NCBI RefSeq assembly: GCF_000317535.1 | Contig: NC_019757.1 | Coordinates: 3,240,501 to 3,304,500, forward strand | Origin: Cylindrospermum stagnale PCC 7417 | GTDB taxonomy: Bacteria; Cyanobacteriota; Cyanobacteriia; Cyanobacteriales; Nostocaceae | DNA length: 64,000 nt | Direction of reading: 5' to 3' | Shown: positions 1-64,000 of the stretch, piece by piece | How the letters are laid out: every line of letters starts with the position of its first letter | Position numbering within the stretch: the stretch's first letter is position 1 | The notes under the pieces: generated by a model | Told to the model about the DNA's origin: nothing | The model's input: the letters and a program-made list of their open reading frames with translations, nothing else | Databases searched by the model: none | Made by a program: the position numbers and the translations under genes

Positions 1-1363
1 TACTTTCAATCAACAGGCGATACTCAGTCTTTTGTTTAACGCCTTTAACTTCCTTCACCAGTTCCTGATTTTTGAACAATTGCACCGTTGGCGTCCCTGT
101 CACACCAGCGTTTTCGGCAATATCTCGGTCTTTGTCGATGTCAATTTCCACAAAGTGAATTTTGCCGTCAAATTCATCCACTACTTTATTTAAAATTGGT
201 TTCAGGGTATGGCATGGGCCGCAACCAGGAGAGATATATTTAACTAAGATTAAGCGATCGCTATCGTGGAATAATTTCCGCAACGCATAACCCCCAGAAT
301 GGCGCGTCGCTTGCAAATCAAATCCAGCAGCTTCCTCCGCTTCAGTTTTCTTGGCAGGCTGAGGTTTTAACTCATTGACAGCGGCGTCTGGCTGGTGATG
401 AAATTCTTGAATTAAAGCGTTAGACGATAACCAACGTTCTGCCAACATCGCCGCCATACAACCAGTACCCGCAGCCGTAATTGCTTGGCGAAACTCATGA
501 TCTTGAACATCGCCAGCGGCAAAAACACCCTCAACACTGGTTTCTACAGAACCATGCTTAGTGGCAATGTAACCCAGCTCATCTAATTCGATTTGCCCTT
601 TGAATAAAGACGTATTGGGAGTGTGACCGATCGCATAAAATAAACCCTTAGCGTGGAGTTCGGTTTCTTTGCCTGTATTGCGATCGCGAATTTTCACCCC
701 AGCCATTTGTCCATTACCGAACACATCCACAACTTCACTGTTCCAATGCACCTGAATTTTGGGATTACTCAAAACCCGATCTTGCATCGCTTTAGAAGCC
801 CGCATCTTCTCAGAGCGTACCAACAGATTTACCTTAGATCCATACTTCGTCAGATAGATTGACTCTTCCGCCGCCGAGTCACCAGCACCAATCACCGCCA
901 GTTCTGCACCGTGAAAAATTGGTGTTGCACCATCGCAAATTGCACAGGCGGAAATCCCCCGACTCCAAAATTCATGTTCACTGGGTAAACCCAAACGCTT
1001 CGCAGTCGCACCAGTTGCAATCACCAAACTGTGCGCTTTAACTTCCCTTTCTTCCGAACGGATAATAAAAGGACGCTGACTCAAATCAACAGAGATCACA
1101 TCTTCAGTATATAACTCAGCCCCCCAGCGCTCCGCCTGCGCCTTCATGTTATCCATCAAATCCGGCCCGGTGATGCCTTGGGGAAACCCTGGAAAGTTCT
1201 CAACTTCCGTCGTTGTCATCAATTGTCCACCAGGTAAACCCCCCGCTTGGAAACCCTCAAAAACAACAGGTTTCAAATTAGCACGTCCGGCATAAATAGC
1301 AGCTGTGTACCCTGCTGGCCCAGAACCGATAATTACCAAGTTTTCTACTGTTGAGTTAGTCAC
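1..1363 (-). CDS. ntrC (trxB-trxA fusion): NTRC: NADPH-thioredoxin reductase fused to thioredoxin (3' end outside window)
   Basis: Transfers electrons from NADPH through FAD and a Cys pair to a fused thioredoxin domain; in phototrophs this enzyme reduces 2-Cys peroxiredoxin and other targets in the cytosol. The protein reads from a GTG at 1363 and is still open at base 1, so about 454 residues are visible and only the last few are missing. An N-terminal FAD-binding GSGPAG motif is followed by the reductase active site CAIC (Cys140/Cys143), a second nucleotide-binding GAGDSA motif, a linker, and a thioredoxin domain with active site CGPC (Cys381/Cys384). The GTG start puts the FAD motif about 14 residues in, as usual. 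It is divergent from the Uma2 gene at 1511. The fusion to a C-terminal thioredoxin distinguishes it from ordinary TrxB. Confidence 0.95.
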
Positions 1364-1424
1364 GACGATTACATAAACTCATAACGACTACGTTTAATAT
1401 AGCATAGCAAAATGCGATCGGCTT

Positions 1425-1457
1425 AGATTCCCGACTTCTCTAAGAAGTCGGGAATCT
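1425..1457. repeat. Perfect 15-bp stem hairpin in the divergent NTRC/Uma2 spacer
   Basis: AGATTCCCGACTTCT (1425-1439) and its exact reverse complement (1443-1457) are separated by a 3-base loop. The element lies between two divergent genes, so it terminates neither. It is more likely a dispersed palindrome of the kind common in Nostoc genomes, or a 5' UTR hairpin for the downstream Uma2 gene. Confidence 0.8.
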
Positions 1458-1510
1458 TGTCAATAGACATTCACACTTATGATAAATACAGAAGTGTTTT
1501 TTGGTGTATT

Positions 1511-2071
1511 ATGTCCCTCACCATTACAGACCTAGAGCAACTACAAACCGAGCATCCAGAATGGCAAATGGAGTTGGTAGAAGGGAATATCATAGTTATG
1601 GGGCCATCAGATTACGAGTCAGAAGAAATTACTACTCGGTTGAGTACCTTCTTGAATAACTGGGTAATGTCACGCAAACTAGGACGTGTAACTGGTTCTA
1701 GCGCCGGATTTATCTTGCCGAGTATAGAAGACTCAGAAAAAAGAAACCTCCGTGCGCCTGACGTGTCTTTTGTTAAAGCTGACCGACTCAAAAAGACCAA
1801 GCGCGACTTTGTCGAGATGCTTCCAGACTTGATGGTTGAAGTCAAATCTAAATCAGACAGAATTAAACCTTTAGAAGAAAAAATTCAGCTATTCTTGCAA
1901 CTTGGCTCTACAGTTGGTATCTTAATTGACCCTGACAAATTGACAGTAACAGTTTACCGACCAAACCAAACTCCAACGATGTTGCAGAATGGCGACACGC
2001 TCACACTACCAGAATTGCTCCCAGGTTGGGAACTGGCGGTATCAGAACTCTGGCCACCGGAATTTGAATAA
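1511..2071 (+). CDS. Uma2 family endonuclease-like protein (DUF820)
   Basis: Member of the PD-(D/E)XK-fold Uma2 family, greatly expanded in cyanobacteria and of unsettled biological function. The ATG at 1511 gives 186 residues starting MSLTITDLEQL, the usual N-terminus. A TTG at 1457 would extend it, but that codon lies in the 1425-1457 hairpin and the extra residues are not family-like. The nuclease core is visible: APDVSFV supplies the Asp and DLMVEVKSKSD the Glu-x-Lys, followed by the family's IDP...VTVYRP ending. It stands alone, divergent from NTRC. Confidence 0.85.
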   Translation: MSLTITDLEQLQTEHPEWQMELVEGNIIVMGPSDYESEEITTRLSTFLNNWVMSRKLGRVTGSSAGFILPSIEDSEKRNLRAPDVSFVKADRLKKTKRDFVEMLPDLMVEVKSKSDRIKPLEEKIQLFLQLGSTVGILIDPDKLTVTVYRPNQTPTMLQNGDTLTLPELLPGWELAVSELWPPEFE

Positions 2072-2377
2072 ATTTTTCATGAGAGTATACGTTGTGCCTG
2101 AGCCAGTCGCTTCTCAATACTTCTCAATTAAGAACCCATCCTACCACCTGAGTCCACCCCCATAACAAAGGATAGGGAGATATGCAACGGATAAAACCCT
2201 TTCTGGGTAAAGATTTTAACCTATTAAATTGGTGCGATCGCTATACAAGTAAAAATACTGTTAAATATTTGGGTAAAAAAAATTTTGCTGGGGTGATATG
2301 AAAGCGATCGCACTTGGGTAAGTTATCCCTAGAAGCAGAGAAACACTCCCACTGCCCCAAAATCAAGGAAAAATCCT
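2072..2377. other. Intergenic region and pilin 5' leader
   Basis: No gene is visible between the Uma2 gene and the pilin. The stretch holds two HIP1 octamers (GCGATCGC, near 2234 and 2304) and an A+T-rich segment (about 2245-2285) that could contain the pilin promoter. I see no convincing -35/-10 pair or operator. Confidence 0.5.
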
Positions 2378-2968
2378 ATGAAAACTGAACTTAAAGCCAA
2401 ATTCCTCCAACACATCCTCAACAAAAAGAAAAACGACGAGGGTTTCACCCTAATCGAATTGTTGGTTGTTATTATCATCATCGGTATCCTATCAGCTATT
2501 GCTCTGCCCGCTTTCCTCAACCAAGCTAACAAAGCCCGCGCCTCAGAAGCAAAAACCTACGCAGGTTCTGTCAACCGCGCTCAACAAGCTTATATTTTAG
2601 AAAATCCAACCTTCGTTACTAACCAAACTAATTTTTCCCAACTACAATTGGGTATCAAAACACAAACAGCAAACTATACCTACAACCTTGGTGGTACATT
2701 CGACGGTGCTAAAGGTGCATCTATTAAAGCTGTGCCAACAACACCCTCTACCGCAGCTCCTGTTCTCAAAGGCTACGGTGGTTTTGTAACTGTTGGACAA
2801 ACAGCAGGTGCGGGTGTTGGAGAATCAACCACATTAACGGCTTTGACCGAAACTCTCACCCCCATAACCGACGGTGCCGCAGATACCCAAATACCTGATG
2901 CAGCTGTGGTTACGACGGGTGGTGCTACTGTGATTAATCCTGGTGGTAACCAAAAAGAAGTCAAGTAA
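2378..2968 (+). CDS. Type IV pilin-like protein (PilA/major prepilin type)
   Basis: Structural pilin or pseudopilin, exported and processed by prepilin peptidase, then assembled into type IV pili used for motility, adhesion or DNA uptake. A 22-residue Lys-rich leader ends in Gly before the processing site G/FTLIELL, with the conserved Glu5 of the mature protein, then a hydrophobic helix VVIIIIGILSAIALP that both anchors and polymerises the subunit. The globular part carries a Tyr-rich stretch and a Gly/Thr/Pro-rich tail (196 residues in total). Thr and Ser are abundant in the C-terminal third, compatible with O-glycosylation. A strong terminator follows directly, then a GT41 glycosyltransferase, so pilin modification is a natural inference but not shown. 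Confidence 0.9.
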   Translation: MKTELKAKFLQHILNKKKNDEGFTLIELLVVIIIIGILSAIALPAFLNQANKARASEAKTYAGSVNRAQQAYILENPTFVTNQTNFSQLQLGIKTQTANYTYNLGGTFDGAKGASIKAVPTTPSTAAPVLKGYGGFVTVGQTAGAGVGESTTLTALTETLTPITDGAADTQIPDAAVVTTGGATVINPGGNQKEVK

Positions 2969-2975
2969 TCAATCT

Positions 2976-2996
2976 GCTGGCAACAACTTTGCCAGC
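2976..2996 (+). repeat. Small hairpin just after the pilin stop
   Basis: GCTGGCAA and TTGCCAGC form a stem with a short loop, 7 bases after the pilin stop codon. It probably stabilises the 3' end of the abundant pilin transcript together with the next hairpin. Confidence 0.6.
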
Positions 2997-3008
2997 AAAA
3001 TTATTCGC

Positions 3009-3036
3009 AGGTGGGTAAATTATACCCACCTTTTTT
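3009..3036 (+). terminator. Rho-independent terminator of the pilin gene
   Basis: AGGTGGGTA (3009-3017) pairs with TACCCACCT (3023-3031), followed by an uninterrupted T run. This is a textbook intrinsic terminator that isolates the pilin transcript from the GT41 gene downstream. Confidence 0.9.
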
Positions 3037-3087
3037 AGTATTTGTTGAAGGTATTCATATTAATAAGTAGGAGAATTAAAATAAAGC

Positions 3088-3149
3088 TTGTAGTAAGGAC
3101 TTCAGTCCTGAAAATTCTTGGCTAAAGCGAGAAATCACTCACTAAAAAC
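3088..3149. repeat. REP-like element (degenerate right half)
   Basis: Starts TTGTAGTAAGGACTTCAGTCCT, matching the left half of the better-preserved elements at 5410 and 6146: a GTAG foot followed by a short palindrome. The right half, ending CACTCACTAAAAAC, is degenerate. It lies in the pilin-GT41 spacer. Confidence 0.6.
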
Positions 3150-3187
3150 AAAATTTTTATTTTATATTTAATTATATCAACCCACTT

Positions 3188-5416
3188 ATGAACACCGAAA
3201 CTTCTCCAAATACACTCACCCAAGCGCAACAGCACCTAATAGCAGGACAATACGAACAAGCCGCCAATTTATATGAACAAGCAATAGCATCTGAACCCGA
3301 TGTAATTTCCCACTATTGGCATTTAGGTTTAATGCTGCTTTTACAAGAAAAAGAAATAGAAGCGCAAATGACTTGGATGCTGCCATTAGCAGATGTAGAA
3401 GAAGAAAATATTCCAACTTATACGCAAGAACTAACCCAAGTTTTACAACTAGAAGCAGAAAGACGGGAAAATCTAGAAGAATATTCTCTCGCTTGGGCAA
3501 TTCGTCAGCACATCAAAGAAATTAATAATTACGATATAAATAACCTCTTAAAACTTCTGCACCTTTCCTTCAAAATAGACAATTTTGAAGAAATACAATT
3601 AGAGTATATTGAAATTATTGAATTATTAAATTCCCAAAACTTTGTAGCTTTGAATTTAGAGTTATTACAGCAAGTCTTACAGCAAATTTTTAATACTCCA
3701 CCATTAAATCAAGAATCTATAGACTTTATCCAATCTTGTTTACCCTACGTTATCACTACGCCAGATTTTGCTGATATATTTTCCGCCGCTGTGATGAAAA
3801 TCGGTCACACATTTGCACAGCCAGCAAAAGCCGCAAGTCTTTTAGAATTATATTTAAACCAAGCGCCAATTAACTCAGAGACATTATTAGACATATTAAG
3901 GCATTTAGCTACTTTTTATCAAAATGCTAAAAATTATGCTCTAGGTATAGAAAAAGCAAAATTATGTCTTTCCTTATCTACAAAACTAGTTGATCAAATT
4001 TTTGCTACTCATCTAGTGCTAAGAGGTTTGTTGACTGCTGGTGGATATTGGGAAGAGATATGCTCAACAAGCCAACAATTGGAAGCTTTACGACAAGAAT
4101 TTATCACAGCCCAGCCAATTCCCTTAGATGAAGCAAAAACTCTACTTCTATTAACACCATCTTTTGCTAAACCTCACATTGAGGATAACCCATCAGATTT
4201 TAGAAAAATTCATAATCCACTAGCAGCAATTTGCCAGAACAATATTCAAGCTATATATCATCAACCATTTCAGCGTTATTCCCAGCGTAATATTAATTAT
4301 CGACAAACATCAACTTATAATAAAAAGTTAAAAATTGGCTATGTATCTTATGTTCTAAAAAGGCATTCTGTAGGTTGGTTAGCACGCTGGCTATTTCAAC
4401 ATCACAACCGCGATAAATTTGAAATTTACACTTATCTGATCAACTATAATCCAGTTGATCAATTTGCAGAAGAATGGTTTGTAAATAAAGCTGATAAAGC
4501 TAATAAATTAGGCATAACAGTTTTAGAGGTTTCCGAAAAAATATATGAGGATGATATCGATATTCTAATAGACTTAGATAGCATCACTCTAGATATTAGT
4601 TGTGCCGTAATGTCACTAAAACCGGCACCAATTCAAGTTACTTGGCTCGGTTGGGATGCCTCTGGTATACCTGCAATTGATTACTTTATTGCTGACCCTT
4701 ATGTATTACCAGATTCAGCCCAGAATTATTATACAGAAAAAATCTGGCGATTACCCCAGACTTATATAGCCGTTGACGGCTTTGAAGTCGGTATCCCTAC
4801 ACTGCGTCGTCAAGATTTAGATATTCCTAGTGATGCTGTCGTCTACCTCAGTAGCCAAAGGTCATATAAACGTCATCCAGAAACCACAAAATGGCAAATG
4901 AGAATAATTAAAGAAGTACCAAATAGTTACTTCTTAATTAAAGGAGACGCTGACGAAGAAGCAATTAAACAGTTTTTCTACAAAATAGCTGAAGAAGAAG
5001 GTGTAGATTCTTCCCGGCTGCGATTTTTGCCTCAAGACCCCTCTGAAGCTGTCCACAGAGCTAATTTAGCAATTGCAGATGTTGTACTAGATACTTTTCC
5101 CTACAACGGAGCAACAACAACCCTAGAAACACTCTGGATGGGTATCCCCTTAGTAACCAGAGTTGGAGAGCAATTTGTGTCTCGTAACAGCTACACCATG
5201 ATGATGAATGTAGGTGTAACAGAAGGTCTTGCTTGGACAGATGAAGAGTATGTAGAGTGGGGTGTGCGCTTGGGTAAAGATGCTGGTTTAAGACAACAAA
5301 TTGCTGGGAAACTGCGACAATCAAGACAAACAGCCCCTCTGTGGAACGGTAAACAATTTACCCGTGAAATGGAGAAAGCCTACGAGCAAATGTGGCAAAC
5401 ACGCTCAAGTTCGTAG
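3188..5416 (+). CDS. TPR-containing GT41 family (SPINDLY/OGT-type) glycosyltransferase
   Basis: GT41 enzymes transfer GlcNAc or other sugars from a UDP/GDP donor to Ser/Thr of proteins in the cytoplasm. Of 742 residues, the first ~310 are helical TPR-like repeats (the first is residues 12-45). The catalytic half starts near residue 380 with KIGYVSYVLKRHS (conserved His), then QVTWLGWDASGIPAIDYFI, SSQRSYKRHPE (candidate donor-binding Lys), and the sugar-nucleotide loop DTFPYNGATTTLETLW. All are GT41 hallmarks. It lies downstream of the pilin, separated by a terminator and a REP-like element. The TAG stop codon is inside the REP element that starts at 5410, so the last residues may be repeat-derived. 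The acceptor protein is unknown; the pilin is one candidate. Confidence 0.88.
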   Translation: MNTETSPNTLTQAQQHLIAGQYEQAANLYEQAIASEPDVISHYWHLGLMLLLQEKEIEAQMTWMLPLADVEEENIPTYTQELTQVLQLEAERRENLEEYSLAWAIRQHIKEINNYDINNLLKLLHLSFKIDNFEEIQLEYIEIIELLNSQNFVALNLELLQQVLQQIFNTPPLNQESIDFIQSCLPYVITTPDFADIFSAAVMKIGHTFAQPAKAASLLELYLNQAPINSETLLDILRHLATFYQNAKNYALGIEKAKLCLSLSTKLVDQIFATHLVLRGLLTAGGYWEEICSTSQQLEALRQEFITAQPIPLDEAKTLLLLTPSFAKPHIEDNPSDFRKIHNPLAAICQNNIQAIYHQPFQRYSQRNINYRQTSTYNKKLKIGYVSYVLKRHSVGWLARWLFQHHNRDKFEIYTYLINYNPVDQFAEEWFVNKADKANKLGITVLEVSEKIYEDDIDILIDLDSITLDISCAVMSLKPAPIQVTWLGWDASGIPAIDYFIADPYVLPDSAQNYYTEKIWRLPQTYIAVDGFEVGIPTLRRQDLDIPSDAVVYLSSQRSYKRHPETTKWQMRIIKEVPNSYFLIKGDADEEAIKQFFYKIAEEEGVDSSRLRFLPQDPSEAVHRANLAIADVVLDTFPYNGATTTLETLWMGIPLVTRVGEQFVSRNSYTMMMNVGVTEGLAWTDEEYVEWGVRLGKDAGLRQQIAGKLRQSRQTAPLWNGKQFTREMEKAYEQMWQTRSSS

Positions 5417-5473
5417 TGAGGACTTTAGTCCTCAAAAGAGTAGGAAGAAAGCACTGAAGTGCTTACTACAAAC
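5410..5473. repeat. REP element 1 (two facing palindromes)
   Basis: TTCGTAGTGAGGACTTTAGTCCTC, an 18-base spacer, then GCACTGAAGTGCTTACTACAAAC. Each half is a short palindrome with GTAG/CTAC at its outer foot, the signature recognised by RAYT transposases in other bacteria. The left foot supplies the TAG stop codon of the GT41 gene (5414-5416). The element sits just beyond the stop of the RAYT gene that starts at 6125. Confidence 0.85.
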
Positions 5474-5486
5474 ATTAAGACGAACA

Positions 5487-6125
5487 TTAAAAATTATCCC
5501 AATTCTTACCATAATCTAACACCGGATATTGCACCCAAGAATCACGCAGCCATTGCCGTCCACAAGTTTGTAAATACCAATGAACACTACTTTCAACCCA
5601 GTCATACGGAGATTTAGTTAAACCATGTTTCACTGGGTTGTAATGAATATAATTAAGAGTCGTATAGTAATGTCGTTCAGAGCGAATAGCTCGATCACTC
5701 CAAGAATACCAAATTTTTCGTTTAGTGATATTGTCCTCTAAATTCCATTGACGTGAAATAGAACCATGTATCCTGCGAAATAATTCACTCAATTCATCAA
5801 AATCTACAACCTGAACTAGCAAATGATAATGATTAGGCAAAATCACCCAACCACAAATTCTTAAGTTCGTAGTAAGCACTTCAGTGCTGATTTCTTCACT
5901 TACACTATTACTATTACCAAACATATCAAATATCATATTTAGCAGATGCTGCCGGCGAAATTCAGAGTGTATATAACACTGATGTTCGTAACAAGCAGCA
6001 GTCAACAGGTAAAGTGGTCTATCTCTGACTAGATGTGGTGGTGAGTGTGGTGGATAGCCTCTATTTAGACGATATTGAACTAGTTCAGCTTGTTTTTCTG
6101 GTGTGAGTTTACGATATTCGTACAT
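5487..6125 (-). CDS. REP-associated tyrosine transposase (RAYT, IS200/IS605-like Y1)
   Basis: Single-domain HUH nuclease of the TnpA_REP type, which cuts and joins single-stranded DNA at REP palindromes and is usually non-mobile itself. The 212-residue protein shows the HUH motif in WVILPNHYHLLVQ (about residue 105) and the C-terminal helix NYIHYNPVKHG that carries the catalytic Tyr in this family. REP elements flank it on both sides (5410-5473 and 6146-6206). Unusually, a REP half (5864-5890) lies inside the reading frame, encoding roughly residues 79-88 just before the strand leading into the HUH motif. The frame is open through it. Whether the protein is active is unknown. Confidence 0.88.
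   Translation of the reverse strand: MYEYRKLTPEKQAELVQYRLNRGYPPHSPPHLVRDRPLYLLTAACYEHQCYIHSEFRRQHLLNMIFDMFGNSNSVSEEISTEVLTTNLRICGWVILPNHYHLLVQVVDFDELSELFRRIHGSISRQWNLEDNITKRKIWYSWSDRAIRSERHYYTTLNYIHYNPVKHGLTKSPYDWVESSVHWYLQTCGRQWLRDSWVQYPVLDYGKNWDNF
5864..5890. repeat. REP half-element inside the RAYT coding sequence
   Basis: AGTTCGTAGTAAGCACTTCAGTGCTGA matches, on this strand, the reverse complement of the right half of the REP at 6180-6206, including the GTAG foot and the GCACT/AGTGC palindrome. It is in frame within the transposase gene, contributing residues read as ISTEVLTTNL. Confidence 0.85.
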
Positions 6126-6130
6126 GAATT

Positions 6131-6206
6131 TACTACGAACCTTGTGCTTGTAGTGAGGACTTAAGTCCTCATCTTTAAATCAGCACTAAAGTGCTGACTA
6201 CGAACT
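6131..6206. repeat. REP element 2, upstream of RAYT, with an extra half
   Basis: The complete element is 6146-6206: TTGTAGTGAGGACTTAAGTCCTC, a spacer, then CAGCACTAAAGTGCTGACTACGAAC. A further TACTACGAAC foot at 6131-6140 looks like the end of another copy. On the minus strand its right foot provides the TAG stop of the GT41 gene at 6198. Confidence 0.85.
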
Positions 6207-8330
6207 TGATGAGCTTGTTTCCACAACTTGTTTATAGAAGGCTTCGAGACCTGCGACACAGACTTTATCATCAAAAAGGCGATCGCAATTTTGGCTCATT
6301 TTTTCAACAATACTACTCCTCCAAGCAGGGTCTAGTCCTAATTTGACAGCGATTTCGATATATTCTGCTTCGTTTTGCGCGATGGTGTCTGTCACCCCCA
6401 GCATTTTCAAGAAGCTGTCAGTGTGACGACCTCGCATAAACTCCCCTGGACAGGTAACAATGGGGAGATGACAAGCGATCGCTTCTAGGCTAGTATTCCC
6501 ACCAGACCAGGTGAAGGTATCCAGATAAACATCTGAAAGTAAGTTAATCATCAGATAGTCTAGCCGTTCTGGAATGCTGAGAAATACACAGTAATTCTCA
6601 CTATTGAGTCCGACATCAGCAAAAGCACGCTGCAAACGAGGTTTTAATAAGGTTCCACGCAGAAATACAAATTTAGCTTGAGGAACACGAAGAGCAATTT
6701 CCGCAAAAATAAAATCGTACTGCGGTAGATATTTAAAAGGCGCTTGACAGGATAAATAGATAACCGCATCATCTAGTAGCTGAAAATCTGAGCGGTTTTT
6801 GACCACTGGTGGAATATAAGGTTTGGGGTAAGAAACGCCAATATTAGGTAAGCGGATTAATTTTTCAGAGTAATGTTCTTGAGCATTTTCTGCTTCCATT
6901 AACTCGCTGGATAAAAAGTAATCAATAGTTGGTAAACCAGTAGTCACCGGATGTCCCCAAGCAACACATTGCACAGGTGCAAGTCGCAGACCAGCCATTT
7001 GCATGGTTTGCGCGTCCATACCGATTTCGGGAAAAACTAAAATATGCAGCTTATCAGCAACTATCTGTTCACAGACTGCTAACAAATTATGAGGAATATG
7101 GTGCAAAACATCACTATAATCTTGAAATTGTTGAGTAACTGCGTCAGGCTCGTTTCCTGTGTAGTAACAATAGATTTCAAAATTTTGGCGATCGCAGTAG
7201 CGTAGCCAGCCAGTTAACCAAAGTGTGCCGCTATAAGAATCTAGGTAATGAGACGCATAGCCAATACGGATTTTTTCCTGTGGCTGAAGTTTCGGCATAG
7301 ATAAAGGTACAACCCATTGCGGAAAGTTAGCCGCCATAATTTTATGTACTAACTGTCCGTATTGGCGTTGTAATTCCACATCGTTTTGAGCTTGATAAGA
7401 GAGGTAAAAATTAGTTAATCTACCTATTCCAGCTAAAGCATTAATTCTTTCTTCTGAACTGTTTAAAGATGTTTGTTGAATTAAATTTTGTAGCCCTTGA
7501 GTATATCGCTGGCGATAAATTTTAATTTCTTTTTGGTTGTCATAGATTGTGGGTACTGTTAAATATTTAAGTATTTGAAATGTATAATCACCAGGTAATA
7601 ACTGGCAAGCATTCTCTGCCTTTATAATTGCTTCTTGATTGAGTCCATGACGCCGCAAATCGATAATAAATGAAAAATGTAATCTTGGGTCTGTGGGGTA
7701 AATTCTAATTCCTTCTTCGAGTATTTGGAAATATTCATCTAGCAAATTTAAATTTCTATAGCATTGACTTAATTGCCAATAAATCTCTACATCTATTGAG
7801 TGAATTTGCATCAATATATGATATTGTTCAATAGCTGCTTGCCATCTTCCCTTTTGGAATAATTTATTACCTAAATCAAAAACTAATTGACTTAGTTGTA
7901 CATTACTAAAATTTTCTATCTCATAAGCTGGAATTTTCTCTGCTTCAAATAGTGCTAATGCTTGCAGATTTTGATGTGTTAAAATGATTAGGGCATGAAT
8001 AAAACTGGATAGATTCTTTCTTTCAAGTTCATTTAAACCTTCAAGCAGAGAAATTTCGCATTCAGTAGTCATATCAAAATTTTCTGCCATTAGTAAATTC
8101 ATAGCCACAGCAGATAAAAGGAAATTAGCTTCTTCTATGTCAATACCATTTGTATCTATTAGTAATCTCATCTGATGACTATCAGGATGATTTACTACAG
8201 CTTTTATAGCTTGTTCTAATTCTAAAAGCAGTGACTCTTCTGTTTGTTGCCAATCAGGGAAGATTATAATATTAATGTTACCTGGGGTTATAACCAAGGA
8301 CTCGAACATATATTCTTCTGTTTGGTTCAT
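6198..8330 (-). CDS. TPR/GT41-type glycosyltransferase with an N-terminal unnamed module
   Basis: Second SPINDLY-like glycosyltransferase of the island, about 710 residues from the ATG at 8330 (a GTG at 8348 is the alternative start). Residues ~5-130 form an unnamed module (INIIIFPDW ... IDIEEANFLLSAVAMNLLM) shared with the C-terminus of the GT4 enzyme encoded at 8455. TPR-like repeats follow (~140-330), then the GT41 catalytic half with RIGYASHYLDSYS, VQCVAWGHPVTTGLPTIDYF, APFKYLPQYD (candidate donor-binding Lys) and DTFTWSGGNTSLEAI. The stop codon TAG and the Ser-rich tail run into the REP at 6146-6206. It is transcribed in the same direction as the GT4 and methyltransferase genes upstream, with 124 bases to the GT4 gene, so probably co-functional with them. 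Confidence 0.85.
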   Translation of the reverse strand: MNQTEEYMFESLVITPGNINIIIFPDWQQTEESLLLELEQAIKAVVNHPDSHQMRLLIDTNGIDIEEANFLLSAVAMNLLMAENFDMTTECEISLLEGLNELERKNLSSFIHALIILTHQNLQALALFEAEKIPAYEIENFSNVQLSQLVFDLGNKLFQKGRWQAAIEQYHILMQIHSIDVEIYWQLSQCYRNLNLLDEYFQILEEGIRIYPTDPRLHFSFIIDLRRHGLNQEAIIKAENACQLLPGDYTFQILKYLTVPTIYDNQKEIKIYRQRYTQGLQNLIQQTSLNSSEERINALAGIGRLTNFYLSYQAQNDVELQRQYGQLVHKIMAANFPQWVVPLSMPKLQPQEKIRIGYASHYLDSYSGTLWLTGWLRYCDRQNFEIYCYYTGNEPDAVTQQFQDYSDVLHHIPHNLLAVCEQIVADKLHILVFPEIGMDAQTMQMAGLRLAPVQCVAWGHPVTTGLPTIDYFLSSELMEAENAQEHYSEKLIRLPNIGVSYPKPYIPPVVKNRSDFQLLDDAVIYLSCQAPFKYLPQYDFIFAEIALRVPQAKFVFLRGTLLKPRLQRAFADVGLNSENYCVFLSIPERLDYLMINLLSDVYLDTFTWSGGNTSLEAIACHLPIVTCPGEFMRGRHTDSFLKMLGVTDTIAQNEAEYIEIAVKLGLDPAWRSSIVEKMSQNCDRLFDDKVCVAGLEAFYKQVVETSSSSS

Positions 8331-8390
8331 TAATTTGCCTGGTTCCACTTGGGAAATTTTATGTAAGTAATTTTAAATAGGTTTAACTGC

Positions 8391-8431
8391 TTGTAGTGAG
8401 CAATTTATAATTCAAACGCTCACTGCAAACA
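8391..8431. repeat. Degenerate REP-like palindrome between GT genes
   Basis: TTGTAGTGAGC at the left and GCTCACTGCAAAC at the right share the GTAGTGAG foot and facing arms of the REP elements near 5.4-6.2 kb, but the inner palindromes are lost. It lies between two co-directional minus-strand genes. Confidence 0.5.
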
Positions 8432-8454
8432 AACTTTAATTTTGTAAATTTTGT

Positions 8455-10461
8455 TCAACTCGAAGTAGAGGTTTGATTCATCCAGCTATCTAATTCATAG
8501 GATTTTAGATTTCCAACTGGTACTTTTTCTAAAGCTTGTTGATCTTCATTAGGTAAGATAATTCTGCCATGAATACGAGGTAACAAACTTTCCCATTGAG
8601 TAGCAGCTAAATTTCCTACTGGAACAATTTCTAAGTCTTCACTGATATCTAAATCTTCTTCCATGAGTAAGTTCATACTAACACTAGATAAAAACATTGC
8701 TGCTTCTTCAGCATCAATGCTACTTATGCTAATTAGTAGGGTAGTATTGGAACTCTGAGGATAACTAGCTAATGCTTTGATAATTTCTGTTAACTCTAAC
8801 CCTAGTTCATCTTCTGGTTGTGACCAATCAGGGAAGATAATTAAGTTAATTTCTCTAAGAGTGAAACTAGATAAATCAAAGTCCGAATCTAATAGTGTTT
8901 GTAATCTTACTCTCATCTCTTGAGCAGGGGCAAAGTCAGGCACAATATTACTTAGCTTATCTAAGGCTTCTTGCATTACAGAGGTTTCCTGAAGATGCTC
9001 TGCTGCTTGGGCTAAATACCAAAATCCACGCCAATGATTACAACCAAAGTTAATCGCATCTATGAATAGTTTCATTGCGTCTGAGGTTTTTCCTAGACTT
9101 TCACAGATTAACCCTACCCATAACATTAAATAACCATCTTTGGGATAGTGATGGAGATATTGAAGCACTCCACCCTCTCCTAATCCTAAAAGAGTAGAAG
9201 AATTAGCTATTTTTTCGTCAGCAGTAAATAATTGATTAATATCTTCAGAAGTTAAACTTGTAATAAATTGGGATGCGGTATCTCCTATAGACTCAATGAA
9301 TATTTTTGCACCTTCAAACTGTGCAGGAATGTCGACTATATCAAGGAGAGATACAGGTTCATCTAACAAACTACCATCAACAGGAATACTCCATTTTCTC
9401 GTTCTCTTGGGTGTTTCCATCAATCGGTGATAGATGGGATTTAGCTGTTTAGCTGCGTTTTCTGCGCCAAATATTTGCTCGGCGTATTGCTTGGCATTTT
9501 TGCCTAGTCTTAACCTTTCTTGGGGATTGTGATAAAGATATTCTAAGGCTTGGCTATATTCTAATTCACTATCAACCATCAAACCTGTGTAGTTATCTAT
9601 GACTAATTTTCTAATGCCACCATAAGGAAATACAATTGGAGGAATTCCGGCATACATGACTTCTTGTAAATTTAATTCTGCGGCAGCATAGGTATCTTCA
9701 CACAATGGATAACCATAGACATCAAATTCAGCAATTACTGAGCTAATGTCTTCCACAAAACCACGAAAATCAAATTTAGATAATGCTCCTAAATCAGAGG
9801 CTTGTTGTTGTAATAAATCAATATCTCCACCACCACAGAGAATAAAATTAACATTAGGAATATTAGCTTTAGCACTCATGGAGATATACTCAGGGTGCAT
9901 TTTACTAAACGCTAAAGCTCCCATATAGCCAACATTAAAAGTATCATGTGGTTTGGGTTGAACATTTTTAACTCGTTCAAAATCTGCCGCGTCGTAGACC
10001 ATCCCAACTTTTTTTTGTCTTATTTCTGGTGCTAATTGTCGCACTACAGGTAAGTCATAAGAATGGGGATTACAAGGAATAGCAAAATCAGCATAATTGA
10101 TTAAATCACGAGTAATCACCTGTGGGGCGCTATCTCCCGACACATGAAACCAGATAATTAACCTTGCAGGAGGTAGTTCTGAATGCAGAAATGAGAACGT
10201 CTGGGGATTATTCCAGTAGTGAATATGCACTAAATCTGCTTCAGCAATTAGTTGATTACGAGCAATTTCGTCAACTGGATCAAGAAATTCCATCTCTCCT
10301 AATTCAGCTAATTCTACTGCTATAGGATCAGCTTCCTTTAGGGAGATAACTTGATGTTTAAAATGCTCATCTAAACGGGAAGAATATTTAGAAATGGCAA
10401 TCATGGAGCGAGCAGCACCACCAAGACACAAGAAATCAATAATGTGAAGAACTTTAATCAT
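8455..10461 (-). CDS. GT4-like glycosyltransferase with TPR-like and C-terminal shared module
   Basis: Retaining GT-B glycosyltransferase of 668 residues, probably adding a hexose from a nucleotide-sugar to a surface glycan or protein. It begins MIKVLHIIDFLCLGGAARSM, the usual donor/acceptor-cleft start. VGYMGALAFSKMHPE, then FVEDISSVIAEFDVYGYP and AELNLQEVMYAGIPPIVFP (GT4 Glu-x7-Glu region) complete the GT4 fold by residue ~340. Residues ~430-510 look like TPR helices. Residues ~532-655 repeat the module found at the N-terminus of the GT41 enzyme at 6198 (NLIIFPDW, IDAEEAAMFLSSVSMNLLM). Only 19 bases separate it from the methyltransferase gene upstream, so the two are likely one transcript. 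Confidence 0.85.
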   Translation of the reverse strand: MIKVLHIIDFLCLGGAARSMIAISKYSSRLDEHFKHQVISLKEADPIAVELAELGEMEFLDPVDEIARNQLIAEADLVHIHYWNNPQTFSFLHSELPPARLIIWFHVSGDSAPQVITRDLINYADFAIPCNPHSYDLPVVRQLAPEIRQKKVGMVYDAADFERVKNVQPKPHDTFNVGYMGALAFSKMHPEYISMSAKANIPNVNFILCGGGDIDLLQQQASDLGALSKFDFRGFVEDISSVIAEFDVYGYPLCEDTYAAAELNLQEVMYAGIPPIVFPYGGIRKLVIDNYTGLMVDSELEYSQALEYLYHNPQERLRLGKNAKQYAEQIFGAENAAKQLNPIYHRLMETPKRTRKWSIPVDGSLLDEPVSLLDIVDIPAQFEGAKIFIESIGDTASQFITSLTSEDINQLFTADEKIANSSTLLGLGEGGVLQYLHHYPKDGYLMLWVGLICESLGKTSDAMKLFIDAINFGCNHWRGFWYLAQAAEHLQETSVMQEALDKLSNIVPDFAPAQEMRVRLQTLLDSDFDLSSFTLREINLIIFPDWSQPEDELGLELTEIIKALASYPQSSNTTLLISISSIDAEEAAMFLSSVSMNLLMEEDLDISEDLEIVPVGNLAATQWESLLPRIHGRIILPNEDQQALEKVPVGNLKSYELDSWMNQTSTSS

Positions 10462-10480
10462 GGAACCTTAATTTTTTACT

Positions 10481-13447
10481 TTAATTACTAGGTTTACGAT
10501 AGATTTTTAGAGAAGAGAATACTCCCGGAATAATCGGTAAATAGGCTTGAGTTTGAGTTGGATCATCAGGATACAACAAAGGTACTTCGATAATTTCGCA
10601 ATGATAAGTATTTTCTATTAATTCTTGGCAAGCCTGCCTGATACCGGGTTCATTTCCTCCATGATGAAAAAGGATTGATTGGCTATTTTGCTCATCCAGG
10701 GGAGGTAAATAATCATGGAAAATCATTAAGCCACCAGGAGCAAGTAAGGGATAATAGTTAATAATATCTTTTTTCACACCTTCATAAGAATGATCGCCAT
10801 CGACAAAGATATAAGGTGGATAATTGCCATCTCGCTCAAAAATTTGTTGTAATTGAGCTAAAGCATCATGGGAAAACATTCTCAAATGAGTAATCTCTGA
10901 GGGTAAGTTATCCAATACTAATTTTAATTGGGGGTGTAATCCTGGATCAATCGCCCATCCTTCTACATTATTATGCTCTCTGACTAGGGCCTTTTGATTC
11001 AAAAATAAGGAACTTCCAGCAAAAGAGCCTATTTCCACAAACCTCAAAGGAGAGGAATTAGTTGGTAAAAGGTTACGGATTGCGTAATAAAGTTGAAACC
11101 GCTCATTTTTCGACATCTGGCTTTGAATACCGTACTTCACAGGATCATCTTGGTCAAATTCTTCGATTAATGAGGTTCCAAACACTGGATTAATGGCAAA
11201 TTTGTGAGGGCAATTAAACCAAACTCCTGTACTATCTATTTGGTGAAGCTCAAATTCAAGTTGACGCTCGGCTTCAAATTCATGTAAGGCTTGACGACAT
11301 CCTTCCCAACAACCATAATCATCTACTTGCACAAATCCATCATTAGAAATGCGATCATAGAAATTATTAATAATGGTTTTAGTTGATTCGTACCAATCAC
11401 CATCCATATGTAAAAGAGCAATCATCCCTACTTGATCTCTCATTTTCGGTAAGGTATCTGCAAAATAACCTTTAACTACCTGGACAATATCACCAACACC
11501 CAGTTTATTGCAGATTTCCTTCACACTAGCTTCTGGTGCAGCACAAGTACCTGTACCCCATCCCGTTACCTCAGCCAGAATACCATTAGATTTATCTTTT
11601 TCTGTCGGTGCTGGCAATCCCTCAAAAGAGTCAAAGGCATAAACCCAACGAGGTTGTCTGGTATGGCGTTTAATCACTGCGGCTACAAGGGCTGTTGAAC
11701 CTCCGGCTGCAACTCCACACTCAACAAAGTTACCGGGGATATTTTCCACACAAATTCTTTTGATTAGCGTAAATAGTGAATATAGTCTCGCCTCACTGAG
11801 CATTGTATAAGGTTGAACTAACCCATATAAATTTTGAAACTCAGAGTCTTGAATATGACTAGATACAAATTGAGGATATTGATTTAATAATTGCTTGAGT
11901 AAATTATCAGCTTGCTTGTTTTCGGGAAAATATCGCAACTCTTCATACAAGGCTTGAATAGAATCGCCAGGTTGTTGGATTTGCAAAAAACATTTTGCCC
12001 TTAAGTAATCTAGCCCCATAATTGGCTGTTTTAAAGCTTTGGCATCATTTAGGATTTTAAAGGCTTCTTGAAGTTGATTATTATTTAAAGCGTGATTTGC
12101 TTTTGTAATAAAATCATTATTCTGAGCCAATTCTTTTGAACTAGATAAATTTAAAGATTTAACATTTGCTGGTGTAAGCTTTTTCAGATAACCATTAGTA
12201 GCCCAAGTCAAGTTATGAGCAAAAAAGTCACAATATTCACCATCAATCTCATACTCGTTGTTATATTCAGCCAGAAAAGCTTTTAATGCTTGATGGGGTC
12301 CACTGTTATAAGATTTATCTTGAACAATATCGGAAATAATACCATCTTCAACTACGATATATTCTTCTTGATCAAGATATGGATGGAAAAAACCTAGAAC
12401 TGCCTTGCTTGTTTGATAGGAATGATCCGCATCTTCTATTACTAATAAAGGACGAGGTAATTGCTTTAAGAAATCTGGAGAAAAAATTTCTTGTAAATTT
12501 TGACCATCTCCTTCCATAAATGTAACATTAGAATGAGAATATTTTGTCACTTTTACAATATCCACAGAGTAAACGTGACCTTCAATCCCAAAATTGTTCA
12601 ATAAATCTCCAAACCATAAGGCACTACCACCACTTTTTGAGCCAATTTCAATAATAGTGCGAGGCTTTAGATTCCAAATCAAGACAGGATAGATAGCATA
12701 ATCAAAGGGATTTTTTTGTGTTGGTACACCACGATAAGAATAATTATGAAGGCTATTTTGAATTGACATCATTAAATCATAGGGTAAGGCTGTATTCCAT
12801 GTCCTTTGCTCATTGGGAATCTTGACCTTTTTCGGTTTAATTAATGCTTCGGTTAGTGATGCAACCTGTTGTTGTGCTTGAATATTCTCAGGATTATATT
12901 CTAATTCTTGTTTAGCTGCTTCCAGAGCTTCTTCATATCTGGCAACAGCGCCATTAAAAATTGCTCTTAAATAATGTAATCCAGGTACAAAAATACCCAA
13001 AGTAGCAGCTTGTTCACTTAAACGGAGAGCTTTGATTTTATCCCCTTGATTAAAACTTTCTAAAGCTTGGTGAATTATTGCTTCAACTTCTTTTTGTGAA
13101 TCTTGAGTAATTTCTTGTAAAAGCTGTTTCCCCTTAATATGATTGGGTACTTTTGCTAAAAGAGAGCGAAGAGAATTTTTGGCTTCAGAAATATAATCTA
13201 ATCTGATCTCAGCTAATGCTTTGAGATAGTAATAGCTTGAACTTGGCTGTTTTGTAGAACTAATAAGATTAAGGACTTCAGTATTTTTGTTACTGTTGAT
13301 ATATTCTATTAATTTTTCCTTAGATATATGAGGAGTTTCAATAACAACCGATTTCGTTTTTCCACCACTAAAGATTGTTTCTTCAGTCAAATCATCTGCC
13401 TGAACATTTCGATTAATCATAGGAGAATCTTTAAGAGTAAATTTCAT
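10481..13447 (-). CDS. Trifunctional methyltransferase-like protein (CmcI-like + TylF-like + Methyltransf_24-like) with TPR segments
   Basis: 988-residue protein carrying three Rossmann SAM-methyltransferase-like domains. Residues ~40-205 are TPR-like. Domain 1 (~225-425) has IIEIGSKSGGSALWFG and VIEDADHSYQ, as in the CmcI/cephalosporin-hydroxylase family. Residues ~445-525 are again TPR-like. Domain 2 (~545-770) has FVECGVAAGGSTALVAAV and LHMDGDWYESTK, typical of TylF macrocin O-methyltransferases. Domain 3 (~780-985) has RFVEIGSFAGSSLF and YIFVDGDHSYEGVK, as in Methyltransf_24. Probable role: O-methylation of sugars made by the neighbouring glycosyltransferases (inference). The start is ATG 13447; an in-frame ATG at 13420 is possible. 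The upstream neighbour is a decayed glycosyltransferase. Confidence 0.85.
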   Translation of the reverse strand: MKFTLKDSPMINRNVQADDLTEETIFSGGKTKSVVIETPHISKEKLIEYINSNKNTEVLNLISSTKQPSSSYYYLKALAEIRLDYISEAKNSLRSLLAKVPNHIKGKQLLQEITQDSQKEVEAIIHQALESFNQGDKIKALRLSEQAATLGIFVPGLHYLRAIFNGAVARYEEALEAAKQELEYNPENIQAQQQVASLTEALIKPKKVKIPNEQRTWNTALPYDLMMSIQNSLHNYSYRGVPTQKNPFDYAIYPVLIWNLKPRTIIEIGSKSGGSALWFGDLLNNFGIEGHVYSVDIVKVTKYSHSNVTFMEGDGQNLQEIFSPDFLKQLPRPLLVIEDADHSYQTSKAVLGFFHPYLDQEEYIVVEDGIISDIVQDKSYNSGPHQALKAFLAEYNNEYEIDGEYCDFFAHNLTWATNGYLKKLTPANVKSLNLSSSKELAQNNDFITKANHALNNNQLQEAFKILNDAKALKQPIMGLDYLRAKCFLQIQQPGDSIQALYEELRYFPENKQADNLLKQLLNQYPQFVSSHIQDSEFQNLYGLVQPYTMLSEARLYSLFTLIKRICVENIPGNFVECGVAAGGSTALVAAVIKRHTRQPRWVYAFDSFEGLPAPTEKDKSNGILAEVTGWGTGTCAAPEASVKEICNKLGVGDIVQVVKGYFADTLPKMRDQVGMIALLHMDGDWYESTKTIINNFYDRISNDGFVQVDDYGCWEGCRQALHEFEAERQLEFELHQIDSTGVWFNCPHKFAINPVFGTSLIEEFDQDDPVKYGIQSQMSKNERFQLYYAIRNLLPTNSSPLRFVEIGSFAGSSLFLNQKALVREHNNVEGWAIDPGLHPQLKLVLDNLPSEITHLRMFSHDALAQLQQIFERDGNYPPYIFVDGDHSYEGVKKDIINYYPLLAPGGLMIFHDYLPPLDEQNSQSILFHHGGNEPGIRQACQELIENTYHCEIIEVPLLYPDDPTQTQAYLPIIPGVFSSLKIYRKPSN

Positions 13448-14036
13448 TTGAACTACTGCCGTATTAGTTAAAAAACCATTAAAACTTTTTGTGAGATTAC
13501 CAGAGCCAAAACCAATATTAGAAACTAGATTTACATTAGGTAATATAGTTAAGCTATTATTAGCCCAAAGGGTAAACAGCCAAATATAATCTCAAGTATT
13601 AAAGCCATCATAAACACATTGAAACATTCTTGACCAGTAAGCAACTGCCTGCTCATTTGGCAAGACATCATTAAGCCAATCATTATCTCTTAATTCTGTC
13701 CATAGTTGCATTGAATCATCATAGTTTGTCCACGCACGTCTCCAACTAGCCTAACCCCAAATATGACTGTAAAGAGAAAAATAATAACTATGTTCGGTTC
13801 TTTGGTGTTCAAATTGGCAGTTTATCAACCGAAATCATCATAATGCGTTCATCATCACGATATTTCTCTAATAATTCTTGACTGTAACGGAAAAAAGTCG
13901 GATGAGGTACATAGTCATCTTCTAAAGTAATCGCTTCTTCTACCTGCTCAAATATCCAATCCAAACCACTACTAACTCTTTTTCGACAACCTAAATTAAC
14001 ATCAGAGCAATTAGTTAATACTGCTGTGGATTTTTG
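13448..14036 (-). pseudogene. Decayed GT-A/HlpA-like nucleotide-diphospho-sugar transferase
   Basis: On the minus strand, pieces of a glycosyltransferase remain: NLGCRKRVSSGLDWIFEQVE, EAITLEDDYVPHPTFFRYSQ, ELLEKYRDDERIMMIS, then after a frameshift RTEHSYYFSLYSHIWG, and further ASWRRAWTNYDD, LRDNDWLND and LTILPNVNLVSNIGFGSG. The EDD motif is the metal-binding DXD-type site of GT-A enzymes. At least two Trp codons have become stops (TAG in SHIWG*ASW, TGA in NT*DYIW), plus the frameshift near 13820. The N-terminal part is missing. It lies directly upstream of the methyltransferase gene, so it was probably the first gene of that operon. The fragment order fits cyanobacterial 'hemolytic protein HlpA-like' glycosyltransferases as I remember them. 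Confidence 0.8.
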
Positions 14037-14037
14037 C

Positions 14038-14445
14038 TTACTTTGCTTCTTCTCTCGTTTTCTTCCTCACATGCTCCAAAATAGTCTGATAATCCTGCCT
14101 ATCAGGATGTTGCTTAACCAACTTCTCCATTAGCGCGATCGCACCCTTGTTGTCTTTCATCTGTACCCGGAGGATAGACAGTTTCTCCAGCGCCAATTGG
14201 TTATTTGGTTCTCGTTGCAAAACCAACTCATAACCTTCTACCTGTTTCTGTAATTCAGTTTCAACAGACTGAATAGCTGCTTGCTGAGGCGGACGAGGCT
14301 GCTCCCAAGATTGTTTTATGGTATAAAACCCTCCAAACAACATTGAACCACCAAAAGACACGATGGAAATATATGTTACGATTCTTTTCTTCTGATCAAT
14401 CTGCTTACCGCGCTTAACTAAGTAATTATCACCTGAAATTGCCAT
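14038..14445 (-). CDS. Small membrane-anchored TPR-like protein
   Basis: 135 residues: a basic N-terminus, one transmembrane segment (about residues 22-45, IVTYISIVSFGGSMLFGGFY), then a soluble helical region in which LQREPNNQLALEKLSILRVQ and IALMEKLVKQHPDRQDYQTI read as one to two TPR motifs. Such proteins tether partners to the membrane; no partner can be named. It sits just upstream of, and in the same direction as, the decayed glycosyltransferase, and may once have headed that operon. Confidence 0.75.
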   Translation of the reverse strand: MAISGDNYLVKRGKQIDQKKRIVTYISIVSFGGSMLFGGFYTIKQSWEQPRPPQQAAIQSVETELQKQVEGYELVLQREPNNQLALEKLSILRVQMKDNKGAIALMEKLVKQHPDRQDYQTILEHVRKKTREEAK

Positions 14446-15108
14446 GTTTTCATAGTTGCTGCGGTAAATACTTATATTGCAGCAATCCTTCTGTTATGAG
14501 GATACCCACAACCCTCAAGAAATTATCATTTAAAGCATATTGACAGATAATAATCGGGCATAGGGCGCAGAAGCAATGCTCTATGCCCAGTCATAAATAA
14601 TTTTATTATTTCAGAAAATATGAAATTTATATAAATATTTGTGAGGATTTTGCCTAATCCCAGATGTTTGCGCTAAGTAAATATTGTGTGGCGTTTAAAT
14701 TTATATAAACGCTAGATAATTCTCCTGCCATTGCAACTTTGCTCGTTGGTCACAAATCGGCGAAACAGCCATTGAATGAATAGGTTTTTCAGAAAGCGCA
14801 GATATTTTTACTCACCAAAACCAAGAAAATTTTCCAATTCGTCCCAACCCGCGCTATGATTGCAATCTCTAGGACGATTCACTCTTTGACTCGGCTTCCG
14901 CGATGACTGCTTGGCAAGATTAGGGTTTTGTGGTGGTAATTACCGTACAAAACCGAATTCTCCAGCTACTTAGTAGAGTTAGTTATGGTATAGTTAGATA
15001 GTTAAGACTAGCTTTACCAAACTACAACCACGCATCGGTAACCATTGCAAGACGGAAAGCAGTTTTGATTAAGCATTTACCAAACAAAATCTGAACTCTA
15101 TCGACGTT
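14446..15108. other. Gene-poor spacer with an inverted repeat and a coding-like remnant
   Basis: GGGCATAG (14556-14563) and CTATGCCC (14581-14588) form a hairpin that could serve as a weak terminator. On the plus strand about 14725-14990 reads like former coding sequence (for example SESADIFTHQNQENFP ... FVVVITVQNRILQLL) interrupted by at least three stops; I do not recognise the family. The rest is A+T-rich and probably includes the promoter of the gene at 15109. Confidence 0.4.
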
Positions 15109-15330
15109 ATGACTCAGCAAGTGATTCACCCTATGGTGAAATTGCAGCGTAATGTGCAATCACTCGTAGAATCGAATATTATCAAGCCAACCGACAGCAT
15201 TTGGAAAATTGCTTTGCTCTACGGTAATGAATGGCAGCACTGGAAACAGGAACTGTTAGATTTTGGGTTTAGTACGCAAGACCCAATTAGTGAATTACTC
15301 GCAGTAGAAACTTGGGATGAAGAGGGATAA
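15109..15330 (+). CDS. Small cyanobacterial protein, DUF4327-like
   Basis: 73-residue acidic protein without membrane segment or signal peptide. The N-terminal pattern MTQQVIHPMVKLQRNVQSLV followed by WKIALLYGNEWQHWKQEL resembles DUF4327 proteins of cyanobacteria, whose function is unknown. It is a single gene convergent with the kinase gene and separated from it by a hairpin at 15345-15370. Family assignment is from memory of the pattern and is moderate. Confidence 0.65.
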   Translation: MTQQVIHPMVKLQRNVQSLVESNIIKPTDSIWKIALLYGNEWQHWKQELLDFGFSTQDPISELLAVETWDEEG

Positions 15331-15344
15331 CGGGAAGCTAACCG

Positions 15345-15370
15345 AAAGGATGATCATGTCTTCATCCTTT
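15345..15370. terminator. Hairpin between convergent genes, possibly a bidirectional terminator
   Basis: AAAGGATGA (15345-15353) and TCATCCTTT (15362-15370) form a perfect 9-bp stem with an 8-base loop. An A run on one side and a T run on the other end the stem, as expected for a terminator serving both the DUF4327-like gene and the convergent kinase gene. Confidence 0.65.
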
Positions 15371-15388
15371 CCTCACCCCTGAAGCCTT

Positions 15389-16666
15389 CTATTGGCAAGC
15401 AGCTAAGGCCATAGCCAATTCGTTAGCGCTTTGGTAGCGATCGCGTGGCAAAGGTTCTGTGACGCGGTCAATAACATCTCTCAACTGAGGCGTAATGGTG
15501 GGAATTTTTGCCACATCAAACCTAAAGTTTTTCCCCCGTTGGCGGTAAAACTTGAAAGGATTTTCGCCCGTAAGCAAAAAAATTAATGTTGGGCCAATGG
15601 CATACAAATCTGATTGTGTCAGAGGTTGTCCCCGTTCTTGTTCAGGAGCACAGTAACCTTCTGCACCAATCCGGGTGCCAGGTGCGGTGCCAGTTTCTTT
15701 GACAGCGCCAAAATCCAACACCACTATCTGATTATTAGAAATTCGCACCATCAGGTTAGCGGGTTTAATATCGCGGTGAATTAGTGGTGGATCTTGGCTA
15801 TGGAGATAGCCTAAGATATCGCAGGTTTGCATCATCCAAGTGATCGCTTGGCTTGGCGTTACCGGCCCAGTGCTGTAAATACGTTTTTCTAAATCTAGAC
15901 CGTGAATTAATTCCATTGCCAAGTATTTTTTGCCCCCTTCGACAAAGAAGTCGTAATACTTGGGAATTCCTGGATAGTTAAGTCCTTTGAGGGTATATGC
16001 CTCCCGTTCAAATAATTCTTGGGCCTTGGCAATTTTAGCCATATCAGCATTCATCTGCTTCAGCACTAGGAGTTGCGGCTGTCCCGCAATTAAACCTACT
16101 GCATCCCAGGCTAAATAGGTAGTACCCATACCTCCCTGTCCTAAGGTTTGCAACACCTGATAGTGGCGAATCGTCTTTTGCACCGACAGGGGTTGACCGC
16201 AGTGGATACAAAATAGATTCCCTGGGGAGTTCCCTTCGTGGGTACAAAAGTTGGCAGAAGTTGCATAGCTCTGCGCTGAGAATATTGGTGTATTAGCGGA
16301 TGTCGCTTCCCCGTGGAGTTGTTGCCACGGTAATTTGCTTGGTGCTGTTACCTCTTGAATTTGGAATTGCAGTATCGGCCCTCCCTGTGCCAGTTGCAGC
16401 AATGAATTATCTGGCAGAGGACATTGGATCACAAGGATGCCATTGAGGAAGGTGCCGTTTGTGCCTTGACTAATCACCTGCCAAGAATCGCCCTTGTTAA
16501 CAGTAGCGACTTGCCTAAGTTCTAGATGATATCGAGAAACCAAACTATCAGTTAAAACTACGTGATTATCCGCTGCTCGACCAATGCGAATCACAGCGGA
16601 ATTCTCAAAGCACCACTGCTTGAGCGGCGTTTTTTGTTGCGCTTCTAACAGGGTCAGAGTAACCAC
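15389..16666 (-). CDS. FHA domain / zinc-ribbon / Ser-Thr protein kinase
   Basis: Eukaryote-like protein kinase of 425 residues. Residues 1-106 are an FHA phosphothreonine-binding domain (IRIGRAADNHVVLTDSLVSRYHLEL, here split as two motifs: IRIGRAADN and SRYH). A CTHEG...CIHCG pair at ~142-160 is a zinc-ribbon-like linker. The kinase domain runs from the glycine loop LGQGGMGTTY through VLKQM, HRDIKPANL (His297) and DFGAVKE (Asp318) to the end; all catalytic residues are present. No transmembrane segment follows, unlike many bacterial PKN2-type kinases. It lies 112 bases downstream of a PP2C phosphatase gene in the same direction, so the two probably form an opposing kinase/phosphatase pair. 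Confidence 0.9.
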   Translation of the reverse strand: MVTLTLLEAQQKTPLKQWCFENSAVIRIGRAADNHVVLTDSLVSRYHLELRQVATVNKGDSWQVISQGTNGTFLNGILVIQCPLPDNSLLQLAQGGPILQFQIQEVTAPSKLPWQQLHGEATSANTPIFSAQSYATSANFCTHEGNSPGNLFCIHCGQPLSVQKTIRHYQVLQTLGQGGMGTTYLAWDAVGLIAGQPQLLVLKQMNADMAKIAKAQELFEREAYTLKGLNYPGIPKYYDFFVEGGKKYLAMELIHGLDLEKRIYSTGPVTPSQAITWMMQTCDILGYLHSQDPPLIHRDIKPANLMVRISNNQIVVLDFGAVKETGTAPGTRIGAEGYCAPEQERGQPLTQSDLYAIGPTLIFLLTGENPFKFYRQRGKNFRFDVAKIPTITPQLRDVIDRVTEPLPRDRYQSANELAMALAACQ

Positions 16667-16778
16667 AATACAACCTAAAAACTAAGAGGTACGAGGACTA
16701 GGGGTTTCTCCCTGGGGTGAATCAAAATGCCAATAAAAAATTTAATCTGCATTTTGAATAGCTCAAATGTCAGTGCCT

Positions 16779-18755
16779 TCATTTCAAGCTTTCCTGATTT
16801 GGGCGGACTTTTGCCCGAATAACTACAGCTGTAATGTTGTCATGACCGTTATGTTGGTTCGCCAAATCAATTAAGTTTGTGACGCCCAGTTCTAAGTTAG
16901 CGCCAGAACTTAGCAGAGGTTCTAAGTGAGTCTGCCAGTTGATTTCTAGTAAATCATTATCTGATAGACCATCTGATGCCAACAGCATGAGCGTATCTTC
17001 GTTGATATCGAAAAACGCCACATCGGGATTGATCGAATGTTCGTCGCGGGGGCCCAAGGCTTGGGTGAGTTGGTAAGCATCTGGGCGGGCGTAAGCTATG
17101 CTCGTTTCTACTCCCCTGGCAATTTCCCGTTGACCGACTTCGTGATCTACTGTGACTTGTTCCAGTCCCCGCTTGCGAGTCAGACGATAGAGACGGCTAT
17201 CTCCCACATGAGCGACTGCTACCTGAGTGTCTTGTAGTAATAATAATACCAGGGTAGTACCCATGCGCCCAACTCCAGAACGGGCGTCTTTTTGATTGAG
17301 ATTGTAAATCGTTTGATTAGCTAAATATACCGCTTCCCGGATGCAGTCTTCCGTTGGCAATTGCTGGGAAGTCCAGTGTTCTTGAAAGTATTGTTGTAGT
17401 GTAGTGACTGCCAACTGACTGGCAACTTCGCCGCCAGCGTGTCCCCCCATCCCATCGCAGAGAATATATAAACCATGGGCTTGCAAGACTCGACTTTTGG
17501 GCAATTCCAGCTTGTTAATTTTGGTTTCAATGCCAAAGTAGTCTTCGTTGTGACGACGTTGACGCCCTACATCAGTGCGTCCAGCATCTTCCAAGCTGCT
17601 CAACTGCATTGACAGCACAATGGTTGGCAGATCATCGCTTTTGCCACTGGTATCGTCTGGCTGATCATCTAATTGCAGAATTGTCGGCACAGCAGTCTGT
17701 CTCTCCTCTGTGGGATAAGTAGTTGGGATCGAGGGTACTTCTAGTTCTGTAGCTATTTCTTCCAAACGCGATCGCAACTGCGCCAGCGTCTCAATCTCAC
17801 CAAGTTCCAAATCCTCCAACATCTGCACAACAGAACCAAATTGAGTGCGTTGGGAATGTCTAAATAGTGTCTGCCAAACCTGCCCCAAAGCCTTGATAGT
17901 TAAAGGTTGTTCTACCACAGCAGCTATTTTGTCTGTAGCAGAAGTTGCTAACTCACTATTCGGCTGACTATTCAATGAATCTACATACAATCTTTGTAAT
18001 GCCAGCGTTTGGTCTTCATCTAATCGCAGATTCGACAATTCCAACAGACTTTGACGACAATTCACTGGTTCCAGTACCGCCCAGAGTTGGGTCATCTGAT
18101 AACACCAGTGTAAAATTTGTAACGAACTCGTTGTCTCATTTTGCCACAGATCGAGTAAAGGCTGCCAATAGGAGCGGTCTTCGATCAGTACCACCTGCAT
18201 ACCACCTTGCTGCCATGCATCATGAATCAGCGGTATACCTGGTTGAATTTCTGATTGTAAGCCAATATAAGCTTTAGCCAAACTAGGAATTCCATTTGCA
18301 CCCACTGATGGGGTGATCAGCCCCTTGGGTTCATTTTCTAGCATTGCCTCAATAGGTGATACTTGATACGGTTGGCAGTCTAAGACTCTCACCCCTACCT
18401 CCGTATTGGTGGCAATATCCGCTGGAGTAGGTAGCGGTTCTAATAATTGATAACGCTGCTCTTGGTCTAAATAGGAACCTACTGAGAATTGTGATCGGGT
18501 GAAAACTTCCTCATTTCCTCCGCCTACAGTTACCGTCACCTTCCCTGGTTCGGAAACTGCACAAGTTGCTTTTTGAGCAATCATCGCCCACCAAACTGTG
18601 CCACATTCCGCGCCGCAGTTATGACAATGTTGTGCGTTCAAAGCTACATCTGTACTGCATTCAGGACAAACTTTGTGAGTTAGGGAGGTGCCACAGTTTT
18701 GACAGAATTTATTACTATCGGGGTTTTCAAATTTACAATCAGGGCAAATTAGCAT
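16779..18755 (-). CDS. Zinc-ribbon PP2C-type Ser/Thr phosphatase
   Basis: 658-residue protein that should remove phosphates from Ser/Thr using two Mn/Mg ions. The N-terminus holds double zinc-ribbon knuckles (CPDCKFENP, FCQNCGTSL, CPECSTDV, CHNCGAECG). A middle region of ~300 residues resembles a degenerate, possibly kinase-like domain with no catalytic motif I can identify. The PP2C domain starts near residue 385 with GRTDVGRQRRHNEDYFG, then LYILCDGMGGHAGGEVAS, VAHVGDSRLYRL, and LLASDGLSDND and NGHDNITAVVI, which include the metal-binding aspartates. It is upstream of the FHA-kinase gene and both proteins carry zinc-ribbon cysteines, suggesting a shared scaffold. Confidence 0.88.
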   Translation of the reverse strand: MLICPDCKFENPDSNKFCQNCGTSLTHKVCPECSTDVALNAQHCHNCGAECGTVWWAMIAQKATCAVSEPGKVTVTVGGGNEEVFTRSQFSVGSYLDQEQRYQLLEPLPTPADIATNTEVGVRVLDCQPYQVSPIEAMLENEPKGLITPSVGANGIPSLAKAYIGLQSEIQPGIPLIHDAWQQGGMQVVLIEDRSYWQPLLDLWQNETTSSLQILHWCYQMTQLWAVLEPVNCRQSLLELSNLRLDEDQTLALQRLYVDSLNSQPNSELATSATDKIAAVVEQPLTIKALGQVWQTLFRHSQRTQFGSVVQMLEDLELGEIETLAQLRSRLEEIATELEVPSIPTTYPTEERQTAVPTILQLDDQPDDTSGKSDDLPTIVLSMQLSSLEDAGRTDVGRQRRHNEDYFGIETKINKLELPKSRVLQAHGLYILCDGMGGHAGGEVASQLAVTTLQQYFQEHWTSQQLPTEDCIREAVYLANQTIYNLNQKDARSGVGRMGTTLVLLLLQDTQVAVAHVGDSRLYRLTRKRGLEQVTVDHEVGQREIARGVETSIAYARPDAYQLTQALGPRDEHSINPDVAFFDINEDTLMLLASDGLSDNDLLEINWQTHLEPLLSSGANLELGVTNLIDLANQHNGHDNITAVVIRAKVRPNQESLK

Positions 18756-18992
18756 AGTGGAAGTTCCTTAATTTTCCTTCTAAGGTGCTTCTAGCCACTA
18801 AGATCCAAAGTGCCACAATAGGCCATCCCTGCCTACAGTAGACCTACAAGATATTGTGGTTTCACCAAGGAAATTTGGTGGCAGTATTAATTGTAAACTA
18901 CTCACACTGACCTGAAGATACAGTGTGGGTTTTTAGTAGCCCTGAACTGTCGGTGCTGAAATTGCAGTCCAAACAGTTCAGACAAATCTTTA

Positions 18993-19601
18993 CTAACTAG
19001 AACGCCCACCAATGGGGGTTGATTGGGTGCTAATATGCAACAATTTTATTTCCGAGGGGGTGAGGTCGCGCCACTCACCAGGTTGTAGGCTATCTAATTG
19101 CAGGTGGGCTATGGTCACTCTGAGCAATCGTAAAGTTGGAAAACCTACAGCCGCAGTCATTCGCCGCACTTGGCGATTTTTCCCCTCTGTCAAAGTCATT
19201 TCCAGCCAAGCTGTGGGAATATTTTTGCGAAATCTAATCGGCGGGGTACGCTCACCTACGACCGGTTCCTCTGACAACAGTCTAACTTGGGCTGGTCGAG
19301 TGCGGTAATCTTGAATTTCTACACCTGTTTGTAACTTGTAGATCGCATCTTGATCGGGAATACGCTCCACCTGTACCCAGTAAGTACGTTTGTGGCCAAA
19401 GCGTGGATTAGAAAGACGATGCTGTAATTGACCATCATTAGTCAACAATAGTAACCCTTCGCTGTCCCAGTCCAAACGCCCCACAGGATAGATATCGGGA
19501 ATCTGGATATAGTCTTTGAGGGTGCTATGTTTAGGAGTTTCCTGGGTAAACTGGCTGAGAACGCCGTAGGGTTTATGAAAAATAATATATCGATTAGTCA
19601 T
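18993..19601 (-). CDS. rluE: 23S rRNA pseudouridine synthase, RluE type
   Basis: Converts a specific uridine in 23S rRNA (U2457 in E. coli numbering) to pseudouridine. The 202-residue protein starts IIFHKPYGVLSQF, has the catalytic Asp in GRLDWDSEGLLLLT, and the family's GKNRQVRRMTAAVGFPTLRLLR motif. The RsuA/RluE subfamily without an S4 domain fits the length. The ATG at 19601 lies in a heptanucleotide tandem repeat (19593-19625), so further ATGs occur 7 and 14 bases upstream, but in other frames. It is divergent from the Uma2 gene at 19797. Confidence 0.9.
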   Translation of the reverse strand: MTNRYIIFHKPYGVLSQFTQETPKHSTLKDYIQIPDIYPVGRLDWDSEGLLLLTNDGQLQHRLSNPRFGHKRTYWVQVERIPDQDAIYKLQTGVEIQDYRTRPAQVRLLSEEPVVGERTPPIRFRKNIPTAWLEMTLTEGKNRQVRRMTAAVGFPTLRLLRVTIAHLQLDSLQPGEWRDLTPSEIKLLHISTQSTPIGGRSS

Positions 19602-19625
19602 TAGTCATTAGTCATTGGTCATTAG
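19593..19625. repeat. Heptanucleotide tandem repeat (ATTAGTC)n overlapping a start codon
   Basis: ATTAGTC occurs at 19593, 19600 and 19607, the variant ATTGGTC at 19614, and a partial unit at 19621. Short tandem heptamers of this kind are characteristic of Nostocales. Read on the minus strand the array gives ATGACTA repeats; the last ATG is the start codon of the RluE gene. Confidence 0.9.
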
Positions 19626-19796
19626 TTTAAGAGTAATTTTGCTTGAGGAATGGGGAGGAGTGGGTGAGAGTTGGCGATCGCCCCACACTACCATAATTTA
19701 GAGTATCCCAAATATCTCGTAGAACAGGCGTCCCGCCTGTTTGATGGCACGGCTAGAATAGATGCAATTGAGTCTTTAACCCATTCCCCAAGTTCT

Positions 19797-20543
19797 ATGA
19801 CTCTTGCTAAACCTTCTAAACTAGATATTACTCATCTTCCCGACCACACAGAGTTACCAGAGTCAGACGGTAGTTTCGTGAAAAATTTTCAAGAACACCC
19901 CCAAAGTATTCTGCTGACTGACTCTATTAACAGCGTCTTGCAACAACTACATCCAGATGGACAGTACGCTATTGGTCAAGATTGCGGTATTTATTGGCGT
20001 TTAACTGACCCCCCAGAAAGAGGTGCCCAAGCACCAGATTGGTTTTATGTGCCAAATGTGCCACCAATGTTAAATGGTAAATTTCGGCGTTCTTATGTAT
20101 TGTGGCAAGAATATATCGCCCCGTTAATTGTCTTAGAATTTGTTTCTGGCGATGGTTCAGAAGAGCGAGATAATACACCGCTTAACGGTAAATTTTGGGT
20201 GTATGAGCAAGCTATCAGAGTACCGTTTTATGGGATTTATGAAGTAAATAAAGCCAAAGTAGAAGTTTATCACTTAGTAGATGGTCATTATCAACCAGTA
20301 CCAGCCAACGAAAGAGGTAACTATCCAATTGCGCCTTTAGGTGTTGAATTAGGAATTTGGCAAGGGCAATATAACAACATGGAAGCGCCTTGGTTACGTT
20401 GGTGGGATGCACAGGATAATTTGTTGTTACATAGTGGTGAGAAAACGCAGCAATTAACATCTCAGTTAGAACAGCAACAGCAAAAAGCTGCACGTTTGGC
20501 GGAAAGGTTGCGGGAGTTGGGGGTTAACCCGGATGAGGTTTGA
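19797..20543 (+). CDS. Uma2 family protein (DUF820), variant active site
   Basis: 248 residues from the ATG at 19797, starting MTLAKPSKLDITHLP; an upstream TTG at 19671 would add 42 residues that do not look family-like. The core has QAPDWFYVPNVPP (Asp) and PLIVLEFVSGDGSEER, where the strand carries Glu but lacks the usual E-x-K lysine, so nuclease activity is doubtful. A C-terminal coiled coil (TQQLTSQLEQQQQKAARLAE) is common in the larger cyanobacterial members. Function unknown. Confidence 0.8.
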   Translation: MTLAKPSKLDITHLPDHTELPESDGSFVKNFQEHPQSILLTDSINSVLQQLHPDGQYAIGQDCGIYWRLTDPPERGAQAPDWFYVPNVPPMLNGKFRRSYVLWQEYIAPLIVLEFVSGDGSEERDNTPLNGKFWVYEQAIRVPFYGIYEVNKAKVEVYHLVDGHYQPVPANERGNYPIAPLGVELGIWQGQYNNMEAPWLRWWDAQDNLLLHSGEKTQQLTSQLEQQQQKAARLAERLRELGVNPDEV

Positions 20544-20547
20544 TTAA

Positions 20548-20748
20548 AAGCGTGATCATAAAAAATTACATTTACTAAAATTAGCAGGCGTTCCATTACT
20601 TTATTCACGAATTAAAGACTTTGGATTATTACACCTTTATTCTCAGAACGAAGAAATAATATTTAATTTATTCACAGGCGAACGTCGAGAAAATGCCAAA
20701 TCCCTAATTGAAAAATATTGCAAACCATCTATCCTTGCTAATATTTGA
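20548..20748 (+). pseudogene. Coding-like remnant without start codon
   Basis: Immediately after the Uma2 stop, a 66-codon frame stays open to a TGA at 20746 and reads like protein (LHLLKLAGVPLLYSRIKDFG, NEEIIFNLFTGERRENAKSL) but has no plausible start. It may be the 3' end of a decayed gene or the former C-terminus of a longer gene. The AGVPLL stretch recalls DUF2726/nuclease-like C-termini, but this is too weak for a family call. Confidence 0.4.
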
Positions 20749-20865
20749 ATCTCCCGCAACTCCTTTTGCGCTATTCTTCGCGACGAAAGCGCCTTTGCGT
20801 GAGACAAAAAATATTGTTAACAGCCGTCCCCCCTCATTTAACGAAAATGGTAGAATTTACACCAT

Positions 20866-22336
<1,471 letters not shown>

Positions 22337-22447
22337 CATAGTTCCCGTTAAATATCGTTACTGGGTTGAACCTGGTAACGATATTAATGTCAAGGGTAAC
22401 TGTACACCAATTCAAATCTTTATATTGAAATTAAACCCTAAAAATCA

Positions 22448-22627
22448 ATGAGTGAACCAATTAAATGGACTGGTGAAGCCGAAGCTAAACTCAAAGACAT
22501 TCCTTTTTTTGTCCGTCCTTTTGCCCGCAAAAAAATTGAAACCTATGCTCAAGAGAATAGTATATCTCTCATCACTCTCGAAATTTATGACCAGGCTAAA
22601 CAACTATTCAACAAAAAATTTAACTAA
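22448..22627 (+). CDS. Small PCP-reductase family protein
   Basis: 59-residue protein starting MSEPIKWTGEAEAKL. The pattern W-T-EAE..L..IP.FVR..AR..IE..A.E.....IT.E...QAK is the small C-terminal domain found at the end of light-independent protochlorophyllide reductase subunit ChlB/BchB and as a stand-alone protein (PF08369, named from memory) in cyanobacteria. A role in pigment metabolism is possible but unproven. It lies 111 bases after thiC in the same direction. Confidence 0.8.
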   Translation: MSEPIKWTGEAEAKLKDIPFFVRPFARKKIETYAQENSISLITLEIYDQAKQLFNKKFN

Positions 22628-22943
22628 TTTTTTAAGGGATTTTTTTGAGTTTATAGCCCTTCAGATTAGAAATCTAGAGCTACACCAACAAAGCCTGCCT
22701 TCGCAGGCTAATTTTATGGTTTATAACACTGATACTATTGTAGACTAAATAAGTTAGTATATTTGCTATACTTTTAAAAGTTAAGAGGTTAGGAGTTTGT
22801 GTGCAATACCTAGCATTCGTAGGGGCACAGCAGTGCTGTGCCCCTACCGCGTGTTGCATCCAAGGGAAAACTGACATAGATATTTTTTTACCTAATTTCC
22901 TAACTTTTAGTATTAATCAGCTAAAAATTTTTGAGGTTAACCG
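22628..22943. other. Intergenic region with a dispersed palindrome
   Basis: No gene is seen. The stretch contains a short stem, AAGCCTGC/GCAGGCT, at 22690-22709 and the long palindrome at 22819-22847. It marks the boundary between the thiC region and the A+T-rich restriction genes. Confidence 0.5.
22819..22847. repeat. Dispersed palindrome, copy 1 (GTAGGGGCACAGCA type)
   Basis: GTAGGGGCACAGCA and its exact reverse complement are separated by one base. A related copy is at 60346-60374. Such palindromes are dispersed in Nostoc genomes. Confidence 0.85.
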
Positions 22944-24071
22944 ATGTCTGAAAATGAGCAAAAAATTAAACCAATTCAGAAGATTCTCTTTGGAAGTCCA
23001 GGAACAGGAAAAAGCTATAAAGTTCGTGAAATTGCAAAGCAAGAACTAGGTATAGAGTGGAATGAACAAACTCAATCGTTAAAAAATACAATCAAAACAG
23101 TTTTTCATCCAGAATATACTTATTTTTATTTTGTAGGCAAGCTTTTACCACGAACTGATGGAAGTAGTTCGGTAATATATAAATTTTATGAAGGTCATTT
23201 TTTACGGGCGTTAGGTTTAGCATATAAAAAAATAATTGATGGTACTAATGAAAATGTTCTTTTAGTTATAGATGAATTAAATAGGGGTAATGCTGCTGCT
23301 ATATTTGGAGCAATTTTTCAGTTATTAGATAGAGAAGATGATTATTGGTCAACTTATGAAGTTAATTTATCTGAACTTGAGATAGTTGGACTTTGGAGAA
23401 CAATGGGATCTGTAATTATTAATGAACATATAACACTAGATAGCAGTAGTTTTAGTAGTGTTACTAATCTTGCAGAGAAATATCTACGAGAAAATAATAA
23501 TTACAATGCGTTGCGAGTGTTAGAAAATCTGAAAAATGGTAGTATTACCATACCACACAACCTATCTATTATTGCTACCATTAATACATCAGATGAATCA
23601 ATCTATTATCTGGATAGTGCATTTAAACGCCGTTGGGATTGGGAATATATAGATGCACCTAATAGTAAAAGTAAAATACCAGACGAAATCAAAGATATTA
23701 CGGTAATTATGTGGTTTGATGATGGTTGTGTTATTTACTATTGGTCTAGTCTAGTAATTAAACTAAATGAATTTATAAAATCTAAGCATGAGTCTATCAG
23801 AAGAATTGAAGATAAACAAATTGGTTGGTGGTTTTTAAAGGCTGATGAAAACAATGAGATTACACACTCAGCAATTAGAAACAAGCTCATGTTTTATCTT
23901 TGGGATAGTGTTTTTGCAAAAGATAAACGACCCTTAGAAGAACTACTAGGTAAAAAGTTGATTACCTATGCTGATTTTGCTAATTTATCTTATGAATTTG
24001 TAGATAAAATAGCACCAGAAGAAGTTAAAGATATTAAAGACACTGATTCTGATGACACACCTTTTTATTAG
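22944..24071 (+). CDS. McrB-like AAA+ NTPase of a restriction system
   Basis: Motor subunit that hydrolyses a nucleotide (GTP in E. coli McrB) and drives DNA translocation for a partner nuclease. The 375-residue protein carries Walker A FGSPGTGKS (residues 16-24), Walker B LLVIDELNRGN (Asp110/Glu111), the sensor-type IIATINTSD, and arginines in AFKRRWDWEY (Arg229/Arg230). All match the McrB AAA+ core. No DNA-binding domain precedes the core, as in the LlaJI R1-type subunit. The nuclease partner starts 39 bases after its stop. Base composition is much more A+T-rich than the flanking thiC region, suggesting transfer. Confidence 0.88.
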   Translation: MSENEQKIKPIQKILFGSPGTGKSYKVREIAKQELGIEWNEQTQSLKNTIKTVFHPEYTYFYFVGKLLPRTDGSSSVIYKFYEGHFLRALGLAYKKIIDGTNENVLLVIDELNRGNAAAIFGAIFQLLDREDDYWSTYEVNLSELEIVGLWRTMGSVIINEHITLDSSSFSSVTNLAEKYLRENNNYNALRVLENLKNGSITIPHNLSIIATINTSDESIYYLDSAFKRRWDWEYIDAPNSKSKIPDEIKDITVIMWFDDGCVIYYWSSLVIKLNEFIKSKHESIRRIEDKQIGWWFLKADENNEITHSAIRNKLMFYLWDSVFAKDKRPLEELLGKKLITYADFANLSYEFVDKIAPEEVKDIKDTDSDDTPFY

Positions 24072-24110
24072 TTTTTATTTATCTAACAAAAAGATTTAAG
24101 CTAAAGAAAA

Positions 24111-26033
24111 ATGATAAATTTTGGAGACTTAGAACTCAAAGTTAATACTAAATATTCCTTTGTAGGGATAGAAAAAGAAGGTTCAAAACTTATCTTTCAT
24201 ATCCCTAAAGGGTTTTCTGAATCTGACAGTTCATTAAACACATTTGACAGCAAGCGAGATTTATTTTTTCGTCTTTATCGAGTTTTGAACCTTTTTAAAC
24301 AAACCTGTATCGAAAAGGGTTATTTTAAAACAGGAGTTATTACCAAAGCCGATGATCGTGATGGAGTTGTTGAGGATGATACCGGTTCAGAAATTACATC
24401 TAATGACGATAGCAAGAACATTTTTTATTCTAAAATTGATGCTTTGGGAAGCATATTAGATGCTTATGATGAATTAAAAATACTCGCACTTGTTAGCAGA
24501 TTAGGAAAATCAGAAAGAATAGACTACAGTAAATTACACCGTTATTTAAACAAAGCTGTTTTTCTAAATAATGGTGCAATTTATATTGATGCTATGAATT
24601 TACCCCGAAAAGAAATACATTTTGATGCAACTGATATAGTTGCTATGTATTGTTATATTTTTGCTGAAATCAAGGAACAATTAAAACAAGAAATTAATCC
24701 TGAGATAAACCCTTTAGCAGAAAGGTTTAGAGAAAAGTATCTAGGTTCAGAATCTAGTTTATTTAATGAAAAATATCATCTACAAGTCATTAATGAATTA
24801 AAAGACGCTTTAGAAAGCATTGATAATTATACTCCAATAAAAGATAGTGATTATTGGGATTTTTACGAAGCGATTGAGAAATTCTTGTTTGGAGAATTAG
24901 ATACTTCTATTCAAGGTGAAATCTGGGGATTTAGTAATTTTTATAGTATCTGGGAAGCAATGTGTTTAACGTACTTAGTTAAAACAGTAGACCCTGATTT
25001 TATTCTTTACTTGGATAAACAATTCATGTCTGACAAAATTTTAAGTAAATGGGATAATTGTAATAAAATTATTGACATTTCCAAAATATTTATATTAAAA
25101 GATACTGATAATCCTTCTGTTTCTGATAAAGAATCTAAACTTCGTCCTGATGCTGTTATTATTTCATTTTGTGGAAAAGAGCGTAAAGAATCATTATTTA
25201 CAAATCAAAAAACCAGTGCATCTACTCTTGAATATCAACTCGATAAAGATGATAAGGATTGGGATGACTATGGGTATCGTACTACATTTAAATTTCGCGC
25301 AGAACCTATTAAAAAAACAAAATCTACTAAAATAACCGTTAGAATAGAGGATACAATTAAAATTGCTGATATTAATCAATCTTGTGGTGAACGTTGTTTT
25401 CAAACTTTAACTATTAACAGCAATATGCGATTGGCAGAGAATTTATATTCTTATTGGGATATTAATGATATCAGTATTGATGAACTAACAAGAATGCGCT
25501 GCTTAAATCATATATTTTACCAGGCTTTAAAAACAAAAGATATTGATTATAAAAAATTTTTACCTTCGTTAATTCAACATGTTTTCGGTAACAATTCAAA
25601 TATTTATAATAATGTTATTTTTGATTCATTAGTTAGAAAAAGATCAAAGCAAAGAGATCTTCAAGAAATGAAAGGAAATGTAGAAAAACTAAATCAACTA
25701 TTTGCAGATTTTCTGAAAAAATTGCATTTTTATATCATAGATATTAAATATCATAATTCTGACTATTTTGCAAGGCATCAAAATATAGAAGAAATCAAAA
25801 GAGATAGTATTAGAAAACAATTTCTTTATGAATATCTACTGCAAAAGCATCTAGAAGATACTAAAAGCCTATTGAAAGAATTGGATATAAAAAGCGATTT
25901 TTGGCTTCCAGCTTATTCTTCAACTCAAGAACTGCTGACACCGCTGCCAAAATATATGGATGATTATATTAAATTAACAGGTGTTAACATTATGGCTGTA
26001 ATTGACAGCTATTTAGAGACGGAAGAAAAGTAA
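24111..26033 (+). CDS. LlaJI/McrC-like restriction endonuclease subunit
   Basis: 640 residues, A+T-rich, in an operon with the McrB-like gene. A long helical N-terminal part ends in GFSNFYSIWEAMCLTYLV, the helix that precedes the nuclease core in LlaJI/DUF2357 proteins. The core shows LRPDAVII (Asp347), then a large insertion, then FYIIDIKYHN (Asp544-x-Lys546) and KQFLYEYLLQK, which together read as a PD-(D/E)XK nuclease. The specificity is unknown. No DNA methyltransferase is nearby, so the pair may act on modified DNA (type IV-like) or have lost its methylase. Confidence 0.75.
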   Translation: MINFGDLELKVNTKYSFVGIEKEGSKLIFHIPKGFSESDSSLNTFDSKRDLFFRLYRVLNLFKQTCIEKGYFKTGVITKADDRDGVVEDDTGSEITSNDDSKNIFYSKIDALGSILDAYDELKILALVSRLGKSERIDYSKLHRYLNKAVFLNNGAIYIDAMNLPRKEIHFDATDIVAMYCYIFAEIKEQLKQEINPEINPLAERFREKYLGSESSLFNEKYHLQVINELKDALESIDNYTPIKDSDYWDFYEAIEKFLFGELDTSIQGEIWGFSNFYSIWEAMCLTYLVKTVDPDFILYLDKQFMSDKILSKWDNCNKIIDISKIFILKDTDNPSVSDKESKLRPDAVIISFCGKERKESLFTNQKTSASTLEYQLDKDDKDWDDYGYRTTFKFRAEPIKKTKSTKITVRIEDTIKIADINQSCGERCFQTLTINSNMRLAENLYSYWDINDISIDELTRMRCLNHIFYQALKTKDIDYKKFLPSLIQHVFGNNSNIYNNVIFDSLVRKRSKQRDLQEMKGNVEKLNQLFADFLKKLHFYIIDIKYHNSDYFARHQNIEEIKRDSIRKQFLYEYLLQKHLEDTKSLLKELDIKSDFWLPAYSSTQELLTPLPKYMDDYIKLTGVNIMAVIDSYLETEEK

Positions 26034-26093
26034 CTTAAAATACTGTGTTGTTGAGATAGTGCGATGTGGTGAAATTAGCGAACTTACAAATCA

Positions 26094-26120
26094 GTGCTTG
26101 TGGTGAGGAATGCGATCGCA
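26094..26120. repeat. Dispersed HIP1-containing repeat, copy 1
   Basis: GTGCTTGTGGTGAGGAATGCGATCGC-type sequence just upstream of the VapB gene. Related copies are at 26862, 28526 and 29191; all lie in gaps between accessory genes. Confidence 0.6.
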
Positions 26121-26179
26121 CTGTACAATATGATTAAAATAGGCTTCACAGTTTTTTAGGATTCCCAGAATATCGCTGT

Positions 26180-26419
26180 ATGCCAAACTCATGCCATGTT
26201 TCTCTCTTAGCTAATGGACAAAATCAAGTCCTAACTATTCCCCATGAATTTGCTTTACCCAACACAGAAGTTGTGTTACGCAAAGAAGGAAACCGATTAA
26301 TTATTGAACCCATTCGTCCCGGTTCTCTCCTTTCCCTGCTGACTACACTAGAGGATATTACAGAGGATTTTCCTAGTGTGGATGAAGAACTACTACCTCT
26401 TGACGATATTACGCTTTAG
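26180..26419 (+). CDS. VapB-like antitoxin (AbrB/SpoVT swapped-hairpin type)
   Basis: 79-residue antitoxin. Residues ~8-50 have the pattern of a swapped-hairpin AbrB domain (GQNQVLTIPHEFALPNTEVV, EGNRLIIEPIRPGSL); the acidic C-terminal tail (EDITEDFPSVDEELLPLDDI) should wrap around and block the toxin. Ten bases separate it from the VapC gene, the usual antitoxin-first order. The complex probably represses its own promoter. Confidence 0.85.
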   Translation: MPNSCHVSLLANGQNQVLTIPHEFALPNTEVVLRKEGNRLIIEPIRPGSLLSLLTTLEDITEDFPSVDEELLPLDDITL

Positions 26420-26428
26420 TCATGCCCA

Positions 26429-26833
26429 ATGACCTATCAATACCTACTCGATACCAACATCATCTCAGATTTGGTTAGGCATCCTCAAGGGTTGGTGTTC
26501 CAGCGTATCGCTACCGTCGGGGAAGATAGCGTTTGTACCAATATTATCGTAGCGTGCGAATTGCGGTTTGGCGCAGTTAAAAGTAGTTCTTCCCGACTTG
26601 TAAAGCAGGTAGAACGCATCCTTGAAGTCTTCCCAGTTCTATCTCTGGAGTCACCTGTAGATCAGCATTATGCGGCAATTCGTACCCACCTAGAGCAAGC
26701 CGGAACCCCAATTGGCCCCAATGATTTACTGATTGCTGCTCATGCGATCGCTCTTAACCTAACTCTTGTAACAGCAAATACTCGTGAATTTCAGCGTGTT
26801 CCTGCGTTGAATTTAGATAACTGGTTAGTATAG
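26429..26833 (+). CDS. VapC-like PIN-domain ribonuclease toxin
   Basis: 134-residue PIN-domain RNase that cuts tRNA or rRNA when freed from antitoxin. YLLDTNIISDLVR gives the first catalytic Asp (Asp8), CELRFGA the Glu, PIGPNDLLIAAHA the next Asp, and TLVTANTREF the last acidic/Asn position. The start is the ATG at 26429; another ATG 7 bases upstream is in a different frame. It directly follows the VapB-like antitoxin. Confidence 0.9.
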   Translation: MTYQYLLDTNIISDLVRHPQGLVFQRIATVGEDSVCTNIIVACELRFGAVKSSSSRLVKQVERILEVFPVLSLESPVDQHYAAIRTHLEQAGTPIGPNDLLIAAHAIALNLTLVTANTREFQRVPALNLDNWLV

Positions 26834-26861
26834 TCTTTGCGCGATGCCTAGGTTGAGTAAT

Positions 26862-26897
26862 GCGATCGCTTGTGGTGAGGAGTGCGATCGCTGTGAG
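26862..26897. repeat. Dispersed HIP1-containing repeat, copy 2
   Basis: GCTTGTGGTGAGGAGTGCGATCGC-type copy flanked on both sides by HIP1 octamers, just after VapC. It matches copy 1 at 26094 apart from a few bases. Confidence 0.65.
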
Positions 26898-27088
26898 TTA
26901 AGATACAACAAGGGGAAGTTAAGTTAAAGTGCGATTACTAGGTTGCACTTCGCTATCGTCCATTGATATAAAAATCTTATTTTTACTTAAATAACACGTT
27001 AATATCACGACCAATTTGCGAAATAATATTTAACTAATGTGTATTTAAATTGAGTAACTCCATTCAAAAAATCTGGATCAATAGAATC

Positions 27089-27532
27089 ATGCAACTAATC
27101 AAATATGCGACAGCTATCACAATTTCTTCTCTGTCTATATTTTCAACACCCGTCATTGCTCAAATAAACAAAGAACGGTGGGTAGATTTTGGTAAAACCA
27201 ATAGCGGTGAAACACTAAAATTAAACGAAAGCAGTATTGGGTTTCAAATGATGCTGGTAGACGATACTCTCAACAATGAAGATGGATTCTATAGCGATAA
27301 CGACAAGTTTCCCAAGATAAAAGTTGTTGTATTTGACTACAGGATTAATGGTAGGAAAAGAAGTGCATACACCAAATCCTGTAACTCTGGAAACTTGGCT
27401 CCTAATCCAACCTGGAAAACCTACACTTCTTTTATAGACTATTGGCCTCAATATTTTCTGGTTGAAGCTGACAGCCTTGCCAGCAAGAAAATGTTACAAC
27501 GGGTTTGCGCTTTAAGTTTGTACAAACATTAA
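27089..27532 (+). CDS. Exported protein of unknown function
   Basis: From the ATG at 27089 the protein has 147 residues and begins with a signal peptide (MQLIKYATAITISSLSIFST, cleavage near PVIAQ). An upstream TTG at 27050 would bury the signal. The mature part has WVDFGKTNSGETLKLNESSI and a later conserved-looking Cys pair (KSCNSG, RVCALSL). This resembles small cyanobacterial surface proteins with a 'W...G....LD..SI' pattern. No function can be assigned; it lies in the accessory stretch after VapBC. Confidence 0.7.
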   Translation: MQLIKYATAITISSLSIFSTPVIAQINKERWVDFGKTNSGETLKLNESSIGFQMMLVDDTLNNEDGFYSDNDKFPKIKVVVFDYRINGRKRSAYTKSCNSGNLAPNPTWKTYTSFIDYWPQYFLVEADSLASKKMLQRVCALSLYKH

Positions 27533-27587
27533 TCAGAAGATGAAAAGCACAAAGTATATGGAATCACTAAATCAATTTATTACTTAA

Positions 27588-28502
27588 ATGACTCGTCAAA
27601 CCCATGACCAATTTGCCAAAGAATATCTAGAGGAATTATTAGCACCTCTAGGAACCATCAGAAAGAGCGAAAAAGTTAAAAGTGAAGTTCAAGAAATTGA
27701 TGTTTGGTTTGAACCATTTTCTCCTCAACCTAAAGAGAATCTACCTTTAGGTTTATTAGGAAAAATGGCGACAACTCAGTGTTTGCTTGAGCCTTTTCGC
27801 AACCCACCCTCTGAAGTAGAAATTCGCAGTTGTTTACTCAAGTTATATGCCGTTCATGGCGATGTATTAAGGAAGTCTAAACGGGAAAACAGAAATATTT
27901 CTGAAGCTGAATTACCCATTTTATGGATTTTAACACCAACATTTTCATCTCGAATGATTCAAGGGTTAGGGGGAACAGAGGCTGATGAAGAAGATTGGGT
28001 TAAAGGGGTTTATTTTCTCCCGAATATTTTCAAAACAGCAATAGTCGCAATTCATCAGTTACCAGTTAATGAAGATACTTTATGGTTGAGAGTATTGGGG
28101 AAAGGAGGAACGCAGAAAAGAGCCGTAGAAGAATTGGCTGAACTGCCAGAACAGAACCCTTTTAGAAAGAATTTGTTAGAAATTTTAGCCGACTGGCGCA
28201 AGAATTTAGAGTTGAGAGATAATTTAAGTAGAGAAGAACAGGAAGTGATTATGAACCTATCACCAGCTTATTTACAACAACGGGAAGAGTGGAAGCAAGA
28301 AGGAAAGCAAGAAGGAAAGCAAGAAGGGCAACTTTTGATGATAGCTTGTCTTCTGGAAGGGCGGTTTGGTACTTTAGATTCTGAATTATCCGGTTTGGTT
28401 GAAAAGATTGCCCAAATTCCTATTTCAGAACGCACTCAGTTACTTCTTTCTTTGGGGAATTTATCGCGTGAGGAATTGTTAGAAAGATTGAAAAATGATT
28501 AA
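27588..28502 (+). CDS. Rpn/PD-(D/E)XK-like protein with C-terminal DUF4351
   Basis: 304 residues. The N-terminal half begins TRQTHDQFAKEYLEELLAP and contains EVQEIDVWFEP, the pattern of cyanobacterial Rpn-like putative nucleases/transposases. A triple KQEG repeat (KQEGKQEGKQEG, around residues 238-249) joins it to a C-terminal DUF4351 segment, LLEGRFGTLDSEL ... LLLSLGNLSREELLERL. Rpn proteins in other bacteria promote recombination or degrade DNA; here function is unknown and the catalytic Lys is not clear. It is a single gene in the accessory stretch. Confidence 0.75.
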   Translation: MTRQTHDQFAKEYLEELLAPLGTIRKSEKVKSEVQEIDVWFEPFSPQPKENLPLGLLGKMATTQCLLEPFRNPPSEVEIRSCLLKLYAVHGDVLRKSKRENRNISEAELPILWILTPTFSSRMIQGLGGTEADEEDWVKGVYFLPNIFKTAIVAIHQLPVNEDTLWLRVLGKGGTQKRAVEELAELPEQNPFRKNLLEILADWRKNLELRDNLSREEQEVIMNLSPAYLQQREEWKQEGKQEGKQEGQLLMIACLLEGRFGTLDSELSGLVEKIAQIPISERTQLLLSLGNLSREELLERLKND

Positions 28503-28810
28503 ACTAGCTAGGATTTTTTAGGAGTGTGCTTGTGCCGAGGAGTGCGATAGCGAAGCGCGACCTAGGAATCGCTTACTAAGTTATTAAAATCAGGTATTTA
28601 CTGCGTAATATTACTATTTAGCTGTTTCTTTGGGAAGTTAATTGTATAGCTGGTATGATATTTCTATGCAAGTCCTTAAGAGCAATTTTATTTTGATCAC
28701 GCTTTTGTAGCAGGGATTCCAGCCTTCACATGGCGGCAAATTATCTCTTGGCCACTTTTACCCCAAAAAGTATAAAATCGTTTGTTAATAATTGAAGGAG
28801 AACTAAATAA
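28503..28810. other. Intergenic region with dispersed repeat copy 3
   Basis: Positions 28526-28575 carry GTGCTTGTGCCGAGGAGTGC followed by GATAGCGAAGCGCG, a further copy of the 26094/26862 repeat with an extra tail. The rest holds no gene; a purine-rich GAAGGAG at about 28793-28799 is a good ribosome-binding site for the hemoglobin gene. Confidence 0.55.
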
Positions 28811-29173
28811 ATGACTCTTTATGAACGACTTGGCGGTTATGATGCTATTTCCGCAGTTGCTGATAATTTATTACCACGCCTACAAGCTGATCCCCAACTA
28901 GGGCGTTTTTGGCAGTATCGAGGAGATGATGGACTAAAACGGGAAAAACAATTATTAGTTGATTTCCTGTGTGCAAGTTCAGGAGGCCCCATGTACTACA
29001 CTGGACGCAATATGATGACCTCTCATCAAGGAATGAAAATTAGTGAAAATGATTGGTCTTCATTTTTAGCTCATCTTAATGCTACCCTTGAATTTTTTCA
29101 ACTTCCTCAAAACGAACGTGATGAAGTAATTGCCTTCATACAAACTACAAAGTTGGATATTGTTGAATCTTAA
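28811..29173 (+). CDS. glbN: Group 1 truncated hemoglobin (GlbN type)
   Basis: 120-residue 2-on-2 globin, binding heme and O2 or NO in the cytoplasm. It begins TLYERLGGYDAISAVADN, followed by the Phe-rich FWQYRGDD segment and YYTGRNMMTSHQGM, in which His72 is the proximal heme ligand. The glycine motifs that permit the shortened fold are visible (LGG, YTGR). Group 1 proteins in cyanobacteria are linked to NO/nitrate stress or O2 scavenging. A good ribosome-binding site precedes it. Single gene. Confidence 0.85.
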   Translation: MTLYERLGGYDAISAVADNLLPRLQADPQLGRFWQYRGDDGLKREKQLLVDFLCASSGGPMYYTGRNMMTSHQGMKISENDWSSFLAHLNATLEFFQLPQNERDEVIAFIQTTKLDIVES

Positions 29174-29190
29174 TAAGAGGATACTGGAAG

Positions 29191-29279
29191 GCGATCGCTT
29201 ATGGAGGGGTTGCGCTTGTGATGAGGAGAGCGATCGTGGTGAAGAGTGCGATAGCGAAGCGCTCCGTAGGAATCGCTTT
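29191..29279. repeat. Dispersed HIP1-containing repeat, copy 4 (compound)
   Basis: GCGCTTGTGATGAGGAGAGCGATCG is followed at once by a second unit, GTGGTGAAGAGTGCGATAGC with tail GAAGCGCTCCGTAGGAATCGC. The tail matches that of copy 3 (28526-28575), so copies 3 and 4 share an extended form. Confidence 0.6.
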
Positions 29280-29295
29280 GAGATAAAGTAACTGT

Positions 29296-29520
29296 TTACC
29301 GACTGTTGCTGATTTCCATAATCATTTCTTCTTGACGTAATTGATCCAGCGTATCAGGTAAGGTAATTGTCAGAAGTTGACGCAAATTACGATTAGTAAC
29401 GTTTCTACAGGTCAGCCAGAGAATTTGAGGAGGTATCCCTAGCCGAAAAACTAAATCAACGAAATCACTGTCTTTCGCCATAATTATGACATTTGCGATG
29501 CTTGCAGCTTCAAAAATCAG
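29296..29520 (-). pseudogene. N-terminally truncated PIN-like (DUF5615) protein
   Basis: The readable part, MAKDSDFVDLVFRLGIPPQI then LWLTCRNVTNRNLRQLL, matches the C-terminal half of DUF5615 PIN-like toxins, whose complete forms are about 110 residues. The frame continues upstream as LIFEAASIANVII and then breaks near 29520; no N-terminal half with the first catalytic Asp is present. An ATG at 29481 would give 61 residues but lacks half the active site. No antitoxin gene is adjacent. Confidence 0.7.
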
Positions 29521-29703
29521 GAATTTGCGTAATACGAGTCAATAGTTCAGTCATTGAGTTAATTAGTCAAATAACTAATCAACAATATTTTACCATGATT
29601 TTAGATGACGTTTATTATAAATTTGCTTGAGGAATATAGATGCAGAGCGACTTACATCAGAGTAAACAAATATTCCATAACCTGTAACGCAAAGTTAAAT
29701 CTC

Positions 29704-29759
29704 TTTTTAACGCAGAGGATCGCGTAGTATTTCTTTGCGTTCCTCTGCGTTAAAAAAAA
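29704..29759. repeat. Inverted repeat TTAACGCAGAGGA / TCCTCTGCGTTAA
   Basis: TTTTTAACGCAGAGGA and TCCTCTGCGTTAAAAAA face each other across about 30 bases, ending at the pyrE stop codon. It may help end pyrE transcription, but the GCAGAGGA word is also a dispersed Nostoc repeat (see 40959-40986). Confidence 0.6.
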
Positions 29760-29760
29760 C

Positions 29761-30378
29761 TCAATTTATCTGCCGATATCTTTCTTGAAGATCCGTAATT
29801 GAAAACAAAGTTTGAAACTGTAATTCAGAAGTTTGGTATAATTCCGCTCCACCTTGCAGCCTGTCTATCAGGGAAATCACTTGGGTGACACTATAACCTG
29901 CGTCCCGCAAACGTTCAACCGCTTTTAAAGCAGATTGCCCAGTAGTAACTACATCTTCCAAAACCACTACTTTTGCACCTTCTGGTAAAGTGGGACCTTC
30001 AATGTAAGCCTTTGTTCCGTGTCCCTTAGCTTCTTTGCGAATAATCAGCGCGGGAATTGGTCGGTTTTCATAGACAGAAACTACACTCACCGCTGTTACC
30101 ATTGGATCAGCGCCTAGTGTTAAACCGGCTACAGCCTGGGTATCCTCAGGTAGTAAGGAGAACAGCAACCGCCCTACAGCTAAAGCGCCTTGGGGGTGGA
30201 GTGTTACCTGTTTGCCATTGATATAGTATGAACTGCGTTGTCCAGACGAAAGGACAAAATCACCCTCTTTATAAGCAAGCTGGCAAAATAAATCTAGTAA
30301 ATTGTGGCGCAGGGTAGTTAAATCAGCAGTAGTTGCCCAAATATTTGATTGGTTGAGAATTTCAGTAGAATAAGTCAT
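29761..30378 (-). CDS. pyrE: Orotate phosphoribosyltransferase
   Basis: Makes orotidine 5'-phosphate from orotate and PRPP in pyrimidine synthesis. The 205-residue protein has the orotate-binding region SSGQRSSYYINGKQV, TLGADPMVTAV, the flexible loop RKEAKGHGT, and the PRPP-binding VVVLEDVVTTGQSAL. Length and motifs match bacterial PyrE. It starts at ATG 30378, divergent from the exported protein at 30480, and ends at the inverted repeat at 29704-29759. Confidence 0.95.
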   Translation of the reverse strand: MTYSTEILNQSNIWATTADLTTLRHNLLDLFCQLAYKEGDFVLSSGQRSSYYINGKQVTLHPQGALAVGRLLFSLLPEDTQAVAGLTLGADPMVTAVSVVSVYENRPIPALIIRKEAKGHGTKAYIEGPTLPEGAKVVVLEDVVTTGQSALKAVERLRDAGYSVTQVISLIDRLQGGAELYQTSELQFQTLFSITDLQERYRQIN

Positions 30379-30479
30379 TACAAGACATTCAAAGTTGTGC
30401 TACACCAAAGATTGAACTCATCAGAGTTCTGAAATTAAGCATAAGTTAAGATTCGCCCAAAAACTGAGGAGTGATCAAC

Positions 30480-30914
30480 ATGGGTATAAAATTTAAATCC
30501 CTGAGTGGTTTATTGGTGCTGCTAGCTGTTAGTGTTGCGTTTCCATCAGTGGCATCTGCCGATATGGAAACACCAAATGCTCAAACGCCGAATGATACAT
30601 TTGAGAACGCTTATTTTAGGTACGATCGCAATTTCTACGAAAATCAAAGCCCGAAACGCCAGCTAGACTCGCTACTTGGAATCGGTTCGGGCGTCCAAAA
30701 CTCTTTCCCAGAAAATGAAATTGCCAGAGATGCTGAGTTAGTTAACACTCTCTATCGCGATGTTCTTGCCCAGCAATCTACCAATGATCCATATCTTCGC
30801 AGCCCAGATTTACCAAATCCTTACGACTCTTCCCTGCTGACTTCTCCGCGCTACAATGGCGATAAGCTGAAAGTCGGGACTGAATTCCGGTTTGAAACTG
30901 TACAATCTCGCTAA
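30480..30914 (+). CDS. Exported protein of unknown function
   Basis: 144 residues from ATG 30480; GAGGAG ten bases upstream supports this start over the in-frame GTG at 30471. A signal peptide (MGIKFKSLSGLLVLLAVSVA, cleavage near VASA) leads to a Pro/Asn/Asp-rich, acidic mature part with no cysteine. NPYDSSLLTSPRYNG and the end GTEFRFETVQ resemble small lumenal or periplasmic cyanobacterial proteins, but I recognise no family. Divergent from pyrE. Confidence 0.75.
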   Translation: MGIKFKSLSGLLVLLAVSVAFPSVASADMETPNAQTPNDTFENAYFRYDRNFYENQSPKRQLDSLLGIGSGVQNSFPENEIARDAELVNTLYRDVLAQQSTNDPYLRSPDLPNPYDSSLLTSPRYNGDKLKVGTEFRFETVQSR

Positions 30915-31138
30915 AATTCTTGAGCGCTGAGTTCTGAGAAGGCCAGGAAAGAAGTTTATGGTAATAATTTTTTTTACCATCATCCTCCATCCTGCGCCAC
31001 CTAAAACGGGCCAACTTGAGCCTATGACTCAAGACTCAGTACTCAGTAAGTTAATGCTTGTAATCCTGTAGTTTCGCTCGCTCCCAAAAATTATTGGGAG
31101 TTAAACAAGGGATACATTGCCCGTTTTTAATGATTTAG

Positions 31139-31211
31139 TGCGCCCTGCCGGAATCGAACCAGCCTGAAAACGAATTATGAGTTCGCCGCCTCCCCAATCG
31201 GCCAAGGGCGC
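31139..31211 (-). tRNA. tRNA with CAU anticodon (tRNA-Ile2 or tRNA-Met)
   Basis: A 73-nt cloverleaf folds on the minus strand: 7-bp acceptor GCGCCCT/AGGGCGC with discriminator A, D arm GCC/GGC, anticodon stem GCGAA/TTCGT with loop CTCATAA (anticodon CAT), and T arm GCTGG/CCGGC with loop TTCGATT. CCA is not encoded. The first pair is G-C, so it is not a bacterial initiator by that feature. The CTCATAAT context resembles lysidine-modified tRNA-Ile2; elongator Met remains possible. Confidence 0.9.
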
Positions 31212-31502
31212 TTATTTTGTTGGTTTTTGGGCAGATGTGAGTCGATGAATCCAACCCTTAGGTAGTCCCAAACTGCTATTATTAGCGTGAGTTAGTCGTT
31301 TAATACGCTTGAATAAGCAACTCGATTATAACATAAGTTCACAGCATGTGAGCAATTTAAAGTAGTTAAGCAGATTTTGATCACACAAAATTTGACGATG
31401 AAATATTGCAGACTAATATTGATTAAGTTCCTTTAAGGATTGAGGTACACCGCTTCAATACTTTTAAATAGATCAGCATGCTTCTGTAATAGCTTGTCAG
31501 CG

Positions 31503-32198
31503 ATGAAACTAAATTCCACTGTACTTCTAACGTTGATTTTGTTAACCCTGATGTTGGGAGCAGGTTCTGTGAGTGGGTTGTTGGGGTTTAATATGGGGAG
31601 TTCAGCACTTAAAGGTGTTACCACACCAGATGGTCGTCCCATAACCAAATTTACCAGTAGCAAGACAGCTAACGCGCAACAGGGAGGGATAGAGCTATTA
31701 AAAGAGGAGGAAATCCTCAAAATTGTCAAGTCACGGACCGATGGCAAGGCCAAGTCCGCTAAACCAGAAAAGCTAGAGGAAGATGAAGAAGAAAGCAGCA
31801 AGCCTAAACCCAAGGAAAAGCCCAAGGAAGTAGCTGAAGAAAAACCCCTACCAGGATTTCCGGTTACTGCCGAAAATGAGGGTGTGCTCCTATCTGTGCA
31901 ATCTGCTCGCTATTCTGGCGGTGATTTAATCCTAAAAGTGAAAATGCAGAACAAAGGTGCTGATTCTGTGCGCTTCCTGTACAGTTTTTTGGATGTCACA
32001 GATGAAAAAGGACGAACGCTGAGTGCTATTACAGAGGGTTTACCAGCGGAATTGCCAGCAAATGGCCCAACTTTTTCAGGTACAGTCAGCATTCCCTCAG
32101 CCTTACTCGATGATGTGAAAAAGATCTCTCTGGCGCTAACGGATTATCCTGCTCAAAAATTGAAGTTACAGGTGTCAGATATTCCTGTAGAAAGATAG
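31503..32198 (+). CDS. Exported/membrane-anchored protein with charged linker
   Basis: 231 residues from ATG 31503 (MKLNSTVLLTLILLTLMLGA), which starts with a hydrophobic anchor or signal sequence. A strongly charged low-complexity linker (EKLEEDEEESSKPKPKEKPK region, residues ~85-115) follows, then a beta-rich domain (GVLLSVQSARYSGGDLILKV, NKGADSVRFLYSFLDV) that looks like an Ig-like or DUF4352-like fold. No enzyme motif. It probably sits in the periplasm. Function unknown. Confidence 0.75.
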   Translation: MKLNSTVLLTLILLTLMLGAGSVSGLLGFNMGSSALKGVTTPDGRPITKFTSSKTANAQQGGIELLKEEEILKIVKSRTDGKAKSAKPEKLEEDEEESSKPKPKEKPKEVAEEKPLPGFPVTAENEGVLLSVQSARYSGGDLILKVKMQNKGADSVRFLYSFLDVTDEKGRTLSAITEGLPAELPANGPTFSGTVSIPSALLDDVKKISLALTDYPAQKLKLQVSDIPVER

Positions 32199-32495
32199 GA
32201 GGACAAGATAGCGATTTGTGATTTGTGATTGGGGTTTTTGCTGTTCAATCCAAAATACATCAGGGGATCTCCTTGCCGAATCCTGTCGGAGATGCTGCAC
32301 GTTAGCGTATCCTGACGGGATGCCTATGGTGGATAGCTCCTTTGTAAGCGTTGCTCTCCCAAAGAGAGCAAGAGGCACGGCACGCTCATGGGGAGCCACT
32401 GCGTTGCTCTGGTTCCCAGAGTTGAAGCAAGTGGCGTGGAAACAAGAGAGTTCTGCGCGTTGCCTCACCAAAATCCAAAATCAAAGAGTAGGGGC
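32199..32495. other. Repeat-rich spacer before the CBS membrane protein
   Basis: The stretch contains repeat-like words typical of Nostoc intergenic DNA (GTTGCTCTCCCAAAGAGAGCAAG around 32350-32372, and AAAATCCAAAATC at 32469-32481, a heptamer-type repeat). A reading frame runs through it into the downstream gene but is not family-like. Confidence 0.5.
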
Positions 32496-33869
32496 GTGAG
32501 TTTTACACGAGCTTTGGCGGTGAGTGGTTTTCCTAGCTTAAGTTGGACAGATGTAGGGCTGCGATTGTTGTCAGTGCTACTGCTGATTGCGATCAATGCC
32601 TTTTTTGTGACGGCAGAGTTCTCAATGGTGACGGTGCGGCGATCGCGTATTCACCAGCTAGTTCAGGCTGGGGACATTCCAGCGATCGCCGTTGAGATGC
32701 TGCAACGCAGTATTGACAGGTTGCTATCTACAACCCAGTTAGGCATTACCCTGTCTAGTTTGGCACTGGGGTGGATTGGAGAAAGTACGATTGTTGTGTT
32801 GGTCAATGCCTGGTTGAAATCCTGGCCTTTACCAATCAAAATAACCAACTTCCTAGCTCATTCTCTATCAATTCCGATCGCCTTTTTTCTGATTGCCTAT
32901 CTGCAAATTGTTTTAGGGGAATTATTCCCCAAGTCAGTGGCGATGTTTTATTCAGAAAAGCTGGCGCGGTTTTTGGGGCCTTCAGTCAAAGCGATCGTCC
33001 GTTTTTTCAGCCCCTTCATCTGGATTCTCAATCAATCAACCCGCTGGCTGTTGCGACTGTTTGGCATTCAATATACAGGTCAAAGCTGGAGACCACCAGT
33101 GACTCCAGAAGAATTACAACTGATTATCTCTACAGAACGAGAATCCACTGGGTTAGAGCTTTCAGAGCGGGAACTGCTGAATAATGTCTTTGAGTTCGGG
33201 GATGTCACAGCGCAAGATGTAATGATTCCCCGTACTGGCATTGTTGCTCTACCCCAAGAAGCCACCTTTCAAACATTACTCCAGGAAATGACATCTACTG
33301 GTCACTCGCGCTATCCCATCGTTGGTGAATCTTTAGACGACATTCGCGGCATTGTTTACTTTAAAGATTTAGCAAAACCCTTAGCTGTGGGTAAGCTGAC
33401 CTTAGAGACACAGATCCAACCTTGGATGCGTCCGGCCCGGTTTGTACCGGAACACACGCCCTTGAGTGAACTATTACCGATGATGCAGCAAGAGAAACCA
33501 GCAATGGTCATGGTAGTAAATGAATTTGGCGGTATTGTCGGGCTGGTAACCATCCAAGATGTAATTAACGAAATCATTGGCGACTCCAGCGAACCTGACA
33601 GCAGCGATGACCTCATGATCCAGATGTTAGACAATCAGACATTTTTGGTGCAAGCTCAGGTCAACCTGGAAGAACTCAATCAAGTTTTGCATCTCAATTT
33701 ACCCTTGACGAGGGAATACCAGACCCTGGGGGGATTTTTACTTTACCAGATGCAGAAAATCCCGGCTAAAGGCGAAACATTTTGCTATCAAAATCTCGAA
33801 TTTACCGTGGTGTCAGTCATTGGGCCACGGCTACACCAAATTCAACTCCGACGCTTGCACAGTGAGTAG
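32496..33869 (+). CDS. CNNM/HlyC-CorC type membrane protein (DUF21, CBS pair, CorC_HlyC domain)
   Basis: 457 residues from GTG 32496, the only start that places the first transmembrane helix near the N-terminus (LSVLLLIAINAFFVTAEFSM). DUF21 contributes four membrane segments up to ~residue 190. Two CBS motifs follow (VTAQDVMIPRTGIVAL, TGHSRYPIVGESLDDIRGIV and VMVVNEFGGIVGLVTIQDVI), then a CorC_HlyC C-terminal domain. Relatives are Mg/Co efflux proteins; 'hemolysin' in old annotations is misleading. Convergent with queC, with a heptamer repeat at the junction. Confidence 0.9.
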   Translation: MSFTRALAVSGFPSLSWTDVGLRLLSVLLLIAINAFFVTAEFSMVTVRRSRIHQLVQAGDIPAIAVEMLQRSIDRLLSTTQLGITLSSLALGWIGESTIVVLVNAWLKSWPLPIKITNFLAHSLSIPIAFFLIAYLQIVLGELFPKSVAMFYSEKLARFLGPSVKAIVRFFSPFIWILNQSTRWLLRLFGIQYTGQSWRPPVTPEELQLIISTERESTGLELSERELLNNVFEFGDVTAQDVMIPRTGIVALPQEATFQTLLQEMTSTGHSRYPIVGESLDDIRGIVYFKDLAKPLAVGKLTLETQIQPWMRPARFVPEHTPLSELLPMMQQEKPAMVMVVNEFGGIVGLVTIQDVINEIIGDSSEPDSSDDLMIQMLDNQTFLVQAQVNLEELNQVLHLNLPLTREYQTLGGFLLYQMQKIPAKGETFCYQNLEFTVVSVIGPRLHQIQLRRLHSE

Positions 33870-33892
33870 TCGGGGATTGGAGACTGGGGATC

Positions 33893-33923
33893 ATATTTAA
33901 TTTAAAATTTAAAATTTAAAATT
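33893..33923. repeat. Heptamer repeat (TTTAAAA-type) containing the queC stop codon
   Basis: ATTTAA/TTTAAAA units repeat about four times. On the minus strand the units read ATTTTAA, and the TAA stop of queC at 33909 is one of them. The last QueC residues (KNFKF) are encoded by the repeat. Confidence 0.8.
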
Positions 33924-34604
33924 TTTGTCCTCAGCGTAAAGAAGCGGGTCTTTTAATCCCAATTCGGCAAAAGCTGCTAACCGCAAGCGGCAAGAATCAC
34001 AGACGCCACAAGCAATATCACCACCATCATAGCAAGACCAAGTTAGCTTCCAAGGTACTCCTAATTGGTTACCAAGTTGGATAATTTCGGTTTTTTTCAA
34101 ATTAATCAGGGGTGCGACAATGCTGATTGGTTGTCCCTCGCGACCTTGTTTAGTTCCCAAGCGGAAAACGTCCTGCATCGCCTGGATATAGTCGGGACGA
34201 CAATCAGGATATCCAGAGTAATCTAAGGCATTGACGCCGATATAAACACGTTCAGCGGCGATCGTTTCGGCGTACCCTAGGGCGAAACTTAAAAAGATCG
34301 TATTGCGGGCTGGGACATAGGTTACAGGGATGTTTTGAGACATTTCATCTAGGCTACGCTCTTGGGGTAATGCGATCGCATCATCCGTCAGTGCGGAACC
34401 ACCCCATTGCCGTAAATCAAAATTAACCACCTGATGTTTTACCACCCCATTGGTTTGAGCGACAAGCAGGGCAGACTGTAACTCTCGTCGGTGTCGCTGC
34501 TGGTAATCAAAAGAAATGGCGTGACACTCACAACCGTCTGCCTTTGCTTGATATAGAACTGTGGAAGAGTCTAATCCCCCAGACAACAGAATTACAGCTT
34601 TCAT
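33909..34604 (-). CDS. queC: 7-cyano-7-deazaguanine synthase QueC
   Basis: ATP-dependent ligase making preQ0 from 7-carboxy-7-deazaguanine in queuosine synthesis. The 231-residue protein has the PP-loop VILLSGGLDSSTVLYQA and the zinc site CYDGG...CGVCDSC near the C-terminus. Length matches the family. queA, the later step of the same pathway, is at 60434 in this window but not linked. The stop codon and last residues are inside a heptamer repeat. Confidence 0.95.
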   Translation of the reverse strand: MKAVILLSGGLDSSTVLYQAKADGCECHAISFDYQQRHRRELQSALLVAQTNGVVKHQVVNFDLRQWGGSALTDDAIALPQERSLDEMSQNIPVTYVPARNTIFLSFALGYAETIAAERVYIGVNALDYSGYPDCRPDYIQAMQDVFRLGTKQGREGQPISIVAPLINLKKTEIIQLGNQLGVPWKLTWSCYDGGDIACGVCDSCRLRLAAFAELGLKDPLLYAEDKNFKF

Positions 34605-35086
34605 AAAACCTCGTGGTAAGTGTGGAAACGTAATTATGGATAAATTATTTAAGCTATCGGGGAGGCAATTCCTGAGAAAATCTGGTTGAAGATCAGGATT
34701 ACCGTATTTCTGCTAATATTTAGTAATTTTTTTGACAAAAAGAGTGATTGATTTTCAATGGTGTCAATCGGACATTTATCCCAGTAATTAATTGCCCAAC
34801 TGATAGCTGGGAATTTCTACTGAGGTCTTACGGAGTTTTAAAAGTCAATAAAAAAACAAATTGTCTTTTGTCTAGCGGACAAACAATAGCTCAATTTAGA
34901 CTTGTCCATCCAAATAACAGCCCGATGACGGGAACTGATTATAAACTTTGAAATTCTTCATAAATAGAACCACTATGTTACCATCTTGATGGTTTTAGAC
35001 GGATCGCGTATGGCATTTAAGTATAAAGGCCAACGACCGCAGCGTCTCTAAATTTGGTGGTTGAGGAGATAATAGTGCAAGATAGC
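34605..35086. other. Intergenic region, no gene seen
   Basis: A+T-rich region between divergent queC and the oxidoreductase gene. A 67-codon open frame at 34748-34951 has no family-like pattern and starts with a poor codon, so I do not call it. The spacer must contain both promoters. Confidence 0.5.
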
Positions 35087-36157
35087 ATGTCAGTGGCAGA
35101 ACCAAATTCATATACACAGCGCAACCAGCCACGACCAATCCGCATAGGCGTGATTGGAGTGGGGAACATGGGACAACATCACACCCGCGTACTGAGTTCA
35201 ATGAAAGATGTTGAACTGGTCGGCGTATCAGATATTAATGTTGAGCGTGGGTTGGAAACCGCCAGCAAATACAAGGTACGTTTTTTTGAAGATTACAGCG
35301 ACCTGCTACCCCATGTGGAAGCAGTTTGTGTCGCTGTACCCACCCGCCTACATTATGCCGTTGGCATGAACTGCCTTTTAGCCGGAATTCATGTTTTGAT
35401 TGAAAAGCCGATCGCCGCCAGTATTTCTGAGGCTGAATCCTTAGTAAATGCGGCAGCTGAGTCTCAATGTATCCTGCAAGTAGGTCACATTGAGCGCTTC
35501 AATCCGGCTTTTAGAGAACTGAGCCAAGTGCTGAAAACTGAGGAAGTACTGGCGCTAGAAGCTCACCGGATGAGTCCTTATTCGGCTCGAGCGAATGATG
35601 TCTCGGTGGTGCTAGATTTAATGATCCACGATATTGACCTACTTATAGAATTAGCCGCCTCCCCAGTGGTGAAGTTGACTGCTAGCGGTACTCGTTCCCT
35701 AGACTCTGGTTATTTAGATTATGTGACTGCCACCTTAGGGTTTGCCAATGGCATTGTCGCTACTCTGACGGCCAGCAAAGTCACTCATCGCAAAATTCGC
35801 CGCATTGTTGCCCATTGTAAAAACTCATTCACTGAAGCAGATTTCCTCAAGAATGAAATTTTGATTCATCGGCAAACATCTGCCAACCCAATCACAGACC
35901 ATCGACAAGTGCTTTACAGGCAAGATGGTTTAATTGAGAAAGTTTATACCAGTAACATTCAACCCCTGAGCGCAGAATTAGAACATTTTGTCAACTGCGT
36001 ACACGGTGGTAATCAACCTTCAGTTGGTGGTGAACAAGCTCTTAAAGCTCTAAGATTGGCAAGTTTAATTGAGCAGATGGCTCTGGAAGATCGGGTTTGG
36101 AACCCATTAGACTGGCAATCAGAACAGAGAGTGCAATCCTTATCCCCAACTTTATAG
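35087..36157 (+). CDS. Gfo/Idh/MocA family NAD(P)-dependent oxidoreductase
   Basis: 356 residues from ATG 35087; in-frame GTG 35075 is an alternative. The N-terminal Rossmann domain has IGVIGVGNMGQHHTRVLSSM, SDIN for the second strand, AVCVAVPTRLHYAVG, and the catalytic-domain EKPIAASISEAE motif (Lys). RLSPYS is here HRMSPYSARANDVSVVLDLM, followed by IHDIDLLIELA with the conserved Asp/His. The substrate is unclear: sugars (for example UDP-GlcNAc 3-dehydrogenase relatives) or bilins are possible. A clear terminator follows at 36172. Confidence 0.85.
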   Translation: MSVAEPNSYTQRNQPRPIRIGVIGVGNMGQHHTRVLSSMKDVELVGVSDINVERGLETASKYKVRFFEDYSDLLPHVEAVCVAVPTRLHYAVGMNCLLAGIHVLIEKPIAASISEAESLVNAAAESQCILQVGHIERFNPAFRELSQVLKTEEVLALEAHRMSPYSARANDVSVVLDLMIHDIDLLIELAASPVVKLTASGTRSLDSGYLDYVTATLGFANGIVATLTASKVTHRKIRRIVAHCKNSFTEADFLKNEILIHRQTSANPITDHRQVLYRQDGLIEKVYTSNIQPLSAELEHFVNCVHGGNQPSVGGEQALKALRLASLIEQMALEDRVWNPLDWQSEQRVQSLSPTL

Positions 36158-36171
36158 AAGAAAAGCCAACC

Positions 36172-36203
36172 AGGCAAAAGTCGAAAATTCTTTTGCCTTT
36201 TAA
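36172..36203 (+). terminator. Rho-independent terminator after the oxidoreductase gene
   Basis: AGGCAAAAG (36172-36180) pairs with CTTTTGCCT (36190-36198), followed by a T run. It ends the transcript of the gene at 35087. Confidence 0.85.
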
Positions 36204-36314
36204 CTTTTGACTAAAAATGGGACTCTTTACTGGGAACTAGGTACTGGGGAATTCGTTTACCCCACGGAGTGGGGATAAGGGGCATGGGGAATGGGAACTT
36301 CTTTCTCCCAATTA

Positions 36315-36343
36315 AAAATCTAAAATCCAAAATCCAAAATTGA
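36315..36343. repeat. Heptamer repeat (AAAATCC-type) just upstream of the DedA gene
   Basis: AAAAATCT, AAAATCC, AAAATCC and AAAATTG occur in tandem, ending five bases before the DedA start codon at 36348, where a ribosome-binding site would be expected. It is of the same class as the repeats at 19593, 33893 and 61601. Confidence 0.8.
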
Positions 36344-36347
36344 ATCG

Positions 36348-36962
36348 ATGCTTGAATGGATAACTAACACCATTAACTCCCTGGGCTATTGGGGAATTGC
36401 CCTGCTGATGTTCTTAGAAAACCTCTTTCCCCCCATCCCTTCAGAATTGATTATGCCGCTGGCGGGATTCACAGCCAGGACAACGCCAGACAATCTCAAT
36501 ATCATTGGCGTGTTTTTTGCCGGACTTTTGGGTTCTGTACTAGGCGCACTTATCTGGTACTATCCTGGTAAGTTTTTGGGAGAACAGCGCTTGAAAACCT
36601 TGGCTGACAAGTACGGCAAGTGGCTGACTGTATCCAGCAAAGATATCGCTAAGGCGAAACGCTGGTTTGACTCTCAAGGCAACAAAGCAGTGTTAATTGG
36701 CCGCCTTGTGCCGGGAGTCCGCACCTTAATTTCCGTTCCTGCGGGTATTAGCAATATGCCCTTGCTGCCTTTCCTATTTTACACAACCCTAGGTAGTGCG
36801 GCTTGGGTGGGTTTGTTAACATTCTCAGGGTACTTGTTGGGTAGTCAGTATGCACTTGTGGACAAGTACATTACCGTTGTATCCAAAATTGTGCTTTTGA
36901 GTATAGTTCTGTTATTTGTTGTCTGGGTACTAAAGCGCCAGCGCCAAGGCACTAGAAGATGA
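36348..36962 (+). CDS. DedA family membrane protein
   Basis: 204-residue inner-membrane protein of the DedA/SNARE-associated (VTT) superfamily, whose bacterial members act in lipid (undecaprenyl-phosphate or phospholipid) flipping. The family signature is clear: FLENLFPPIPSELIMPLAGF, then LGSVLGALIWYYPGKFLG, and RLVPGVRTLISVPAGISNMP near the end. Membrane segments fall at ~15-40, 55-75, 140-165 and 175-198. A heptamer repeat occupies the expected ribosome-binding region. Confidence 0.92.
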   Translation: MLEWITNTINSLGYWGIALLMFLENLFPPIPSELIMPLAGFTARTTPDNLNIIGVFFAGLLGSVLGALIWYYPGKFLGEQRLKTLADKYGKWLTVSSKDIAKAKRWFDSQGNKAVLIGRLVPGVRTLISVPAGISNMPLLPFLFYTTLGSAAWVGLLTFSGYLLGSQYALVDKYITVVSKIVLLSIVLLFVVWVLKRQRQGTRR

Positions 36963-37238
36963 AAAACCGCTGCTTTTGGTGGGAAATAGGGCGTTACATC
37001 TGTGCGATATTCGCCTACACTATGCCAAATCATCGCCTTCCTCGCGTTGGCAAAGCCCACCATCAGTTCTGCGGACTGGCTACGCTAACCAATAGCGTCT
37101 CGTAGAGAAGGTATCGCCTGAAGTAAATTTTGGCGTATTTCTAGCTACACTTGACGCAACCTATAATTTCTCGTAGCTCGCATTTTTGTAAGATGAGCAT
37201 GATAACTTTTTACAGTTAAGCTAAGACTAGGAGCTTTC

Positions 37239-38384
37239 ATGACAGACCAACCAACTGCTGCCACCCCAATGAATGCCGCATCTATACCAATGAATAGAGT
37301 ATCGGCATCCACCCCGATGAATGCGGCGGTTAATAAGCCGAACAACGTTCCCGGCGGAAAAACCATTCTCAGTGTGGATTTAGGCAGAACTTCCACCAAG
37401 ACTTGTGTTAGTCGCGAACCAAACAATGTGGCGTTTGTACCTGCCAACGTCAAACAAATGTCTATAGAACAAGTTCGCGGGGGCGTTTTTGAATCCCGCG
37501 CTACTGACCCTTTAATGGATTTATGGCTAGAGTACCAAGGTAGTGGATACGCTGTTGGTCAGTTGGCAGCTGACTTTGGCGCGAATCTAGGAGTCGGCCA
37601 ATCTAAGGTAGAGGATGCACTGGTAAAAGTTTTGGCAAGTGCTGGCTACTTCAAACTCAAAGACGAAATTGCAGTCGTACTGGGTCTGCCGTTCCTTTCT
37701 TTAGAGCAATTTGAAAAAGAAAAAGCTCAGTTGACCAGCTTGGTAACTGGGCCCCATGTGTTAAATTTCCGTGGCGAATCTTTATCACTTAACATAACTA
37801 AGGTTTGGGTAATGCCAGAAGGTTACGGCAGTTTGCTGTGGTCTGAGGCTCAACCTAATAAAGGAGCGACAGTTCCCGATTTTACGAAAATATCGGTGGC
37901 GATTGTCGATATTGGCCATCAAACCATCGATTTTCTGATGGTTGATAACTTCCGCTTTGCCCGAGGCGCTTCTAAGAGTGAAGAATTCGGGATGAACAAA
38001 TTTTATGAAATGGTAGCCGCTGAAATTGAGGGAGCTGATAGTCAATCTCTAGCGCTGATTTCTGCTGTTAACAAACCTAAAGGCGAACGTTTCTACCGTC
38101 CCAAAGGCGCCAGCAAGCCCGCTAACTTAGATGATTTTCTTCCTAATCTCATTGAGATGTTTTCTCGTGATATTTGTAGCCGTGTGTTAGCCTGGTTGCC
38201 AGAGCGCGTCACTGATGTAATTCTCACTGGCGGGGGTGGTGAGTTCTTCTGGGAAGATGTTCAACGTCTGCTTAAGGAAGCCAAAATTAATGCTTATTTG
38301 GCTGCACCCTCTCGGCAGGCTAACGCTCTGGGGCAGTATATTTATGGAGAGGCGCAATTATCCGCTGTTCGCGCTGCTAGGTAA
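37239..38384 (+). CDS. ParM/StbA-like actin-family ATPase
   Basis: 381-residue actin-like protein with an N-terminal extension (~30 residues) containing three PMN motifs (TPMNAASIPMN, TPMNAAVNKP). The actin core begins ILSVDLGRTSTKTCV (phosphate 1), with VGQLAADFG, VAIVDIGHQTIDFLMV (phosphate 2, catalytic-loop region) and DVILTGGGGEFF (adenosine loop). Plasmid ParM polymerises into filaments that push DNA apart with ParR and parC. Here the gene is chromosomal as far as this window shows, and its small downstream partner starts 8 bases after its stop, so the two form an operon. Confidence 0.85.
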   Translation: MTDQPTAATPMNAASIPMNRVSASTPMNAAVNKPNNVPGGKTILSVDLGRTSTKTCVSREPNNVAFVPANVKQMSIEQVRGGVFESRATDPLMDLWLEYQGSGYAVGQLAADFGANLGVGQSKVEDALVKVLASAGYFKLKDEIAVVLGLPFLSLEQFEKEKAQLTSLVTGPHVLNFRGESLSLNITKVWVMPEGYGSLLWSEAQPNKGATVPDFTKISVAIVDIGHQTIDFLMVDNFRFARGASKSEEFGMNKFYEMVAAEIEGADSQSLALISAVNKPKGERFYRPKGASKPANLDDFLPNLIEMFSRDICSRVLAWLPERVTDVILTGGGGEFFWEDVQRLLKEAKINAYLAAPSRQANALGQYIYGEAQLSAVRAAR

Positions 38385-38392
38385 TAAAACTG

Positions 38393-38884
38393 ATGTTCCA
38401 ATGGTCAAAAAAGGTAGTTAAATCCGTTACGTTCAACCCAGAGATTGCTGATGAAAGCTTGTTGGCGCAAGTGGAAAGCCATTTGGAGACACAGCCTGAC
38501 AAGACTTTCAGCGACCTCTGTAAAGAGTCGTTGTGGCAAGCTTTATGTGTACCGGAATCTGCACGACCTAGTCTGAATACAGCAGTGATCGCTTCGATTG
38601 AACAACAAATCGGCGATCTGCAACGTCAATTGGCTGGACTTGAGGAACGTTTTTTTGCTAAGGAATCAAATCGTTTGGAGGTAATGGAAAACCAGCTGTT
38701 ACAACTTACTCAACAAGTGGCACAACTGGCGATCATGCTGAATGAGCGACCATTCTTTCAGTCTCCAAACCCATCAGCACCAACGGTAGAAGTAGTAAAT
38801 CATCCTGCTTATACTCCTGCTTCCCCTCCTCAAGAGGTTGACCCTGTAATCAGTCGCCTTAGTCAGTTTCTTGATGATTTTTAA
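38393..38884 (+). CDS. Small RHH-like partner of the ParM homologue
   Basis: 163 residues. The N-terminal ~50 (KKVVKSVTFNPEIADESLLA, DKTFSDLCKESLWQALC) fit a strand-helix-helix ribbon-helix-helix DNA-binding pattern as in ParR/StbB. A coiled-coil segment (IASIEQQIGDLQRQLAGLEE, MENQLLQLTQQVAQLAIML; residues ~65-120) follows, then a Pro-rich linker and a short acidic C-terminal tail (ISRLSQFLDDF) that could contact the filament. Downstream of the actin gene by 8 bases and ended by a terminator at 38897. ParR-like adaptor is an inference from context and pattern. Confidence 0.7.
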   Translation: MFQWSKKVVKSVTFNPEIADESLLAQVESHLETQPDKTFSDLCKESLWQALCVPESARPSLNTAVIASIEQQIGDLQRQLAGLEERFFAKESNRLEVMENQLLQLTQQVAQLAIMLNERPFFQSPNPSAPTVEVVNHPAYTPASPPQEVDPVISRLSQFLDDF

Positions 38885-38896
38885 GAACAAATGAAC

Positions 38897-38930
38897 TACC
38901 CACCCCTCAACAAAGTAGGGGTGGGTTTCT
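38897..38930 (+). terminator. Rho-independent terminator after the ParM/partner operon
   Basis: ACCCACCCCT (38898-38907) pairs with AGGGGTGGGT (38917-38926), followed by TTT. G+C-rich 10-bp stem directly after the partner gene stop. Confidence 0.85.
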
Positions 38931-38994
38931 ACAAATACCCCAGTAGAATCCGCGAATCCATTCATATTGTTGAGGGATTTTTTGGGTTATTCTC

Positions 38995-39576
38995 CTATAA
39001 CCGCTGAATTTTCCACAAATAGCTAGAAATCAAATTCGTCAGCATGTGGGCGACAATTGGTACTAATAAGTTACCGCTTAATAAAGCGCTATACCCCAGG
39101 ATGATACCGATAATGGTTGCCCAAATCACATAAGGCCATTGTTCGGGACCGCTGAGGTGCAAGATGCCAAAGCAAAGACTCGACACGATCACAGCTACAT
39201 GATCCAAACCTAAAGCTGGCAGCATCACACCCCGAAATAATAATTCTTCACTCAACCCCGGTAGCAGCCCCAGCCAAATTAAGTCGGGCATTGCTAAAGG
39301 CTTGAGCACTATTTCTAGGTAATAATCTGCACTTTTACGGTAGGGAGGGGAAAAGCGATAAGCTAAACCACTCAAAGCGGTGATGAATAAACCCAATCCC
39401 ACCCCCAAGAGTAAATCCCTTCCTTGCCAGTTCCAGGAAAAGAGGGATAAGTTACCAAAGCTTAACCAAAGCTTGGCTGCTATCCACAAAATGATTGCAG
39501 TCACTCCCATCGCTACAAGCACTTGGGTGCGTGTCAAGTAGGGAATTTCTGGCTCTTGCTTTTGTTGTTCAACCAC
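38995..39576 (-). CDS. CPBP-family intramembrane glutamic endopeptidase
   Basis: 193-residue membrane protease of the CAAX-protease/bacteriocin-processing type (Abi). Motif 1 EELLFRGVMLPAL contains the catalytic Glu-Glu and Arg; motif 2 FGILHLSG and motif 3 VAHMLTNLISS supply the conserved His residues. At least four membrane segments are visible. The natural substrate is unknown. It is adjacent to and co-directional with the DUF3326 gene upstream (28-base gap). Confidence 0.88.
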   Translation of the reverse strand: MVEQQKQEPEIPYLTRTQVLVAMGVTAIILWIAAKLWLSFGNLSLFSWNWQGRDLLLGVGLGLFITALSGLAYRFSPPYRKSADYYLEIVLKPLAMPDLIWLGLLPGLSEELLFRGVMLPALGLDHVAVIVSSLCFGILHLSGPEQWPYVIWATIIGIILGYSALLSGNLLVPIVAHMLTNLISSYLWKIQRL

Positions 39577-39604
39577 AGGAGTTTAGGGATAGAAGAATAA
39601 TTGA

Positions 39605-40651
39605 CTAATAACTTAATTGTGGACTGATGGCAGATAGATTGATACCTGCTTTATGTGCCACCAATACACCTACTGCTTCTAAATATGAGTTTACCTGTAT
39701 GGATTTGATCCCCAACGCTGGGGAAGAAACTTGAATGAGTGTTTTATTTTCTGCCACTGTAATTATTTGACACAGCCTTTGGTTTAAACTCAGTAAGGCG
39801 CTACTACCACAAGCTGTTGCGGGTATGATAATGGCATCAACTTGATTTGCCCAGATATCTTCTTGTAGAGAATTGCTTAATTCCCTCTCTACAATAAATT
39901 GTGGGGCGCGACTCAAGCCTACCAGTACACTTGGTAAGAAAGTATAGCCCAATTCTTCGGCGGCGGAACGGGGAGATAAATCAGGATCTGGGGGTGCAGT
40001 CCCTAGGGCTGGAGAATGGGCGCAAGGTATTTGAAAGGTTCGCACTACTAAATGGCTAATTACTGCTTCTGCACCTGCTAGGGGATCTACACCTTTTCCG
40101 TGGCGGTAGTTTTGTTCTGCCTCTTGATCAAGATTATCAGGAAACCGAGCAACAACGGCGATCGCATTTGCTCCCATTTTAATCAGTTTCTCAGCCGCCC
40201 GTAACAAGCTGTCTGGGTTGCCAATCGTCCCCCAACTCGTACCTGATGGGGAAATACGCAATTCAACGTTTAAGGGTGCGTCAGTGATGACATGATCTGT
40301 AATGGTTAATCCTAAAGTGGCTCTGGCTGCATCTGCGGCTTGCAGGTGTCGCAGCCGTAATTCTGGCTCAATACCCCGGTCTAAAAGCAAACCTATTTTA
40401 TTACTGTGGACGGGACGCAAACCCCAGCATCCAGCGGCAAATTTGTCAAGTCCATAACCTTCAACGTAGAAAGTGTTGGGGAGATTCCAGTACAAACTGG
40501 CGCCGTTGAGGACGTTGGGGTGAGTGATCAGGCGATCGCAAACTTGTGCTAGAACTTTAGCAACTGGTATTGCATCTCCGGCATAACCCCCAATCGCTGC
40601 GCCAATGCCTGTAGGAACAATTAAAATAGCAGTGTAAGGACGTTGCATCAT
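39605..40651 (-). CDS. DUF3326 family protein
   Basis: 348 residues; conserved in cyanobacteria and plants with no known activity. The start MQRPYTAILIVPTGIGAAIG and GYAGDAIPVAKVLA, GKGVDPLAGAEAVISH and the ending region ATACGSSALLSLN are typical of the family. No transmembrane segments; probably a soluble enzyme. The second Met (40648) may be the true start. It is probably co-transcribed with the CPBP protease downstream. Confidence 0.85.
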   Translation of the reverse strand: MMQRPYTAILIVPTGIGAAIGGYAGDAIPVAKVLAQVCDRLITHPNVLNGASLYWNLPNTFYVEGYGLDKFAAGCWGLRPVHSNKIGLLLDRGIEPELRLRHLQAADAARATLGLTITDHVITDAPLNVELRISPSGTSWGTIGNPDSLLRAAEKLIKMGANAIAVVARFPDNLDQEAEQNYRHGKGVDPLAGAEAVISHLVVRTFQIPCAHSPALGTAPPDPDLSPRSAAEELGYTFLPSVLVGLSRAPQFIVERELSNSLQEDIWANQVDAIIIPATACGSSALLSLNQRLCQIITVAENKTLIQVSSPALGIKSIQVNSYLEAVGVLVAHKAGINLSAISPQLSY

Positions 40652-40698
40652 CAGTTGTCATTTGTGAGTACTGATAATTACTCAGCACTCAACACTCA

Positions 40699-40881
40699 TT
40701 AATCAGCACTGGCTGTAGTCACAACAGCTTCTACTGTAGCCTTTTGCTGTTGTTCATCTACAGAAGTAATTGCCCAACGTAGCGGTTCACCCTGTTTTTT
40801 CAACTCGGCTTCAATTGCTGTTTGTAACTCTGTGGGGGTTTCTTGAAGGTCGATTTCTGCGGTAATAAAATGGGTGGTCAT
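40699..40881 (-). CDS. Small conserved cyanobacterial protein, function unknown
   Basis: 60 residues, MTTHFITAEIDLQETPTELQ and LKKQGEPLRWAITSVDEQQQ, acidic, with alternating strand-helix-strand character. I recall similar short cyanobacterial proteins but no function. It lies upstream of, and in the same direction as, the DUF3326 gene. Confidence 0.65.
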   Translation of the reverse strand: MTTHFITAEIDLQETPTELQTAIEAELKKQGEPLRWAITSVDEQQQKATVEAVVTTASAD

Positions 40882-40958
40882 AGGGGTAAATCCTGTTGTT
40901 TTGTGATTTCTAGAATACAGCTATCTGCTGAGGTTTGGGAATATGGACTGGAAACGAA

Positions 40959-40986
40959 CCGCAGAGGACGCAGAGGACGCAGAGAA
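40959..40986. repeat. Tandem GCAGAGGAC repeat
   Basis: GCAGAGGAC occurs twice in tandem plus a partial unit. The same word makes up the arms of the inverted repeat at 29704-29759. Confidence 0.75.
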
Positions 40987-41054
40987 ATACGTAATCGATG
41001 AGGTTTGGTAATGAATCTTTAATGTAATCTTTTTTGCCCATTACCTTTTTCCCA

Positions 41055-41136
41055 ATCAGGATTTAAAGATGATGATGATTAATATTGATCATTCTCAAAT
41101 TAATCCTGTTAATCCTCTAATCCTCTAAATCCTGAT
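41055..41136. repeat. Inverted repeat ATCAGGATTTA with AATCCTCT-type units
   Basis: ATCAGGATTTA (41055-41065) and its exact reverse complement (41126-41136) enclose a stretch in which AATCCT recurs (AATCCTGTT, AATCCTCT, AATCCTCT). It directly follows the ferredoxin gene on the minus strand and may act as its 3' end signal. Confidence 0.7.
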
Positions 41137-41142
41137 CCCAGT

Positions 41143-41463
41143 TTATTTGCCTTTACCAAATTGCAAATCATAAAGTATATCTTCCTTTTCTGTCTCTAGT
41201 TTCAAATCAGAAAGGGGTTTGGCAATACAAAGCAGCACATAGCCTTTTTTTTGCAGTTCTGGACTAACACCCATACCGTCAGTTTGATCTACAGTTCCCT
41301 CGCTAAGTTGACCGGCGCAAGTTGTGCAAACACCAGCACCGCAGGAAGTTGGCAAGTCCAAACCAGAAGATTGAGCAACTGATAAAATAGTTTCGTTTTC
41401 GGGCACTTGTAAAGTATGAATTGTGCCTTGGTGGTTAATTTCTACGGTGTAAGTTTTGGACAT
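41143..41463 (-). CDS. Plant-type [2Fe-2S] ferredoxin
   Basis: 106 residues from ATG 41463 (MSKTYTVEINHQGTIHTLQV). The iron-sulfur ligands are CGAGVCTTC (Cys-x4-Cys-x2-Cys) and the last Cys in YVLLCIAKP, the classic chloroplast-type arrangement. The C-terminus is longer than PetF (ends EDILYDLQFGKGK), as in the FdxH-like or less abundant cyanobacterial ferredoxins, so it is probably not the main photosynthetic ferredoxin. Divergent from acnB. Confidence 0.9.
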   Translation of the reverse strand: MSKTYTVEINHQGTIHTLQVPENETILSVAQSSGLDLPTSCGAGVCTTCAGQLSEGTVDQTDGMGVSPELQKKGYVLLCIAKPLSDLKLETEKEDILYDLQFGKGK

Positions 41464-41736
41464 ATACAAAAGCAACGGGTGACAACGGACAAGTCAATTA
41501 TTTTATCTGATAAATAGGTACGCAACAAACAAAGGAATTATTTTCAAATAGCTTTATCGGCAAAAGTCGCTATACAGTGATAATTATAAGTCCTGGCCAG
41601 ACAAAAAAATAAAGTAAGGAGGCTCACTTCCTGTTAATTCTCCCTGCAACGACTAATGAGGTTGAATTTTCCTAAAACTGGGGAAGTAGATTATAAATAC
41701 TTAACGAGTGTTTGGCTAAATATCTTGGAGTGTAGA

Positions 41737-44397
41737 ATGTTGGAATCATACCGTCAACACGTTGTGGAAAGGGCAGCACTAGGAATTCCCCCTTTACCGC
41801 TAGATGCAAAGCAAACATCAGCATTATGCGAATTGCTGAAAAATCCGCCAAAGGGTGAAGAAGAAGTATTATTACAATTATTGCGCGATCGCATTCCGCC
41901 CGGTGTCGATGCAGCAGCTTACGTTAAAGCCGGGTTCCTCACCGCCATTGCCAAAGAAGAAATCACCAGTCCCTTAGTTTCACCTATAGAAGCAGTAGAA
42001 TTGCTGGGGACAATGGTAGGTGGCTATAACGTGCAATCATTAATCGACTTGTTGCAATTACCCACCGTATCTGTATCCGACTCTTCCGAAACACCTCTAG
42101 TCATGGGGGGACAAGGAAAGGAACCAATAGCAGCTTATGCAGCCACCGCTTTAAGCAAAATCCTGTTGGTTTACGATGCCTACCATGATGTTTTGGAGTT
42201 ATCGAAAACCAACCCCTTAGCCAAGCAGGTAATTGACTCTTGGGCTGAAGCTGAGTGGTTCACCATTCGTCCCACATTACCCGAAGCTATCACCGTCACT
42301 GTTTTCAAAGTCCCAGGTGAAACCAATACCGACGACTTATCCCCCGCCCAAAGCGCCACCACCCGTCCAGATATACCCTTACACGCCTTGGTGATGCTAG
42401 AGTCGCGCCAACCGGGAAGCTTGGAAACCATAGCTGAGTTAAAGAAAAAAGGGCATCCCGTCGCTTATGTTGGCGATGTGGTGGGTACAGGTTCCTCGCG
42501 GAAATCTGCCATTAACTCTGTATTGTGGCATTTGGGAAATGATATTCCTTTTGTGCCCAACAAACGCGCTGGGGGATATATTTTAGGAAGTGCGATCGCC
42601 CCAATTTTCTTTAACACAGCCGAAGATGCCGGCGCATTACCCATTCAGTGCGATGTCACCAAACTAGAAACCGGCGATGTCATCACCATTCATCCCTACA
42701 AAGGCGAAATCACCAACGAAGCCGGCGAAGTCGTTTCCACCTTCACCCTCAAACCCGAAACCATCTTTGACGAAGTTCGCGCTGGTGGACGCATCCCTTT
42801 ACTTATCGGCCGTACCCTCACCGACAAAACCCGCCAAGCATTAGGTTTACCACCCAGTACCGTCTTCATTCGTCCCCAAGCACCTGCTGACTCTGGCAAA
42901 GGCTACACCCTAGCACAGAAAATGGTAGGGAAAGCTTGCGGTTTACCCGGTGTCCGTCCTGGCACATCTTGCGAACCCATCATGACAACCGTTGGTTCCC
43001 AAGATACCACAGGCCCCATGACCCGCGACGAACTAAAAGAACTCGCCTGTCTCGGTTTTAGTGCAGACTTAGTTATCCAAAGTTTCTGTCACACCGCAGC
43101 CTATCCCAAACCAGTAGACATCAAAACCCATCACGACTTACCCGACTTTTTCGCCTCCCGTGGCGGTGTCGCCTTGCGTCCTGGAGATGGAATTATTCAC
43201 TCTTGGTTAAACCGGATGCTGCTACCCGACACCGTGGGAACAGGTGGCGACTCACACACCCGCTTCCCCTTAGGAATTTCCTTCCCCGCCGGTTCTGGGT
43301 TAGTCGCCTTTGCTGGTGCTTTGGGTGTAATGCCCTTGGATATGCCAGAATCAGTTTTGGTAAGATTCAAAGGAGAATTGCAACCAGGAATTACTTTGCG
43401 GGATATCGTCAATGCAATTCCTTATGTAGCAATGCAAAAAGGTTTATTGACAGTAGAGAAGCAGAATAAGAAAAATGTCTTCTCTGGCAAGATTTTGGAA
43501 ATTGAAGGTTTGCCCGATTTGAAAGTGGAACAAGCCTTTGAATTGACAGATGCTTCCGCAGAACGTTCTTGCGCCGGCTGCACAATTAAACTGAGTGAAG
43601 AGACAGTTGCCGAATATCTGCGTTCTAATGTAGCACTGTTGACAAATATGATAGCACGGGGCTATCACGATGAGCGTACCCTTCTCCGTCGCATAGCGAA
43701 AATGGAAGAATGGTTAGCAAATCCCGTGTTGTTAGCAGGTGATACCGATGCCGAATATGCAGAAATAATTGAAATTGATTTGAACGAAATCAAAGAACCA
43801 ATTGTCGCTGCTCCCAATGACCCGGATAATGTTAAATTATTATCGGAAGTTGCTAATGATCCTGTGCAAGAAGTATTTGTCGGTTCTTGCATGACAAACA
43901 TCGGACATTATCGGGCAACTGCGAAGGTTTTGGAAGGTGCGGGTGAAGTAAAAACTCGCTTGTGGATAGCACCACCAACCCGCATGGATGAACACCAATT
44001 AAAAGAGGAAGGTGTCTATAGCGTTTTTGGTGCTGCCGGTGCGAGAACAGAAATGCCCGGATGTAGTTTGTGCATGGGAAATCAGGCACGAGTTGCTGAT
44101 GGCACAACGGTATTTTCTACCTCTACCCGCAATTTCAATAACCGCATGGGTAAAGATGCACGAGTCTATCTAGGTTCGGCTGAATTAGCAGCAGTTTGTG
44201 CGCTATTGGGACGCATTCCCACAGTGGAGGAATATTTGGAGATTGTGGCGAAGAAGATTCAACCTTTTGCTGATAATTTGTATCGGTATTTGAACTTTGA
44301 TCAAATCGCCGGTTTTGAGGATGAAGGGCGGGTAATTCCGTTGGAAGAAATGCCCAGAATTGAGGAGATTTTGGGTATGCCGGCTGCGGTGAAGTAG
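41737..44397 (+). CDS. acnB: Aconitate hydratase B
   Basis: Interconverts citrate and isocitrate in the (branched) TCA cycle using a [4Fe-4S] cluster; bifunctional with 2-methylisocitrate dehydratase in some bacteria. 886 residues from ATG 41737, preceded by TTGGAG; the start [20 protein letters not shown] is the standard AcnB N-terminus. Landmarks: HEAT-like domain to ~160, swivel domain with [20 protein letters not shown], then [33 protein letters not shown] and the cluster cysteines in [11 protein letters not shown] and [12 protein letters not shown]. Complete. Confidence 0.97.
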
Positions 44398-44470
44398 TCG
44401 GGGTTAATTAGTATGATGGTAGGGTGAGTCTTTTTGGCTCACCTGAATCCATTTAAATAGGTTAAATTAT

Positions 44471-44719
44471 GTGCAGTACCAAATAGAATTTAAGCCCAAA
44501 GCCATTAAAGATTTAGCACAACTTACTGTCAATGTTAGACAACGCATTATTACTAAAATTGAAGCAATGCAAGATGATTTACAGGGAGACGTAAAACGCT
44601 TAACTAACTTTACTCCAGAATATCGTCTAAGAGTTGGTGATTATCGAGTTTTGTTTGAATTAGAGGAACAAACTATAATCATTTACGTGATTAAACATCG
44701 TAGCAAAGCTTATGAATAA
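44471..44719 (+). CDS. RelE/ParE-type toxin
   Basis: 82 residues from GTG 44471 (the ATG three bases earlier is out of frame). MQYQIEFKPKAIKDLAQLTV and LTNFTPEYRLRVGDYRVLFE with YVIKHRSKAYE are typical of RelE/ParE toxins, including the basic and Tyr/His residues used for ribosome-dependent mRNA cleavage in RelE. The antitoxin gene follows by 14 bases, an unusual but known toxin-first order. Confidence 0.85.
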   Translation: MQYQIEFKPKAIKDLAQLTVNVRQRIITKIEAMQDDLQGDVKRLTNFTPEYRLRVGDYRVLFELEEQTIIIYVIKHRSKAYE

Positions 44720-44733
44720 AAGGAGATTAATAA

Positions 44734-44931
44734 ATGATTGAACTACATCCTGAATTTTTAACAAAAAATGGTCAAAAGGAATTTGCTGTTTTGCCTTACG
44801 AGGAGTTTTTGAAGATTAAGGAATTGCTTGAAGATTTAGAAGATTTAAGAGATTTAAGGGAAGCTAAAGAAGAAGAGAAAGATAGTCCTTCAGTATCTTT
44901 AGCCGAAGTAAAAGAAATGTTAATAACTTGA
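44734..44931 (+). CDS. Probable antitoxin of the RelE-like toxin
   Basis: 65-residue, acidic protein with AAAGGAG ribosome-binding site. FAVLPYEEFLKIKELLEDLE resembles the Phd/RelB-type strand-helix start seen in cyanobacterial antitoxins, and the highly charged middle (EDLRDLREAKEEEKDS) fits the toxin-wrapping tail. It lies directly downstream of the toxin gene. A type II antitoxin by context. Confidence 0.75.
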   Translation: MIELHPEFLTKNGQKEFAVLPYEEFLKIKELLEDLEDLRDLREAKEEEKDSPSVSLAEVKEMLIT

Positions 44932-45009
44932 TGATATGGGCAAGTTAACCCACTATAACTAGCTAGGAGCAGTTATCTAATAACATAACTCAATTAGTGA
45001 GGAATATTA

Positions 45010-45465
45010 ATGGCTAGCCAATCTTTTATTTATAACAAAAATCTGTATAATCAAGACTTTTACTTGTGGACACAAACTATTGCCCAGCAGTTAAAAGATA
45101 ATAAATTTAATGAAATAGATGTACCTAATCTAATTGAAGAAATTGAAAGCATGGGTAAAAGTGAAAAACGGGAATTAAGAAGCCGTTTAATAATCCTATT
45201 AATGCACTTGCTTAAATGGCAATACCAACCAGAAAAACGTAGTGAAAGTTGGCGCAGTACCATTACTGAACAACGCATCTGTATTGAAATATTATTAGAA
45301 GATAGTCCCAGTTTGCAACCTCTACTTACAGAAGTATTTGCAGATTGTTATCAAAAAGCTCGTCTGAAAGCATCTGATGAAACAGGTATTAAATTAAATT
45401 TCTTTCCTAATGAATCTCCTTTTAGCTTAGAAGAAGTGCTTAACAATTACTTTTTAAATAATTAA
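45010..45465 (+). CDS. DUF29 family protein
   Basis: 151 residues. The family signature is clear: YNQDFYLWTQTIAQQLKDNK, LIEEIESMGKSEKRELRSRL, HLLKWQYQPEKRSESWRST. DUF29 proteins are abundant in cyanobacteria, all-helical, and of unknown function. It follows the toxin-antitoxin pair by 78 bases; no link is evident. Confidence 0.9.
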   Translation: MASQSFIYNKNLYNQDFYLWTQTIAQQLKDNKFNEIDVPNLIEEIESMGKSEKRELRSRLIILLMHLLKWQYQPEKRSESWRSTITEQRICIEILLEDSPSLQPLLTEVFADCYQKARLKASDETGIKLNFFPNESPFSLEEVLNNYFLNN

Positions 45466-45488
45466 ATATTATCAACAGGTAAAAAACA

Positions 45489-45800
45489 ATGAACTTTTAC
45501 ACAGTTGTCCTCAGACAGAGTTCTGGCTATTGGTTAGCTTTATGTTTAGAAAATGGCATTGTTGCACAGGGAAATACTCAAGAGGAGGCAGTTAATAAAC
45601 TAAAGGAAGCTATTGCATCTTTTGAAATAGTCTATGAGTCTGAAAGTGATATTTATAAATATCCCATATCTATAGATGAATTACACGAATTTTTATTTGT
45701 TGAAGGAAAAAGTCAAACACCACCACAAAAGAAGCATCAGGAATCGGTTGACGTAAACGCTGTAAATGTCCGTCAGCATCGGCACGTGTGCGGAATCTAG
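45489..45800 (+). CDS. HicB-like antitoxin, 3' end replaced by foreign sequence
   Basis: The first ~70 residues, MNFYTVVLRQSSGYWLALCL, ENGIVAQGNTQEEAVNKLKE, read as a HicB-type RNase H-like fold with the W/C/L pattern of the family. From about residue 75 the sequence (KSQTPPQKKHQESVDVNAVN) is the antisense of a decayed paralogue of the gene at 46541. So the natural C-terminus has been replaced. No HicA toxin gene is adjacent. A functional antitoxin is doubtful. Confidence 0.65.
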   Translation: MNFYTVVLRQSSGYWLALCLENGIVAQGNTQEEAVNKLKEAIASFEIVYESESDIYKYPISIDELHEFLFVEGKSQTPPQKKHQESVDVNAVNVRQHRHVCGI

Positions 45801-45921
45801 CTACAATCAGCCGCTGCATATTGGGAAGCAACCGTGCGATCGCCCAAGCATTAAGACGTTCTCTGTATGCGATCGCCTTATTTTCTCACGAAGAATCGCT
45901 GTAATACTGATTCTGTGGCAT
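45719..45921 (-). pseudogene. Decayed paralogue of the gene at 46541
   Basis: Minus-strand translation from ATG 45921 gives MPQNQYYSDSS, a TGA, then KAIAYRERLNAWAIARLLPN and RLIVARFRTRADADGHLQRL, ending PDASFVVVFD. The intact gene at 46541 reads IAYKARLNGWAIARVVPN and VIVARFRSRSDADGYMRHLR. The copy has an in-frame stop and has lost its C-terminus where it meets the HicB-like gene. Confidence 0.8.
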
Positions 45922-46540
45922 GATTAGGTTATCTATAAGGTATTTAGTAATATGTCAGCTAAAGAGGTATAGGAACAGTCTGGGCTATGAGGAGTGTGGG
46001 ACTTACCGTAGCCTTAGAGAGGTTTCTGACATTTATATATTAAAGACCATATTAAAGGCCGCAACCTTAAAAGTAAGAAATAACTATTTTTACCTAAGTT
46101 ACACAGAATTATGATTTTAAAATCCTGCCACTAATATATTTGAGGTTGGCAAAGGTTGTCCGTCCTACCCCACAAGAGTTTTATTATTTTATTAAATTAT
46201 CAAATACTTAAGTATTACATAGAAAAGGTTTTACCAGTTGCAATACATGGCTTGTATTGCTTTTACTGAAGGATATAAATTTTCTTCTTTCCCTTCCAGC
46301 TATTTTCCCCTCCACATGCGCGGAGCATGATCGCACCTCTAATACCTTCACAAGTACGATCGCTTCTCACACTACGCTCCGCGCTGCCACTGCATTCTAA
46401 TGTCGATAGATTGCACCCTTAATACCCTTGCAAACGCGATCGCCTTTGGCACTGCGCTCCGCGCAATCGCCATTGCTGCACCCTAAAATCAGGCGATCAC
46501 TGCTAACAGGCGCTCCGCGCCATTAAATATCCCAGAAAAT
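45922..46540. other. Non-coding region with tandem repeats
   Basis: No gene is supported; a 64-codon frame at 45920-46114 is not protein-like. The right part (46318-46520) holds imperfect tandem repeats. Confidence 0.5.
46318..46520. repeat. Imperfect tandem repeats with CGCTCCGCG words
   Basis: CGCTCCGCG recurs at 46375, 46455 and 46511. Between the first two, the pattern ...CACCTCTAATACCTTCACAAG...CGATCGC and ...CACCCTTAATACCCTTGCAAA...CGATCGC shows a repeat unit of about 80 bases. HIP1 octamers are embedded. Confidence 0.7.
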
Positions 46541-46789
46541 TTAAATTACAGCTTCTTCACGTTGATGATCGAAGATCACCTCAAAGGCAGCATTAGGTGT
46601 CTCTTGACGTAGGTGTCTCATATAACCGTCAGCATCAGAACGACTGCGGAATCGAGCGACAATCACTCGTTCTGCGTTGGGGACTACACGAGCTATAGCC
46701 CAACCATTCAGACGCGCTTTGTAAGCGATCGCCTGACTATCTAACTGATTTTCTGACTTAGGTTCTTTGTATTCAGTATTTTGTGGCAT
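46541..46789 (-). CDS. Small conserved protein of unknown function
   Basis: 82 residues. A variable N-terminus is followed by AIAYKARLNGWAIARVVPNA and VIVARFRSRSDADGYMRHLR, which looks like an SPOR- or RRM-like beta-alpha-beta unit, and ends DHQREEAVI. A decayed paralogue exists at 45719-45921, so the family has duplicated locally. The strong conservation of ARFR(S/T)R(S/A)DADG between the two copies supports it as a real gene. Confidence 0.7.
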   Translation of the reverse strand: MPQNTEYKEPKSENQLDSQAIAYKARLNGWAIARVVPNAERVIVARFRSRSDADGYMRHLRQETPNAAFEVIFDHQREEAVI

Positions 46790-47537
46790 GATTATGATAT
46801 CCGTATGTACTTGTAGTAAACAGCGTTAATGAGTCTCTTTGGGGGGGATGCACTAGCGCCTTTGCAATTGATGATGCCACCTTGTTATTACATAATTTAT
46901 GAATTGTCAATACTTAGTGCTACAACTTAGCGTCAGCTAAAATTTAGATCTGAGACAAAAATTATTCGCAAAGTTGACGGAGACACAAACTAAGCCCGCA
47001 GGGCAAGGACTGAAGACAAATCAATCAATCGTTCTAGAACCCAGATGGGGTTTTGTTTAACTAGCTGGTGCTGCTGCATGGGTAGTTTTCCCTTGCCACT
47101 TGCTACAACTTTGAGAATAAAAGCAATGCAGTGGCTTGACTTAAGATGATTACCGTGGGATTTTCATCACCCGGTGCAAGATCCAAATTCAAGTATCTGG
47201 GAAAACCCAGAGAAGCGCCAAAGCTGGAGATATGGCAGGTGATTAGCCTGGTTTAACTGGTGTCGTCTCCAGGTATACCAATGTGTAAGTAGTTTTTCTC
47301 AACCCGACTACAGGCATTCGCGCCTTTCACTAGTCAGTAGGGTGATTGATTTACAGGCATGAAAATTTTCAAGATTTATTGAGATATTTGAAATGTACTA
47401 GCCCTCATTTTTGAAGTTATTTTTATGATAGCTACAAGAATATTTTGCTAGTGCAGCTTTTTAATATTATACCATCTTGACCAATTTTTGCAAATTCGTT
47501 AAAATTCTGGCGTATAAATTACACTCGGATCATCAAA
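46790..47537. other. Long non-coding region with a candidate structured RNA
   Basis: No gene is seen. The left half contains the long nested hairpin described at 46962-47120. The right half has shorter hairpins (CTGGGAAAACCCAG at 47203-47216) and A+T-rich DNA before the ATP-grasp gene. Confidence 0.5.
46962..47120. ncRNA. Candidate structured RNA (nested hairpin, ~160 nt)
   Basis: TTATTCGCAAAGTTG (46962-46976) pairs with CAACTTTGAGAATAA (47106-47120) with one mismatch. Inside, GGCAAGG (47002-47008) pairs with CCTTGCC (47091-47097), then CTAG with CTAG and AACCC with GGGTT form the tip. The long rod with internal loops resembles 6S-like RNAs in shape, but I cannot match it to a known sequence; strand and expression are unknown. 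A MITE-like palindrome is the alternative. Confidence 0.35.
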
Positions 47538-48560
47538 ATGTCATTAGTGACATCAATTCTTCAAAAAGTAGCCCCTCAAATAGGAGCAGTAGTTGTAGTA
47601 GAACCCGAATATAAATTAGTGGGGCATATTACTTTTAAAAATGGGAACAAGGCATTTTTTGACAGAAGCAAATTAAATATTAATGGTTATGGTTCAGCGG
47701 AGTTAGCAAAGGATAAAGCTTATTCCAACTTTTTCCTCAATCATTTTGGATATAGAGTTACGGAAGGGCAAACATTTTTTAATGAGAAAATATGTGCAAG
47801 AATAGCCAATCCGCGGAATATTGATGATGGATTTAGCTTTGCTAAAGAACTTGGATTTCCTTTAATTGTCAAGCCGCTAAATCTCAGTCAAGGAATATTA
47901 GTAGCCAAGGTTCACAATCAGACAGAATACTATGAAGTAGCTGAGAAGATTTTGCAAATTAACTCAGGATTAATTGTCGAGCGATTCTATAGTGGTAATG
48001 ACTATAGAATTGTAGTATTAGATGATGAAATTATCGCTGCTTATCAAAGGATTCCCTTATTTATCACCGGAGACGGTAAATCTAAAATTCTAGAACTTCT
48101 GCAACAAAAGCAGGAAATATTTCTCAACAATGGGAGAAAAACACATATAAATATTGAGGATTTCCGAATTCATCAGAAATTACAAAAACAGAATCTAACG
48201 CTGAATAGTGTGATTGCCAAAGATACTATTGTCTATCTCTTAGACAATGCCAATTTATCCAGCGGAGGCGAGGCAGTAGATTTAACTGAGAGTATTCATC
48301 TTGACTTTCAAAAATTAGCAATCAATATCACAAAAGATATGGCGCTGAGACTAGCAGGTGTGGATATTATTACCAGTTCTATCACAGAGCCAATCTTAGA
48401 CTATACGATCATCGAAGTCAACGGCTCTCCTGGCTTAACTCACTATGCATCAAGTGGGGATACTCAAATTAAAAGAGTAGAAGATTTATATCTCAAAATT
48501 CTCAAAGCGCTTGAAAATGAGCGAATTCAGCATGAAAACCCAGTAACCCCCAAAATCTAA
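47538..48560 (+). CDS. ATP-grasp protein related to the cyanophycin synthetase ATP-grasp domain
   Basis: 340-residue ATP-grasp ligase. GYGSAELAKDKAYSNFFLNH and GFPLIVKPLNLSQGILVAKV form the nucleotide-binding part, VERFYSGNDYRIVVLDDEII the central ATP-grasp strand pair, and GVDIITSSI...IIEVNGSPGLTHYAS the metal-binding end. The order matches the ATP-grasp domain of cyanophycin synthetase CphA and GshAB, but the rest of CphA is absent. It probably joins an amino acid or peptide through an acyl-phosphate; the substrate is unknown. Preceded by the long non-coding region with the candidate RNA. Confidence 0.85.
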   Translation: MSLVTSILQKVAPQIGAVVVVEPEYKLVGHITFKNGNKAFFDRSKLNINGYGSAELAKDKAYSNFFLNHFGYRVTEGQTFFNEKICARIANPRNIDDGFSFAKELGFPLIVKPLNLSQGILVAKVHNQTEYYEVAEKILQINSGLIVERFYSGNDYRIVVLDDEIIAAYQRIPLFITGDGKSKILELLQQKQEIFLNNGRKTHINIEDFRIHQKLQKQNLTLNSVIAKDTIVYLLDNANLSSGGEAVDLTESIHLDFQKLAINITKDMALRLAGVDIITSSITEPILDYTIIEVNGSPGLTHYASSGDTQIKRVEDLYLKILKALENERIQHENPVTPKI

Positions 48561-48641
48561 GTTATGAATATTCAGGTATCGCTGCGAAAAGCAACTGATA
48601 CCTGATGCACAATCTTACCCCTTTAAGATAAGTGATAACCT

Positions 48642-48992
48642 TCACCAAAGTTTACCTAGAAGGAATTCAAATTCAGCTTGTAGACCCTGGATATCTGCTA
48701 CCCTAGCGACTAGCAAATTATCCTTACCAGCATCACTTAAACGTCCTTTCCAATAGTTAACGCTCTCTGAGTTATTCAACCAAAACTGAACTACGGTGTC
48801 CATCACTTGATCCAGATTACCACCCCAGGTTGCTGTCACTGATTCTACAGACTCTAAAAATGCATCTAGTGTACAAATATGCGTTCCTAGATATTCCACG
48901 CCTTGGGGCTGTGGTGCTTGCCAACTCTGCTGTTGGTGATGAAAAAAGTACAAAACTGGAGATACGCCGACAATATCAAAACTGTACTTCAT
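48642..48992 (-). CDS. Conserved cyanobacterial protein, function unknown
   Basis: 116 residues from ATG 48992 (MKYSFDIVGVSPVLYFFHHQ). A TTG-type start further upstream (49085) would add 31 residues that read as non-coding. THICTLDAFLESVESVTATW and VQFWLNNSESVNYWKGRLSD suggest a small alpha/beta protein without membrane segment. I recall similar proteins in Nostocales, no function. Confidence 0.7.
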   Translation of the reverse strand: MKYSFDIVGVSPVLYFFHHQQQSWQAPQPQGVEYLGTHICTLDAFLESVESVTATWGGNLDQVMDTVVQFWLNNSESVNYWKGRLSDAGKDNLLVARVADIQGLQAEFEFLLGKLW

Positions 48993-49212
48993 TCCAGTCC
49001 TCCCAATGATTAATTCAGTTGTATGGAAGCTTGAGGTTTTGCCAAGAATAATTTGTGAAATAGTACTGAATTCTCCTATATACAAAGTAGAATTGACGTC
49101 GATGTCATAGGTCTTTAACTTCAGGCAGAGATTAGCACTTGCGGGATGAGAGTGCTAATTTTTATTCAGTTGTTTAATGTATTATTAAAGAGTTTCAGGC
49201 ATTAATTAAGGA

Positions 49213-50151
49213 GTGTATATTATTTTTAATATTTTCTTAATTATTGCACTCACCGATGGCAAAGGTGAAGTAGCAGCTTTGTCTAGTGCCTGTTTGTGGG
49301 CGATCGCTTCGGTGATCTATGGTCTTTTGGGGCAACGGATTCCCCCACTACAACTGAACTTGATTAAAGGGATAATTGCCATCGCCCTGCTCATAGCCAC
49401 TATTTTGCTCAGTGGCCAGTTCCTGCCCACCCTTGCCCTCATTCCCGTGTGTTTACTCCTTCTCAGCGGCGCTGTGGGCATTGGCTTGGGGGATACAGCT
49501 TTTTTAGCTGCCATCAATAGGCTGGGGGCAAGGCGCGTTTTACTTTTGGGTACCCTGGCGCCACCAATCACAGCGATCGCCGCCATGATTTTTCTCCAGG
49601 AAAAGCTAAACATCAGCGCTTGGTGTGGTATTCTGCTCACCATTTTGGGAGTTGCTTGGGTAGTGACGGAACGAGTCACCGAGGCAAATGATATTTCTGC
49701 AACGCAGCGATGGCAGGGAGTCGGATTTGGTTTGTTAGCAGTCATGACAAATGCCACAGGATCTATCCTCTCCCGTGCAGCATTTGTAGATACAAATATT
49801 GCCCCGTTGTGGGCGGCCTTGTTGCGTTTAAGCGCAGGCGTAGTAATTATCTTAGTTTGGGCCTGGTTTCCTAGCCGCAGAGATGCCGCTTTCTCTTATC
49901 CCTACTGGCAATCAAGGCGGATAATTCTCATTAGTTTCTTTGCGGCGTTCTGTGGAACTTACTTAGGAATTTGGCTACAACAGACAGCCATAAAACTCAC
50001 TTCTGCGGGAATTGCTTCCACACTGATGCAAACTAGCCCACTGTTTGTGATTCCGATCGCTGTCTGTATGGGTGAAAAAGTTAGTTGGAGAGCGATCGCT
50101 GGAGTGATAATTGCGATCGCCGGAATTGGTTTATTGTTCTATCTAAACTAG
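49213..50151 (+). CDS. EamA/DMT family transporter
   Basis: About 312 residues with ten membrane segments in two EamA repeats (for example ALSSACLWAIASVIYGLLGQ at the start and IPIAVCMGEKVSWRAIAGVI near the end), a permease for metabolites. The start is uncertain: the GTG at 49213 overlaps the ribosome-binding site AAGGAG (49208-49213), and no other ATG/GTG/TTG follows before the first helix. Correct spacing would point to an ATT codon at 49219 or 49222. An internal repeat of about 140 residues is clear. Confidence 0.85.
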   Translation: MYIIFNIFLIIALTDGKGEVAALSSACLWAIASVIYGLLGQRIPPLQLNLIKGIIAIALLIATILLSGQFLPTLALIPVCLLLLSGAVGIGLGDTAFLAAINRLGARRVLLLGTLAPPITAIAAMIFLQEKLNISAWCGILLTILGVAWVVTERVTEANDISATQRWQGVGFGLLAVMTNATGSILSRAAFVDTNIAPLWAALLRLSAGVVIILVWAWFPSRRDAAFSYPYWQSRRIILISFFAAFCGTYLGIWLQQTAIKLTSAGIASTLMQTSPLFVIPIAVCMGEKVSWRAIAGVIIAIAGIGLLFYLN

Positions 50152-50324
50152 CTGACACTCAAGAATTGAGTGCCGCACAGCACTTGGCTAGGATGCCCCT
50201 CTTTTTCCTGTAACTTTTCCTGTTTCTTACCACACATAACTATATTACAGGGGTGATTTCCTGATCAAGGTGCACAGCCAATCGCTCTTCGTGCGGGCGC
50301 TCCGTACCATCTCATTTTATACCG

Positions 50325-51221
50325 CTAAACCCAAGAATTTTTTTGCCAAAAAATATACTGCTTTTGTTGTTCTGAAAGATTTTTTGTCAGTGAGAGCAAT
50401 TCATTATGTGGCAGGGAAGATGCACCATAAAATGACTGATTTTTTACTCGCGGACTGTAATCAAAAAAGATGGCAAATCTGTCTGCTGCGATAGGTATCT
50501 TGCCCCGGTGGAAAATGTCACCAGTGCCAGCAAAAATTACTGTGCCAGCAGATCCTGTACATGATTTATAATTTGCTGGAGATGTAAGCTTTTGCATGGC
50601 TTCGTTTGTGATATAGCCAGATGTATATTTCAGATAGTTAGCTATTTTTGAAGTTAAAGACTGGGGAATATATTGAAATGGGCCTTTGTCCTCACTAATA
50701 TCGTTTAAATAAACTATAATTTTCAGAAGCTTTCGGGCTTCTTTATCTATATGCCACAACCTTGAACCTTTCTCTACTTTATTGGCGAGGTCTCTGCGAA
50801 AATATGCACCATGATAGGCTGCTGGTAGTCCAAGATAATTTTCCACAATATTGAGCAAACGTTGTTCTAGCCCCCATAAGAAAATATCTGGATATTCAAT
50901 CATTTGCTGGGAACTAGCATGAATAACATATTCATTTTCTTGAATATAAATATTTTGTGAGATTTTTGGTATCAGGTTTTTTGCTGCCTGGAGTAACTGG
51001 GGAGTTGATGGAATTCCCAAATTTTCTAACGAAGTAATTACAACTCCTTCCTGCTTTATTTGCTCGACTAAATCAATGTCAGTCGTTGAAAGAACCGGTA
51101 AACTTAGAATATGTTTTTCAACTGCAATTTGATAAGCCATTTCAGCTTTATCTCGTACAAATGGGATTGTATGAATCTGTTTTAAGATTTTGTTCTGTGT
51201 TTTTTGCAGCAATGTATACAT
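50325..51221 (-). CDS. PhyH-like Fe(II)/2-oxoglutarate-dependent oxygenase
   Basis: 298 residues. The metal-binding triad is visible as LWHIDKEARK (His-x-Asp) and IFHRGKIPIAADRFAIFFDY (distal His, with Arg binding 2-oxoglutarate). GPFQYIPQSL is the usual strand after HxD. Family members hydroxylate lipids or small molecules; the N-terminal ~100 residues are helical and unrecognised. The substrate is unknown. Single gene. Confidence 0.8.
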   Translation of the reverse strand: MYTLLQKTQNKILKQIHTIPFVRDKAEMAYQIAVEKHILSLPVLSTTDIDLVEQIKQEGVVITSLENLGIPSTPQLLQAAKNLIPKISQNIYIQENEYVIHASSQQMIEYPDIFLWGLEQRLLNIVENYLGLPAAYHGAYFRRDLANKVEKGSRLWHIDKEARKLLKIIVYLNDISEDKGPFQYIPQSLTSKIANYLKYTSGYITNEAMQKLTSPANYKSCTGSAGTVIFAGTGDIFHRGKIPIAADRFAIFFDYSPRVKNQSFYGASSLPHNELLSLTKNLSEQQKQYIFWQKNSWV

Positions 51222-51967
51222 AATTTTTTGTTTTTGATTTTCTTCCGGTTAAGTGTAAGCTTTGAGATCAAGAACTATCTGTGAACTACGGTAATCTATC
51301 CCCTTCTGGCAAATCTAAAATTCTAATTAACCATCATTTATTGCTGTTTGCATAGAAATTTTAGATTTTTATTGACGCAATTATATATTAACTGAACCTC
51401 AGGTCAAGATAGCTTCCTCTAGTAAGGTTTACTATCCTTCTTTAGTTATATTTTTTATGAAAACTGGCAACCGTAGACGGTAAATAAAAGTTTATATTAT
51501 GGTAGGAACTAATCCAGAAAAGAAATTTTTATCGGAGCCAGGTTACAGTGATTTGCGAATCTACTCGAATATACTTATTACATAAATAATGTTTTTCTGA
51601 CAGCAAGGTGCAAAAAAATACCAATTTTATCAAGAAAACGACAGATAGGTAGGTTGAGTAGAGCCAAGAGAAACTCAACGTCTAAAAGATTTTGAATAGT
51701 TAGGTTTCGTATCTGTACCCAACCTACATATGTAGCAATCATTTTTAAAATTGGTATAACTTAACAAACAAACTTTTGCCAGAAGTCCAATTAACCATAA
51801 CGGTTTCTTGGCGCAATTTTTGGAGAATCTCTGGCTCCCTTGGAGAAATGGATTAAAACTAGTTGTAAAGTTGGTTATCAAGATTGATAGTCTGTTTTGA
51901 TATGGCAGACGAGAAAATTTAGAGCATCTACCGCTATACTATCGCTGGAGAGTGGTATGTAAAAATC
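51222..51967. other. Non-coding region containing a MITE-like element
   Basis: No gene seen. The element at 51618-51757 is the only clear structure; the remainder is A+T-rich. Confidence 0.5.
51618..51757. mobile_element. MITE-like element with 12-bp terminal inverted repeats
   Basis: ATACCAATTTTA (51618-51629) and its exact reverse complement TAAAATTGGTAT (51746-51757) bound 140 bases. A second inner pair, GTAGGTTG (near 51650) and CAACCTAC (near 51721), makes the whole element foldable. It encodes no protein. ATACCAATTT ends are common in Nostoc MITEs; a target duplication is not obvious. Confidence 0.75.
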
Positions 51968-52375
51968 ATGGTGCGGTTCGTTTTCACGGCAATTTTGCTA
52001 CTTTCTTTGACAGCTTGTGGCGGTAATTCGCTGCTACCGACTAGCGAGTTAGTGCAAAAAGCGATCGCACTACAGCTAGAACAAACCCAAGAGCAACTTA
52101 GCCAAAAGCTAGATCTAGATTTCCGAGGGTTTGACATTCAGCGGCTATCAATTACCCAAGAACAACCCCTGACAATCCAAAATCTACTATCCTACAAAAT
52201 TCGGGGAACTTACGATCTAGTTTTAAAATTACCCAAACGCAGCTTGACGGAACCGCAAAAGTCCTTTGAGGTTTACCTACAACTTCAGCGAGAACGTAAA
52301 ACTTGGCGCTTGCTACTTCCAGACAAGGAAAGTCAAGATACTCAAGCAATTTGGCGTAGCTATCTCATACCATAA
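51968..52375 (+). CDS. Lipoprotein of unknown function
   Basis: 135 residues with a lipoprotein signal (MVRFVFTAILLLSLTACGGN; lipobox LTAC, Cys17). The mature part (LVQKAIALQLEQTQEQLSQK, YKIRGTYDLVLKLPKRSLTE, LQLQRERKTWRLLLPD) is a small alpha/beta domain seen in cyanobacterial lipoproteins. It should be anchored in a membrane facing the periplasm. Function unknown. Confidence 0.8.
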   Translation: MVRFVFTAILLLSLTACGGNSLLPTSELVQKAIALQLEQTQEQLSQKLDLDFRGFDIQRLSITQEQPLTIQNLLSYKIRGTYDLVLKLPKRSLTEPQKSFEVYLQLQRERKTWRLLLPDKESQDTQAIWRSYLIP

Positions 52376-52548
52376 TTGAGTTGTGCTACTTAAAAAAGCA
52401 GCACAAGCATCATCGGATTTCTGCTAACCCACAGCTAGCTGATGCCGTGAATTCCATGTGCTACTAGAAAAACTATCACAGGTGTGCCTGTATAACTACT
52501 AACCCACAGCCATGATCGGGGTGATAGTTTCACCGGAGATAGAGCAAG

Positions 52549-53322
52549 ATGTATATCAACTTTTTCATCAGTTCTATTGTCGGAATTGTGGTGACAGTAC
52601 TGTTGGCTTTTGGCGTTCTGCAATGGCTCCACATACCTGCTGGCAATTTTCTCGACTGGGTGATTGCTGGCGCCAGTTTTTGGTGGTTGTTGGTAATTGT
52701 TACCGTACCTTGGAATGTGCATTTTCAGGCTAAAGAAGTTTTAGCAGAAGCGGCGCAATCAAGTGAAAAAGGCATTCCCGTCGATGAGAAACAAGTTAAA
52801 TATGTTAGTGTTTTGGCAAAGCGATCGCTCTGGGTGGCCGTGGCCTTACACATATTTTCAGCCGTTGGTCTTTATACTCTGGCTGCCACTGGTATTAGTA
52901 CTGTGGGATATATCAGTTCTGGTGCAGCTTTATTGTTAACCATCCTCCGTCCAGCTATCCGCGCTTATGAATATTTATATGCTCGGTTGAGAATGATTCG
53001 CCAAGAATTTACTTATCCCCGTGAAGATATTATTGAACTTCGCAGTCGCTTCTCTGCCTTAGAAAACAAAACTCAAAGTTTAGAAGATCAACTCAACCCA
53101 GAACAGCCTTATTCAATTCCAGCGACTCAACAACGCTTTAGTGAAGAAACTCGCCGAGAGTTAGCCCGGATTATGTCTAATTTAGAAGAGTTACGGGCGA
53201 CAAATCAAACTGAACATGAGCGGCTGTCGCGGGAAGCCAGAAATGCGATCGCGCAACTTTCTACAGATGGGCAATTTCTCGATCATGTCCGGGAAATTAT
53301 CAGATTTTTTAAAACAGCCTAA
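52549..53322 (+). CDS. Membrane protein with C-terminal coiled coil, function unknown
   Basis: 257 residues. Membrane segments at ~5-25, 35-55, 90-115 and 120-137 precede a cytoplasmic coiled coil (IELRSRFSALENKTQSLEDQ, RRELARIMSNLEELRATNQT). The last ~30 residues (LSTDGQFLDHVREIIRFFKT) form an amphipathic helix. It is widespread in filamentous cyanobacteria as far as I recall, without known function. Single gene upstream of the convergent amidase. Confidence 0.75.
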   Translation: MYINFFISSIVGIVVTVLLAFGVLQWLHIPAGNFLDWVIAGASFWWLLVIVTVPWNVHFQAKEVLAEAAQSSEKGIPVDEKQVKYVSVLAKRSLWVAVALHIFSAVGLYTLAATGISTVGYISSGAALLLTILRPAIRAYEYLYARLRMIRQEFTYPREDIIELRSRFSALENKTQSLEDQLNPEQPYSIPATQQRFSEETRRELARIMSNLEELRATNQTEHERLSREARNAIAQLSTDGQFLDHVREIIRFFKTA

Positions 53323-53417
53323 TCGGTGCTGAGTGTTAGGCAATTTTGTTGGGGGACAGGAATAAGCTATAACAAAATTAAATTAGACTCTTTCAAGACT
53401 TTGATCACACTAATATC

Positions 53418-54770
53418 TCATAGCATTCCTGCTGATTCATACAATCGTTTGATCATGGCTGTAATCTTTGCTCCATATTCTAAATCGGCTGACCAGCGTC
53501 CTGATAGCTGATCAATTAATGGGGCAATACCGCGTGTAACAAAGCGAAACCGGGGGTCTACTTCTTCTTGTACTAAAGGTTCTAAACTGGCGTAAGCTTT
53601 CAAATGTTGAATATGTGCCCTCACCCCAATTCTGGCACTAGGAAAAGATGCCTCTTCTGTACCACCACCGATTGTGCCTAAACCTGCAAAGTTATTTTGC
53701 TCTGGTTTAATTTCACCACCAAAGCGTAAGAATCCAGTTTCTATACACATTTGGCAGAAGGAAATATCATGGTTTACCCCCTCGGCGGCGGCTTCTTCCC
53801 GATAGAGTTTTGGTAAGTCGGGAAACTTGACGAGGGCGGTTTCATTGTTATTTTTCAAAAATAATTGCAACTGCACTTCTGAGGTATTGCCATTTGAGAT
53901 AATCCGGTCAATTTGGGCGGAGCAAACTGTTAAAATTGAGCGTAAGTTGACGGTGCGAGTTGTACTATCCCAGGTGATGACAACGTTAAAATCTCGTAGC
54001 TCAATTGCTTTGATATAGACTATTTGGCGATAAGTAACACGGCGCACATCAGGAGCTTTTGACAAATCGATTCGCAAGCGGTCAACTAAATCTATTGGGA
54101 TGTAAGCATTACCATTAATCAATACCCCTTTTTCTGAGTATTTTTGCCCATTAATGTTAATGCTGACAGCATCATAATTTGGTTCTGGGGGAGTTCCCGG
54201 CTTGGGGTCTATCACCCGACTCCAAGAGGCTAGCCCATCGGCAATTCCCAAGGCGAAATCACGGCGACGAGTTTGCAGTAAAGCGCGATCTTCGGGACTG
54301 CTGAGAAAGCCCACTTGCACTAATAAAGATGCGATCGCAGTTTGACGACAAAATTTCAAACTCCCCAAGCCACTATCTGTATCCGGCTTGACTCCCCGAT
54401 TGGGTAACTGGGGAACCCGGCGCAAAAGTCCCACCAGCAATAGTTCTGCATTGTTCTTGCGCTGATTATTATTGGCAATGTGGAAGACGCTAGCACCACG
54501 GACTGTCGGACTGTTGGCGGCATCAGCGTGAATTTCTACTGCCACATCAGTTGCACGAGCGCGAGAATTGATCCAGGCGATCGTTTGGGCCGCACTTTGA
54601 TCATCGGGAACAGCTAAAACTTCAAAATTACGTGCCCTCAGTTCAGCGACAATCAAATCCCGTAGCAAAATCATTTCTTTGGCTTCGGTTGTCCCACCGG
54701 CAATTGAGCCTGGATCGGTTGCTCCTGCTTCTTTGCCTCCATGAGCCGCCGAAATAAATATACGTCCCAT
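53418..54770 (-). CDS. N-acetylmuramoyl-L-alanine amidase fused to a glucosaminidase-like domain
   Basis: Two peptidoglycan hydrolase domains in 450 residues. Residues ~1-185 are Amidase_3: FISAAHGGKEAG (zinc His), then a conserved Glu after GGTTEAKEM, VAVEIHADAA (second His) and LVQVGFLSSPED (catalytic Glu normally here is replaced or shifted). Residues ~200-290 resemble a Cu-amine-oxidase-N-like stalk (INGQKYSEKGVLINGNAYIP). The C-terminal ~150 are a glucosaminidase domain (QMCIETGFLRFGGEIKPEQN, NFAGLGTIGGG). No signal peptide is visible, so export must be unusual or occurs by lysis. Confidence 0.82.
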   Translation of the reverse strand: MGRIFISAAHGGKEAGATDPGSIAGGTTEAKEMILLRDLIVAELRARNFEVLAVPDDQSAAQTIAWINSRARATDVAVEIHADAANSPTVRGASVFHIANNNQRKNNAELLLVGLLRRVPQLPNRGVKPDTDSGLGSLKFCRQTAIASLLVQVGFLSSPEDRALLQTRRRDFALGIADGLASWSRVIDPKPGTPPEPNYDAVSININGQKYSEKGVLINGNAYIPIDLVDRLRIDLSKAPDVRRVTYRQIVYIKAIELRDFNVVITWDSTTRTVNLRSILTVCSAQIDRIISNGNTSEVQLQLFLKNNNETALVKFPDLPKLYREEAAAEGVNHDISFCQMCIETGFLRFGGEIKPEQNNFAGLGTIGGGTEEASFPSARIGVRAHIQHLKAYASLEPLVQEEVDPRFRFVTRGIAPLIDQLSGRWSADLEYGAKITAMIKRLYESAGML

Positions 54771-54904
54771 CGTCAGTATTTCCTGTTGTTAAGATTCAGG
54801 GTCAGCAATTCCATATATCCTTCTAGCTTTGGCAACAAGAATATAATAGCTATCAGTGAGTATTCCAACGGCAATTTTCACTACTTACTCATTAATTAAC
54901 AAGA

Positions 54905-56812
54905 ATGCAAATTCCCCGCTTGCACCCAGACACGATTGAGGAAGTTAAACTCCGGGCTGACATTGTCGATGTTGTCTCGGAATACGTAGTTTTACGCAAG
55001 CAGGGCAAGGATTTTGTCGGTTTATGTCCTTTCCACGATGAAAAAAGTCCCAGTTTCACAGTTAGCCAGAATAAGCAAATGTACTATTGCTTTGGCTGTC
55101 AAGCTGGGGGAAATGCGATTAAGTTTTTGATGGATTTGGGCAAGCGGCAGTTTGCAGAAGTTGTGCTGGATTTAGCGCGGCGTTACCAAGTGCCTGTGCA
55201 AACCTTGGAACCTGAACAACGGCAAGAATTGCAGCGTCAGTTGTCGTTGCGTGAGCAGTTATATGGGGTTCTGGCAACGACTGCACAATTTTATCAACAC
55301 GCTTTGCGACAATCCCAAGGGCAAAGGGCACTTGAGTATTTGCTGGGCGATCGCCAATTGCGAGAAGAAACTATTCAGCAGTTTGGCTTGGGTTATGCTC
55401 CCGCAGGCTGGGAAACCCTCTATCACTATCTGGTGGAAGATAAACATTATCCGGTGCAACTGCTAGAAAAGGCGGGATTGATTAAACCACGCAAGGAAGG
55501 GGGCGGTTATTATGATGTGTTTCGCGATCGCCTGATGATTCCGATCCGCGATGTTCAAGGACGTGTGATTGCTTTTGGTGGTAGAACCCTCAGCGATGAA
55601 CAGCCTAAATATCTAAATTCACCCGAAACTGAGCTTTTCAGTAAAGGTAAAACTTTATTTGCTCTTGATCAAGCTAAAGGGGGAATTGCCAAGTTCGACC
55701 AAGCGGTGGTGGTTGAGGGATATTTTGATGCGATCGCTCCCCACGCTGCCGGCATTACCAACGTTGTCGCTTCTCTAGGCACTGCCCTCAGCTTGGAACA
55801 AGTGCGGTTAATCTTACGTTACACCGAGTCTAAACAATTAGTACTCAACTTTGATGCTGATAAAGCCGGGACTAATGCTGCCGAAAGAGCGATCGGTGAA
55901 ATTGCTGATTTAGCATATAAGGGTGAAGTCCAGCTAAAAATTCTCAATCTGCCTAATGGTAAAGATGCTGATGAATACTTGCGTAGCCATACCCCAGAAG
56001 ACTATCAGCAACTTTTGGTAAATGCGCCACTGTGGATTGATTGGCAGATTCAGCAGATAATTAGCGATCGCGATTTAAGACAAGCGACCGATTTTCAGCA
56101 AGTCACCCAACAAATGGTAAAACTGCTGAAAAATATTGCTAATAAAGATACTCTTAACTATTACCTTTCCGACTGCGCTCAAATACTCAGCTTAGGAGAC
56201 ACTAGACTTATTCCCCTGCGAGTAGAAAATCTGTTAACTCAAATTGCACCTGCTAGTTTACAACCGGCAACGATGGCGGTACGCAAGCAGCAACAAAGAG
56301 CCAATCTATCGATAGTACCTAGCGAACGCAGTCTTTTAGAACTAGCAGAGGCTTTATTGCTGCGAATTTATCTGCACTGTCCCGAACAGCGTCAAGCAAT
56401 TATTGATGAACTAGAAACGCGAGATTTGGAATTTAGCCTTTCTCATCATCGCTTTTTGTGGCAACAGATTTTTCAGTTAAAGACCGAACAGGTAGATTTA
56501 ATTTCAAATCTGCAAAATAGATATCTAGAATCGGCTGAAGAATTGGGTTCAATTTCCCATCTGTTTCATTTGAGCGAGAAAACCCATAAAGATATACTCC
56601 GCACGAACCAAGTAGTTCAAGCGGCGATCGCTTGTATGGAACGAGTATTGCGAGAAAAGCGTTGTCGCTACTTCTCCCAACTGTGGCAAGAAACAGATCC
56701 AGAAGCAGAACCAGAGCGATATCAATCTTATTACCAGGCTTTATATGCCGAAAAAATGCGGCTTCAAGCACTAGATAGACAGAGGTTATTTTCGCTCACA
56801 GATTTGCTCTAG
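54905..56812 (+). CDS. dnaG: DNA primase
   Basis: 635 residues; makes RNA primers for replication. The N-terminal CHC2 zinc finger is CPFHDEKSPSF...YYCFGCQ. The TOPRIM catalytic core contains IAFGGRTLSDEQPKYLNSPE, VVVEGYFDAIAP (catalytic Glu), LNFDADKAGTNAAERAI (Asp-x-Asp). The C-terminal DnaB-binding domain covers the last ~150 residues. Start ATG 54905. Complete and typical of cyanobacterial DnaG. Confidence 0.97.
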   Translation: MQIPRLHPDTIEEVKLRADIVDVVSEYVVLRKQGKDFVGLCPFHDEKSPSFTVSQNKQMYYCFGCQAGGNAIKFLMDLGKRQFAEVVLDLARRYQVPVQTLEPEQRQELQRQLSLREQLYGVLATTAQFYQHALRQSQGQRALEYLLGDRQLREETIQQFGLGYAPAGWETLYHYLVEDKHYPVQLLEKAGLIKPRKEGGGYYDVFRDRLMIPIRDVQGRVIAFGGRTLSDEQPKYLNSPETELFSKGKTLFALDQAKGGIAKFDQAVVVEGYFDAIAPHAAGITNVVASLGTALSLEQVRLILRYTESKQLVLNFDADKAGTNAAERAIGEIADLAYKGEVQLKILNLPNGKDADEYLRSHTPEDYQQLLVNAPLWIDWQIQQIISDRDLRQATDFQQVTQQMVKLLKNIANKDTLNYYLSDCAQILSLGDTRLIPLRVENLLTQIAPASLQPATMAVRKQQQRANLSIVPSERSLLELAEALLLRIYLHCPEQRQAIIDELETRDLEFSLSHHRFLWQQIFQLKTEQVDLISNLQNRYLESAEELGSISHLFHLSEKTHKDILRTNQVVQAAIACMERVLREKRCRYFSQLWQETDPEAEPERYQSYYQALYAEKMRLQALDRQRLFSLTDLL

Positions 56813-56857
56813 GCTGGGCATGGGGGCGATTAATTTTGATTTCGGCTCGAATGAGAC

Positions 56858-57055
56858 TTAAGAAAGGCGTCTGATCGCCTCATCGAGATGAACTTTGGCA
56901 ACCCGTAGCAGTACCACCAACTCCTCATTGCTGAGATGATTAGATATTGTCATGCCTTGTAATGCCTTATCTAACTGGGCTTTGACAACTTTGCAGTGTT
57001 CCCAGGTAATTGTCTCATACAGTGCCATTTTGTAGTCGCCGTTAGGTTCTGTCAT
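56858..57055 (-). CDS. Small conserved protein, function unknown
   Basis: 65 residues, MALYETITWEHCKVVKAQLD, SNEELVVLLRVAKVHLDEAI; an all-helical, slightly acidic protein. The start may be ATG 57055 or the internal ATG at 57028. Same direction as the protease gene at 57312. No function recognised. Confidence 0.55.
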   Translation of the reverse strand: MTEPNGDYKMALYETITWEHCKVVKAQLDKALQGMTISNHLSNEELVVLLRVAKVHLDEAIRRLS

Positions 57056-57173
57056 CTGCCTGTTGCCTCCTTTTGACGTTAACGGTTGTTAAATGTGGAA
57101 GTTCGTATTTTTTGCTAATATCGGCATTCTTGAAAAGATGCGATCGCCTTTGGCAGGCCTCCTTTCCCATCGC

Positions 57174-57284
57174 CTAATTTTGTCCCCCCGACTGTTTCAG
57201 CAGGTATTCTAAAACTCGGTCAATTCGGTCTAAAGCAGCGCCCGTAGTCTTTTGGAACTCTTTTGTACTACATAGTATCACCAT
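57174..57284 (-). CDS. Possible small protein (36 residues)
   Basis: Minus-strand ATG 57284 to TAG gives MVILCSTKEFQKTTGAALDR continuing IDRVLEYLLKQSGGQN. The second half is a clean amphipathic helix. It is in the gap between the protease and the 65-residue gene, all in the same direction. No ribosome-binding site is obvious, so confidence is low. Confidence 0.3.
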   Translation of the reverse strand: MVILCSTKEFQKTTGAALDRIDRVLEYLLKQSGGQN

Positions 57285-57311
57285 CAGGGCAAAACAGAGA
57301 TAAACCAGGGT

Positions 57312-58373
57312 TTATCTCGATAGATGATTGTAAATTTTTGGTGCATTGTGCTTCAAGTCAAGCAAAAGCGCGATCGCACTTGTACCAGCATTGCGTAAAC
57401 TTCGTTGGTTGGTTCCCGGTTCTCGCAAGATGCCGCCGCTGTGGTGAATCGCAACTACCTCAAAGTCATCATTAAACACCGGGGAACCTGATGAACCCGG
57501 TAAAGTACTGGTTGTATATTGTAAAATCTGGGAATCTGCATAGGCGACAAAGTTATTCTGCATCGAGATTTTTTTCAGGTGTCCACCAGGGTGCTGAATA
57601 ATTGCCACGCGATCGTCTCGCCGCATTTGCTGACTCTTGAGAATCAGGGGATTGCCAAATTCAGGCACATCTTTCAGGTTCACCACTGCGAAATCCAGTT
57701 GAGAATTTGTGTAAAATGCACCTTCAGGTAATGCTTTAACAGTATGTGTAGTGCATTCTTGACTATTGCTATTCAATTGGTAATTAAAGGTATATTCAGT
57801 TTCTTCAGCCTGGATTTGACTGGCAATAACATGATTGTTAGTCATGAGCAAATCCGGCGTAATCATGAAACCAGTACCCAGACTCGTTGGTGTACTTATA
57901 TGCACCACAGCTTTAGCAGCCTCAAAAGCTAGGTTCAAAATGTAAATGTGGCGTAAGGTATTTTCCCCAATAATCTTTTCTTGTACCTCAGCCAGACTGG
58001 TTGTGCCGCGCCAATTGTCAATTTCCCGGCTAGGACTGACTGGAAAATTGAGGGGATATTTTTGAAATAACTCAATGATGAAATCTTTGTCTTGATCACC
58101 AGTGTAGGGCTGAATATAGTTAAGGAAGACCGCCAAAGCTTCTTTACCGTAAGCTACCTGTCCAAACTGTGACAAAAAGCGGACAATTTCCACCGACACA
58201 CCCATCGGCGCACCATCCAAATCTAACCGTGCCAAAATAACATCAGCCTGGGGTACACCTTCTAAGGCACCTACAACCAAGCGACGGCGATCGCGCACAT
58301 TGGCAAAATCTGGTAAATTCTGAACTACACGGGTGAGCCTTTGGAAGTCTGGTGGTGAAAGCTGAACGGTCAC
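57312..58373 (-). CDS. Trypsin-like serine protease with effector-associated N-terminal domain
   Basis: 353 residues. The N-terminal ~105 (LSPPDFQRLTRVVQNLPDFA, GQVAYGKEALAVFLNYIQPY) fit the small helical effector-associated domains (EAD8-like) of bacterial conflict systems. The protease domain shows the catalytic His in LMTNNHVIAS, Asp in QLDFAVVNL and Ser in LPGSSGSPVF. No signal peptide, so it should act inside the cell. In other bacteria such proteins are recruited by a partner NTPase through matching EADs; no such partner is seen within this window. Confidence 0.8.
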   Translation of the reverse strand: MTVQLSPPDFQRLTRVVQNLPDFANVRDRRRLVVGALEGVPQADVILARLDLDGAPMGVSVEIVRFLSQFGQVAYGKEALAVFLNYIQPYTGDQDKDFIIELFQKYPLNFPVSPSREIDNWRGTTSLAEVQEKIIGENTLRHIYILNLAFEAAKAVVHISTPTSLGTGFMITPDLLMTNNHVIASQIQAEETEYTFNYQLNSNSQECTTHTVKALPEGAFYTNSQLDFAVVNLKDVPEFGNPLILKSQQMRRDDRVAIIQHPGGHLKKISMQNNFVAYADSQILQYTTSTLPGSSGSPVFNDDFEVVAIHHSGGILREPGTNQRSLRNAGTSAIALLLDLKHNAPKIYNHLSR

Positions 58374-58494
58374 AGTTACTATTCCTATACAGGAGAACTA
58401 ATATATTTTAGGTTTAGGAACAAGTAAAGTACCGATCAGCCTTGATGATTCCCAGTTACCCCAGATGGTTTTGTAGTGATCAATCACCTAAATA

Positions 58495-59013
58495 CTACGG
58501 GCAAAACAGCGTGTCTCGCGTGTCCCTGAGAGTAACGGGGTTAGTACCTTTAGCCAGCTTGCACAATTTTTTTTGCTCATCTTGACGCAGCAGCATATCA
58601 GTAAAATCTGCTCCATCAATAATTGCACCATCAAACCTAGCATTAGCCGCAAAAGCACCCTCCAAAAGCGCATTTGTCAAATTTGCTCTAACTAAGCGAG
58701 CCGAGTCTAAAGTGCTATTTCTGAGATCAGCACCCTCCAAATTTGCTGATTCCAGATTAGCGGCAAAAAAACTGACCCCGTTTAAGTTAGTATGGCTCAG
58801 ATTACTCTGGCGAAGATTAGCTTTAGCAAAACTAGAGTCTGATAAATCACGTCCTGAAAAATCAGCCCCAACTAAAATTTCTTTGTTGTATTCAAGGGCC
58901 AAAGCTGTTGATGCAAAACCAACAACCGCCGTGGTGCATAAGATTCCCCAAAGCAATAAACTGAGTATGTTGCCGACTAGGCGATGGCCACTGCTTAACC
59001 GATTATTCATCAT
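58495..59013 (-). CDS. Exported pentapeptide-repeat protein
   Basis: 172 residues from ATG 59013 (MMNNRLSSGHRLVGNILSLL), with a signal peptide ending near ALALEY. An earlier start at 59049 would overlap the divergent yraN gene. The mature part has about 15 pentapeptide repeats (ADFSGRDLSDSSFAKANLRQ, ANLEGADLRNSTLDSARLVR) forming a right-handed quadrilateral helix. The C-terminal tail holds two cysteines. In cyanobacteria several such proteins reside in the thylakoid lumen; function unknown. Confidence 0.85.
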   Translation of the reverse strand: MMNNRLSSGHRLVGNILSLLLWGILCTTAVVGFASTALALEYNKEILVGADFSGRDLSDSSFAKANLRQSNLSHTNLNGVSFFAANLESANLEGADLRNSTLDSARLVRANLTNALLEGAFAANARFDGAIIDGADFTDMLLRQDEQKKLCKLAKGTNPVTLRDTRDTLFCP

Positions 59014-59025
59014 ATTTTTTAGTAA

Positions 59026-59541
59026 ATGCTTAACCCTCCTCCATCTCATTATGCTGATATTGGTGAATTAGGAGAAGACCTAGTAGCCCAATGGTTACAA
59101 TCTACAGGTTGGGTAATTTTGCACCGGCGTTATTCTTCTCGCTGGGGAGAAATCGATATTATTGCCCAATATCAAGGGCTAACAGGGAAGGCAGGGGCAG
59201 AAAATCACAGCACAGAAAACTCAATGCTGGCATTTGTTGAAGTGAAAACCCGCAGTTCCGGTAATTGGGATGTAGGGGGAAGAAGCGCAATTACCCTGCA
59301 AAAGCAAGGGAAAATCTGGCGCACAGCAAGTACGTTTTTAGCTCAGTATCCAGAAAAGGCTGATTATCCATGCCGCTTTGATGTTGCTATTGTCTACTGT
59401 CAGCGGATATCCAAAAAGCTGAGTGAAGTTACAGTTATCCCAAAAGCTCTAGCTAGTTTATCAACAGATGAACACAAATTGAAGCTGCAAGAATACATTC
59501 CAGCGGCTTTCGACTATTCAATTGATAGCAGTAATAGTTAA
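59026..59541 (+). CDS. YraN family (UPF0102) putative endonuclease
   Basis: 171 residues with a PD-(D/E)XK-like fold: GELGEDLVAQWLQSTGWVIL, RWGEIDIIAQYQG (Asp), AFVEVKTRSS (Glu-x-Lys). The family is widespread, often next to rnhB, and related to Holliday-junction resolvases; in vivo role unclear. Divergent from the pentapeptide gene with a 12-base spacer, so the two promoters must overlap the opposite coding regions. Confidence 0.9.
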   Translation: MLNPPPSHYADIGELGEDLVAQWLQSTGWVILHRRYSSRWGEIDIIAQYQGLTGKAGAENHSTENSMLAFVEVKTRSSGNWDVGGRSAITLQKQGKIWRTASTFLAQYPEKADYPCRFDVAIVYCQRISKKLSEVTVIPKALASLSTDEHKLKLQEYIPAAFDYSIDSSNS

Positions 59542-59712
59542 TTATTGACACTGTCGCTGGTTAATGCCTTTTCTTCTGAAGGCTGAAAGCCACAAGCAGC
59601 AAAGTTTGAGGGTTTTTGAAGAGTCAGTTCATCAGACCTTCAATGGTGCTGGCAAAAGCACCCTACAAACTCAAGCCGATTATTTTTCAATGAACCTTAT
59701 AACTCAGCGATA

Positions 59713-60102
59713 TTACGCCAGTGTTTCTGGACAGTAGCCCAAGCCCCGAACAAACTGTTGCCGGAAGGCCTCAATTTCCTCTCTCTCTGGACTACCATGA
59801 GAAACGATCGCCACTTGGTAGCGACGCATCACATCTACAGGGCACTGTCCCGCCTCCAAACTCCAAAGTGCCATTTGCACTCTCATTGGTGGCTCATAGC
59901 TAATTCCTAATTCATTGAGAAAAGCCCGAAAGTCGCCATCTTCTTGAGGCGAAACTTGATGAGTGAGTTTGACTCTCACCACCCAGCCATCAATTTGATG
60001 AATGACGGTGAGGAACGAAACAGGTGTTTGGGGTCTGCCGTGGAGGTGTTGAACAACCCTCAGGGTGAGACTGGCATTTGCCAGATAATACAAATATTCC
60101 AT
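59713..60102 (-). CDS. Conserved cyanobacterial protein, function unknown
   Basis: 129 residues from ATG 60102 (MEYLYYLANASLTLRVVQHL); an upstream ATG at 60126 adds eight. GWVVRVKLTHQVSPQEDGDF and RRYQVAIVSHGSPEREEIEA show alternating strands and helices, without membrane segment. I do not recognise a family. Confidence 0.65.
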   Translation of the reverse strand: MEYLYYLANASLTLRVVQHLHGRPQTPVSFLTVIHQIDGWVVRVKLTHQVSPQEDGDFRAFLNELGISYEPPMRVQMALWSLEAGQCPVDVMRRYQVAIVSHGSPEREEIEAFRQQFVRGLGYCPETLA

Positions 60103-60126
60103 GTTGGTACTTGGGATCAAAGCCAA

Positions 60127-60433
60127 TCCTACTTCTCTATCTTCGTCAATAAAATGCTGATCCCGGTAGGGTAAAAGCCCCCGTTTTTATATGGGGAGGT
60201 CTACCCAATTTTAGAGCGGTGTTCCCCTATTACTCAATAGTATCAATCTTCAAGTCTAGGGACGAAATTAACCTGTAATGTTTTAAAGTGGGGTCATTTG
60301 TCTAGGGGAATACCAAAAAATAAATTATCCAGTCACCGTAGACTTGTAGGGATACAGCATTGCTGTGTCCCTACCGATGGAAGTCCCTAGAAAAACTCTC
60401 AGCAGTTTTGTGAAAAAGGCAGTACGAATCTAG
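60127..60433. other. Intergenic region with a dispersed palindrome
   Basis: No gene seen. It contains the palindrome at 60346-60374 and a C/G-rich hairpin near 60175-60205. Confidence 0.5.
60346..60374. repeat. Dispersed palindrome, copy 2
   Basis: GTAGGGATACAGCA and TGCTGTGTCCCTAC are related to the perfect palindrome at 22819-22847. The two changes keep the stem except for one T-G wobble, so as RNA it still folds. Confidence 0.8.
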
Positions 60434-61612
60434 ATGGAGCAACAAATTACACAAGCAAACTTGAATGAAACCTCTGGCTCAATGGCAGAAGATGTTAAAT
60501 TAAACTATTCGTTAGCTGGGTATGACTACGAACTGCCGCCGGAACTCATTGCCCAAAACCCAGCATTTCCTAGAGATAGCTCGCGGTTGCTGGTGGTGAA
60601 TTCTCCTGGTACAGGCCAGGATTTACCGCCACTACACCACATTTTCCGCGATTTACCTCAGCTACTACAACCTGGGGATTTGCTGGTAATGAATAATACG
60701 AAAGTCATTCCAGCGCGGTTGTATGGTCATAAATCCACTGGTGCCGAAATAGAGGTGTTGCTGTTGGAGGAACGTCAGCATAACTGTTGGTTAGCCCTAG
60801 TTAAGCCAGGAAAACGCTTCAAACTGGGGGCGAAGATTGTTTTTGCTCCTAGGGGAGATGGGGGGGAACTCACCACTCAATTAACGGCTACGGTTTTGGC
60901 AACAGACGCGGCGACTCTTGGGCGGTTATTGCAATTTGATCTGCCAGCGGGGATGTCTGTGGTGCAAATGCTAGACCGATTTGGGGAAGTACCTCTGCCA
61001 CCTTATATTACCGCCTCGACTGCTGAAGATGAACAGTATCAGACAGTGTATGCAAAGACGCCTGGTGCGATCGCTGCGCCAACGGCTGGATTACACTTTA
61101 CCCCAGAATTATTACAACAGTTAAGCGATCGCGGCATTAATCAAGCTTTTGTCACTCTCCACGTTGGTGTGGGCACTTTTCGCCCTGTGGAAGTGGCAGA
61201 TGTCACTACCCACCAAATGCATGAAGAATGGATTGAAGTTCCCGCCGCCACTGTCGAGCAAATTCGCGCCACGAAAGCCGCTGGTGGGCGGATTATTGCC
61301 GTAGGGACAACGGCAGTACGCGCTTTAGAAGGGGCGGCGAAATCGGGTGATTTACAGCCTTATGTCGGCAAAACAGACTTGTTTATTTATCCCGGCTATC
61401 AATGGCGGGTGGTGGATGGTCTAATTACTAATTTTCACCTGCCGCGTTCTAGTTTGCTGATGCTGGTAAGCGCTTTCATCGGTAGACAGAGATTATTGAA
61501 TCTCTATCAAGAGGCGATCGCTAATCTATATCGTTTCTATTCTTTTGGTGATGCCATGCTAGTTTTGCCAGAAGCTACTAAGAGTGCTGAAGCGGAGAAG
61601 TTTGAATTTTGA
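60434..61612 (+). CDS. queA: tRNA preQ1 S-adenosylmethionine ribosyltransferase-isomerase QueA
   Basis: 392 residues; builds epoxyqueuosine in the wobble position of tRNAs from preQ1 and [61 protein letters not shown] and [17 protein letters not shown] are the family motifs. The N-terminus could instead be ATG 60485. The last residues (EKFEF) and the TGA stop are in a heptamer repeat (61601-61630). queC is at 33909 in this window. Confidence 0.95.
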
Positions 61613-61630
61613 ATTTTGCATTTTGCATTT
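61601..61630. repeat. Heptamer repeat (TTTGAAT/TTTGCAT) containing the queA stop codon
   Basis: TTTGAAT at 61601 and 61608, then TTTGCAT at 61615 and 61622, in tandem. The queA stop (TGA at 61610-61612) lies in the second unit. Confidence 0.85.
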
Positions 61631-61694
61631 TTCAGGTAGTAAATGGGTACTCTCACCTTGTAAGGAGCTAACTATCAGTACAAGTCTGCTAATA

Positions 61695-62843
61695 ATGTCT
61701 AAAAATATTCAACAGTTACCGTGGTCAAACTGGTTATTTAAGCTGACGTTTCACAGAAGTTCTACTCGGCAAAAGCCTAATTTTGGACTTCTGTTGGCCT
61801 TATCAGCTTTTTTGGTGTCGGTTTTACCAACAATTACTGATTTACCAGGAAGCAAATTGCTGGCACAGAATGTAGTTTCTCAGGATCTGGAAGCAGCTAG
61901 CTTTTTTCAGCAGGGAGTCATGCGCTATAACCGCCAAGATATACAAGGTGCAGAATCTGCTTTTCGTCAGGCTTTGCAAAAAGATCCCAACATGGGGGCT
62001 GCACGGAATTATTTGGGCAATATCCTCATGCAGCAAAATCGCCTAGATTTAGCGGTGCAAGAATATGGGGAAGCGGTGAGGCTGAGTCCCAATCTCGGTG
62101 AGGCTTATTACAATTTAGCGCTAGCGTTGCAACGACAAGAACAAAAAGAAGCAGCGATTACTGCTTATCGTCAGAGTTTAGTTGTCAATCCGACAATGGC
62201 AGCGGCTCACTATAATTTAGGATTGCTATTACAGCAACAAGGACAGCTAGAGGAAGCGATCGCTTCTTATCAGCAAGCCATTAGTCTAGATAGCAGTAAT
62301 GCCAATGCTTACTTTAATTTAGCGATCGCTCTCCAACGGGAAGGTAAAATAGAATCTGCGATCGCCGCCTATCAGCAAGCCTTACAACTAGATCCCCAAA
62401 ATGCTATGGCTTACAACAACTTGGGAAGTCTATTGGCAATTCAAGGTCAAGCTTCAGGGGCGATTTCTTCTTACCGACAAGCTATTCGCCAAAATCCCAA
62501 AAATGCCTCAGCCTACCATAACTTAGGCGTGACTTTATACAATCAGGGCGATATGAAGACAGCCAGCAGTGCCTTAACCCGGGCCAGCAAACAATACCGA
62601 GAACAAGGCAACGTCGAGCAAGCTGAGAAAGTTGAGCAGCTAATCCAGCACATTGCCCAGTTAAGAGCAAAAAAGGCACCTCAAGTTAGTCAAACAGCTA
62701 CTCCCTCACAAACACCAAAACCAGCAGAAAAAATTGATGTGCCTGTCCCCGTTGAACAACAGCCACAGACACAGCCAGATATGCCAAATCAACCACTATT
62801 TCCTAGTCCAACGCCAGAGGTTACTGGCAGTGATGGCAAATAA
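61695..62843 (+). CDS. Exported or membrane-anchored TPR protein
   Basis: 382 residues from ATG 61695; a hydrophobic segment (~28-50, FGLLLALSAFLVSVLP) leads to about seven TPRs (residues ~70-300, for example NPTMAAAHYNLGLLLQQQGQ, SNANAYFNLAIALQREGKIE). A Pro/Gln-rich tail ends the protein. It is a scaffold that should act in the periplasm or on the membrane; no partner is evident. Convergent with the KtrA-like gene. Confidence 0.85.
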   Translation: MSKNIQQLPWSNWLFKLTFHRSSTRQKPNFGLLLALSAFLVSVLPTITDLPGSKLLAQNVVSQDLEAASFFQQGVMRYNRQDIQGAESAFRQALQKDPNMGAARNYLGNILMQQNRLDLAVQEYGEAVRLSPNLGEAYYNLALALQRQEQKEAAITAYRQSLVVNPTMAAAHYNLGLLLQQQGQLEEAIASYQQAISLDSSNANAYFNLAIALQREGKIESAIAAYQQALQLDPQNAMAYNNLGSLLAIQGQASGAISSYRQAIRQNPKNASAYHNLGVTLYNQGDMKTASSALTRASKQYREQGNVEQAEKVEQLIQHIAQLRAKKAPQVSQTATPSQTPKPAEKIDVPVPVEQQPQTQPDMPNQPLFPSPTPEVTGSDGK

Positions 62844-62849
62844 TTAAAG

Positions 62850-63545
62850 TTAAATCGGCAAACGATTAATATCTTTGTTGCAGCCAATAACTACCATTAC
62901 CGAACCACGTTCTAGACGCTTAGTCGGGTCAGGATTAATTTGAAATTTACCATCCTGACTCACCGCTAAAACATTTAAACCATAACGGTTACGAAGTTGG
63001 ATTTCGGTGATGGTTTTACCCTGAAATTCATCAGGAACAATCAACTCGACAATGCTGTTATCTGGGTCGAGGTCAAATCTCTCTAGAATTGATGGTTTGG
63101 TGAGTGTCCGCGCTAAAGCACAACCCGCCTCAAACTCAGGAAAAACTACATGATCTGCACCTACTCGCTTTAATAGTTTGCGGTGAACTTCACTAGAAGC
63201 CTTAGCAACTACGTGGGGTACACCACCCTCTTTCACATTAAGTGTGGTGATGATGCTTTCCTGAATATAGTTACCAATCGCCACAATTACCGTATCAAAT
63301 TCAAAAATACCAGCTTCTTTCAGGGCGCCAGGTTCAGTTGAGTCTAGTTGCAAAGCATGACCGACTATTTCTTCAGTTAATGCTTCTGATACCCGCTTTT
63401 CATCAATATCTGTGGCTAGAACTTGATAACCTAGTTTGTGCAGAGTTGAAGAGACAGAACGACCAAAACGACCTAACCCAATTACGGCAAATTGTTGGTT
63501 GTCTTTACGTAAAGAACGAAAAAATTTTAATGATGAAAGGTTCAT
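62850..63545 (-). CDS. KtrA/TrkA-type potassium uptake regulator (RCK)
   Basis: 231 residues. RCK_N: FAVIGLGRFGRSVSSTLHKL (GxGxxG, dinucleotide or ATP binding) and ATDIDEKRV with the acidic residue at the end of the second strand. The C-terminal TrkA_C domain covers ~residues 150-225 (VELIVPDEFQGKTITEIQL). It forms an octameric ring gating the membrane subunit encoded upstream, 132 bases away, in the same direction. Confidence 0.92.
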   Translation of the reverse strand: MNLSSLKFFRSLRKDNQQFAVIGLGRFGRSVSSTLHKLGYQVLATDIDEKRVSEALTEEIVGHALQLDSTEPGALKEAGIFEFDTVIVAIGNYIQESIITTLNVKEGGVPHVVAKASSEVHRKLLKRVGADHVVFPEFEAGCALARTLTKPSILERFDLDPDNSIVELIVPDEFQGKTITEIQLRNRYGLNVLAVSQDGKFQINPDPTKRLERGSVMVVIGCNKDINRLPI

Positions 63546-63677
63546 GATTTACTCGCCATTTATCGTTTGTTATTAAACTTTGAACTTGAAAATTTGCGGG
63601 GAAAAAGAAAATTTTAATTCTTCTTCAAGCTAAAATTGAATCAGCTATTAGTTGTTTATTTCCGCATCTGTGCTCAA

Positions 63678-64000
63678 CTATCCTACAAGTAAATTCTCTT
63701 CAGGATAATGAATTCTAGTAGGACGGGGGTCTCCTAGTAGAGAAGACATAAGTAATAAAACTCCAACTCTTCCAATATACATTGTGGCAATTAAAATGAG
63801 TTTCGCTGCTGTGGAAATACTAGCAGTGATGCCCGTAGAAAGTCCCACCGTAGCAAAAGCTGACATCACTTCAAACAGAATTTGAATAAAATCTAATTCT
63901 GGATCTGTGAGAGCAATTAAAATTGTAGATAAAATCACGGTAGCTATCGAACCCACTAATACACCAACAGCTTTTAAAATTAATGATATGGCTATTTTAC
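63678..64000 (-). CDS. KtrB/TrkH-type potassium transporter (partial; 5' end outside window)
   Basis: The C-terminal ~107 residues are visible: ALTDPELDFIQILFEVMSAF, ATVGLSTGITASISTAAKL, and ATMYIGRVGVLLLMSSLLGD, the last selectivity-filter loop (GLSTGIT) and helices of a Trk/Ktr/HKT pore. The frame stays open at the window end. It is the membrane partner of the KtrA-like subunit downstream. Confidence 0.88.
   Translation of the reverse strand, partial: KIAISLILKAVGVLVGSIATVILSTILIALTDPELDFIQILFEVMSAFATVGLSTGITASISTAAKLILIATMYIGRVGVLLLMSSLLGDPRPTRIHYPEENLLVG

Follow-up and report, generated by a model that had tools for sequence, protein, structure and literature searches.

How does a gene thought to spread a palindromic element come to carry that element in frame within its own coding sequence, and what keeps the palindrome intact once it is there? 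The question is raised by a REP-associated tyrosine transposase (RAYT) gene of Cylindrospermum stagnale PCC 7417, which lies in the stretch of 64,000 nucleotides analysed here (contig NC_019757.1, positions 3,240,501 to 3,304,500; hereafter the window, in whose own numbering coordinates are given) and which has REPs both at its flanks and inside it.

The RAYT gene and its REPs

The RAYT (TnpAREP) gene lies at 5487..6125 on the minus strand and encodes 212 residues with a proline-rich N-terminus, an NHYH motif (residues 98-101) and an NYIHYNP motif. The identification as a RAYT, originally made from the sequence alone, was borne out: the protein matches the NCBIfam model NF047646 ("REP-associated tyrosine transposase") at 81.5 bits against a cut-off of 80, and both the HUH and the Y motif are present, with N98, H99, Y100, H101 and Y159 invariant in the RAYT alignment. 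A Pfam search of the protein gave no match, and a Pfam-based annotation was dropped for that reason. By the motifs tabulated in the accessible part of PMC6006769, read in the window protein and not taken from a subclass profile, the gene fits TnpAREP subclass 2.8, since NHYH, W[YH], YIHYNP, the proline-rich N-terminus and long canonical REPs are all found. A profile of 46 homologues matched the E. coli TnpAREP 4er8 with an E-value of 2.9e-14. In the profile alignment the insert falls just before the stretch with the HUH motif, at a site that we take to be a loop joining a helix to the HUH strand. As a member of the RAYT class, the protein is predicted to bind and cleave single-stranded REP. 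The genome has one full-length copy of the gene, which is under purifying selection (median dN/dS 0.16 for 402 of the 406 pairs of the 29 genes described below, insert excluded). The genome also contains another, distant RAYT-like match (L010, G000:C2:85464-85751), at 33% identity and with one TGA in the matched stretch.

A REP pattern scan places a single REP at 3090..3109 (+), upstream of the neighboring gene A742, and a facing pair (REPIN) on each side of the RAYT gene: 5413..5469 on its 3' side (5413 on the plus strand, 5450-5469 on the minus strand) and 6150..6201 on its 5' side (6150 plus, 6182-6201 minus). Flanking, facing REPs with a GTAG foot had been foreseen correctly. The internal REP occupies 5869-5888 on the plus strand (feature entry 5865..5888), with a GTAG foot at 5869-5872, on the strand opposite to the gene, and a 6-bp palindrome at 5875-5888. 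On the minus strand it encodes S80-T86, in frame, within S80-T-E-V-L-T-T-N87, and 11 residues separate S80-T86 from NHYH. The original prediction had described a REP half in frame ahead of the HUH motif; the frame and the position stood, but what lies there is a complete single REP, its 20 bases identical to those at 5450-5469.

In the window the REP pattern has seven matches at up to three mismatches (one being a reverse-strand reading that overlaps the REP at 5450), against a mean of 0.32 in shuffled sequence and with none of 100 shuffles reaching seven. Across the genome, 61 matches to GTAGTNAGNACTTNAGTNCT were found when up to one mismatch was allowed, of which 54 are exact; the reversed control gave 0, so that a lack of further copies, named in advance as a point against the prediction, was not observed. 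Exact counts by stem type are 48 for GA, nine for CA, one for CG and 0 for TG. Its GTAG foot, its palindrome and the recurrence of an identical sequence across the genome mark the internal copy as a REP. When 30 of the 61 sites were examined, two fell in an open frame of at least 120 codons, the RAYT and L044; the latter REP is near the open-frame start, at about codons 23-31, and perhaps upstream of the true start, which leaves the RAYT site alone clearly inside a gene among the 30. In-gene REPs look rare in the Cylindrospermum stagnale genome.

Distribution and age of the internal REP

Some RAYT match was found in 151 of 217 family genomes, many of these matches being to distant RAYTs. The insert is present in frame in all 29 best family matches (the window included; L009 and L011-L038, of which L036 has one in-frame stop and L038 begins at query residue 16) and absent from the 11 full-region family matches that were examined next in rank (L039, L188-L197). 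Of 80 named loci (L070-L149), 21 carry it (L070-L089 and L147, many of them the same contigs as the 28 relatives) and 59 lack it, and the claim that these residues are an insertion relative to homologues is upheld by these absences. Four loci with stops (L108, L126, L147, L149) were left out of the named-loci alignment and read on DNA, while L023, L026, L030 and L036, left out of the same alignment for strand, re-entered a later one. In a tree built without the insert and excluding L039 (no insert) and L149 (stops), the 29 insert-bearing genes are split from 15 of the 59 insert-free loci with support 0.995. Among eight broken RAYT copies (L180-L187), the palindrome is found in L180 and L182, no insert in L183 and L187, and the region itself is absent in four. 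Homologues that share the residues and lack nearby REPs, which would speak against a link to the element, were not seen among the 20 insert-bearing loci scanned (L070-L089): each has at least three GTAG hairpins, the internal copy included.

We read this distribution as pointing to one ancestral insertion in one RAYT lineage. One REP would have been copied, once, into the REP-spreading gene in the ancestor of a lineage now present in Nostoc, Anabaena, Dolichospermum, Komarekiella, Westiellopsis and Cylindrospermum, at a loop before the HUH strand that could take about 14 more residues without harm, and self-targeting as the origin can fairly be inferred. An insertion that is recent and private to the Cylindrospermum stagnale genome is ruled out, the insert being common to the 29 closest RAYTs. 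The event is also less unusual than had been supposed, being by this reading an old insertion common to a RAYT lineage, and REP insertions in RAYTs have been published: as far as the available part of PMC6006769 goes, in-frame insertions predominate in subclass 2.4 and occur in "some" members of 2.8, and those of 2.4, which for the most part sit between HuH and Y, are regarded there as peripheral and as having little probable impact.

Five of the 59 loci that lack the pre-HUH insert have in-frame, REP-derived residues immediately behind the HUH strand (L096, with two tandem copies; L136, with a perfect REP; L107 and L124, with imperfect REPs; and L108). These five inserts fall into two site and orientation classes, with both REP orientations represented, and therefore stand for at least two further insertion events, not five. 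Among the loci seen, REPs entered RAYTs of this group repeatedly, and always next to the HUH motif.

Regular arrays of GTAG hairpins flank the RAYTs of L095, L100, L086 and L088, with a period of about 35, 94 or 104 bp, and up to 18 hairpins were counted in one 6.6-kb RAYT locus. RAYT relatives with flanking GTAG hairpins were also found in metagenome-assembled genomes titled Chloroflexota and Deltaproteobacteria (L112, L113, L127, L129, L133, L135, L144, L148), and the group seems not to be confined to cyanobacteria.

Upkeep of the hairpin

Of the 29 genes, 20 have all six pairs of the palindrome intact, eight have one mismatch and one has two; the perfect palindromes are of type CG in 11 genes, TG in eight and CA in one, that of the window. 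All 29 have the GTAG foot, which reads CTAC on the coding strand. Elsewhere in these genes such palindromes number four in 17,768 positions scanned. The stem has also changed in a paired manner. At pair 3-12, which joins two synonymous third codon positions, there are 17 genes with C-G, 10 with T-A and two with C-A, and the dependent model is favored over the independent one with a likelihood ratio of 17.4, which none of 80 null simulations reached (null 95th percentile 7.9); the count of 27 paired genes out of 29 was also reached by two of the 80. These simulations were added because the Pagel chi-square test, with its p of 0.002, depends on a tree whose backbone is weakly supported. For the stem as a whole, 93.6% of cells are paired vs 89.1% in shuffles and the covariation score is 0.161 vs 0.086, neither value being reached in 500 shuffles; the number of pairs with two-sided change (two) was reached by 62 of the 500 and the number of pair types by all of them, and sliding the stem by +3 gave an equal covariation score with 36.5% pairing. 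The stem change was compensatory, with support that comes mainly from one base pair.

Such a pattern could in principle be a by-product of codons, if the peptide SAEALTTN were conserved for the sake of the protein. S80, T86 and N87 are indeed invariant, and 28 of the 29 genes retain T85, but the covarying bases are synonymous third positions, residue 82 varies among E, S, K and L, the window carries T81 and V83 together, a combination that preserves the pairing, and dN/dS at residues 70-88 is 0.57 (368 pairs) vs 0.16 for the rest of the gene. We regard ordinary coding as an improbable account of the palindrome; plain protein conservation is rejected on the covarying synonymous sites.

It is harder still to believe that, genome by genome, the REP was inserted recently or was repeatedly overwritten through gene conversion by other REPs. 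The window might suggest as much, its internal 20-mer being equal to that of a flanking REP, and in most Nostoc-type genomes, as is usual where the stem is of type CG, a few other CG-type copies exist. The insert is at a homologous position in all 29 genes, however, and in eight genomes (G046, G053, G196, G199, G201, G203, G208, G211) the TG stem occurs once, inside the RAYT, so that a copy taken from another REP would not account for it in these genomes. Dispersed REPs of GA type in these eight genomes number 1-223, where "dispersed" refers to the stem types GA, CA, CG and TG, the GG type (AGGGCT..AGCCCT) standing outside the genome-wide count; in G046 and G053 even the counted types are few. 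Homogenisation by other REPs as the general cause is refuted by this private TG stem. For the window taken singly, gene conversion from a neighbor is possible, because the internal stem equals that of the flanking CA-type REP.

The loop has changed from TGAA to TTCA in L013, L020, L025 and L027, which are scattered on the tree, and L014, a close sister of L020, keeps TGAA. Template switching between short inverted repeats is known to yield both homogenised arms and inverted spacers, according to the accessible part of PMC8604942; since this is the pattern seen, upkeep of the hairpin need not mean that it has a function. On balance we favor, with moderate confidence, a trapped REP whose renewal comes from template switching at the hairpin, with selection perhaps acting on the foot as well. 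The hairpin would form in living cells and DNA polymerase would switch template between its arms, copying one arm onto the other, which would renew the palindrome and now and then flip the loop. Besides the dependence of the covariation mainly on one pair and the possible gene conversion in the window, two further points stand against this account. The arms here are 6-8 bp, whereas the spacer inversions reported in yeast, in the same available part of PMC8604942, required arms of more than 9 bp; and template switching leaves the conservation of the foot unexplained, since the foot lies outside the palindrome and is not protected by it.

The foot is the place where selection may enter. Among 31 conserved four-fold codon columns, that of Thr85 (ACT) is the sole one without a synonymous change, and in L026 a Thr-to-Ser change at residue 85 still spells CTAC. 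As a suggestion weaker than that of template switching, the foot might be kept because the RAYT still recognises it or because the encoded Thr-Thr-Asn is needed; its conservation, at rank 1 of 31, is suggestive, not decisive.

A stronger claim would be that selection maintains the whole internal REP as a cis-acting site, where the RAYT binds its own GTAG hairpin, in single-stranded DNA or in mRNA, and so limits its own expression or mobility. The invariant foot and its least-changing codon, the covarying stem and one palindrome-bearing pseudogene (L182) that has kept the stem and lost the foot would all suit such a site, and the TnpAREP proteins studied to date use the hairpin and GTAG, to differing degrees (PMC8266576, in its accessible part). 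Yet nine of the 29 genes have one or two mismatched pairs, the other palindrome-bearing pseudogene (L180) keeps both stem and foot, the foot is merely first among 31 columns, and the window hairpin is weak, at -3.6 kcal/mol (z -1.3, with 21 of 200 shuffles as good), beside the flanking REPs at -4.5 to -6.3. We consider a selected site of this kind rather unlikely, though it is still a live alternative to the trapped REP. That the RAYT has domesticated its own REP, with the in-gene GTAG hairpin kept in the Nostoc-Anabaena lineage by selection on DNA or RNA structure over protein sequence, as a private site of self-control, while the dispersed REPs changed their stem type, is a tentative proposal that we hold with considerable doubt. 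Autoregulation through a hairpin in the mRNA, as first suggested, is putative: the hairpin is maintained, yet homogenisation of its arms by template switching could do this without function.

The locus and its RAYT-free relatives

The RAYT gene lies between A742 (3188..5416, plus strand), which we take to be TPR/O-GlcNAc-transferase-like, and the convergent B716 (6198..8348, minus strand). In 27 of the 28 relatives, all but L030, the RAYT has an A742 homologue no more than 1.5 kb away, and 15 of the 28 have a match to B716 that spans 200 residues or more at an identity of 74% or higher. Both neighbors belong to a multi-copy family, and for that reason their orthology is inferred from position. 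The gene is thus not found at varying sites, as a mobile element would be, and the constant A742 homologue marks it as a resident, not a roaming copy. In Iningainema, a RAYT pseudogene without the insert (left out of the tree) lies near homologues of both neighbors, A742 being about 2 kb away; this insert-free pseudogene at the same locus, together with the kept neighbors, makes the locus look older than the insertion and the gene inherited in place. The TAG stop of A742 is supplied by the GTAG foot of the left REP (5413-5416), as it is in G001, G002 and G174, and a REP supplying a neighbor's stop codon is a known phenomenon (PMC3733652, as far as available).

In the same genus, no RAYT match was found in the two genomes searched, G001 and G002. 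Of 13 A742 loci listed, the window and G155 have the RAYT, G002, G073 and G174 have a single facing REP pair in its place, G001 has a longer degraded version at the site, G092 has REP-like pieces, and six have no REP within the 260 bases read. In G002, whose neighbor gene is 95% identical to that of the window, the left REP of the pair equals the window's left one and the spacer resembles the window's right one. The RAYT-free sites would be losses by recombination between the flanking pairs, though in any given genome the RAYT may never have been present. These RAYT-less congeners nevertheless have many REPs (42 GA and seven CA sites in G002, 12 GA and three CA in G001), while five genomes without a RAYT match (G003, G011, G012, G021, G025), picked from among the genomes listed and not at random, have 0-3 GA sites; REP abundance does not simply track RAYT presence.

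Comparison with known systems

The window RAYT resembles the TnpAREP of subclasses 2.8 and 2.4, as given in the accessible part of PMC6006769, in NHYH, YIHYNP, a proline-rich N-terminus, a cyanobacterial host and long flanking REPs with GTAG, and differs from 2.4 in that the insertions there are mostly between HuH and Y while ours precedes HuH. The window RAYT may itself be among the examples of that paper, which in its available part describes no fixed insertion of ancestral origin, no covariation of the stem, no stem type private to the gene and no locus history. The E. coli TnpAREP (4er8; PMC8266576, in part) is a relative by profile match and uses a GTAG-hairpin substrate. The E. coli REPs, in contrast, have a bulged stem, where here there are short palindromes and one in-gene copy. 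We know of no REP copy inside the E. coli TnpAREP gene. Intragenic REPs and the Rickettsia palindromic elements (PMC3733652, in its accessible part) are likewise palindromes within genes, in frame in Rickettsia, but they lie in many unrelated genes, whereas here the host gene is the one thought to spread the element. Template switching in coding DNA, in what is available of PMC8604942, shares the homogenised arms and inverted spacers, though in yeast, mostly with longer arms and not in REPs.

In the literature searched, outside which most subscription papers and the supplement of PMC6006769 (Figure S10) fall, there was no report of a shared ancestral insertion, a covarying private stem, loop flips or RAYT-free sites. 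In-gene REPs of RAYTs are known in outline, and what is added here is the details of their upkeep.

Implications

The host role of RAYTs and the matching of REPs to their transposases are open questions of the field, and the window RAYT touches both. A resident RAYT with an old built-in REP, whose stem now differs from those of the dispersed REPs, together with RAYT-free relatives that keep the REP pair, makes a natural experiment, one that bears on the co-evolution of REPs and RAYTs, on the persistence of short palindromes in coding DNA, and on the distinction between a hairpin that is used and one that merely renews itself.
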